IMG/VR virus record: IMGVR_UViG_3300046010_009783
Coordinates: 1 to 32,122 of that record
Length of the DNA stretch: 32,122 nucleotides
Direction: 5' to 3' (one strand)
From: a virus
Below are positions 1 to 32,122 of the stretch, in pieces. The notes under the pieces were generated by a model that saw only the letters and a program-made list of their open reading frames with translations, searched no databases and had not been told where the DNA came from. Numbering within the stretch: position 1 is the stretch's first letter; every line of letters starts with the position of its first letter. Position numbers and translations under genes: made by a program.

Positions 1-253
1 AATTAGGAATTTCGACAGAAAATGAATCAACAGAACAACATGCAGAAAAATCGTAGGTTAAATCTAAAGTACCTTGTAATTGTACATCCAAACCCACATA
101 AGTTGAACCAGTAACGGATTCATCAGCTGAAATATAAAATGTTTGACTTGGTGGTATATTAATTATAATATTACTACCTTGAGAATCTATGAATGTGAAT
201 CCACTATATAATGTAGAACCTGTGTTTGCAACAAAAAAGCCGTAATTAGCCAT
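1..253 (-). CDS. Partial small beta-rich protein, probable structural/tail component
   Basis: The minus-strand frame opens with ATG at 253 and runs off the left edge without a stop, giving 84 visible codons. The protein begins MANYGFFVANTGSTLYSGF and is rich in G, S, T, N and aromatic residues, with alternating beta-type hydrophobic patterns and a CC pair near the visible end. It lies 5 bases downstream of the stop of the 259-474 gene, so the two are probably co-transcribed. I do not recognise a family. The composition fits small phage tail or appendage proteins; that role is inference. Confidence 0.6.
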   Translation of the reverse strand, partial: MANYGFFVANTGSTLYSGFTFIDSQGSNIIINIPPSQTFYISADESVTGSTYVGLDVQLQGTLDLTYDFSACCSVDSFSVEIPN

Positions 254-258
254 TATTA

Positions 259-474
259 TTATACTACTAAATTGGAGATTATTTCACAATTATTATCGTC
301 AACAACCTTAAGATTATATGATAATTGACCATCCAAAATGAATGGGACATCAAAAGAATATGTTCCACCAGTTATGGTTGAAACATATACACAAGTTGTA
401 AGGGGGTCATCACATAAATAAATGTCGAAGGGTGTAGCCCCAGTTACTCCATTTATTGTTATCGTTGTTGGCAT
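259..474 (-). CDS. Small Ig-like/beta-sandwich-type protein, probable virion appendage
   Basis: A 71-residue protein starting MPTTITINGVTGATPFDIY. It has a repeated T-I-T-x-G/x-F-D-[IV] pattern, two Cys in the CDDPLTTC segment, and a C-terminal strand pattern (YNLKVVDDNNCEI), as in small beta-sandwich adhesion or tail proteins. It is the first gene of a minus-strand unit diverging from the replication operon. A TATTTATA motif in the minus orientation lies 17 bases upstream of its ATG, which suits expression late in infection. The structural role is inferred from composition and position only; no catalytic motif is visible. Confidence 0.6.
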   Translation of the reverse strand: MPTTITINGVTGATPFDIYLCDDPLTTCVYVSTITGGTYSFDVPFILDGQLSYNLKVVDDNNCEIISNLVV

Positions 475-491
475 TTGACAAAATTGTTTTT

Positions 492-499
492 TATAAATA
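492..499 (-). promoter_or_regulatory. TATTTATA element before the minus-strand structural pair
   Basis: Read on the minus strand the divergent intergenic region contains TATTTATA, 17 bases before the ATG at 474. The same octamer, or a one-base variant, precedes the genes at 9296, 12745, 17846, 22485 and 24952. Read on the plus strand this copy is TATAAATA, identical to the T4 late-promoter consensus, so it could also serve the primase gene. Promoter function is inferred from recurrence and position. Confidence 0.4.
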
Positions 500-527
500 T
501 ATTAGGTAGTAAAACTTTGTGAATATT

Positions 528-1430
528 ATGGCTGACGACAATGAAATAATAGTAGATTTACTCAATGACATATTTGGAAAGGAAAAACAACATTACGAGT
601 CCAAATGTCAAGTTTCATACAATTGCCCTAATTGTGATGAAGGTAAAAATAAGGGTAATTTGGAGATTAATTATTTCAAACATCTATTTCATTGTTGGAG
701 TTGTGGTGATACGGACAATATGCACGGGTCACTTGGAAAGTTAATAAAAAAATATGGTAAAAAGTCACATTATAAAACATATTCCATATTAGCTCCAGAA
801 GAAAACAAACCATTACAAAGAAAGAAAGTTGAAAAACTAAAATTACCTGAACACTTCAAGAAGTTCAACGAAGTTTCAAGTATCTATCCTGTAAGAAAAC
901 AAGCCTACAATTATTTAACTAATAGAGGAATCACTGATGAAATTATTGAAAGATATGGTATTGGATTTTGTGATAATGGTAGTCACGCAGGTAGAATTAT
1001 AATACCATCATATGATAATAAAAATGAATTAAATTATTATATTGCGAGAAGTTGGGATTTACATACAAAAGCTAAATATAAGAATCCTGAATCGGAAAAA
1101 GATAAAATCATATTCTTTGAGAGTTTGATAGATTGGGAAAAAGATATTACCTTGGTTGAGGGAGTATTTGATTCTATCTTTATACCAAATAGTATACCAA
1201 TGTTGGGGAAACATATGAGTTCGTTATTATTTAATATCTTGTACGAGAAAGCCAAAAGAAATATAACAATTGCATTGGATGGTGATGCCTATGATAATGC
1301 GGTAAGTTTATACCACGAGTTAAATGGTGGTGAATTATATGGAAGAATAAAGATTGTAAAATTACCACTTGATAAGGACATCGCTGATTTGAGGGGAAAC
1401 ATAAATGAATATTACATAACAATAAGATGA
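528..1430 (+). CDS. DNA primase, DnaG-type (CHC2-like zinc finger plus Toprim)
   Basis: The 300-residue protein should synthesise RNA primers for phage DNA replication. The N-terminus carries a four-Cys zinc-binding motif: CPNC (C33, C36), then CWSC (C56, C59). The C-terminal half has Toprim signatures: EG followed by D (LVEGVFDSIF), then the acidic LDGDAYD motif, then LDKDIADL. It is much shorter than bacterial DnaG (about 600 residues) and has no helicase-binding C-terminal domain, as is usual for phage primases. I chose ATG 528 over an in-frame GTG at 519 because it gives a normal MADDNE start. The end overlaps the exonuclease gene by ATGA, so the two are translationally coupled. The helicase partner is not in the window. 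Confidence 0.88.
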   Translation: MADDNEIIVDLLNDIFGKEKQHYESKCQVSYNCPNCDEGKNKGNLEINYFKHLFHCWSCGDTDNMHGSLGKLIKKYGKKSHYKTYSILAPEENKPLQRKKVEKLKLPEHFKKFNEVSSIYPVRKQAYNYLTNRGITDEIIERYGIGFCDNGSHAGRIIIPSYDNKNELNYYIARSWDLHTKAKYKNPESEKDKIIFFESLIDWEKDITLVEGVFDSIFIPNSIPMLGKHMSSLLFNILYEKAKRNITIALDGDAYDNAVSLYHELNGGELYGRIKIVKLPLDKDIADLRGNINEYYITIR

Positions 1431-2272
1431 CAGATTTATATAAAGTAAGAGATGAGATATTGGAAATAGTGGGGAATAGACAAAAAGAACTACAACTTAC
1501 ATTTGAGGAAGAAGCTCATAAATATACAATGTTGGATATCAATGGAAAACTGAAAGATGATTGGTATTCCGTATCAAAGATTATTAAAAAATATTACGAT
1601 GAGTTTCCAGCTGAAGAAATTGCATTAAAAAAGGCCAAAGGTGATGTTGAAGAACAACAAAAATTATTAAAAGAATGGGCTGATGCTGGTACATATTCTA
1701 CTAACTTGGGGAGTAGAACCCACTATTTGTTGGAACAAAAATCATTGGAAATGTTTGATATCGAAAAAGAAGTTAGACAACCCATATTTGATTGTGATTT
1801 TGAACAAATATTGAAGAGTGATAGAATGGTTAGTGCTGGTGGTAATTATTTGGAATTAATGAAAGAAAGAGGTGCGGTTTTACTAGATACTGAAATGGTA
1901 TTAGGTGATAACGAATTACAATATGTTGGACAACCCGACCAAATGTGGTTAATTGAAAATAAAGAAAAAAACCAAATAGGTATTTTCTGTGGTGATTATA
2001 AAACTAACAAACCAAAAAACTTTGAATCTAATCAATTTACCAAACCAATGAAGTATCCCTTCAATAAGTTACCAAACAATGCTTTGGGACACTACTATAT
2101 CCAACTTCCACTATATTTAAGATTATTATTTAAAATGTTGAAAGGAAGTAAGTATGAAAATATTGGACTATTTGGGGCAATTATAGTATTATTGAAAGAC
2201 GATGGGACATTTGAAGAATTTAGAATACCAACATCGGTTATTAATCAGGTAATGAATTTGAAAATCTTTTAA
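1427..2272 (+). CDS. PD-(D/E)XK-family exonuclease (RecB/Cas4-like fold)
   Basis: A 281-residue protein with the signatures of phage PD-(D/E)XK exonucleases. An N-terminal helix carries GSRTHYLLE, resembling the G-x-x-x-H-x-x-x-E motif of the RecB-type fold. Then come VGQPDQMWL (metal-binding Asp), GDYKTNK (the D-x-K core) and QLPLYLRLL (the QxxxY motif). Such enzymes resect or process DNA ends during phage replication and recombination. It overlaps the primase by four bases and lies upstream of SbcD/SbcC homologues, so it belongs to the replication-recombination operon. Whether it acts as a 5' exonuclease or an endonuclease cannot be read from sequence. Confidence 0.78.
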   Translation: MTDLYKVRDEILEIVGNRQKELQLTFEEEAHKYTMLDINGKLKDDWYSVSKIIKKYYDEFPAEEIALKKAKGDVEEQQKLLKEWADAGTYSTNLGSRTHYLLEQKSLEMFDIEKEVRQPIFDCDFEQILKSDRMVSAGGNYLELMKERGAVLLDTEMVLGDNELQYVGQPDQMWLIENKEKNQIGIFCGDYKTNKPKNFESNQFTKPMKYPFNKLPNNALGHYYIQLPLYLRLLFKMLKGSKYENIGLFGAIIVLLKDDGTFEEFRIPTSVINQVMNLKIF

Positions 2273-2278
2273 AACAAA

Positions 2279-2464
2279 ATGGAATTGGAAAACGAAGTAT
2301 TAATTGAAAGGGAGAAGGAATATCTCGATGACTTGAAAATGGTGCTCAAAAAATTAAAAAAGAAATACACATTTATTTATAATGGTGTGAAGTTTGTCTC
2401 TGATAGGGAAATTATAGGTGTTGAACCTGAGACATATAAATTAATTTACAAAAACAACAATTAA
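2279..2464 (+). CDS. Small charged protein of unknown function
   Basis: A 61-residue protein, predicted to be a charged N-terminal helix (EREKEYLDDLKMVLKKLKKKY) followed by a short beta segment (TFIYNGVKFVSDREIIGV). It starts 6 bases after the exonuclease stop, within an A-rich leader, and is followed 3 bases later by another small gene, so expression as part of the operon is clear. No family is recognised. Confidence 0.6.
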   Translation: MELENEVLIEREKEYLDDLKMVLKKLKKKYTFIYNGVKFVSDREIIGVEPETYKLIYKNNN

Positions 2465-2467
2465 AAA

Positions 2468-2740
2468 ATGGAAAACCAAAAATTAGAATCAGTTGAAGTT
2501 TCAGTTTATGAATCTTTTACAACTTACCTTAGAAAAAAACCATTGGTTATTAACATTACAGATTATCCTGAATTGGATGGTATGGATGAAGACCAAATCC
2601 AAGCTTATATTTTGGAAAATGGTTGGGATATGAAACCTATGGATGGTAATGTTTATGAAAGTTTGATGGAAGAACTTAATAACCAAGATACCGAATGGGA
2701 TAAAATTGATAATGAAGATTTTAATATAATTGTAGAATAA
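2468..2740 (+). CDS. Small acidic protein of unknown function
   Basis: A 90-residue acidic protein with many D, E and N residues in the C-terminal half. It starts with ATG three bases after the previous stop behind an AAAAA leader. Predicted structure is a beta strand (SVEVSVYESFTTYL) followed by helices; there are no Cys pairs, membrane segments or catalytic signatures. Many phages encode such small acidic accessory proteins next to replication genes, but no specific role can be assigned. Confidence 0.6.
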   Translation: MENQKLESVEVSVYESFTTYLRKKPLVINITDYPELDGMDEDQIQAYILENGWDMKPMDGNVYESLMEELNNQDTEWDKIDNEDFNIIVE

Positions 2741-2741
2741 T

Positions 2742-2972
2742 ATGGATAACCTAATTAATACAGAACAAAACCTACCAAAAATTGACCTTAAAGAACAACC
2801 AACTATTACCTGTGAGGAGTGTGGGTCAAAATACTTTAAAGAAGTAGTTCTAATCAAAAAAGTTTCTAAAATGTTAACAGGTAGTTTTGAAGATACCTTA
2901 GTACCATTCCCAACTTATCGTTGTGATGATTGTGGACACGTTAATCCCGACTTCGAATTATTTGATAAATGA
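2742..2972 (+). CDS. Small zinc-ribbon protein
   Basis: A 76-residue protein with two CxxC knuckles, CEEC (C24, C27) and CDDC (C61, C64), separated by a beta-hairpin-like segment. This is the arrangement of a zinc ribbon. The CDDCGHVN knuckle resembles those of nucleic-acid-binding ribbons. It starts one base after the previous stop and overlaps the next gene by ATGA, so it is part of the operon. A DNA, RNA or protein-binding accessory role is likely from the fold; the partner is unknown. Confidence 0.7.
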   Translation: MDNLINTEQNLPKIDLKEQPTITCEECGSKYFKEVVLIKKVSKMLTGSFEDTLVPFPTYRCDDCGHVNPDFELFDK

Positions 2973-3172
2973 TAGATAACAAGATATTATTGGAAACTTA
3001 TATGATTGGTTTCTCTGACGAGTTGAAAGGTGAAACAAGGGAATTCAAAGACCCAATGTTAATAAGAGCATATGAGTTGGGAAAAGTTGATGCCTTTGTT
3101 GGTGATGATGTTATGTCCGTTAATTACCAATCTGACGAACATTTATTAAAACGAATTAAAAATTATGATTAA
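2969..3172 (+). CDS. Small conserved-looking phage protein, function unknown
   Basis: A 67-residue protein with the pattern AYELGKxDAFVGDDVMSVNYQSDE followed by a basic helix. To my knowledge similar A-Y-x-x-G...GDDV...YQS proteins occur in large environmental phages without an assigned function. It overlaps the zinc-ribbon gene by four bases and SbcD by eight, so translational coupling to the recombination nuclease is likely. No catalytic motif can be named. Confidence 0.6.
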   Translation: MIDNKILLETYMIGFSDELKGETREFKDPMLIRAYELGKVDAFVGDDVMSVNYQSDEHLLKRIKNYD

Positions 3173-3941
3173 AAAATTGGTTCATTTCTCAGATTTGCAT
3201 TTGAGATTAATTAAAGACCACGACCTATATAAAACAATCCTTACGGATATGTTTAACCAATTCAAGGAAATACAACCTGATAGAGTCGTATTTACAGGCG
3301 ACCTAGTACATAGTAAAAATCAAGTCAGCCCTGAACTTATTGAAATGGTAAGGTGGGTATTAGATGAATGTTCAAAGATTGCCAAAACAATTGTTATTGT
3401 TGGTAACCACGATATGTTGGAGAACAACTTATCACGATTAGACACATTAACCCCCATCATCCAATCAATGGACAATGACAATATTGTTTATTATAAGGAT
3501 AGAGGTGTATATCAAGACGAAAATATAGATTGGGTTGTTTATTCATTATTTGAACATAACATTCCACCAGTTATAGAGAAGTCAGACAGATTAAAGATTG
3601 GGTTATTTCACGGACCTATTGTTGGTTTATACACAGATATTGGATATAAGTTTGAGACAGGATATGAGGTCAGTAAGTTTGAAGGATGTGATATTGTTCT
3701 ATGTGGTGATATACATGCCAGACAAACGATTTATTTGGATAAAACACCAATAATCCAAGTAGGCTCAACAATCCAACAAAACTTTGGGGAATCTTTACGG
3801 AAACACGGATTTGGAATATATGATGTTATTAAAGATGATTATTCATTTGTTGACTTGAATAATCCTCGACCATTCCTTAAGTTTGAGATGAACTCATTTG
3901 AAGATATTATTGATGGAAAAGAAAAATTACTTAACGCTTAA
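3165..3941 (+). CDS. sbcD: SbcD/Mre11-type nuclease (T4 gp47-like)
   Basis: A 258-residue calcineurin-like metallophosphoesterase. The five metal-binding motifs are in order: SDLH (D10, H12), GD (D46), GNHD (N81, H82), FHG (H149) and GDIH (H184). Together with SbcC/gp46 it should form the Mre11-Rad50-type complex that processes DNA ends for recombination-dependent replication. At this length it keeps the catalytic core plus a short cap, as phage gp47 proteins do. It starts inside the preceding gene (8-base overlap), and the next gene begins within its last codons. The SbcC partner lies 1.8 kb downstream rather than adjacent, with six small genes between. Confidence 0.92.
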   Translation: MIKKLVHFSDLHLRLIKDHDLYKTILTDMFNQFKEIQPDRVVFTGDLVHSKNQVSPELIEMVRWVLDECSKIAKTIVIVGNHDMLENNLSRLDTLTPIIQSMDNDNIVYYKDRGVYQDENIDWVVYSLFEHNIPPVIEKSDRLKIGLFHGPIVGLYTDIGYKFETGYEVSKFEGCDIVLCGDIHARQTIYLDKTPIIQVGSTIQQNFGESLRKHGFGIYDVIKDDYSFVDLNNPRPFLKFEMNSFEDIIDGKEKLLNA

Positions 3942-4533
3942 TAAACAAAACCAAAAAGATTTAACTGATTATTGTAAGTTAAATAATATTGAAGATGTTG
4001 ATAAGTTCTTCCAGAAATGTTTTAAGAGGGGATATGATATTGAAAGATATGGATTGATTGGAAATACAAGTGAACCTGAAAAAATAATAGAATATGTTGA
4101 AAAAGAAGTTCCTATTGAGGTTGTTAAATATATCGAGAAAGAGACAATTAGAGAAGTCCCAATCGAAGTTATTAAAGAGGTTGAAAAGGAGGTCATTAAC
4201 ACAGTCTATGTCGAGAAGGAAGTCCCAATCGAAAAGATAGTTGAGGTAATAAAAGAAATACCTATTTACATATCAGGTGACACTCAAATTATTGAAAAGA
4301 TAATTGAAATTCCAATTGAGGTTATAAAAGAAGTTGAAGTAGTTAAGGAGATTGATAAACCAAATGAAAAGATGGGGATGTTACAAGAAACCTTGATGAA
4401 ACTGAGAAGGGAAATGGGGGATAAAGACAAAACAATTACAGAACTCAACAATAAGATTGAACAATTAGAGAAATTGGTATCAAACACTGGTGCCATATAT
4501 ATGAAAGGGTCAAACCTCAGTCAAAATCTTTAA
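3913..4533 (+). CDS. Repeat/coiled-coil protein with (K/E)EVPIE repeats
   Basis: A 206-residue protein from ATG 3913, inside the sbcD gene; a TTG at 3898 is also in frame but less likely. The N-terminal ~50 residues look globular. Residues ~60-150 are degenerate repeats of E-V-P-I-E-x-[IV]-[IVK] (for example EKEVPIEVVKYIEKE and EVPIEVIKEVEKEV). The C-terminus is a coiled coil (LQETLMKLRREMGDKDKTI...LNNKIEQLEKL). Alternating hydrophobic and charged residues with regular Pro suggest an extended rod. Its place between the SbcD and SbcC genes suggests a structural or tethering role; this is inference. The gene ends just before a hairpin. Confidence 0.7.
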   Translation: MEKKNYLTLNKQNQKDLTDYCKLNNIEDVDKFFQKCFKRGYDIERYGLIGNTSEPEKIIEYVEKEVPIEVVKYIEKETIREVPIEVIKEVEKEVINTVYVEKEVPIEKIVEVIKEIPIYISGDTQIIEKIIEIPIEVIKEVEVVKEIDKPNEKMGMLQETLMKLRREMGDKDKTITELNNKIEQLEKLVSNTGAIYMKGSNLSQNL

Positions 4534-4544
4534 TTTTTTATTAG

Positions 4545-4576
4545 TCCCACTATTTTAATATAAAAAAGTAGTGGGA
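4545..4576 (+). promoter_or_regulatory. Intergenic hairpin that buries the GTG start of the next gene
   Basis: TCCCACTA (4545-4552) pairs perfectly with TAGTGGGA (4569-4576) around a 16-base AT-only-rich loop. The GTG start codon of the GIY-YIG gene is at 4571-4573, inside the 3' arm. The arm is not followed by a clean T-run, so it is a poor terminator. Its likelier effect is to mask translation initiation on read-through mRNA. Compare the hairpins at 14368-14399 and 22447-22486. Confidence 0.6.
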
Positions 4577-4870
4577 TTTATTTACTTCATCAAAGACAAC
4601 GCAAATCAAGTTAAAATAGGTTACACAAAAAGAAATGTAAAAGATAGGGTTAAAGAGTTGAACTCGCCAAATTTAATTACTATACTTGAATACGAGACAA
4701 AGTACCCCACACAACTCGAAAAAGCATTACATTTCAGGTTCAAAAAACATAATATTGAAAGAGAATGGTTTTGTTTGGATGACTTCAAGGTTGAAGAACT
4801 GAAACAGATATGTGAAATGTTGAATGAGGGACTTTGTGCAATAAAAGAAAACAATTATTTCAAATTATGA
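4571..4870 (+). CDS. T5orf172/MUG113-type GIY-YIG nuclease-like protein
   Basis: A 99-residue single-domain protein matching the T5orf172 branch of the GIY-YIG superfamily: FIYFIK at the N-terminus in place of GIY, KIGYTK (15-20) in place of YIG, R26 in the first helix, E50 with H54 (LEKALHFRF), and REWF (64-67). The start is GTG. No ATG lies upstream in frame before a stop at 4556, and domain homology begins at the second residue. The GTG sits in a hairpin. The gene overlaps the next by ATGA. Members are found in phages and mobile DNA, often without proven cleavage activity, so nuclease function is probable but not certain. Confidence 0.75.
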   Translation: MGFIYFIKDNANQVKIGYTKRNVKDRVKELNSPNLITILEYETKYPTQLEKALHFRFKKHNIEREWFCLDDFKVEELKQICEMLNEGLCAIKENNYFKL

Positions 4871-5220
4871 TTTCAGTACAATTAATTACTTGGTTTATCC
4901 TATCTTACGGATTAATGAACATTATGGTTTATGGAAGTATATTCCAAGGACTTAGAGATTTCTTCAAGAATCTTGGAAATAATCCGTATCAACCATTCCA
5001 ATTCTTTTTCCACTTCATTGATGGTATTTTATCTTGTCCAATGTGTTTCAGTTTTCACGGAGGATGGTTTTTATCATTGGTAATATTCTCACCTGTTCAT
5101 ATATTGTTTGGAGTTCCTATTTGGGGTTCTTGGTTCTTTGATGCTATTTTATCATCAGGTGCTGTATGGGCAATCAATGCAATCGTTGAATATTTTGAGG
5201 AAAATAGACCATCTAAATAA
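4867..5220 (+). CDS. Small integral membrane protein with SCPMC motif
   Basis: A 117-residue protein starting at ATG 4867, which overlaps the previous stop as ATGA; an in-frame TTG at 4834 is rejected. It has about three hydrophobic segments: residues ~3-24, ~45-75 and ~80-105. Between the first two a LSCPMCFSFHGGW motif resembles the membrane-proximal C-P-x-C-x-x-F-W/H-G motif of DUF1360-type phage membrane proteins. That assignment is tentative. The function of such proteins is unknown; location in the inner membrane is predicted. Confidence 0.65.
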   Translation: MISVQLITWFILSYGLMNIMVYGSIFQGLRDFFKNLGNNPYQPFQFFFHFIDGILSCPMCFSFHGGWFLSLVIFSPVHILFGVPIWGSWFFDAILSSGAVWAINAIVEYFEENRPSK

Positions 5221-5235
5221 TTAAAAAAAATTAAA

Positions 5236-5442
5236 ATGAAGTTAGTAGAGTTTAAATTAGAAAAAGGTTCAGTTTTCGTCAATCCTGATAAGATTGTTTC
5301 AGTTAGTGAAAAACCTGATGGAAGGACAGAAATAACAACAACAAATTATAATGAATTTTATAATGTTGACGATAATATCACTAATGTTCTCAAACGATTG
5401 GACATTTATGGTAATTTTACAATTTACAAATTAAATCAATAA
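5236..5442 (+). CDS. Small beta-rich protein (FlbD-like pattern), unknown function
   Basis: A 68-residue protein: MKLVEF, then FVNPDKIVSVSEKPDGRTEI, then a helix NITNVLKRLD. The order strand / NPD-x-I / strand / D-G-x-T-x-I / V-x-E/D-x-V-x-x-L resembles FlbD-type small proteins. The similarity is by eye and weak. It has an A-rich leader 15 bases after the membrane protein and precedes another small gene by 4 bases. No function is assigned. Confidence 0.55.
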   Translation: MKLVEFKLEKGSVFVNPDKIVSVSEKPDGRTEITTTNYNEFYNVDDNITNVLKRLDIYGNFTIYKLNQ

Positions 5443-5446
5443 CAAA

Positions 5447-5698
5447 ATGGGAAAGGCAAAAAAAGAACACAACAGAAAGATTGCAAAAAGAAACGAAAGA
5501 ATTGCTGCAGAAAAGAAAAAGTTCCAAAAACAATACACTGAATTGTTGGAACAAAAATTGAAAGAATACCAGGCAAAACTTACAGAAAACGAACAATTAG
5601 AAAATGAAATGAAAATCTCTTTAGGTGGACAAGATTTGAATTTCTCTATTGTTGACCCAAGTGAAATAGAAGTACCAACCACAGAAGAAAACCAGTAA
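5447..5698 (+). CDS. Small basic coiled-coil protein
   Basis: An 83-residue protein with a strongly basic helical N-terminus (MGKAKKEHNRKIAKRNERI), a continuing E/K/Q-rich coiled coil to about residue 55, and a short acidic tail. No catalytic or metal-binding motif is visible. The basic helix could bind nucleic acid. It ends 7 bases before the SbcC gene and is expressed with it. Function unknown. Confidence 0.6.
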   Translation: MGKAKKEHNRKIAKRNERIAAEKKKFQKQYTELLEQKLKEYQAKLTENEQLENEMKISLGGQDLNFSIVDPSEIEVPTTEENQ

Positions 5699-5705
5699 CA
5701 TCCCT

Positions 5706-8078
5706 ATGGATTTATTCAATCCACCCCCAGATTACAATTACAATTTTATGATTAAAGATATTGATTTTAACAAATTTGATAACCCATATATTCAAGTTGT
5801 ATGGGAGGATTATCCTGAAAACTTTACACAAGAAAAGATAAAGAGTGTTAGACATTACTTCCAAAAGAAGTATAACTCAACTAATGTTAATGTAATAACC
5901 AAAACTAAATCTAGTGAGGTTACAACACAAACAATTGATGTATCATTCAATATCTTGGATAAGAACTATCAATATGTATTGGTAAAATCATTCTTGGAAA
6001 ACAAAAATCTAACAAATCTAACAGAATCCATTCTTAATTTGGATAAAGCTGTTGATAGTAGATTATTATTAAATGAAAGTGAGATATCACCCTTTAAAAG
6101 ATGGTATATCAAAAACATTGAGTTCTCCAATTTCTTATCGTATGGTGAAAATCAAAAGATTGATTTTGATAAGTGTAATGGTATCTCGGTGGTGGAATCA
6201 AATCCCCCTAACTTTGGTGGGAAAACGGTTTTAACAGTGGATTTATTGTTATTCTTATTCTTCAATGAAACAACCAAAACATCAAAAGCTGAAGAAGTTT
6301 TCAATAGATTTTCTAGTAAGGATAAAGTTCACGTCAAAGGTGAAATTATCATTGATGGTGATGAATATGTTATTGTTAGAAATATTGAAAGAAAGAAGAA
6401 AAAAGATGGGGATTGGAATGTAAAAACTGAATTAGATTTCTTTAAGAAGTTATCAGATGGAACATTACAGAACTTCACAGGAGAACAAAGGAGAGAAACT
6501 GAAAGTTTCATTAAAACTTCTATTGGTACGAAGGAAGATTTCTTAATGACAATTTTAACTACGGCAACAAACCTTGAAGAGTTAATTGACTCTAAACCCA
6601 CAGCAAGAGGGCAGGTATTGTCTAGATTTATGGGGTTGGACTTTATTAAAAAGAAGGAAGACACTGGTAAAGAAATCTATTCAGAGTTTTCCAAGTCAAT
6701 GTTATCAAATGTATATTCAAGTGAAAAGTTGAAATCAGACAATGATGGATACAAAGAAAGAATTGAATTACTACAAACGGAAAACATTACCCAACAAAAC
6801 AATTTGATTGATGTTCAAAATAGGATAATCAAAGGACAAGAATATAGAGATACATTACTAAAATCCAAACATACGGATATTGATATTGAAATCTCGAATA
6901 TTGTTCCTGAGCGTATTGAAAGTGAAATCATCGGGATTAAAACCCAAAAACAAAGTGTTGAAAAACAATTAAAAGAACTCAAAGTGGTTGAACCAACAGA
7001 GTTTTACTCGGAACAAGAACACGACTGGTTAAAAGATGAACACAAACATTATTACAAAAAGATTGTCCAATTAGAACAAAATATTAAATCGATTGAAAGT
7101 TTAAAATCTTCAGTTGATGGTGGAATTAAATGTGAACATTGTGGTATTGAATTGATGATGGCCTCAATAACCCAAAACAAAATTGCTGAACTTGAAGGAC
7201 TTATCATTCATAAAACCGAAAATGAGGTGTTAATGAATGATTTAATAATCAGAGAAGCTAAGTATGTTCAGTTAAAAAAAGAATTTGATGAGTATGAGAA
7301 AAACAAACTTATCAAAGAAAAATATGAACTTACAATTGAGGGTTATCTGATGAAAATCAAAGGATTGGAAGATAAGTTGGAAAAGTTTAACTTGTTACAG
7401 GATAAAATATCCACAAACAACAAGATTGAAACCCAACTTATCAAAGCCAACCTAAGATTAGATGAACTAGATAGAGAAAAATCATCAGTTCAAAGAATAT
7501 TGGATTCTAACAACTATCAAATTCAAAGTTTAAAAGATAAGATTGAACAAAATATCCAAATGATTGAGAAAATCAAAGTTGAAGCTGAAAAAGAAAGAAT
7601 CTATAAAGTTTATTTGGAAATCTTTGGAAAGAATGGTATATCTAAAACAATAATGAAAACAATGATTCCAATGTTGAACTCTGAGTTACAAAGATTATTG
7701 GAAGATAGTTGTCATTTTAGATTGGAAATCAACATAAATGACAAGAATGAGGTTGAATTTGTTATGATTGATAACAACACCCAAGTTGAGAAATTAATGT
7801 CCTCTGGGTCAGGTTATGAAAGAACCATAGCATCATTAGCATTGAGAGCTGTATTGACAAAAATATGTTCTTTACCAAAACCGAATATTGTTGTTATGGA
7901 TGAGGTATTTGGAAAGATATCAAACGAGAACTTGGAAATGGTTGGTGAATTTTTCACTAAAATTAAAAACTATTTTGAAAAGATATTCGTTATAACCCAC
8001 AATCCATTGGTTAGTAATTGGGCTGACAACATTATAAAGATTACCAAAGAAAACAATATTAGTAGTGTGAGTCAGTAA
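5706..8078 (+). CDS. sbcC: SbcC/Rad50-type ATPase (T4 gp46-like)
   Basis: A 790-residue SMC-like ATPase, partner of the SbcD nuclease. The ATP-binding core starts near residue 132 (RWYIKNIEFSNFLSYG). The Walker A region is SNPPNFGGKT (165-174), atypical because the first Gly of GxxGxGK[ST] is missing. Coiled coils flank a zinc-hook CEHC (C476, C479). The C-terminal half-site has the signature MSSGSGYER (698-706), Walker B VVMDEVF (D732, E733) and a THNP switch His. The first ~130 residues are an extra N-terminal region not found in T4 gp46. ATP-driven DNA tethering and control of nuclease activity are known for the family. A strong terminator follows. Confidence 0.9.
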   Translation: MDLFNPPPDYNYNFMIKDIDFNKFDNPYIQVVWEDYPENFTQEKIKSVRHYFQKKYNSTNVNVITKTKSSEVTTQTIDVSFNILDKNYQYVLVKSFLENKNLTNLTESILNLDKAVDSRLLLNESEISPFKRWYIKNIEFSNFLSYGENQKIDFDKCNGISVVESNPPNFGGKTVLTVDLLLFLFFNETTKTSKAEEVFNRFSSKDKVHVKGEIIIDGDEYVIVRNIERKKKKDGDWNVKTELDFFKKLSDGTLQNFTGEQRRETESFIKTSIGTKEDFLMTILTTATNLEELIDSKPTARGQVLSRFMGLDFIKKKEDTGKEIYSEFSKSMLSNVYSSEKLKSDNDGYKERIELLQTENITQQNNLIDVQNRIIKGQEYRDTLLKSKHTDIDIEISNIVPERIESEIIGIKTQKQSVEKQLKELKVVEPTEFYSEQEHDWLKDEHKHYYKKIVQLEQNIKSIESLKSSVDGGIKCEHCGIELMMASITQNKIAELEGLIIHKTENEVLMNDLIIREAKYVQLKKEFDEYEKNKLIKEKYELTIEGYLMKIKGLEDKLEKFNLLQDKISTNNKIETQLIKANLRLDELDREKSSVQRILDSNNYQIQSLKDKIEQNIQMIEKIKVEAEKERIYKVYLEIFGKNGISKTIMKTMIPMLNSELQRLLEDSCHFRLEININDKNEVEFVMIDNNTQVEKLMSSGSGYERTIASLALRAVLTKICSLPKPNIVVMDEVFGKISNENLEMVGEFFTKIKNYFEKIFVITHNPLVSNWADNIIKITKENNISSVSQ

Positions 8079-8082
8079 AAAT

Positions 8083-8112
8083 AAAATGGTGAGAAAAAAA
8101 CTCACCATTTTT
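8083..8112 (+). terminator. Intrinsic terminator after SbcC operon
   Basis: The 11-bp perfect stem AAAATGGTGAG (8083-8093) / CTCACCATTTT (8101-8111) has a 7-A loop and is followed by TTTCTTTT. It lies 4 bases after the SbcC stop and marks the end of the replication-recombination operon. Confidence 0.88.
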
Positions 8113-8134
8113 TCTTTTAACAGAAATATTATTC

Positions 8135-8142
8135 TATCTTTG
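8135..8142 (+). promoter_or_regulatory. Bacteroidota-type promoter for the sigma-factor operon
   Basis: TATCTTTG matches the TAnnTTTG -7 element read by Bacteroidota primary sigma factor. It lies directly after a terminator and 25 bases before the ATG at 8168. The -33 region is T-rich (TTTCTTTTAA) but lacks a clear TTG. Position and match suggest transcription by unmodified host polymerase, so early expression is likely. Confidence 0.65.
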
Positions 8143-8167
8143 TATCCAACAAAAACGGCATAACAAT

Positions 8168-8701
8168 ATGAAATACCTACTTTCAATTTTCATCGAACAC
8201 AACGAACAAGAATTATTTGTAAAATCTATTGGTAAGGAGATTAGTACTATCTCATCCAAAAATGGTGTAAAATACTTTTTCGGCCCTCAGACAGCATTAT
8301 TCACTTTCGAAACGAAACTTTCTTTTGAAGGTGTAAAAAACTTTTTTGACTCAATCCTAAGTGATTTGTCAATAACACATATCCTTGTCCCAATAAAAAC
8401 TGACAAAATGTCATATTGGTTCGAAAAAGAACACGAGAAACTATTGTTTGGTACGGATATTTGTGCAACGAATGAAGAATATTCAGAGGAAGAACAAGAA
8501 GAAATGAGAGAAGCAATTTTGGGTGACTTAACCAAAATCTTTGAGAAAGAAATTATCGAAGAAAATAGAGTCAAACAAAAAATTGTTCCTACCTTGGATG
8601 ACCTTTTGGATAAGATTAATATGAGTGGGTTGAACTCACTAAATGAAGAAGAAAAAGATTTGTTAAAACAATATTCAAAATCAAGGATTGGATTTGGCTG
8701 A
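8168..8701 (+). CDS. Unknown protein co-encoded with the sigma factor
   Basis: A 177-residue protein of no family I recognise. The N-terminal ~95 residues form an alpha/beta pattern (MKYLLSIFIEH...KYFFGPQTALFTFET...ITHILVPIKTDKMSYWF). A very acidic helix (EEYSEEEQEEMREA) and a C-terminal segment LDDLLDKINMSGLNSLNEEEKDLL follow. The last segment resembles the short D-[LI]-L-D-K-I-x-x-x-G-x-x-S-L-x-x-E-E-K tail common at the ends of Bacteroidota proteins such as rhomboids, so the protein is probably complete near 8680. It overlaps the sigma-factor frame by 14 bases. Direct linkage to a sigma gene raises a regulatory role; that is inference. Confidence 0.65.
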   Translation: MKYLLSIFIEHNEQELFVKSIGKEISTISSKNGVKYFFGPQTALFTFETKLSFEGVKNFFDSILSDLSITHILVPIKTDKMSYWFEKEHEKLLFGTDICATNEEYSEEEQEEMREAILGDLTKIFEKEIIEENRVKQKIVPTLDDLLDKINMSGLNSLNEEEKDLLKQYSKSRIGFG

Positions 8702-9260
8702 CCTTATTGCTGAAGGTAATTTGGGTTTAATGAAGGCCATTAAGAACTTTGATTGGAACAAAGATTTGAGATTTATATCCTATGCCGTGTGGTGGGTAAA
8801 ACAATCAATCCTACAAAGTTTAAATGACAATGCAAGAACCATTCGTCTCCCTGTGAATGTGGTTCAAGACCTCCATAGAGCCAAGAAAGAAATTGACGCC
8901 AAAGGTGGGGAGTTAGATAGTAGATTTACCAGTCTTCCATCTATGGTTGATTTGGATATGGAAATCAATGAAGAAGGAGATAATCTATTCGATGTATTGA
9001 AAAATGATGACGCTGATATGCCTGATGAAGCATTTCATACCAAGGACATTTTAAGAACAAAACTATTAGGGTTATTGACTTGTTTGGATGAAAGGGAACG
9101 AGCAATCGTTGAGGACTATTTTGGCCTATCTGGTTCACCAAGAACATTGGAAGACATCGGTGGTGATTTTAATCTAACGAAAGAGAGAGTGAGACAGATA
9201 AAGGAAAAGTCATTGAGAAAGTTGAGAAACCTATCAGGTGACCTATTTGAATGGATGTAA
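8688..9260 (+). CDS. RNA polymerase sigma-70 family factor, N-terminally short
   Basis: From TTG 8688 it gives 190 residues with sigma regions in order: 2.2 (DLIAEGNLGLMKAIKNF), 2.3-2.4 (LRFISYAVWWVKQSILQSL), a region-3-like linker, FDVLKNDDAD, and region 4 (LDERERAIVEDYFGL ... TLEDIGGDFNLTKERVRQIKEKSLRKL) with a clear helix-turn-helix. It resembles Bacteroidota RpoD. Region 1.2 and most of 2.1 are absent. No ATG start exists. Sigma-like residues QNQG continue upstream in frame to a stop at 8664. Deleting one T at 8674-8675 would join the preceding frame to give KQYQNQGL, which is exactly host-like. The gene may therefore be frameshifted, restarted or truncated. It should direct phage transcription if functional. 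Confidence 0.78.
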   Translation: MDLADLIAEGNLGLMKAIKNFDWNKDLRFISYAVWWVKQSILQSLNDNARTIRLPVNVVQDLHRAKKEIDAKGGELDSRFTSLPSMVDLDMEINEEGDNLFDVLKNDDADMPDEAFHTKDILRTKLLGLLTCLDERERAIVEDYFGLSGSPRTLEDIGGDFNLTKERVRQIKEKSLRKLRNLSGDLFEWM

Positions 9261-9275
9261 TTAATAAACAATTAA

Positions 9276-9283
9276 TATTTATA
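9276..9283 (+). promoter_or_regulatory. TATTTATA element before the 9296 gene
   Basis: TATTTATA lies 12 bases before ATG 9296, just after the sigma-factor stop. It is one of six copies or near-copies at similar distance from start codons in the window. Late-promoter function is inferred. Confidence 0.4.
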
Positions 9284-9295
9284 AAAAAAGAAAGT

Positions 9296-9589
9296 ATGAA
9301 AACAATAACTGAATTTTTGGGGAAACACGGATTGATTATAGCATTAGTTCTAGTTTTAATTTCTACTTGTACAGGAAGTATGAGTAAAAAACTAAGTGAG
9401 AAGAAAATGTTGAATCAAATCGATAGTTTAAGAACTGAAGTAGTAATTTTGAAACAAGAACTACTAAAAGAAATTAAAATTGAAGGATTGAAAGCTGAGA
9501 AAAGAATGATTCAATCAACAGACAGAAAAATCCTTGATGTTAATAGACAAGCTGAAATAGACAAAGAACTTCAGCAACTTGAAAAATGA
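9296..9589 (+). CDS. Single-pass membrane protein with coiled coil
   Basis: A 97-residue protein from ATG 9296, which has an A-rich leader; an upstream ATG at 9251 overlaps the sigma stop and gives a poor N-terminus. MKTITEFLGKHG is followed by one membrane helix (LIIALVLVLISTC, ~13-26), then a long charged coiled coil to the end. No convincing lipobox is present: the residue before Cys is Thr. This N-in/C-out or spanin-like shape near an amidase-like gene would fit a lysis accessory, but other membrane roles are equally possible. It overlaps the next gene by ATGA. Confidence 0.6.
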   Translation: MKTITEFLGKHGLIIALVLVLISTCTGSMSKKLSEKKMLNQIDSLRTEVVILKQELLKEIKIEGLKAEKRMIQSTDRKILDVNRQAEIDKELQQLEK

Positions 9590-10044
9590 AAATAATAATC
9601 ACGGAACAACAATTAGAAGAAATAAATAGATTTCAGATGAGAGATGACCCCAAATATAGGGGTTGTCTTATGTCTGACCTAACCAGAATGGAGTTGATTG
9701 ATAACTTCCTAAAAAAAGTTGAAGACAATCCTGAATATAATACTGAAGACCCTGATTATGATATGTTATTAGATGATTGGGATGGGTATGATGACCAGGT
9801 ATATATTCAAAATAAAGATACCTCAATTGTATTTTGGGAAGGTTGGGTTGATAGTTGTTGGAACGCAGCATTTAAAAAAGAACAATATAAAGGATTAGAA
9901 AAATCTGAAGTTATTGACAAAATAATAGAGGAGAGATTCCCAAGGATTGCCGAAGAATTTGGTATGGAAATAATTGACTATGGGTATATTGATAACGATG
10001 GTTATATTATGTATATTGAAATGAAAAAACAAAATAATGAATAA
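9586..10044 (+). CDS. Acidic protein with MKIIITEQQLEEINRF N-terminal tag
   Basis: A 152-residue, very acidic protein (runs such as EDPDYDMLLDDWDGYDD). The first 16 residues form a short strand-helix tag similar to the start of the 24952 protein (MKKIIIAESQAKNLI). The body has aromatic-rich segments (TSIVFWEGWVDSCWNAAF) and a predicted helix and strand C-terminus. It overlaps its neighbours by 4 and 8 bases. No family is recognised. The tag is discussed as a possible capsid- or core-targeting signal; that is inference. Confidence 0.6.
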   Translation: MKIIITEQQLEEINRFQMRDDPKYRGCLMSDLTRMELIDNFLKKVEDNPEYNTEDPDYDMLLDDWDGYDDQVYIQNKDTSIVFWEGWVDSCWNAAFKKEQYKGLEKSEVIDKIIEERFPRIAEEFGMEIIDYGYIDNDGYIMYIEMKKQNNE

Positions 10045-10834
10045 TTTATTTACTTGGATTAAAAAAAACCCCATCCGTTCAATGTTCTTAGTCCCCATCT
10101 TCTTGGTGGCTGGTATATCTATATCCCATGTGGTTGCATGGTATGACATTACGAATCCATTTAGTTGGGCAATCTACCTTTCAATAGCTATTGAGATTGG
10201 TGCCATAACAGCACTGATTGCCGCTACACAAAGAATTAAGGGTGGAGTATGGTTTATGTTCGGTTTGGTAACATTCGTTCAAATGGTGGGAAATATATTC
10301 TATTCATATAAAGAGATTGACCCGACAGGAGAACTATTCACATCTTGGGTTGAACTCACATCTCCAATATTTGAATTATTTGGAACAGAACCAACTGATA
10401 TAATTGCACATAAAAGATGGTTGGCAATATTAGGTGGGGGACTTCTTCCTGTGATATCTCTAACCTCATTACACTTCTTTGTGAAGTATGAAGAAACTGA
10501 AAAACCAGTTGTTAAAAATGATGTAATAGACAAGGATTTGGAAATAGCTTCTTTGTTTGACTTAGAAACAACTTTGGAACAAGAAGAAAAACCTAAAGTA
10601 AAAAGGGGTAGAAAAAAGAAAGAAATCGTGGAACAATGGGAAAATAGTGGAATATTAGATGAACTAAAACCTATGGGTGAGACATCACTAATTCCAATAG
10701 TTTTAGAACCAAATCAAGAACAACAAATTGATGAAATTGAAACTAATGAAATAAAAGAAGAAATACCGGTAATACCAACTCGTCCAACAAAACTGACATA
10801 CACTAAGCCAAATGTATCCATAGATAGATTATGA
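10037..10834 (+). CDS. Four-helix membrane protein with long cytoplasmic tail
   Basis: A 265-residue protein. Hydrophobic segments lie near residues 14-36, 43-65, 70-90 and 128-150, with Gly-rich turns (LGGGLLP). The C-terminal ~115 residues are soluble and charged, with a basic patch KVKRGRKKK that resembles an AT-hook-like or membrane-proximal basic motif, then an acidic, Pro-containing end. No transporter family is recognised. It overlaps the acidic gene by 8 bases and the amidase-like gene by 4, so the three are co-expressed. Being next to an amidase-like enzyme makes a lysis or membrane-remodelling role possible but unproven. Confidence 0.62.
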   Translation: MNNLFTWIKKNPIRSMFLVPIFLVAGISISHVVAWYDITNPFSWAIYLSIAIEIGAITALIAATQRIKGGVWFMFGLVTFVQMVGNIFYSYKEIDPTGELFTSWVELTSPIFELFGTEPTDIIAHKRWLAILGGGLLPVISLTSLHFFVKYEETEKPVVKNDVIDKDLEIASLFDLETTLEQEEKPKVKRGRKKKEIVEQWENSGILDELKPMGETSLIPIVLEPNQEQQIDEIETNEIKEEIPVIPTRPTKLTYTKPNVSIDRL

Positions 10835-11427
10835 TGGATTTAATCAAATATGGAGATTTTAAACCTTCAGGTAAACAAAAGAAAAAGAACCAAATAATTC
10901 TTACACACACAAGTAGAAATGTGGAGAATTATTTGGCTTCTTTACGTTATAGACATAATGGGAAATATAAAAAAATACCAAACTACATTGTTACAAAAGA
11001 AGGTAAAATTCTCAAACTTTTGGAAAACAATGAACATACTGAATATTTCTCCGAAAAAAATATTAATAGAAATAGTATTATAATTTGTTTAGAAAATTTG
11101 GGTTGGTTAGAGAAACAACCATTAGAAAACCAGTATGTTAATTGGGTAGGTGATATTTATAAAGGTAAGACGTTCGAGAGAAAATGGAGAGATTATTTTT
11201 TTTGGGAACCGTATCCTGAAATACAAATTCAATCATTAACAATTCTTTGTAAATCAATAATGAAAGAATTGAGAATATCAAAAGATATAATCGAACATAA
11301 TACAAAAATAAATGGTATCGAAAAATTCGATGGGATTGTAACTAGAAGTAATTTTGACACATACTTCACTGATTTAAGTCCTGCATTTAATTTCGAAGAT
11401 TTTAGAAAAAAAATAGAAAATGAATAA
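10831..11427 (+). CDS. N-acetylmuramoyl-L-alanine amidase-like protein (Amidase_2 fold)
   Basis: A 198-residue protein whose motif order fits the Amidase_2/PGRP fold: ILTHTS with H26 (first zinc ligand position), IPNYIVTKEGKILKL (the S-Y-H-Y-L-I-x-x-D-G-x-I-Y equivalent), NRNSIIICLEN (the N-x-x-S-I-G-I-E-I-x-N strand), YPEIQIQSLTILCKSI (the Q-x-x-x-L-x-x-L helix), EHN with H156, and DLSPAFNFEDF with D181 in the place of the last ligand before P-x-F. Some canonical residues differ, so activity may be altered. It could be the endolysin or a virion peptidoglycan hydrolase cleaving the lactyl-peptide bond. No signal peptide. The overlapping membrane-protein gene supports a lysis context. Confidence 0.65.
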   Translation: MMDLIKYGDFKPSGKQKKKNQIILTHTSRNVENYLASLRYRHNGKYKKIPNYIVTKEGKILKLLENNEHTEYFSEKNINRNSIIICLENLGWLEKQPLENQYVNWVGDIYKGKTFERKWRDYFFWEPYPEIQIQSLTILCKSIMKELRISKDIIEHNTKINGIEKFDGIVTRSNFDTYFTDLSPAFNFEDFRKKIENE

Positions 11428-12046
11428 TTCACACGATGAGATAAAAAGATTGTTGAAAGCATCGAGAACAATGTTATCAACGAAAGATTCTATCAATGAA
11501 TCTTTTAATATTAGAAAAAAATACAACTTGTTATCTGAACAAGAAATTGAGTTCGAAGGTGATAATGTTACAAAAAAAATTAGTGTTGGTGATTCAATCG
11601 AAGATAATATAAAAAAAGACGAAGAAAAAAAACGTAAAGACGAAAAAACACAAGGTTTTAGAATATCTGGTGGGATATTGTATTTACATGGAGAAAGTGA
11701 AAAGGAATTAATTTTGACTTCTGATGAGAAAAAAGCTTTTCAAGAAACTATGGAAGAGTTTGTTAATGAAGTATCAAATTACACAGATTTCGGCCCTTTA
11801 AATGTATATAAAAACGATGTTACTTGGGAAGGTTTAATTAATGACTTTGGATTAAACTTTAGATATTCTACTGCAGAAAAAGAAGGTGTCTATATTGAAG
11901 GTGATATGATTAAAGTTGACAAAAGTTTCATAGAATTTGCTCAAAAACTTAATAGTTACTATGAAAAATTCAAATCAAAATGGGTATCAATAATAGGAAC
12001 TAGAAAAGAAACCAAAATAAACCAAGATTTTGATTTTGAAGATTAA
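11420..12046 (+). CDS. Probable virion-associated protein, unknown family
   Basis: A 208-residue protein. The N-terminal ~45 residues are helical with DEIKRLLKASRTML and YNLLSEQE. A Lys/Glu/Asp-rich linker (DNIKKDEEKKRKDEK) follows, then a globular domain (GFRISGGILYLHG ... LTSDEKKAFQETMEEFVNEV ... YYEKFKSKWVSII). The E-I-K-R-L-L segment recurs in form at the C-terminus of the 12745 protein (DRIKQLLGY). I believe similar proteins occur in other large aquatic phages but know no function. It overlaps the amidase-like gene by 8 bases. Confidence 0.6.
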   Translation: MNNSHDEIKRLLKASRTMLSTKDSINESFNIRKKYNLLSEQEIEFEGDNVTKKISVGDSIEDNIKKDEEKKRKDEKTQGFRISGGILYLHGESEKELILTSDEKKAFQETMEEFVNEVSNYTDFGPLNVYKNDVTWEGLINDFGLNFRYSTAEKEGVYIEGDMIKVDKSFIEFAQKLNSYYEKFKSKWVSIIGTRKETKINQDFDFED

Positions 12047-12047
12047 T

Positions 12048-12722
12048 ATGAGCATAATAAAAAAAACAATCAAAAAATCTAATATTACTGATTTAATTGG
12101 TAATACAAAAATGAATTTACCAATAGGTAAACTTTACTCAATGAAAAAAAGTGAAGCTAAAGAATCTAAAAAATCAGGTGTGACTACTACTAAAAAAGAT
12201 ATGACTGAAAAATGGAGTCAAAAATACAAAGATAGTATTGATTGTTCCAACCCCAAAGGTTTTAGTCAAAAAGCCCATTGTGATGGAAAGAAGAAAAAGG
12301 AAACTAAAGAAGCAAATGGTGCTGGAAGTGCTGGTGGATTTGTTGCACCATTAGCTTTCAATCAAAATAGTAAGTTTGTTAAAGATAGTTTTAAAGAAAC
12401 ACCAAAGAAAGTAGAAACAAAAGAAGCGACAGGTTCAGGTTCTTCAGGGTCTTACGAAACACCTGCAGCTTGGGCTATATCAACAAAAAAGAAGGATTGG
12501 AGAGGTAAAAGTAAGACACTATTCCCTGGTGGTCAATTTGTTCAGGTTAAGAAAAAATGTAAAACCTTTCCATATTGTAACCAAGGAGATATCAATGCTT
12601 TAAAACTTACAAATGAAAGTGATGTTTCTAAAACAATATCTAAATTGAGTAAAAAGTATAATGTAAGTGAAAATTATATTCAAAAACTAATTATCAAAGA
12701 ATATCGTAAAGGAAAACTATAA
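12048..12722 (+). CDS. Basic repeat-containing protein, possible virion/core protein
   Basis: A 224-residue Lys/Ser/Thr-rich basic protein from ATG 12048; an in-frame TTG at 12030 is rejected. It contains a Cys pair segment DCSNPKGFSQKAHC, two copies of a 17-residue Gly/Ser motif (88-104 and 126-142), the segment KKDWRGKSKTLFPGGQFVQVKKKCKTFPYC, and a C-terminal helix-turn-helix-like end (KLSKKYNVSENYIQKLI). Lack of hydrophobic core and high charge suggest a packaged, DNA- or scaffold-associated protein. No family name is known to me. It starts 1 base after the previous stop and is followed by a TATTTATA element. Confidence 0.6.
   Translation: MSIIKKTIKKSNITDLIGNTKMNLPIGKLYSMKKSEAKESKKSGVTTTKKDMTEKWSQKYKDSIDCSNPKGFSQKAHCDGKKKKETKEANGAGSAGGFVAPLAFNQNSKFVKDSFKETPKKVETKEATGSGSSGSYETPAAWAISTKKKDWRGKSKTLFPGGQFVQVKKKCKTFPYCNQGDINALKLTNESDVSKTISKLSKKYNVSENYIQKLIIKEYRKGKL
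12309..12473 (+). repeat. Two copies of a 17-codon E-A-[NT]-G-x-G-S motif
   Basis: Codons 88-104 (12309-12359) encode EANGAGSAGGFVAPLAF and codons 126-142 (12423-12473) encode EATGSGSSGSYETPAAW. Identity or conservative change holds at most positions, including E-A, G, G-S, G, the aromatic and P-x-A-aromatic. The protein similarity exceeds the DNA similarity, so this is an old duplication kept by selection. Confidence 0.7.
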
Positions 12723-12730
12723 TATTTATA
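12723..12730 (+). promoter_or_regulatory. TATTTATA element before the 12745 gene
   Basis: TATTTATA lies 14 bases before ATG 12745 in the short gap after the 12722 stop. It matches the other copies of this window in sequence and spacing. Candidate late-promoter -10 element. Confidence 0.42.
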
Positions 12731-12744
12731 TTAAAAAACTAAAA

Positions 12745-14343
12745 ATGAAAAATACACAAAAATATTTAGAAACTTTAATTAAAAAATCAATCAATGAAAC
12801 TTTGGAAACCAAAGCTATTAAATTGATGGATAAAATTAAAGAAATGGAAATGGAAGAAGGATTTGATAGTCCTGAGATTAAGTTTGATAGAGGTGGTAAA
12901 GATTATGACAAATATGAGTTCAGTAGAAAAGTAAGACCATATGAGTTTATGAAAGATTTGGAAATGGACTCACTTACACCTGATGAATTTGAATATCAAA
13001 TGTATACTAAAGACATCGACTTAGATGATGAACTATATGGTGATGATGAGGACTTAGACCCATTTATCGATGGTGATGATGACGACATCGAACCAATCAA
13101 TGAAGGAGAAATGTGTGAACAATGTGGCGGTGGACTTAGTGAAGGTGAATGTATGGAATGTGGTTACAGACAAATGGAGGAAGAAACATATGATTTGAAT
13201 CCTGAAAACGAATTTGATTATGTTGAAGAAGAGGAAGAATTTGATTTATCAGATTTTGAAATTGAAGATGACTCTGAAGTATCTATGAAAGACAAAAAAT
13301 ATGGAATAGGTTCTGATGTTGATGATGACGATGTTGTCCGTGGTTATTGTAGTCAAGAAAGTCCAAAGTACAATATGGATGCTTGTAAAGCAGTTAAGGG
13401 GGCTATTAATGAAAGATTATATGGTAAACAAACCAAATTGGATAAAAATAAAAATGGTAAAATTGATTCAGACGATTTCAAATTACTAAGAAAAAACGTA
13501 AACAAAAAAAGAAAAGATAAAGCTGAAGTTGAAGAAGGTAATGCTTTCACAGCTAAATTAGCTAAAACAAAAAAAGGTGGGGAGTTCGAACTAAATGGTA
13601 AAAAATTTAAAGATACATCTAATTACGATATGAAAAATGAAAGTATAGAATATCACATTAAAGATAATCAAGGTGACATAATTAAATTAACTGAAAATGA
13701 AATAGTTGATTTAATTGAAAGTTTAGTAAATGAACAAAAAACACCTGGTTTTAAAACAATTGGTAAACCAAGAGGACTTACAACTTACGAAAAAGCTCAT
13801 AAAGGTTCTGGTGATGAAAATAAGGAGTATTTGAAATCAGTTACCAAAAAAATGAAAGATTATTTAAAAGATGGGTCAAAGGGTACATATGAAATGAATC
13901 CTAAAATGTTCCCACAAGGAAATGGTGAGTTAGCAAAAATGGATAAAAAAGCATTTAAGATGACCGATGAGTTGGAAGATTTCAACTATGAAATTGCAGG
14001 ACAAAATTTCCCAGTTCCTGATGCAATTGACTATAATGAAGAATGGATGGAGAAATTATTTAAAGGTGATTCTATGACAGGTAATGCACCTGGTGGAAAT
14101 GCTTTGGAATCTAAAACCAACGATAGGTTCAATAAAATGAGAAAGAAAAACACTCTTAAAAAATTGAAAGACCAATCATATAAGAGAGTTCCACAACCTG
14201 TATTTAATGAAAAATCAGGAACAGACCAAGGAAAAGGGTTAAATATAAAATTAGAATCCTTAGAACCAAAAAAAGCTAACCAACTTAATGAAGAATTTGA
14301 TAGAATCAAACAATTATTAGGTTATGATAGAAAAACTCAGTAA
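12745..14343 (+). CDS. Large acidic protein with zinc knuckles and EF-hand-like loop; candidate prohead core/virion protein
   Basis: A 532-residue protein with several recognisable parts. The N-terminal helix tag is MKNTQKYLETLIKKSINETL. Very acidic Asp/Glu stretches span ~90-190. They include two Cys pairs, CEQC (C124, C127) and CMEC (C136, C139), likely to bind zinc. An EF-hand/dockerin-like calcium loop DKNKNGKIDSDD occupies 233-244, with Asp in place of the usual final Glu. A middle segment ENEIVDLIESLVNEQ precedes a Lys-rich C-terminal half ending NEEFDRIKQLLGYDRKTQ. Such composite acidic proteins with terminal tags recall phage core/scaffold proteins. The assignment is inference; no enzymatic motif is visible. 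Confidence 0.62.
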   Translation: MKNTQKYLETLIKKSINETLETKAIKLMDKIKEMEMEEGFDSPEIKFDRGGKDYDKYEFSRKVRPYEFMKDLEMDSLTPDEFEYQMYTKDIDLDDELYGDDEDLDPFIDGDDDDIEPINEGEMCEQCGGGLSEGECMECGYRQMEEETYDLNPENEFDYVEEEEEFDLSDFEIEDDSEVSMKDKKYGIGSDVDDDDVVRGYCSQESPKYNMDACKAVKGAINERLYGKQTKLDKNKNGKIDSDDFKLLRKNVNKKRKDKAEVEEGNAFTAKLAKTKKGGEFELNGKKFKDTSNYDMKNESIEYHIKDNQGDIIKLTENEIVDLIESLVNEQKTPGFKTIGKPRGLTTYEKAHKGSGDENKEYLKSVTKKMKDYLKDGSKGTYEMNPKMFPQGNGELAKMDKKAFKMTDELEDFNYEIAGQNFPVPDAIDYNEEWMEKLFKGDSMTGNAPGGNALESKTNDRFNKMRKKNTLKKLKDQSYKRVPQPVFNEKSGTDQGKGLNIKLESLEPKKANQLNEEFDRIKQLLGYDRKTQ

Positions 14344-14367
14344 TTACATTTTATTATCAGTTATTAT

Positions 14368-14399
14368 ATTCTCCATAAGATAAGTTTCTTATGGAGAAT
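14368..14399 (+). terminator. Hairpin with U-tract whose 3' arm contains the next start codon
   Basis: The 12-bp perfect stem ATTCTCCATAAG (14368-14379) / CTTATGGAGAAT (14388-14399) has an 8-base loop and is followed by TTTTATAA, a good intrinsic terminator after the 12745 gene. The ATG of the next gene is at 14391-14393, inside the 3' arm. The element therefore terminates transcription and would also hide the start codon on read-through mRNA. Confidence 0.7.
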
Positions 14400-14858
14400 T
14401 TTTATAACTATGTGACGAAAGTAGTACCATCAGACGAAGTTGATATTTGGTTAAAAATCAACAATATAATACCTGAAAAAATGGAGTTATTTTCTGATTT
14501 CAGTCAGTCACTATATGACTTGATGAGAATGACGTATTTAGGTGAAACAACAAATTCTTATGAAACTAAAATAACCTTGAGTGAAGATGATAACCATAAG
14601 CATTTTGAGTGGTGTTGGAATAAAACAATCGAGAATTTCAAAAAAGAAGGTTTATTGTTTAACTCAAAAGGCGAACACTACGATTATTTTGATACTTTCT
14701 TCAAAGACATTTTCTACTACCAAAAAGAGGAAAAGATTAAGAACTCGGTTAAAGATTTTTTCAGTGATTTATTTGATATAAAAAAACCATTCACAAAATC
14801 AGATTTGGATATGATTGGAATTCTTTATAAACTTTTAGATAAAAGTTTAAATGTTTAA
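14391..14858 (+). CDS. Unknown protein whose start lies in a terminator hairpin
   Basis: A 155-residue helical protein rich in aromatic residues (MENFYNYVTKVV ... HFEWCWNKTIENF ... DTFFKDIFYY ... VKDFFSDLFDI). No family, metal site or membrane segment is recognised. ATG 14391 is the only reasonable start in frame. It sits within a strong stem, so expression from read-through mRNA should be low unless the 5' arm is absent. Followed by 63 AT-rich bases before the histone-like gene. Confidence 0.62.
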   Translation: MENFYNYVTKVVPSDEVDIWLKINNIIPEKMELFSDFSQSLYDLMRMTYLGETTNSYETKITLSEDDNHKHFEWCWNKTIENFKKEGLLFNSKGEHYDYFDTFFKDIFYYQKEEKIKNSVKDFFSDLFDIKKPFTKSDLDMIGILYKLLDKSLNV

Positions 14859-14921
14859 AACTAGTTTTTTATTTACATCATCACAAAAAATCGTAATTAT
14901 TAATTAATAAAATAAATCAAA

Positions 14922-15104
14922 ATGGAGACAATCGAAAAAATCAAAACATTGACAGAAGAACTTTCAGTTGATACTGGTAAATTTTTTAAAGGTAATAACA
15001 GTGCTGGTACAAGAGCAAGAAAATTGGCACAAGACCTTAAAAATTTACTACAACAATTAAGAACTGAAATTTTAGAAGAGAGAAAAAAAGAAGAGAATGT
15101 TTAA
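14922..15104 (+). CDS. Histone H1-like (Hc1 family) DNA-binding protein
   Basis: A 60-residue, mostly helical protein: a METIEKIKTLTEEL helix, then KFFKGNNSAGTRARKLAQDLKNLLQQLRTEILEE. The core K-G-N-x-x-A-G-T-R-A-R-K-x-x-x-x-L-K-x-L is the signature of the small histone H1-like proteins of Bacteroidota, which bind and compact DNA without strong sequence preference. In a phage it could coat phage DNA, act in the virion or modulate host transcription. It has its own A-rich leader, and the next gene overlaps it by 8 bases. Confidence 0.78.
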   Translation: METIEKIKTLTEELSVDTGKFFKGNNSAGTRARKLAQDLKNLLQQLRTEILEERKKEENV

Positions 15105-15285
15105 TATAGATACTTTATTTCTTTTTTTTAATGTATTTTCTATTCTACTCGTTCTTAGAGTAATCTATAGATTTATAAGTGCCCTATTATCCAATCCTCC
15201 AACTAGGTTGATTATGAATAATAGGGAACTTATATTCTTTGGAATCTCATTAGCTTACACAATAACCTATTTCATAAAATTATGA
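15097..15285 (+). CDS. Small two-helix membrane protein
   Basis: A 62-residue protein with two hydrophobic helices (~6-32, LFLFFNVFSILLVLRVIY, and ~46-61, LIFFGISLAYTITYFI) joined by a short loop (SNPPTRLIMNNR). It starts inside the histone-like gene (8-base overlap) and overlaps the next gene by ATGA. Holin-like size and topology are noted but not diagnostic. Function unknown. Confidence 0.62.
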   Translation: MFNIDTLFLFFNVFSILLVLRVIYRFISALLSNPPTRLIMNNRELIFFGISLAYTITYFIKL

Positions 15286-15710
15286 GTTTATACCAAGAAT
15301 TTTCAGCCTTATTACCATACCTCCAATCAGTAAGAAAATTAAAGAATTATTTATCGTTTGATGTTAGTTTTCCCACAACATGGAAACTACCCAAAAAGTT
15401 TGTTGAAGAGGATAAAATAATGGAACAACAATCACCCATTGCTAATGAAAGATTGTTTTCCTATGTCACTGAGATTGATGAGGATAGTGTTCAGAAAGTA
15501 CACTTGAACATTAAAAATATTATAAAATACAATCTTGAACGTGAGGAAAAAGACAGGTTATTTGAAACAAAAGTGGAGGAACTAAAAAAATTATTTGAAA
15601 AACAGAACTTAGATAAATTAAAGGGATTATATTTTGACATTAGTGAACCAACAACAAAAAAAATAGAGTTAGAAGACGATGAAGAACAAATCACTACAAC
15701 AACAACTTGA
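15282..15710 (+). CDS. Unknown protein with FDVSFPTTWKLPKKF segment
   Basis: A 142-residue protein: an N-terminal helix (YQEFSALLPYLQSVRKLKNYLSF), a Pro-containing segment DVSFPTTWKLPKKFVEEDKI, a beta segment RLFSYVTEIDE, then a long charged helix and an acidic Thr-ending tail. I believe related proteins are common in phages of Bacteroidota, without known function. It overlaps the preceding gene by ATGA and the following gene by 32 bases. Confidence 0.6.
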   Translation: MSLYQEFSALLPYLQSVRKLKNYLSFDVSFPTTWKLPKKFVEEDKIMEQQSPIANERLFSYVTEIDEDSVQKVHLNIKNIIKYNLEREEKDRLFETKVEELKKLFEKQNLDKLKGLYFDISEPTTKKIELEDDEEQITTTTT

Positions 15711-15870
15711 TTGGTTAGAAAGAGAAAAACAAAAAGATGAATTGATGTTAAATATTGAAAAGAATCAATTAATCAGTCAAATTAAAAAAATAAAAAAAGA
15801 GGAAGTTCTACCTCCAAAACCAAAAAAACTAACATTATGGCAGAGAATAAAGAAGGTGTTAATGCCTTAA
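15679..15870 (+). CDS. Small coiled-coil protein with basic C-terminus
   Basis: A 63-residue protein: a helical coiled coil (LQQQLDWLEREKQKDELML) followed by a basic, Pro-containing end (PPKPKKLTLWQRIKKVLMP) that could associate with membranes. It overlaps both neighbours in other frames by about 32 bases, with ATG 15679 inside the preceding gene. Function unknown. Confidence 0.55.
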   Translation: MKNKSLQQQLDWLEREKQKDELMLNIEKNQLISQIKKIKKEEVLPPKPKKLTLWQRIKKVLMP

Positions 15871-16085
15871 TTGAAAAATTGGCTTTGATATCTGAAGGAC
15901 TTTCAGAGATATTCCCACAAAGTAAATCAGTAGTTGTATTTTCAATGAATCAAACTGATTTTGATTTCGTTAAGAATCAAGTTTATGATATGTCAAGTTC
16001 CGAACAATTCAAAATTGATATATCAGGGATTGAATTTATTTTTTTGAAAGATGTGTTGTTGAATAACGCTGAAGATAGTCAATAG
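15837..16085 (+). CDS. Small alpha/beta protein of unknown function
   Basis: An 82-residue protein: a helix VNALIEKLALISEGLSEIF, a strand SVVVFSM, a helix TDFDFVKNQVY, and strands FKIDISGIEFIFLKDVLL. It overlaps the previous gene by 34 bases and the convergent minus-strand gene by 50 bases at their 3' ends. No motif for a function is seen. Confidence 0.58.
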   Translation: MAENKEGVNALIEKLALISEGLSEIFPQSKSVVVFSMNQTDFDFVKNQVYDMSSSEQFKIDISGIEFIFLKDVLLNNAEDSQ

Positions 16086-16674
16086 GAAATCCTTTTTCAA
16101 CTAATAAATTATATAGGTATTTCTTTTGTGGTTTGGATGAATCTTTAACTATTAAACAATCCATTCTTTTTTCTTTTTGAAATTTATTAACTAAACTTTC
16201 TAAAAAAATCTCACAATCGTCTTCACACTTAAATGTGAACAAATTTATTTCATCATCTCTTTGAAATATCATTTTGTTGTTTAGTTTTGAAATTAGTTTT
16301 AAACCATCCCCCCTCAAATATTTTTTCTCAAAATCACTAAAATAAATTCTTTTCTTATTGGAGTAGTCAACAAACCCCTCTTCAACCCTATAGTTAGAAA
16401 TGTTTTTTATTGATAAATTTTCATCATCAGTTTCTACTTTAATAGTTCTCCCCAAATTATCCTTAATATATAAATTAATGTTATTCTTTGAGTTTTCCAT
16501 CAAAGCTAATTCATAATCACATTTTTCTCCATTTTCGGTTTTCTTCTCAAAAAAAACATTTTCACTTGATTCTAATAAACTCTCGTAGTATTTTTTTGCT
16601 CTTTGAAAAGTTTTGAATTTGTTGATAATTTTTCTTTTTTGTTTATTTTTAAACAAAACAATAAAATAATTCAT
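16036..16674 (-). CDS. Unknown minus-strand protein
   Basis: A 212-residue Lys-rich protein starting MNYFIVLFKNKQKRKIINKF. Predicted alternating strands and helices (KTFQRAKKYYESLLE ... NINLYIKDNLGRTIKVETDD ... DCEIFLESLVNKF) suggest one or two small alpha/beta domains. No family recognised. It stands alone on the minus strand, its 3' end overlapping the plus-strand gene by 50 bases; its 30-base upstream gap separates it from divergent dnaJ. Antisense overlap could limit both transcripts. Confidence 0.6.
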   Translation of the reverse strand: MNYFIVLFKNKQKRKIINKFKTFQRAKKYYESLLESSENVFFEKKTENGEKCDYELALMENSKNNINLYIKDNLGRTIKVETDDENLSIKNISNYRVEEGFVDYSNKKRIYFSDFEKKYLRGDGLKLISKLNNKMIFQRDDEINLFTFKCEDDCEIFLESLVNKFQKEKRMDCLIVKDSSKPQKKYLYNLLVEKGFPIDYLQRYSTTHLSKK

Positions 16675-16704
16675 AAATAAAATTTTTAAAAAAATAGATA
16701 GTTG

Positions 16705-17607
16705 ATGGAAAATCTGTATGATATTTTAGAAGTAAATGAAAATGCGACACAAGATGATATAAAGAAAAACTACAGAAAAATGGCTATGGAACATCATCCT
16801 GATAAAGGTGGGTCGGAAGATAAGTTCAAAAAAATATCTGAAGCTTATGAAACACTTGGTGATGAAAATAAAAGAAAGGAATACGATTATAATAGAAAAA
16901 ATCCACATAGGGGTAGTAGTATATTTGATGAATTTTTTGGTAATTTTCATACTCAAAGAAAAACAACAGTCCCTGACAAGATGGTTGATGTTGAAATTGG
17001 TACATTAGAAAGTTTTCTTTCTGTAGAAAAAAATATAACCTATCAAAGGAACTTTGCCTGTGAACCATGTAATGGTAATGGTGGGGACAGACAAACTTGT
17101 AATACTTGTGGTGGAGGTGGATTTATTACCAAAACGATGGGTTCTGGTTTCTTTACACAAGTTTTTAGACAAGGTTGTCATACTTGTGGTGGTCATGGAT
17201 TCACTCTCAGAAATGTTTGTGGTAGTTGTCAAGGAAAAGGAATTCAACAAAGAACGGAAACTATTAAAATAAAACTACCACATGGTGTATCAGATGGTCA
17301 ATACTTTAGAATGCAAGGTAAAGGTGATTTCATCAATGGCGTTTATGGTAATTTAATGTTAAGAGCCATAATCAAACCAGAATCTAATTTTAATAAAGCC
17401 GAAAATGATTTGATTTATAATTCTTTTTTGAATCTAAATGACCTGAAAAAGGATACAATAGAAATCCCTCATCCACAAGGAAGAATATCTGTGAAGTTAC
17501 CACAAGAATTTGATACCTCAAAATCGTTACGAGTAAAAGCCAAAGGGTTTCAAACAAACCAAATTGGAGATTTAATCATTAATTTACACGTTAAATTTAA
17601 AAGATAG
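16705..17607 (+). CDS. dnaJ: DnaJ/Hsp40 co-chaperone with full zinc-binding domain
   Basis: A 300-residue type I J-protein. The N-terminal J domain has HPD at 31-33 (MEHHPDKGG), the DnaK-activating motif. A short Gly/Phe-like linker (GSSIFDEFFGNF) comes next. Four CxxCxGxG-type knuckles follow: CEPCNGNG, CNTCGGGG, CHTCGGHG and CGSCQGKG. A C-terminal beta domain (IKLPHGVSDGQYFRMQGKGD) completes the fold. It is shorter than bacterial DnaJ (about 370) but has every part needed for substrate binding. It probably recruits host DnaK for phage protein folding, assembly or replication. ATG 16705 is used, as TTG 16702 would add one Met. Confidence 0.92.
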   Translation: MENLYDILEVNENATQDDIKKNYRKMAMEHHPDKGGSEDKFKKISEAYETLGDENKRKEYDYNRKNPHRGSSIFDEFFGNFHTQRKTTVPDKMVDVEIGTLESFLSVEKNITYQRNFACEPCNGNGGDRQTCNTCGGGGFITKTMGSGFFTQVFRQGCHTCGGHGFTLRNVCGSCQGKGIQQRTETIKIKLPHGVSDGQYFRMQGKGDFINGVYGNLMLRAIIKPESNFNKAENDLIYNSFLNLNDLKKDTIEIPHPQGRISVKLPQEFDTSKSLRVKAKGFQTNQIGDLIINLHVKFKR

Positions 17608-17740
17608 ACAATATATTTTCAACAATCTTAATTGTACCATATATACTTGCAACTAAAATATATAGGGATAAACCAACTAAATACCATTGTCTGTTAGAGA
17701 AACCCTTTTTACATTTACTACAACCTTTTTCCTTTTCCAT
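17597..17740 (-). CDS. Small membrane protein with Cys-rich N-terminus
   Basis: A 47-residue protein on the minus strand, too short for most callers. It starts ATG at 17740: MEKEKGCSKCKKGFSNRQWY with CSKC (C7, C10), then one membrane helix (LVGLSLYILVASIYGTIKI, ~21-40). It fills the otherwise empty gap after dnaJ and overlaps the dnaJ 3' end by 11 bases. The reading frame, charge distribution and helix support a real gene; function unknown. Confidence 0.6.
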   Translation of the reverse strand: MEKEKGCSKCKKGFSNRQWYLVGLSLYILVASIYGTIKIVENILSIF

Positions 17741-17768
17741 AGTTTTTTAATTGAAAAGTATTATATTT

Positions 17769-17798
17769 GTCCCAATAATCAATAATAGTTATTGGGAC
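17769..17798 (+). terminator. Hairpin terminator upstream of the LRR gene
   Basis: GTCCCAATAA (17769-17778) pairs perfectly with TTATTGGGAC (17789-17798) around a 10-base loop, followed by TACTATTTTTA. It could end transcripts arriving from dnaJ. It partly overlaps a TATATTTG sequence (17762-17769), which resembles a host -7 element but has no good upstream TTTG. Confidence 0.55.
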
Positions 17799-17821
17799 TA
17801 CTATTTTTATCACATCAAAGA

Positions 17822-17829
17822 TATTTATT
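17822..17829 (+). promoter_or_regulatory. TATTTATT element before the LRR gene
   Basis: TATTTATT, one base from the recurrent TATTTATA motif, lies 16 bases before ATG 17846, directly downstream of a terminator hairpin. Candidate late-promoter element. Confidence 0.35.
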
Positions 17830-17845
17830 AAGAAAAACCAAAAAA

Positions 17846-19219
17846 ATGAGATTTACTTCCGTACTTAAGAAATTAATTGTTGAAAACTCAAGATTCAAAG
17901 TTCTTTATGATAAGATGGTTACCCCATCACAAAAAGCATTAGAAAAAAATCCAAAAGCTAAAGGTTTGATGACCTTTGACATATTAAAAAGAATCATATT
18001 TGCTGACCCTGACACCAAAGCACCTGAAAACTTTGATATAGATGGGGCATCGATTGATGATATGGATAAAGTTAAAGTGGGTAAGTTTACACAATGGATG
18101 TTGAAAAACTTTGCAGTACCTGCTATGACTGAAGAAATGAAAGCGTTAGACCCCCAATCTAAAGAGTTTAAAAACGCTATCAAAAGTTATAGAGAATTAT
18201 ATTTGGAAGATTTGTTCAAAATGACTGAACAACTTCAATTTTTCGAAAAGGTAAAACAATATCTACCTGAAAACCAAAGGGACATCAATAAATTGACACC
18301 AGCTCAATTGAAAGATATATTTGCTAACTTCAAGTTACCTGAGAAGAAACAAAAAGAGATTGAGAAAAAACAAGCTAAGAAGACTAGAGAAGGATTGAAA
18401 CATGCTGGTGGTCAAATCATTTTTGAAGGAAGTGATTGGGTATTGATTAAAGTTGAGGGTAACAACCCAACTAGTAAAGACGCAGCAATCTATTATGGTG
18501 GTTATAAGGATTATAGAGAGGGTGAATCTGACTGGTGTACATCAGCACCTGGTTTGACTTGGTTCGAAAATTATATTAAGAATGGACCTCTTTATGTTGT
18601 ATTCCCACAGAATGACAATGGTCAAGTTGGTAAAAGAACAGGATTACCTGAAGAAAGATATCAGTTCCATTTCCCTTCAAGTCAATTTATGGACAGACAC
18701 GATAGACAGATTGATTTAGTAAAGTTTTTGAATGAGAAGGCACCTGAGTTGAAAGATTTCTTCAAAGGGGAGTTTGCAAAAGGTTTGACCACAAAGGGTG
18801 GAAAGAAAGTTGAAATTTCTTATCCAAATAGTTCAGCAGGAAAATATGTTGCATTATATGGTTTCGAAGAATTATTCGACAATTTACCAGATGATATTGA
18901 ACATTTGATGATTAACAATACATCTCAAACACCAATAGGTTTGGATGTGCCTGAATCTTTGGGTAGATTCAAAAGTTTGGATGCTTTGGTTTTACAAAAC
19001 ATATGTAAATCATTACCTGATAGTATTGGAAACTTACAACAATTAAGTTTTCTTTCTTTACCTGATAACAAACAATTAGTATCTTTACCTGAGTCCATTA
19101 CAGGTTTGGAAAACTTATCTTTTGTTAACTTAAAAGGTTCGAATCCAAGTATCAAAATACCTGAAACATTGAAAGAGAAAATGATGGACCAAGGTGATGG
19201 TTTCTATTATGTAATGTAA
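17846..19219 (+). CDS. Phage protein with C-terminal leucine-rich repeats
   Basis: A 457-residue protein from ATG 17846; an in-frame TTG at 17792 lies in a hairpin and is rejected. The N-terminus is a helix tag MRFTSVLKKLIVENSRFKVL. Residues ~60-210 are helical and charged. The middle domain has DWCTSAPG (W230, C231), NGPLYVVFP and YQFHFPSSQFMDRHDRQIDL, a pattern I associate with a recurrent phage domain of unknown function. From ~340 come short leucine-rich repeats of the L-P-x-x-I-x-x-L-x-x-L type (LPDSIGNLQQLSFLSL, LPESITGLENLSFVNL). LRRs bind proteins, so a host- or phage-protein contact is likely. It may be a virion or injected protein given the tag and promoter class. Confidence 0.7.
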   Translation: MRFTSVLKKLIVENSRFKVLYDKMVTPSQKALEKNPKAKGLMTFDILKRIIFADPDTKAPENFDIDGASIDDMDKVKVGKFTQWMLKNFAVPAMTEEMKALDPQSKEFKNAIKSYRELYLEDLFKMTEQLQFFEKVKQYLPENQRDINKLTPAQLKDIFANFKLPEKKQKEIEKKQAKKTREGLKHAGGQIIFEGSDWVLIKVEGNNPTSKDAAIYYGGYKDYREGESDWCTSAPGLTWFENYIKNGPLYVVFPQNDNGQVGKRTGLPEERYQFHFPSSQFMDRHDRQIDLVKFLNEKAPELKDFFKGEFAKGLTTKGGKKVEISYPNSSAGKYVALYGFEELFDNLPDDIEHLMINNTSQTPIGLDVPESLGRFKSLDALVLQNICKSLPDSIGNLQQLSFLSLPDNKQLVSLPESITGLENLSFVNLKGSNPSIKIPETLKEKMMDQGDGFYYVM

Positions 19220-19232
19220 AAAAATTATATCT

Positions 19233-19517
19233 ATGAATATTGATGTTGAAATATACATTAAGAACTTTATAAACTTCTTTGAGAGCAACCCCAACGAATT
19301 GATTGATTTGATTGGTGACGAACTCAAAGAAGTTTTTTATAAAAAGGTAGAGGAACAATGTTATAAGAACCTTGACAATGGTGAGGACATTGTTTTGACT
19401 CAAAAACAATTGATTGAAATCGTTGTGGACATTAAGAAGGGAAAACCTGATATGAAGGTGTTATTAACCAATGGTGTCTTTCAAAAAACAAAATATGGAT
19501 TAATTTCTTTGAATTAA
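19233..19517 (+). CDS. Small helical protein of unknown function
   Basis: A 94-residue protein: helices IKNFINFFESNPNELIDLIGDELKEVFYKKV and LTQKQLIEIVVDIKK, with a C-terminal strand (VFQKTKYGLISLN). It starts 13 bases after the LRR gene stop with an A-rich leader, so probably shares its transcript. No recognised family or motif. Confidence 0.6.
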   Translation: MNIDVEIYIKNFINFFESNPNELIDLIGDELKEVFYKKVEEQCYKNLDNGEDIVLTQKQLIEIVVDIKKGKPDMKVLLTNGVFQKTKYGLISLN

Positions 19518-19518
19518 G

Positions 19519-19550
19519 TTTGGAAATTAGAAAACCTCGTTGTATCTTTG
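19519..19550 (+). promoter_or_regulatory. Bacteroidota-type promoter for the DUF932 gene
   Basis: TTTG (19519-19522), 20 bases, then TATCTTTG (19543-19550): this matches the Bacteroidota housekeeping consensus at both elements. It lies 35 bases before ATG 19586. Expression by unmodified host RNA polymerase, hence early, is likely. Confidence 0.75.
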
Positions 19551-19585
19551 ACTTATCAATTACTCACCACTAAAAACTTAAAGAT

Positions 19586-20335
19586 ATGACAATCCAAGAC
19601 ATCAAAACAATCGCTCCTGCAATCTTCTCTACTTCTGCTGACCCCAAAATGTCAAACAAGTATTCATTCGTTCCAACAATCGAATTGATGGAAAACTTCA
19701 CCAACGAAGGATGGCAACTTGCATCTGTAAAACAAAATGGTAAAGGTGCATATGGTGTACACGAACTAAGATTCCGTAATGGTGAATTACCTGCTGTTGG
19801 TGACACATTAGTTGAGGCCATCGTTAGAAACTCTCACAACGGAACTACAGCTCTTACAGTTGGCGCTGGTTTATTTAGATTATGTTGTAGTAACGGACTT
19901 ACAGTTCCAACTTCAACCGCTGAACAATTCACTGTAAGACATATGGGTTTTGACTCTGACGAAGTAAAAAGATTGACTGAGAGCTTTGCAAAGAAACTTC
20001 CTCTAATCCAAAACTCAGTTGATAAGATGATGGATAGAATGTTGACTGAAGGTGAAAAGATTGAGTTTGCTAAAAACGCATCAATCATCAAGTGGGGAAT
20101 GGGTTCAGTCCCATCAACATTAAACCTTGAACAACTTATTACACCACAAAGAATTGAAGATAGTAAAGATGACCTTTGGACAACCTTCAATGTAATCCAA
20201 GAGAAGTTCATCAGAGGTGGTGTGGATTACAAATCAAACTCAGGTAGAAAGACATCTTTGAAAGGTTTGAAAAATATTATGGCCTCCAACCAAATGAATA
20301 CAAAACTTTGGACATTGGCAGAAACATTAGTGTAG
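19586..20335 (+). CDS. DUF932-family protein
   Basis: A 249-residue protein that follows the DUF932 pattern: FVPTIELMENFTNEGWQLASV near the start, HELRFRNGELPAVGD, NSHNGTTALTVGAGLFRLCCSNGL in the middle, VRHMGF, and near the end FNVIQEKFIRGG and LWTLAETL. The family is common in phages and plasmids; its molecular function is not established. It is flanked by a host-type promoter and a strong terminator, so it is a one-gene unit. Relatively higher use of C-ending codons (GAC, ATC, TTC) than neighbours may reflect high expression. Confidence 0.85.
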   Translation: MTIQDIKTIAPAIFSTSADPKMSNKYSFVPTIELMENFTNEGWQLASVKQNGKGAYGVHELRFRNGELPAVGDTLVEAIVRNSHNGTTALTVGAGLFRLCCSNGLTVPTSTAEQFTVRHMGFDSDEVKRLTESFAKKLPLIQNSVDKMMDRMLTEGEKIEFAKNASIIKWGMGSVPSTLNLEQLITPQRIEDSKDDLWTTFNVIQEKFIRGGVDYKSNSGRKTSLKGLKNIMASNQMNTKLWTLAETLV

Positions 20336-20352
20336 TGATTGAAAAATGATGG

Positions 20353-20383
20353 GGAGAGATTGATTATCTCTCCTCTTTTTTTT
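20353..20383 (+). terminator. Intrinsic terminator after DUF932 gene
   Basis: GGAGAGAT (20353-20360) / ATCTCTCC (20366-20373) with a 5-base loop, then TC and an unbroken run of T to 20383. It is 18 bases past the DUF932 stop. Confidence 0.88.
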
Positions 20384-20394
20384 ATAATTTTACT

Positions 20395-22128
20395 ATGGAA
20401 AAGTTATACGATTTTAGTTTATCAAGTTATCATACTATGCTTTACAAAGATTATTGTGAAGTAGATGAAGATATATTATTAGGTGAACATGACTCAGACA
20501 CACCACCCATAATAGCAAGCTTCAACAAATTCTCATTAATAAGAAAAGAGTTTGATTACGACAAAACTTTATTAGGTGAAGAACCATATGTTGAGAATTA
20601 TAACAACTTGTTTGCTCATTTGATGTTCAAGAGGTTATCACTCTATGTTGAAAAAAATGAAGATAAAGTTTCAATAAAATTCTTTTTATATTACAAAGGT
20701 AGACAAGCTGGAAAAAAATATTTCAAGAAAGATACTATCTGTCATTTTTTAACCTATAACTTCAAACAAAATTGTCTTTATAATGGTCATATCAAAAATT
20801 ATCATCTTAAACGAAAAAAAAAGAGTCAATTAGGGAAAAACCTTTGGTACAATAAACCAATTCAGTCATTTATTCAAACATGGGTAAATCATACTAGAGG
20901 AATGAAATTGAATGACTTTGATAAAATTGAAAAATCAGGTAAAGAAATTAATGAAGCCATTGTATTGTTTTTACAAAATATACCAGATGTAAATCCTGAA
21001 AACCACGATTATTCTTACGACAACATTTTATACAAAAGATACTTGGATGGGATTGGTGTTAAAGTACCAAACAACTGGATGTATTTCAACAGAATCTTTC
21101 CACAGATAACAAAAAAGATATTCAAGAAATATAACTATAAGTTTGTGGATGCTTTTATGGGTTTAAATGATTTCACTGGTGATAAAATCAAGAGAGTATT
21201 ACATAGTGTAGAATCAACAGATGGGGTTGAGTCATTAAAGTTTGCACTTGATTTCTTTGGGAAAGATTTCATATTATCTCAACCTGATGTCTTCATTAAA
21301 GAAATATTGGAAAGTACATCTTTCTTTATGGATTGGCAAGTGTTTATTAATCACCATAGAATTAGTTTGGTTGACTTCACCAAAACTGAGGTAAAATATT
21401 GTTTCGAAATTTTCAAGTTGGTTGTTAGGGGTGAAATTAATTTACATTCATTCACTGACCATATTGCTTACAAGATTAGATTAAAAAACTTTGAACCTGT
21501 AATGTGGAGAGCCAAGAATTATGATACTTTTGCTGAAGAACATTATATTTGGTCTGAAAAGATTGGTTCGATGAAAAGTGCTGAGTATAGAAGATTATAT
21601 GATGAAAAGTTCAAGGAATATATCGAAACACCCATCTTTGATTATTATCCTGTATTACTGACTGAAAGTAAGGAATACAATATGGAGAGTTTCCTCCAAT
21701 CAAATTGTGTTAGAACTTATACAGATAAACCAGCATCCATTATCATATCTTTAAGAAAAGGGGGAATTCACTCCAAAACAAGGGCAACCATTGAATATAA
21801 GATTGAAAATGATTTTGATAAAATTAAATTCAATCGTGTCCAATCCTTGGGTAGATATAATGAAAAGTTGGATGAAAGTTGGACAAAAGTTTTAATTGAA
21901 CTTGACACCAAAATGTTTTATACTTTGGAAAATGATATCTTTAAGTTGCCTGAGGTTGAAATAAAATATGGTGGGAAAACATTTATGTCACATTTGATAT
22001 TTGTTGAGGATAGTGTCAAAGCTCAATTATATAATGGTACAACTAGTAAACTACCACCAAGAAAAATTGTTACATTCACAAATAATCCTGTAAAAAACAT
22101 TTATAATCCAACATTAGAACTATTATGA
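20395..22128 (+). CDS. PcfJ-like domain protein
   Basis: A 577-residue protein. The C-terminal third has the PcfJ-type pattern: MESFLQSNCVRTYTDKPASI (N437, C438 where many members have HCV), then ISLRKGG, RATIEYKIE, and VQSLGRYNEKLDESW (equivalent to Q-x-x-G-x-x-N). The N-terminal two-thirds is Lys- and aromatic-rich, largely helical, with no recognisable domain. PcfJ-like proteins are found on plasmids and phages; their biochemical role is not established. The His-to-Asn change at the usual HCV site is notable. It overlaps the next gene by ATGA and begins 11 bases after a terminator T-run. Confidence 0.65.
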   Translation: MEKLYDFSLSSYHTMLYKDYCEVDEDILLGEHDSDTPPIIASFNKFSLIRKEFDYDKTLLGEEPYVENYNNLFAHLMFKRLSLYVEKNEDKVSIKFFLYYKGRQAGKKYFKKDTICHFLTYNFKQNCLYNGHIKNYHLKRKKKSQLGKNLWYNKPIQSFIQTWVNHTRGMKLNDFDKIEKSGKEINEAIVLFLQNIPDVNPENHDYSYDNILYKRYLDGIGVKVPNNWMYFNRIFPQITKKIFKKYNYKFVDAFMGLNDFTGDKIKRVLHSVESTDGVESLKFALDFFGKDFILSQPDVFIKEILESTSFFMDWQVFINHHRISLVDFTKTEVKYCFEIFKLVVRGEINLHSFTDHIAYKIRLKNFEPVMWRAKNYDTFAEEHYIWSEKIGSMKSAEYRRLYDEKFKEYIETPIFDYYPVLLTESKEYNMESFLQSNCVRTYTDKPASIIISLRKGGIHSKTRATIEYKIENDFDKIKFNRVQSLGRYNEKLDESWTKVLIELDTKMFYTLENDIFKLPEVEIKYGGKTFMSHLIFVEDSVKAQLYNGTTSKLPPRKIVTFTNNPVKNIYNPTLELL

Positions 22129-22436
22129 CAAACAGAAACAGAGTTAATGATATATTCAAAGAAAGATTTAAACAAATCCCCTCTTCATTATATATAAAAA
22201 ATGAAAATATTTCTAAAGAAAACTTGGATAAGTTTTTAAGTAAATCTCATTTGATTTTTGTTAATAAGAAGGTGGCGGAAGGAAAAATAGTTGAGATGGA
22301 TAGATTAGTTGAATACGATTCGAATGGTATTCTTATTTACATAAAAGGGGTTGAAGATATATTTATTCTAACCACAACAGATAGATTGAATGTTGCGGAG
22401 TTTACTTTACATAACTTAATAAAACTTAATAAATAA
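22125..22436 (+). CDS. Small protein of unknown function, coupled to PcfJ-like gene
   Basis: A 103-residue protein: a basic N-terminal helix (NRVNDIFKERFKQI), a helix SKENLDKFLSKSHLIFV, and strands (GILIYIKGVEDIFILTTTD) plus a final helix. ATGA overlap with the PcfJ-like gene implies coupled translation. No family recognised. A hairpin and the homing endonuclease gene follow within 50 bases. Confidence 0.6.
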   Translation: MTNRNRVNDIFKERFKQIPSSLYIKNENISKENLDKFLSKSHLIFVNKKVAEGKIVEMDRLVEYDSNGILIYIKGVEDIFILTTTDRLNVAEFTLHNLIKLNK

Positions 22437-22446
22437 TTTAATTTTG

Positions 22447-22486
22447 ATACAACTTAGTGATATTTATAATAAACACTAAGTTGTAT
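22447..22486 (+). promoter_or_regulatory. Hairpin burying the endonuclease start, with TATTTATA in the loop
   Basis: The 13-bp perfect stem ATACAACTTAGTG (22447-22459) / CACTAAGTTGTAT (22474-22486) has a 14-base loop that contains TATTTATA (22461-22468). The ATG of the endonuclease is 22485-22487, at the base of the 3' arm. There is no T-run, so it is not a terminator. mRNA begun at the loop motif would lack the 5' arm and leave the start codon free. Read-through mRNA would fold and hide it. Confidence 0.65.
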
Positions 22487-23135
22487 GGAAAACGGAAAAA
22501 TATATAAAATTACAAACACCGAAAACAATAAAGTTTATATTGGTTGTACGATTAATACACTAAAACATAGATTTGAAGAACATTGTTACAGATGTCTGAA
22601 AACTAACATCAATACAAAATTATGTAATAATGTTAGAAAGTATGGTGTTGAAAAGTTTACAATTGAGTTGATTGAAGAATGTTCATTGGATGTTATATAT
22701 AATAGAGAGGTTGAAGTTATTAAGGAACACAATAGTTTTGAGGAAGGATTAAACTCTACAGTAGGAGGAGAGGGATGTTTAGGTTATAAACACTCACCTG
22801 AAATAAGAATGAAGATATCTAATGCGGTTAAAGATGGTAAATCACATAAAGGTAAAACTTATGAAGAGATTTATGGAGATAGAGCACAAGAAGAAAAAAA
22901 TAAGAGAAAACAAGCGGGTTGGTCTAAAAATTTGAATGAAGAAGAAAAGTTAAAAGTTATTGAAAAAATAAGAAACATTAAACGAAGTAAATCTAAAACC
23001 AGTATTGAAACTATTAATGGTATTAAAAAATTAATAAGTGAAAATGTTAAGCCAAGCGAAATAAATAAACAATATCCTGAAGTTCATATTAGAACAATAT
23101 ATAGTATAAAAGCTGGAACTAGATGGAAAGATTAA
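22485..23135 (+). CDS. GIY-YIG homing endonuclease (free-standing)
   Basis: A 216-residue protein. N-terminal GIY-YIG nuclease domain: KIYKIT (5-10), KVYIGCT (16-22), catalytic-type Arg R29 (LKHRFEEH), VRKYGVEKFTIELIEE, and E75 (YNREVEVI) at the catalytic Glu position. A NUMOD3-like segment LGYKHSPEIRMKISNAVK (~99-116) follows. The C-terminus (ETINGIKKLISE...SEINKQYPEVHIRTIYSIKAG) is a helix-turn-helix of the DNA-binding type. This architecture is that of phage homing endonucleases such as the SegA/I-TevI group. It lies between ordinary genes, without an intron boundary visible, so it is free-standing. Confidence 0.88.
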   Translation: MENGKIYKITNTENNKVYIGCTINTLKHRFEEHCYRCLKTNINTKLCNNVRKYGVEKFTIELIEECSLDVIYNREVEVIKEHNSFEEGLNSTVGGEGCLGYKHSPEIRMKISNAVKDGKSHKGKTYEEIYGDRAQEEKNKRKQAGWSKNLNEEEKLKVIEKIRNIKRSKSKTSIETINGIKKLISENVKPSEINKQYPEVHIRTIYSIKAGTRWKD

Positions 23136-23146
23136 AAAACAAAAAA

Positions 23147-23455
23147 ATGGAAATCACAAGTGAAGAATTAAAATCAAAAATTGAATCAGGTGAACAAGTT
23201 ATTATTGACTTTTGGGCCAGCTGGTGTATGCCGTGCAAGATGTTTAAACCCACCTTTGATAAAGTTGCCGAGAGTTCTGAAGTACCTATGTATACAATGA
23301 ATGTTGAACATAATGGTGAATATGCTGTTGAGTTGGGTATTCGTGCAGTACCAACCATTAAAGCTTTTAGTAATGGTGGTGAAGTTTATTCTAAATCAGG
23401 TATTCTTAGTGAGTCAGAATTAAAAGGAGTTATAAATAACATCATCAATGGATAA
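23147..23455 (+). CDS. Thioredoxin
   Basis: A 102-residue thioredoxin-fold protein: strand VIIDFWASWCMPCKMFKPTF with active site C27-M-P-C30, cis-Pro P69 in IRAVPTIKAF, and the usual length. The CMPC pair differs from the standard CGPC; changes at these two positions shift the redox potential. I choose ATG 23147 with an A-rich leader over the in-frame ATG 23123, which overlaps the endonuclease gene. It probably donates electrons to ribonucleotide reductase or other phage enzymes. It overlaps the glutaredoxin-like gene by 8 bases. Confidence 0.9.
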   Translation: MEITSEELKSKIESGEQVIIDFWASWCMPCKMFKPTFDKVAESSEVPMYTMNVEHNGEYAVELGIRAVPTIKAFSNGGEVYSKSGILSESELKGVINNIING

Positions 23456-23735
23456 CAAACTAGTAATAGTATATACAATGAAAGGTTGTCCCCACTGTAC
23501 GGACTTCAAAGATTTATTAGTTCAAAATGGCATTGAGTTCTATGATAGAGATATCGATGAATATAGTGACGAGTTTGATATGTTTGTCGAATTAACAGGA
23601 AAAGATTTTGTTCCAGCATTTATGTTGGTAGATGAATCCGAGAGTGACGAACCCATACCAATGTTATTTGCACCTGAAGAGGATTTCAACGAATTAGAAG
23701 AAGGATTGGAAATTATCAAAAAGTTCTTACAATAA
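23448..23735 (+). CDS. Glutaredoxin-like protein
   Basis: A 95-residue protein with thioredoxin fold: LVIVYTMKGCPHCTDFKDLL with C14-P-H-C17 and cis-Pro P56 (DFVPAFML). CPHC is found in some glutaredoxins and NrdH-like proteins. The C-terminus is acidic (APEEDFNELEEGLEII). It is encoded with thioredoxin (8-base overlap), and the pair likely serves dithiol reduction for nucleotide synthesis. A bidirectional terminator follows at once. Confidence 0.82.
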   Translation: MDNKLVIVYTMKGCPHCTDFKDLLVQNGIEFYDRDIDEYSDEFDMFVELTGKDFVPAFMLVDESESDEPIPMLFAPEEDFNELEEGLEIIKKFLQ

Positions 23736-23764
23736 AAAATGTCCCCAATATTAGGGGACATTTT
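23736..23764. terminator. Bidirectional intrinsic terminator between convergent genes
   Basis: AAAATGTCCCC (23736-23746) pairs perfectly with GGGGACATTTT (23754-23764), 7-base loop. T-rich tails are present on both strands, so it can end both the thioredoxin-glutaredoxin operon and the minus-strand gene at 23768-24598. Confidence 0.9.
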
Positions 23765-23767
23765 CAT

Positions 23768-24598
23768 TTAGAATATAACCAAATCTTTCATTCTATCTTT
23801 AACTAACCAAGGTTTCTCATTTAGTTGATTATCAATATCTCTTTCAACATCATAATCTTTAATATAGTCATTTGCAAACTTGTTTAAGTTGAAATCAAAT
23901 ACATCTAATATTAATGACTTAATTTTCTCTGGTGTATAAATCGAATCACAAGTTACCTCAATGTTAAAATCATCCTCATTGTTAATAACTGAAGAATACT
24001 TAAATGTAATTTTATCAGTTTCAAGTAAGTTAAATAATTGATTGCAAATATGTTCACCATAATATAATTCTCTTCTACCAAGGTTTAAGCTATATCCATA
24101 AGGGAATGATGAGGAAACAGAAAGAAAGTTCGTTGTGTTGAATATTTTAAGGTTCTCAGGGATGAATGGGGAATAGAACTCTAGTTCCAATTTGTCTGTA
24201 AAGTTAATATTATTTAGGAACTCTTTGTTGTAATCATTTTTACTATCTCTATTAACTTCATTGATTACCTGTTGGTGGAAAATAGGTCTATCACTTTTAT
24301 GATATTCAAAGTAATATTCGTTTGGGGAAAGCGGTTCTCTATAATCTATTAAATCAATTATATTGATATGTTTAAGATTAAGATAGGTTAATAAATCAGG
24401 ATTCTTTTCAACAAATAAATCTCTTAACTTATTTAAATCTAAAACTTCATCTGAGTTTGTTGCACCATAAACAACCAAGAATGATTTAAAATCAACAACT
24501 TGAAATCTTGAGGTAAAGTTTGGGTTTACATTTTTGACAATAAAGTCAGCGAATAGGTTTACAAAACCTTCTTTTGATAATCTATTAATATACTTCAT
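23768..24598 (-). CDS. Unknown minus-strand protein, 276 residues
   Basis: A protein with mixed alpha/beta pattern: MKYINRLSKEGFVNLFADFIVKN, FKSFLVVYGATNSDEVLDL, LIDYREPLSPNEYYFEYHKS, KITFKYSSVINNEDDFNIEVTCDSIY, and a C-terminal charged helix. YREPLSPNEYYFEYH and GRRELYYGEHICNQLF are distinctive, but I do not recognise a family. It is bounded by the bidirectional terminator at 23736-23764 and a TACATTTG promoter element 12 bases upstream of its ATG. Function unknown. Confidence 0.62.
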   Translation of the reverse strand: MKYINRLSKEGFVNLFADFIVKNVNPNFTSRFQVVDFKSFLVVYGATNSDEVLDLNKLRDLFVEKNPDLLTYLNLKHINIIDLIDYREPLSPNEYYFEYHKSDRPIFHQQVINEVNRDSKNDYNKEFLNNINFTDKLELEFYSPFIPENLKIFNTTNFLSVSSSFPYGYSLNLGRRELYYGEHICNQLFNLLETDKITFKYSSVINNEDDFNIEVTCDSIYTPEKIKSLILDVFDFNLNKFANDYIKDYDVERDIDNQLNEKPWLVKDRMKDLVIF

Positions 24599-24609
24599 AA
24601 TTTTTTTAT

Positions 24610-24617
24610 CAAATGTA
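24610..24617 (-). promoter_or_regulatory. Host-type -7 element for the 24598 minus gene
   Basis: Read on the minus strand TACATTTG fits TAnnTTTG. No convincing TTTG lies 19-21 bases further upstream. Its position only 11 bases from the ATG would give a nearly leaderless mRNA. Confidence 0.4.
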
Positions 24618-24652
24618 TAAACAAAAAAATTATTATCTTAAATAGTAAAAAT

Positions 24653-24676
24653 AAAAAAAGGGACATTGATTGTCCC
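24653..24676 (-). terminator. Minus-strand terminator after small Cys-rich gene
   Basis: Minus-strand reading gives GGGACA / TGTCCC (plus-strand arms 24660-24665 and 24671-24676, 5-base loop) followed by seven T (plus 24653-24659). It lies 31 bases past the stop of the 24708-24860 gene. Confidence 0.75.
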
Positions 24677-24707
24677 CTTCAAAGTTCGTACCTTCCCTTC
24701 AGTGAAG

Positions 24708-24860
24708 TTATCTTTTGTTGTAGTACTTCTCAACAACCTTTTTGATTGATTCTTGAATGTTGTTGTTAGTCACCTGTCTCTGACTAGTTTGGTTACTAGC
24801 AGGTGGTGGTGTTGAAGGGGCTGGTTGACCTTGTGGTTTGTTTTTGCATCCACATCCCAT
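24708..24860 (-). CDS. Small Cys-rich, Pro/Gln-rich protein
   Basis: A 50-residue minus-strand gene: it starts ATG at 24860 with MGCGCKNKPQGQPAP, goes on through a Pro/Ser/Thr-rich linker, and ends in a helix NNIQESIKKVVEKYYNKR. Three features support it: a good ATG frame, a terminator just after its stop, and an otherwise empty gap. The C-G-C start could bind metal or be modified. The tail helix resembles the L-I-K-K-S-I-N-E type tag of other virion candidates in the window. Function unknown. Confidence 0.62.
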   Translation of the reverse strand: MGCGCKNKPQGQPAPSTPPPASNQTSQRQVTNNNIQESIKKVVEKYYNKR

Positions 24861-24883
24861 GTCATTATCAGTTTAATTAATTT

Positions 24884-24899
24884 ATGAAGTCAACTTCAT
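24884..24899. promoter_or_regulatory. Inverted repeat in divergent intergenic region (operator-like)
   Basis: ATGAAGT-CA-ACTTCAT is a perfect 7-bp inverted repeat with a two-base centre, between the divergent genes 24708-24860 (minus) and 24952-26304 (plus). The compact symmetry without loop room suggests a protein-binding site rather than an RNA hairpin. The binding protein is unknown. Confidence 0.4.
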
Positions 24900-24915
24900 T
24901 AATAAATATCTTAAG

Positions 24916-24923
24916 TATTTATA
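24916..24923 (+). promoter_or_regulatory. TATTTATA element before the 24952 gene
   Basis: TATTTATA lies 28 bases before ATG 24952, the longest distance in the set of six. Candidate late-promoter element. Confidence 0.35.
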
Positions 24924-24951
24924 TTATGTAAATAAAACCTTATTTGACAAT

Positions 24952-26304
24952 ATGAAAAAAATTATTATAGCCGAAAGTCAGGCAAAAAACCTAATTAAAA
25001 TCCTTAAAGAACAAAATGAGGGTGAATATTATGAGATGACTGGTAAACAATATGAGGAACTATTGAAGTTAGCTTCATATAACTCAAAGGTTACTGGTAT
25101 TAAAAAGTTTGGTGGAAAACCATTATATGTCGTTGGAGATGTTAATTTAAGTGGAACTCCAATAAAAGACTTGGGAAATGTTGCCGTTATTACTGGAAGA
25201 TTAAATATTAGTAGTACACAAATTAGTAGTTTGGGTAATACTATAGTTAAAGGATATGTAAGTGATTATAATACACCAATTGAAAAAATGAGAATTAGAA
25301 GAGAGGAGTTGGCTAAATTGGCTGATGCTGATGAGAGGAGACAAGATGGTGAATGGGACTTGGATAATCCAAAGATTGATGATGAAGGATTGGCGGCAAA
25401 TGCTTTGTTTGATTATTTGGTTTATAAGGGTGATTTGGATGAGATGGATGAAGAAACCAAGAATGAAATAAAAACTAAGAAGGAAGAAATTGAAAGGTTA
25501 ATTGAAGAAGGTAAAGGGTTGGATATGGACTCTGAAGAAAGGGAAGAAATATATGATAGGATTACTGACTTAGAAAATGAAATTGAAGAATTACAAGAGG
25601 GTGTTGCTGATGTATATTATCTTATACCACAATCTTATCGTTCATATGGTGACCTTAACAATTTCGAGGTTATTGGTTTGAGGGGTCAAGAATATGTTGT
25701 TGGTTATTGGGATGATGTGTATGAAGCGGCAGTTGAGAATCAAGAACAATTGATTGAGGATATTGGTATTGATGGAATTAGTAGGGGACTAATTGAAGAT
25801 AATATTGACAAAGGTCGAGTTAGAGAATATATGGAGGAGTTTTATAGAGACGACATTACTGACAACCCTGAAGTTTATTTTGATGATGATGATTACCAAT
25901 TAACTGATGAACAAGAAGAGAGAAAAGAAAGATTGGAAATTGAAATTGAAGGATTGAGAGAAAAATTAGAAAACACGGAAAATGAAGATGAAATAGCTGA
26001 TTTGGAAACAGAAATTGGGGGATTTCAAGAAGAATTAGATAGTATAGAACCAGATACAGAACCAACTGATGATATGATTGACGAAAAAGTCGATTACTAT
26101 ATAAGAAACACTGATGAAATAGATTGGTTGAAGGAAATGGGTTATGAATTAAATGATTGGGTTAATTTGAAAGGTGTTGCCCGAGATATAGTTGATAGTG
26201 ATGGTTTGGGTGTTATGGCTTCTTATGATGGAAATTACGATGAACGAACAGTAACAACACCTGATGGGAAGAAATATACTTTTGTCATAATGAGAATGAA
26301 CTAG
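24952..26304 (+). CDS. Tagged acidic protein with LRR-like beta repeats and coiled coils
   Basis: A 450-residue acidic protein. The N-terminal tag MKKIIIAESQAKNLIKILKE resembles that of the 9586 protein. Residues ~55-105 form short leucine-rich/beta-ladder repeats (KPLYVVGDVNLSGTPIKDLGN, VAVITGRLNISSTQISSLGN) of about 21 residues each. Two coiled coils follow (~165-215 and ~325-370), both Glu-rich, with D/E-rich linkers. A small C-terminal domain ends VTTPDGKKYTFVIMRMN. I associate this architecture with large environmental phages, without a known function. It is likely a virion or injected protein given the tag. Confidence 0.65.
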   Translation: MKKIIIAESQAKNLIKILKEQNEGEYYEMTGKQYEELLKLASYNSKVTGIKKFGGKPLYVVGDVNLSGTPIKDLGNVAVITGRLNISSTQISSLGNTIVKGYVSDYNTPIEKMRIRREELAKLADADERRQDGEWDLDNPKIDDEGLAANALFDYLVYKGDLDEMDEETKNEIKTKKEEIERLIEEGKGLDMDSEEREEIYDRITDLENEIEELQEGVADVYYLIPQSYRSYGDLNNFEVIGLRGQEYVVGYWDDVYEAAVENQEQLIEDIGIDGISRGLIEDNIDKGRVREYMEEFYRDDITDNPEVYFDDDDYQLTDEQEERKERLEIEIEGLREKLENTENEDEIADLETEIGGFQEELDSIEPDTEPTDDMIDEKVDYYIRNTDEIDWLKEMGYELNDWVNLKGVARDIVDSDGLGVMASYDGNYDERTVTTPDGKKYTFVIMRMN

Positions 26305-26339
26305 TTTATTTTAGATAAAACTTTAATTATATTTTGAGT

Positions 26340-27041
26340 ATGAAGAAGAATAAATTAAAGTTTGTTATGAGTACAGATTGGATATTCGAAGGTGTCATTG
26401 ACGCTGAATTAAAAGAATATGTCCTCTTAGGTTATTTCCAAAAACTGAACAAACAATTGGAAGAAATGAAAGTTTATCCAATGTTCACGGAAATTACCCT
26501 CCATTTAGCAAACATTCGAAATCTATTATCAAAGAATCAAATATTATATACAGATAAGTCATTACTCAATGTTGACGATGAGATAACACTTGCTGACCTG
26601 AAAACTAAGGACAGACCAATCTTAACCATACACGAAGAAACTGAACTTATAAAGATATTAAAATATAGTGATGCCAAACTACAAGATTACTTTGACATCA
26701 TTAAATCTGTTTGGACAATAGTTTATGATGCAATCGAAGTTGTATCTATATTAAACGAAGATAATTTAACTTCCAAGAAAGGTTATTTCTATACCAAATC
26801 TAGTAATTTAATAGACATTTGGGAGTACAATATTAGAAAACATAAGGGTGAAAATAAGACAACCTTCAAACAAATTGAAGACCCCAACTTTTATACTCAC
26901 CTTATATCAACTGAAAATGAGTTACCAACATTTTATATTCATTGTGATAAAGAAGTTCCATTCGAGGAAACTTTGTTACCATTGATGAAAAGAAAGGTAT
27001 TGTCGTATATTTTTCAGTCAAAAAACTTAGCAATAAGGTAA
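26340..27041 (+). CDS. Unknown helical protein, 233 residues
   Basis: From ATG 26340 (TTG 26334 also in frame). The protein begins MKKNKLKFVMSTDWIFEGVIDAELKEYVLLGYFQKLNKQLEE, and its middle is helical with many charged residues (LADLKTKDRPILTIHEETELIKILKYSDAKL). The end (FYIHCDKEVPFEETLLPLMKRKVLSYIF) is mixed. W-I-F-E-G-x-I-D-x-E-x-K-x-Y-x-L-L-G-Y is striking, but I do not know its family. It stands alone after the tagged acidic gene and before the lipoprotein gene. Confidence 0.62.
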   Translation: MKKNKLKFVMSTDWIFEGVIDAELKEYVLLGYFQKLNKQLEEMKVYPMFTEITLHLANIRNLLSKNQILYTDKSLLNVDDEITLADLKTKDRPILTIHEETELIKILKYSDAKLQDYFDIIKSVWTIVYDAIEVVSILNEDNLTSKKGYFYTKSSNLIDIWEYNIRKHKGENKTTFKQIEDPNFYTHLISTENELPTFYIHCDKEVPFEETLLPLMKRKVLSYIFQSKNLAIR

Positions 27042-27111
27042 TATTGGAAATTGGATTATTTGGTTGTGTTAAATTAATTATTAAAAGTTAATAAACCAAT
27101 AAAACAATTTT

Positions 27112-28374
27112 ATGAAAAAACTTTTTATTTTATTTTTCGTTGTATTAGCAAGTTTACAATCTTGTAAACAAAAAGATTCTTGTGCTGATACAGTATGTCC
27201 AAATGGTCAAGTTTGTGTTGATGGAACTTGTCAAGGAGCAACAACTAATGTTGTAATATCATCAAACATTAGTTCTAACACAACTTGGACTGCGGACAAT
27301 GTTTATGAGTTGGGAGGAAGAATCACGGTATTGGATGGTGTTACACTAACAATAGAACCAGGTACAGTTATCAAAGGTCAAGCAGGTACAGGAGCAAACG
27401 CAACAGCTTTATTAGTTGCAAGAGGTGGTAAAATCAATGCTGTTGGTACACCAACTAAACCTATTATCTTCACATCTGTTGCAGATGAAATTACACCTGA
27501 ACAAGTAGGTGCTGGACTTTTCATTAGTCCAAACCTTGACCCCGCAACACAGGGATTATGGGGTGGTGTTATTATATTAGGAAAAGCACCAATCTCAGCT
27601 TCAGCCAATGAAATCCAAATCGAAGGCATTCCAACTACTGACCCTAATGGTTTATATGGTGGAAACGATGTTAGTGATAACTCTGGTGTTATGAAATATG
27701 TTTCAATTCGTCACGGAGGTGCTAACATTGGAAATGGTAATGAAATTAATGGTTTAACTTTGGGTGGTGTTGGTAATGGAACAACAATTGAGAATATTGA
27801 AATCGTTGGTAATCAAGATGATGGTATTGAGTTCTTTGGTGGAACTGTAAATGTATCTAATCTTCTTGTATGGTTTTCAGGTGATGATGCTATTGATACA
27901 GACCAAGCTTGGGCTGGAACATTAAATAACTTTATTGTAATCTGTGGTAGTGCAACTGACCATGCTTTAGAAATTGATGGACCTGAAGGTACTTTAATGG
28001 CTTCACACACATTAAGAAATGGTTCAATCAAAGGAAGTCCTGAAGCGGAATTGGGTGACTTCAGAGCTTGTCCAAGAGGAACATTCGAAAACATTTTCTT
28101 CTTTGATTTTGTTGACCCAGCAACTGCGGGTAGAGGTGACTTATCAATATCTAATCCAACAAATTCTACTTGTTCAACAGATAATTTAACTAATGGAGTT
28201 TTGACTTTCTCAAACTTACAAGTTATACTTCCTACAAATGTAACATTGAGTAGTGTTTTCAAAAATGGTACTAGTACCTTTGCTACTTCTGTTACAACTA
28301 GAACAATTGGTGCTAACAAAACTGCACTCAATTGGACTTGGGCAGAACAAGCAAATGTATTATTGGGATTCTAA
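27112..28374 (+). CDS. Secreted lipoprotein with EGF-like segment and beta-helix repeats
   Basis: A 420-residue protein with a type II signal peptide: MKKLFILFFVVLASLQSC with lipobox LQSC and lipidated Cys C18. Next is an EGF-like Cys cluster (CADTVCPNGQVCVDGTC). The rest has beta-helix character: TWTADNVYELGGRITVLDGVTLTIEPGT, ALLVARGGKINAVGTPTKPIIF, IENIEIVGNQDDGIEFFGG. This is a type of outer-membrane or surface lipoprotein common in Bacteroidota. Its use of G/A/T-rich codons and its single-gene unit (own terminator, 70-base AT-rich leader) suggest a cargo (moron) gene acquired from a host. Candidate for superinfection exclusion or surface change; inference. Confidence 0.85.
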   Translation: MKKLFILFFVVLASLQSCKQKDSCADTVCPNGQVCVDGTCQGATTNVVISSNISSNTTWTADNVYELGGRITVLDGVTLTIEPGTVIKGQAGTGANATALLVARGGKINAVGTPTKPIIFTSVADEITPEQVGAGLFISPNLDPATQGLWGGVIILGKAPISASANEIQIEGIPTTDPNGLYGGNDVSDNSGVMKYVSIRHGGANIGNGNEINGLTLGGVGNGTTIENIEIVGNQDDGIEFFGGTVNVSNLLVWFSGDDAIDTDQAWAGTLNNFIVICGSATDHALEIDGPEGTLMASHTLRNGSIKGSPEAELGDFRACPRGTFENIFFFDFVDPATAGRGDLSISNPTNSTCSTDNLTNGVLTFSNLQVILPTNVTLSSVFKNGTSTFATSVTTRTIGANKTALNWTWAEQANVLLGF

Positions 28375-28394
28375 GAAATTAAAATCTAAATGAG

Positions 28395-28427
28395 AAAGGT
28401 TCTGACCAAAAGTTAGAACCTTTTTTT
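28395..28427 (+). terminator. Intrinsic terminator after the lipoprotein gene
   Basis: AAAGGTTCTGAC (28395-28406) pairs with GTTAGAACCTTT (28412-28423) with one G-T pair and a CAAAA loop, followed by a T-run to 28427. Confidence 0.9.
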
Positions 28428-28450
28428 ATTGTCAAAATCAAAATACTAAT

Positions 28451-28657
28451 ATGGAATCACTAAAACTAAGAGTAACTCTAACCAACACAAAGGGGTGGAA
28501 AGAAACGAAAGATGTCCACCTATCACATTACCTATCTCAAAAAGAAGAAGGAAACGATGTTTTAGATAAAATCGTTGAACAACTTATTCAGGATTATGAA
28601 AGGATGGGAAAAAATATGAATGAAAATAAAATAGAAAATCAAAAATGGAGACCGTAA
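28451..28657 (+). CDS. Small protein of unknown function
   Basis: A 68-residue protein: strand LKLRVTLTNTKGWKETKDVHLS followed by a helix (DVLDKIVEQLIQDYERMG) and a polar tail. First gene of the DUF3310-Dam unit, overlapping the next gene by 13 bases. No family recognised. Confidence 0.58.
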   Translation: MESLKLRVTLTNTKGWKETKDVHLSHYLSQKEEGNDVLDKIVEQLIQDYERMGKNMNENKIENQKWRP

Positions 28658-28890
28658 TCAAAACTTGGGAAAAGAAAGAAAGTGTTAATCACCCTTCTCA
28701 TTATGGAGGCGCTGATAATGTTTATGAAGCGATAAAGGTGATAGATGCCTGGTCATTAGGATTTGCCTTGGGTAATACTGTAAAGTATATCAGTAGGGCG
28801 GGTAAGAAAGACCAATCAAAAGAATTAGAAGACCTAAAGAAAGCTTTATGGTATCTTCAACACCACATCAATCAATTAGAGAATAAATGA
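28645..28890 (+). CDS. DUF3310 family protein
   Basis: An 81-residue protein with the DUF3310 signature: VNHPSHYGGADNVYEAIKVI, then FALGNTVKYISRAGKKD, and a final LEDLKKALWYLQHHI helix. The family is common in phages and is sometimes labelled nucleotide kinase, but I know of no firm biochemical evidence. It overlaps Dam by ATGA and likely shares its expression, which suggests a role near nucleotide or DNA modification. Confidence 0.88.
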   Translation: METVIKTWEKKESVNHPSHYGGADNVYEAIKVIDAWSLGFALGNTVKYISRAGKKDQSKELEDLKKALWYLQHHINQLENK

Positions 28891-29684
28891 ATACACCAAT
28901 AAAATATTTCGGGGGAAAAGGAACAATGTTTAACAATATTATAGAACACTTCCCCAACCAAAATGACTTTAACATTTATTTAGAACCATTCGGTGGTTCC
29001 TTCTCAATAGGATTGAAAAAACCTGAAACTGAAATTGAGATTTACAATGATATAGAACAAAATGTTTATTCCCTTTATAAAGTTTTGTCGGATAAAGATT
29101 TATTCGATGAGTTCAAGTTCAAATGTGATTTAACTCATTTCTCCGAAGATTTAAGGAAGGAATTCAAAGATAAGTTGAAAGGTGACTTAACCACTTTGGA
29201 TAGAGCATTTTACTTTTTTTATGTAAACAGAACATCACATAATGGTGTGGGTGGAATTACAATCAGCAACATAGTAAGAAGGAAGATGAGTAAATCAACT
29301 TCAGATTTTTTGTCTGCAATTGATAGATTACCTGAATTACACGATAGATTGTCAAAAGTAATTATGTTAAACACTAATGGAATAAAGTTGATTGAAAAAT
29401 ATAAGGAATATCCAAATTGTTTCATTTATGCTGACCCCCCTTATGAACAATCAACCAGAACAAATGCGAGATATAAGGAAGATATGGATAGAGATGGACA
29501 TATTAAGTTTCTCGATTCTGTTATTGATTCCAAAGCTAAGATATTGATTAGTGGATATGATTGTGAATTATATGATAGATTGACTGATAATGGATTTATT
29601 AAAGTTCATTTTGATGTAAAAACTGTTGATGGTAACCATAAACCTAAAACCAAAACTGAAACTCTTTGGAAGAACTATGAATAA
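28887..29684 (+). CDS. dam: DNA adenine methyltransferase (Dam/D12 class)
   Basis: A 265-residue N6-adenine methyltransferase. Motifs: KYFGGKG (6-12, motif X), YLEPFGGSFSIGL (31-43, AdoMet-binding motif I), ND at 54-55, and catalytic DPPY (183-186). The order fits the alpha/D12 class, as in T4 Dam. It transfers methyl from S-adenosylmethionine to adenine in a short site not readable from the sequence. No restriction partner is present, so a solitary protective or regulatory role is likely. Translation is coupled to DUF3310 by ATGA. Confidence 0.92.
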   Translation: MNTPIKYFGGKGTMFNNIIEHFPNQNDFNIYLEPFGGSFSIGLKKPETEIEIYNDIEQNVYSLYKVLSDKDLFDEFKFKCDLTHFSEDLRKEFKDKLKGDLTTLDRAFYFFYVNRTSHNGVGGITISNIVRRKMSKSTSDFLSAIDRLPELHDRLSKVIMLNTNGIKLIEKYKEYPNCFIYADPPYEQSTRTNARYKEDMDRDGHIKFLDSVIDSKAKILISGYDCELYDRLTDNGFIKVHFDVKTVDGNHKPKTKTETLWKNYE

Positions 29685-29721
29685 AGTTTATTAAAAAAAG
29701 AATAAAAATTTTTAGAAATGT

Positions 29722-29752
29722 TTTGGTTGTAAAAATATTTTTCATACATTTG
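29722..29752 (+). promoter_or_regulatory. Bacteroidota-type promoter for the ParB-like gene
   Basis: TTTG (29722-29725), 19 bases, then TACATTTG (29745-29752), a match to both elements of the Bacteroidota consensus. It lies 61 bases before ATG 29814, in the longest untranscribed-looking gap of this end of the window. Confidence 0.75.
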
Positions 29753-29813
29753 TAATTAATCCACTTGTGAAACTATTTAAAATCATTTTATATTACAATT
29801 TAAACTCCAAACT

Positions 29814-30836
29814 ATGAATCACGATTTAACTGCAACGGCAGAATTAGAACTTTCTGAGAATCAAATTATGTCCATTCTCAACAATTTAACAAATGATAAT
29901 TTTTTGATATTGTTTAATGAACAACAAATACAAAGAAATTTATCAATTACAGGTGAGGAACTTTTACATACAATTGACCATAGAGGAAAATCTAAGGTTT
30001 ACGATGAAGGGGTTCTTAATTATACAACAGATTTAGATACATTTTCATTTGGAAAGTCGAATCGTAAGATTATTCAAAAAAAAGTAGATGGGATATGTAA
30101 AACAATTGAAGAATATGGTATAATTGTTCCAATTATTGTGGATAAAAAATTAGAAATTGGTGAAGGACAACATCGTGTAAAGGCACTAATGAAGTATAAT
30201 GAAAATAACCCCAATAATAAAAAAGGGATTCATTTTATAGTTCGTAAAGAAATTCCGGCTAAGACAGTTAAAGTTATGAATAGAACTTTTACTAATTGGA
30301 AACCAAATGATTATTTACACTCTTATGCTGAAGATGGATTTGTTGAATATATCAAATTGAAAAATTTTGTTGAAAAAAATAAAGACTTCAGTATATACTT
30401 ACTTTCAGCTATGTGTCAGAATGATTTGTCTGGTATCGATAGACATGGTGGGAAATCAAATATAAATCATAACACTGGTGAATCTAGTATGGATAAATTT
30501 GAACAAGGTCGATGGACAGTTGTTTATGACGACCCAAATTTGGAAAGAGCTCAACGATATGCAGATGATATTAGAAAGGTGACTAAAGTTTGTAATGTTA
30601 AATCTAAACATCTTTATTTTGCATTGTTGAACTTATTAATGAATGTCCCCAAATTTGATTTGAATAGATTCATAGATAAATTACAAGAAAACTATTTGTT
30701 TTATAACAAAGTTAAAATTCATAATAGAGAACAAGCATATGATTTTATCGGTGAAGTTTACAATAAAAAATTGAAAAAGTCTGAAGAGTTTTTAGTAATA
30801 TTAGAATACTACAACAATAAAAGAAAAAAACCATAA
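29814..30836 (+). CDS. ParB/Sulfiredoxin-fold protein
   Basis: A 340-residue protein with a ParB-like nuclease/CTP-binding core at ~80-125: NRKIIQKKVDGICKTIEEYGIIVPIIVD, then EIGEGQHRVKALMK with the G-x-H-R-type motif (E117, G118-Q-H-R121). The N-terminal ~75 residues are unlike ParB, and the C-terminal ~190 are helical (LHSYAEDGFVEYIKLKNFV ... KVKIHNREQAYDFI). Phage ParB-like proteins vary widely: nuclease, ADP-ribosylation, CTP switch or DNA binding. Without a segregation partner (ParA) a partition role is unlikely. The gene has a host-type promoter and is adjacent to a HAD phosphatase (0-base gap). Confidence 0.75.
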   Translation: MNHDLTATAELELSENQIMSILNNLTNDNFLILFNEQQIQRNLSITGEELLHTIDHRGKSKVYDEGVLNYTTDLDTFSFGKSNRKIIQKKVDGICKTIEEYGIIVPIIVDKKLEIGEGQHRVKALMKYNENNPNNKKGIHFIVRKEIPAKTVKVMNRTFTNWKPNDYLHSYAEDGFVEYIKLKNFVEKNKDFSIYLLSAMCQNDLSGIDRHGGKSNINHNTGESSMDKFEQGRWTVVYDDPNLERAQRYADDIRKVTKVCNVKSKHLYFALLNLLMNVPKFDLNRFIDKLQENYLFYNKVKIHNREQAYDFIGEVYNKKLKKSEEFLVILEYYNNKRKKP

Positions 30837-31199
30837 ATGAACAAAGTTTATTTGATTGACATTGATGGGACAATATGTGAGGATATAAGAAATGAAGAAT
30901 GGTATTTATACCCATTTGCACAACACTATGAAGAAAGTAGATTAATTCTAAATAAGTGGTATGATGAGGGAAATATTATAACATTCTTTACCGCCAGAGA
31001 GAGTAAAGATAGACATATTACGGAAGATTGGTTAAGATTGAAAGGATTCAAGTTCCACGGATTGATTATGGATAAACCAAGATGTAAAGATGGTCAGGTT
31101 TATCATTGGATTGATAATAGACCTGTAAGAGCAACAACTTATAAAGGTAACTGGACTGAACTTAAACAGATTTACGCTAAAATAGAAACATTTGAATAA
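30837..31199 (+). CDS. HAD-family phosphatase (polynucleotide-phosphatase type)
   Basis: A 120-residue HAD domain: motif I LIDIDGTI (D8, D10), motif II FFTAR (T52), a Lys region DKPRCKDG and motif IV-like WIDNRP. The size and D-I-D-G-T start are those of small phage phosphatases related to the phosphatase domain of T4 polynucleotide kinase or 5'-nucleotidases. It abuts ParB directly and overlaps the next tiny gene by one base (TAATG). Substrate unknown. Confidence 0.8.
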   Translation: MNKVYLIDIDGTICEDIRNEEWYLYPFAQHYEESRLILNKWYDEGNIITFFTARESKDRHITEDWLRLKGFKFHGLIMDKPRCKDGQVYHWIDNRPVRATTYKGNWTELKQIYAKIETFE

Positions 31200-31342
31200 T
31201 GGTAAAAAGATTTGTTAGATTTCCAAATGAAATGGATTTCGTTGAAATGGAAATCAATATGGATGATTTTAATATGGTTACAGAGTTTAGTGACCAAATG
31301 TTTGGATGGTATAAAGGAACTTATATTTCAATAAAGTTATAA
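31199..31342 (+). CDS. Small acidic protein, 47 residues
   Basis: ATG 31199 shares a base with the HAD stop codon (TAATG). The protein begins MVKRFVRFPNEMDFVEMEIN and ends in a strand (KGTYISIKL), with MDDFNMVTEFSDQMFGWY between. Met-rich and acidic, no family. The tight coupling and continuous frame between two real genes support it as a gene. Confidence 0.6.
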   Translation: MVKRFVRFPNEMDFVEMEINMDDFNMVTEFSDQMFGWYKGTYISIKL

Positions 31343-31347
31343 AATTA

Positions 31348-31959
31348 GTGAGAGTATTAAATCTATATGCTGGTATAGGTGGAAATAGGAAATATTGGGA
31401 AAATGTTGATGTGACAGCGGTGGAATACAATGAAGAAATCGCAAATGTGTATCAACATTTTTTTCCTAATGACACAATTGTGGTTGGTGATGCCCACGAA
31501 TACCTTGCCAAGAACTGGAGAAACTTTGATTTTATTTGGTCAAGTCCCCCCTGTCAAAGTCATAGTAAAGTTAGAATGATGGCAAGCAAAGGAGGAAGTT
31601 ATGACTCCGTAATGCCTGATATGAAGTTATGGGCAGAAATCATTTTCTTACAAAACTTTACCAAGAACACAAACATCAAGTTTGTTGTTGAAAATGTTAA
31701 ACCATATTATGAACCATTTGTCAAACCAACAATAAAGTTGGGGAGACATTTGTTTTGGACAAACATTGATATCCCCGAAATTGAAATTAAAGATGGATTG
31801 ACCCATAATGAGAGGGGAAGTTCCGAGAAAGGTTATTTTGATTTGAGGGAGTTTAAGTTATCCCACAGAAAAGACCAGATAATTAGAAATTGTGTTGACC
31901 CTGATGTTGGAAAATATATTTTGGATTGTGTGGTAAAACAAATTGATATATTAACATAA
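31348..31959 (+). CDS. DNA cytosine-C5 methyltransferase (Dcm-like), compact
   Basis: A 203-residue C5-cytosine methyltransferase. Motif I LNLYAGIGGN (4-13), motif II acidic E26 (AVEYNEE), catalytic PPCQ (67-70, C69), and ENV (115-117, motif VI). The late motifs are short (GRHLFWTN; PDVGKYILDCV at the end). It is much shorter than most Dcm enzymes (about 330 or more) and lacks a recognisable separate target-recognition region. The start is GTG at 31348, since motif I begins at residue 4. Possible roles: protection from host restriction, or a base-modification entry step. Confidence 0.82.
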   Translation: MRVLNLYAGIGGNRKYWENVDVTAVEYNEEIANVYQHFFPNDTIVVGDAHEYLAKNWRNFDFIWSSPPCQSHSKVRMMASKGGSYDSVMPDMKLWAEIIFLQNFTKNTNIKFVVENVKPYYEPFVKPTIKLGRHLFWTNIDIPEIEIKDGLTHNERGSSEKGYFDLREFKLSHRKDQIIRNCVDPDVGKYILDCVVKQIDILT

Positions 31960-31977
31960 ATTAGTTAGATTGATAAA

Positions 31978-32122
31978 ATGGAATTAGTAACGACTTATAT
32001 TTGTAAGACCTCAGATAATGGTGTTCACGATAATATATTCGGTGGAACAATATTGGGGTTAATCGACCAAAGTGCTGGTGCTTATGCTGCACAGATATGT
32101 GATACACCAAGAATGGTGACAT
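31978..32122 (+). CDS. Partial hotdog-fold acyl-CoA thioesterase
   Basis: 48 codons from ATG 31978 to the right edge, no stop. The visible pattern HDNIFGGTILGLIDQSAGAYAA...PRMVT matches the hotdog thioesterase core (N-x-x-G-G-x-x-L/M-x-x-x-D-x-x-A...V-T) of acyl-CoA thioesterases of the YciA/BACH group. D38 is in the position of the conserved Asp of the family. Such enzymes hydrolyse acyl-CoA to free fatty acid and CoA. The remainder lies outside the window. An auxiliary metabolic gene role is inferred. Confidence 0.7.
   Translation, partial: MELVTTYICKTSDNGVHDNIFGGTILGLIDQSAGAYAAQICDTPRMVT

Follow-up and report, generated by a model that had tools for sequence, protein, structure and literature searches.

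Does a hairpin that encloses a start codon hold back the translation of an inserted gene, and does it travel with that gene? The question arises in a 32,122-nt stretch of virus DNA (IMG/VR record IMGVR_UViG_3300046010_009783, hereafter the window). In this stretch, the GTG start codon (4571-4573) of a T5orf172/MUG113 gene (GIY-YIG superfamily, 99 aa, 4571..4870, + strand) lies within the 3′ arm of a hairpin at 4545-4576 on the same strand.

Predicted structure of the hairpin

The 5′ arm of the hairpin is TCCCACTA (4545-4552) and the 3′ arm is TAGTGGGA (4569-4576). The 16-nt loop between the arms, TTTTAATATAAAAAAG, consists of A and T except for a single G at 4568. An earlier note had described this inverted repeat, with the GTG in the 3′ arm and an AT loop with one G, and we found its coordinates and sequence to be correct. 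In RNA, additional A-U and G.U pairs extend the stem to 14 pairs (4543-4578). The predicted fold has an energy of −17.5 kcal/mol (z −4.5), and 0 of 200 shuffled sequences were equally stable. Perfect inverted repeats of 8 bp that include four or more GC pairs and enclose a 3-20 nt loop occur 6 times in the window, compared with 0.67 times in shuffled sequences. Among 443 start regions from contigs of related phages, the 4545 region was in the top 0.7% for stability, and the unpaired probability of its start codon was 0.00, the lowest of all. The hairpin is not a chance structure. By prediction, the initiation region is paired in read-through RNA, as in I-TevI-type control.

The T5orf172 gene product

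Judged by sequence, the 99-aa product is a clear match to the T5orf172/MUG113 family, with 57.3 bits for PF13455 (MUG113, cut-off 22.3) and 48.6 bits for PF10544 (T5orf172, cut-off 20). The match to PF01541 (GIY-YIG) was slightly below the cut-off (21.4 vs 22.6). Residues G2, F3, Y5, K15-I16-G17, R26, and E50 are invariant across five relatives (GF[IV]Y and VKIGY motifs). The elements of a GIY-YIG-like motif (GxxY, KIG, Arg, and Glu) are all present in the product, and we presume these residues to have a catalytic role. The dN/dS ratio was ~0.10-0.18 among relatives wherever it was computable, indicating that the protein is under purifying selection. The match spans residues 2-83 of 99, and no DNA-binding part or further Pfam domain was found beside the nuclease domain. 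The product is too small to hold a separate DNA-binding domain. Its nuclease activity is putative and suggested by its sequence. AlphaFold models of five T5orf172-family sequences had a mean pLDDT of 57, and a sequence search for solved-structure relatives of the product gave no convincing match.

Phage group and its translation starts

No isolated phage matched the window at the nucleotide level, and no relatives were found in bacterial genomes. The close relatives are IMG/VR contigs that reach 194 kb, and contigs of the wider group reach 318 kb. Ribosomal protein bS21 is encoded in 4 of the 7 related contigs tested. Freshwater bS21 phages were predicted to infect Bacteroidetes (PMC9723584); the likeness of the present contigs to them lies in gene content. 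No Shine-Dalgarno signal was found in the start regions of these phages, which are A-rich at −13 to −3 (−13 to −8, and −3). Flavobacterium starts likewise have no Shine-Dalgarno signal and are A-rich, and structure near the start and an A at −3 tune their initiation (PMC6847099). Without a Shine-Dalgarno signal, initiation in these phages should be sensitive to structures that cover the start. We found no transcription map for this phage group.

Insertion site of the cassette

The hairpin and the gene form an inserted cassette of ~333 nt (4534..4866, + strand), whose approximate borders come from comparison with empty coiled-coil/membrane-gene junctions. On the left it is flanked by a coiled-coil protein gene (3898..4533, + strand), and on the right by a membrane-protein-like gene (4867..5220, + strand) whose ATG overlaps the TGA of the T5orf172 gene. 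An SbcD-like gene (3165..3941, + strand; phrog_100, E 5.5e-30) and an SbcC-like gene (5706..8078, + strand; phrog_77, E 6.9e-43) are 1.8 kb apart, with several genes in between. Hairpin control might keep SbcD-SbcC expressed, as the earlier note proposed.

Using the flanking membrane protein as the query, we obtained 80 loci. Of these, 68 had no T5orf172 match, some of them being too short to cover the whole region. Most related contigs have no T5orf172 gene. At many empty junctions, the stop codon of the coiled-coil gene and the ATG of the membrane gene overlap or are a few bases apart, and there is no hairpin. Because the flanking genes abut without a hairpin at empty sites, the hairpin and the gene entered together as one cassette. 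The hairpin was also present in 7 of 7 distinct relatives that have the gene, and what lies upstream of it varies (the coiled-coil gene in the window, L006, and L207, and other small genes in L008, L045, L046, and L047). The claim that the inserted unit includes the hairpin therefore holds.

At a single junction, the T5orf172 gene is present in some relatives and missing from others, the distribution expected of a homing endonuclease gene. In L100, L115, L147, and L045, an HNH endonuclease gene directly precedes the same membrane gene, which makes the junction a hot spot for nuclease genes. This hot spot lends support, short of proof, to a homing-type origin of the T5orf172 cassette. The earlier view of the gene as the nuclease of a mobile element has a clear family match behind it, but no DNA-binding domain, second insertion site, or homing was found.

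Conservation of the stem among relatives

Protein searches and a DNA pattern independent of the loop were used to collect relatives from IMG/VR, resulting in 14 stretches of seven sequence types. The stem and the GTG triplet are kept in 14 of 14 stretches, whereas synonymous differences in the T5orf172 gene range from 0.14 to 0.82 among relatives. The non-coding 26 nt at 4545-4570 are identical in the window and L008 despite a pS of 0.43 in the gene. By arithmetic from pS, the neutral chance of this identity is ~4e-7. The loop varies in sequence and is 16, 17, or 18 nt long across relatives, while the stem is retained.

Several natural variants of the stem were observed. In L047, the outer U-A pair is changed to C-G, a two-sided compensatory change that includes a silent Gly change (GGA to GGG). 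In L207, a silent GGT is uncompensated and opens the outer U-A pair. The changes in other relatives are mostly swaps between G.U and A-U. In an alignment of six sequences, 98.8% of the pair cells were standard, compared with 47-61% when the 3′ side was slid. The single two-sided change was reached by 221 of 500 shuffles, so the covariation in these six sequences is not above the control. Because the covariation is not significant with six sequences, the case rests on conservation against synonymous divergence.

Two outcomes that would speak against the link between stem and gene were looked for. None of the seven distinct relatives had the T5orf172 gene with an ATG start and no stem. A stem without an intact T5orf172 reading frame was seen only in L046, which has a one-base frameshift beside an inverted hairpin. 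L045 and L046 are nearly identical in the T5orf172 gene, and the hairpin of L046 (~2966-3002) is the exact reverse complement of that of L045 (~2972-3010). The L046 hairpin is extended symmetrically: a G precedes its 5′ arm, and its 3′ arm is followed by an additional C, which breaks the reading frame. A template switch within the palindrome would explain a one-step origin of this inversion.

A promoter-like motif and the second GIY-YIG gene

The motif TATTTATA is enriched in the upstream regions of the 194-kb relative, where it occurs in 23 of 103 regions with 3.9 expected. It is located mostly 3-30 nt before starts, including that of the prohead protease gene, and G001 (L070-L079) has 34 sites. 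This enrichment close before starts, with the prohead protease gene among them, leads us to read the motif as a putative late-type promoter. In the window it occurs at 12723, 22461, and other positions. Among 19 GIY-YIG/HNH genes sampled in the group, 14 have an exact TATTTATA within 45 nt and 18 have one with at most one mismatch. The exact motif has a background of 12% for all genes and 0.7% for random 45-mers. The HNH genes of L100, L115, L147, and L045 each have their own TATTTATA or a near match. In all six T5orf172 relatives examined, the motif was absent within 45 nt. A promoter whose transcripts lack the 5′ arm, the other element of I-TevI-type control, was thus not found for the T5orf172 gene.

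The earlier note had also described a second GIY-YIG gene with the same layout. There is a hairpin at 22447-22486 (+ strand) before a GIY-YIG/NUMOD3 homing-endonuclease-like gene (22485..23135, + strand), which lies between the gene 22125-22436 and a thioredoxin gene. The site of this insert is empty in G002, G003, and G005. However, only the A and T of its ATG (22485) are inside the hairpin, at the foot of the 3′ arm, and the loop holds TATTTATA (22461-22468), which is absent from the 4545 hairpin. Because the motif is in the loop, an mRNA started there would lack the 5′ arm. By analogy, the 22485 gene fits the T4 I-TevI arrangement. Genes related to it keep TTGGTG-ATATTTATAA-CACCAA, from which TTAGTG/CACTAA in the window differs by a two-sided change; one relative, L032, has two mismatches in the stem.

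The proposal that hairpin control is general for the mobile elements of this phage found no support in the wider comparison and is too broad. About 5 of 15 start regions of GIY-YIG genes outside the T5orf172 family were in the most structured 5%. Hairpins on the endonuclease genes of the group are frequent, not universal. The feature that these cassettes generally have in common is TATTTATA, which the T5orf172 cassette does not have.

How the hairpin may act

The explanation we lean towards is that the 4545 hairpin is a cis-acting translational brake, which travels with the T5orf172 cassette and acts on read-through mRNA. RNA polymerase would read through from the upstream genes into the cassette. 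In the read-through RNA, folding would pair the GTG and the A-rich initiation region. Bacteroidota-type ribosomes, which do not use Shine-Dalgarno sequences and prefer unstructured A-rich starts, would rarely initiate at the closed GTG. The nuclease-like product would thus be scarce, and the neighbouring genes would keep their own starts. Computation shows that the structure is predicted to form, is conserved, and is inherited together with the gene. We infer the translational block, the read-through transcription, and the nuclease activity. Counting against a brake are the absence of an internal TATTTATA, the thin covariation, the opened outer pair in L207, and the passing of the stem in a terminator scan. 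Because there is no internal TATTTATA promoter for a hairpin-free mRNA, the switching-on of the gene is left unexplained.

The main rival, which we consider doubtful, is a weak intrinsic terminator or attenuator at the gene start, in which the stem and the following UUUAUUU lower transcription into the insert and the pairing of the start codon is a by-product. The terminator scan lists 4543-4578 together with the similar hairpin 14368-14399, which has seven U after the stem in relatives, and a simple U-tract score for 4543-4578 is 4.1, near that of other candidate terminators. T4 mobE and segF have an intrinsic terminator in the 5′ coding end (PMC2988022) and share with the T5orf172 gene a stem-loop at the gene start, a U-rich coding sequence after it, and no promoter of their own. 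Here, however, an A or G interrupts the U run, termination is only a candidate, and the start codon itself is in the 3′ arm, which a terminator does not need. Terminator-like hits are near chance (7 in the scan vs 5.9 in shuffles), and a strong terminator would be polar on the downstream genes, as far as SbcC. The T-rich tail after the stem would be expected without termination, because it codes for GFxYF. We favour translational closure over termination because the start codon lies within the arm, the U run is interrupted, and genes further downstream still need to be transcribed. A host-type promoter of the cassette is quite unlikely. In that case the mRNA would begin with the hairpin, which would stabilise it or be opened by a protein or a bS21-modified ribosome; bS21 is indeed encoded in related contigs. 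The candidate promoter is TAATTTTT (4531..4538, + strand), which resembles the Bacteroidota −7 element TANNTTTG (consensus from PMC6847099). In the alignments, all seven relatives keep it as TANNTTTT, always equally far from the 5′ arm. Start sites in F. johnsoniae are 4-5 nt past the −7 element (PMC6847099), so the 5′ end of the cassette mRNA would be at ~4543. The candidate is without the final G, which is nearly invariant in the −7 element, inspection by eye showed no −33 TTTG, and such octamers arise easily in AT-rich DNA.

The palindrome could also work as DNA, either as an operator bound by a dimer for autorepression or as an invertible or mutagenic palindrome, which we regard as very improbable. 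The former has a precedent in I-TevI, which uses an operator to repress its own promoter (PMC2988022), and the inverted hairpin of L046 relative to L045 shows that an event at the DNA level took place in the palindrome. However, the variable length between the arms shifts the half-site spacing by 1-2 bp and so turns the half sites around the helix. Because it puts the T5orf172 gene out of frame, the L046 inversion resembles damage more than a switch, and the loops of the remaining thirteen stretches are all in one orientation. Finally, a functionless hairpin merely inherited with the gene would fit the single compensatory change, which is not above shuffles, and the opened pair in L207. It is hardly credible given the unchanged non-coding arm and loop bases at 43% synonymous divergence and the lowest start-codon accessibility of the 443 regions.

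Two further candidates were rejected. A late promoter in the 4545 loop (TATAAAAA, resembling the T4 late box TATAAATA) does not agree with the changed or inverted loops of relatives, and the group motif is the sense-strand TATTTATA. Translational coupling from the upstream stop was discarded as both the distance and the upstream gene vary among relatives.

Comparison with known systems

Hairpins sequester the ribosome binding sites of I-TevI, I-TevII, I-TevIII, segB, and Aeh1 mobE (PMC2988022). The T5orf172 case shares with these T4-type genes an inserted GIY-YIG/HNH gene, an initiation region predicted to be paired in read-through RNA, and a hairpin that is part of the insert. The T4-type genes pair the Shine-Dalgarno sequence, whereas the T5orf172 hairpin pairs the start codon and an A-rich leader. 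They also have a late-type promoter in the hairpin, which the T5orf172 cassette does not. The phage here is of Bacteroidota type, and the product belongs to the T5orf172 subfamily and has no DNA-binding domain. Within the same window, the 22485 gene matches the T4 arrangement far better than the T5orf172 gene. In early read-through RNA, a hairpin similarly closes the start regions of T4 gene e (lysozyme), soc, and further late genes (PMC3014915, PMC2988022). These genes have a late promoter that removes the 5′ arm, and none was found for the T5orf172 gene.

T5orf172 homing endonucleases of ICP1-like and T5-like phages (PMC10448857) share the nuclease domain family and the presence or absence at a defined junction used by other nuclease genes. 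They carry CapR, DUF723, or DUF4397 DNA-binding parts, whereas the 99-aa product is a single domain, for which homing is putative. Neither PMC10448857, on T5orf172 nucleases, nor PMC9723584, on bS21 phages, mentions hairpins or TATTTATA-like promoters.

A broader scheme, which is speculative and rather unlikely, is that the nuclease cassettes of large phages of Shine-Dalgarno-free Bacteroidota carry two portable controls. One would be a promoter inside a start-closing hairpin (22485 type), and the other a promoterless closed start (T5orf172 type) that needs an opening factor, for example bS21 or the nuclease itself, with the start gated by structure alone. Hairpin gating of inserted endonuclease genes is known in T4-type phages of Shine-Dalgarno hosts, and our analysis suggests it also for large uncultured phages of non-Shine-Dalgarno hosts. 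Without Shine-Dalgarno initiation, few means of controlling translation remain, and structure at the start codon is among them. The cassette, with its natural compensated, opened, and inverted variants, offers material for studying structure-only gating in Flavobacterium. The motif TATTTATA is a candidate promoter motif for this phage group.

Other hairpins and inserts in the group

Further structured starts were observed. A third start codon in the window (ATG 14391, 155-aa protein) is in the 3′ arm of a 13-bp hairpin at 14368-14399, which is conserved with changing loops in G001, G002, G003, G005, and G006 and has as many as seven T behind it. At G001 25224 (L071 5224), a 325-aa protein has its ATG in a hairpin, AATCCTCTATAAT/ATTATGGAGGATT, that is wholly downstream of TATTTATA. 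An inverted repeat at 10878-10948 of the window is in the 5′ coding part of the gene 10831-11427, and G003 has a perfect 14-bp version of it at the called start region of an amidase (lysozyme-like) gene (43881-44372).

At 8665-8681 of the window, ~210 bp present in L001, L003, and L006 are missing between the near-repeats CAATATTCAAAAT and CAATATCAAAATC. The loss removes the start of a sigma-factor gene and fuses the remainder to the preceding gene, and it is either a deletion variant or an assembly fault. Two likely inteins were also seen. In L008 (11114-11719), SbcC is interrupted right after the GGK of Walker A (CVRGDTEIE...), and in L045 (4567-6135), a DNA-methylase-like gene has an insert from CFAGETEV to ILTHN.
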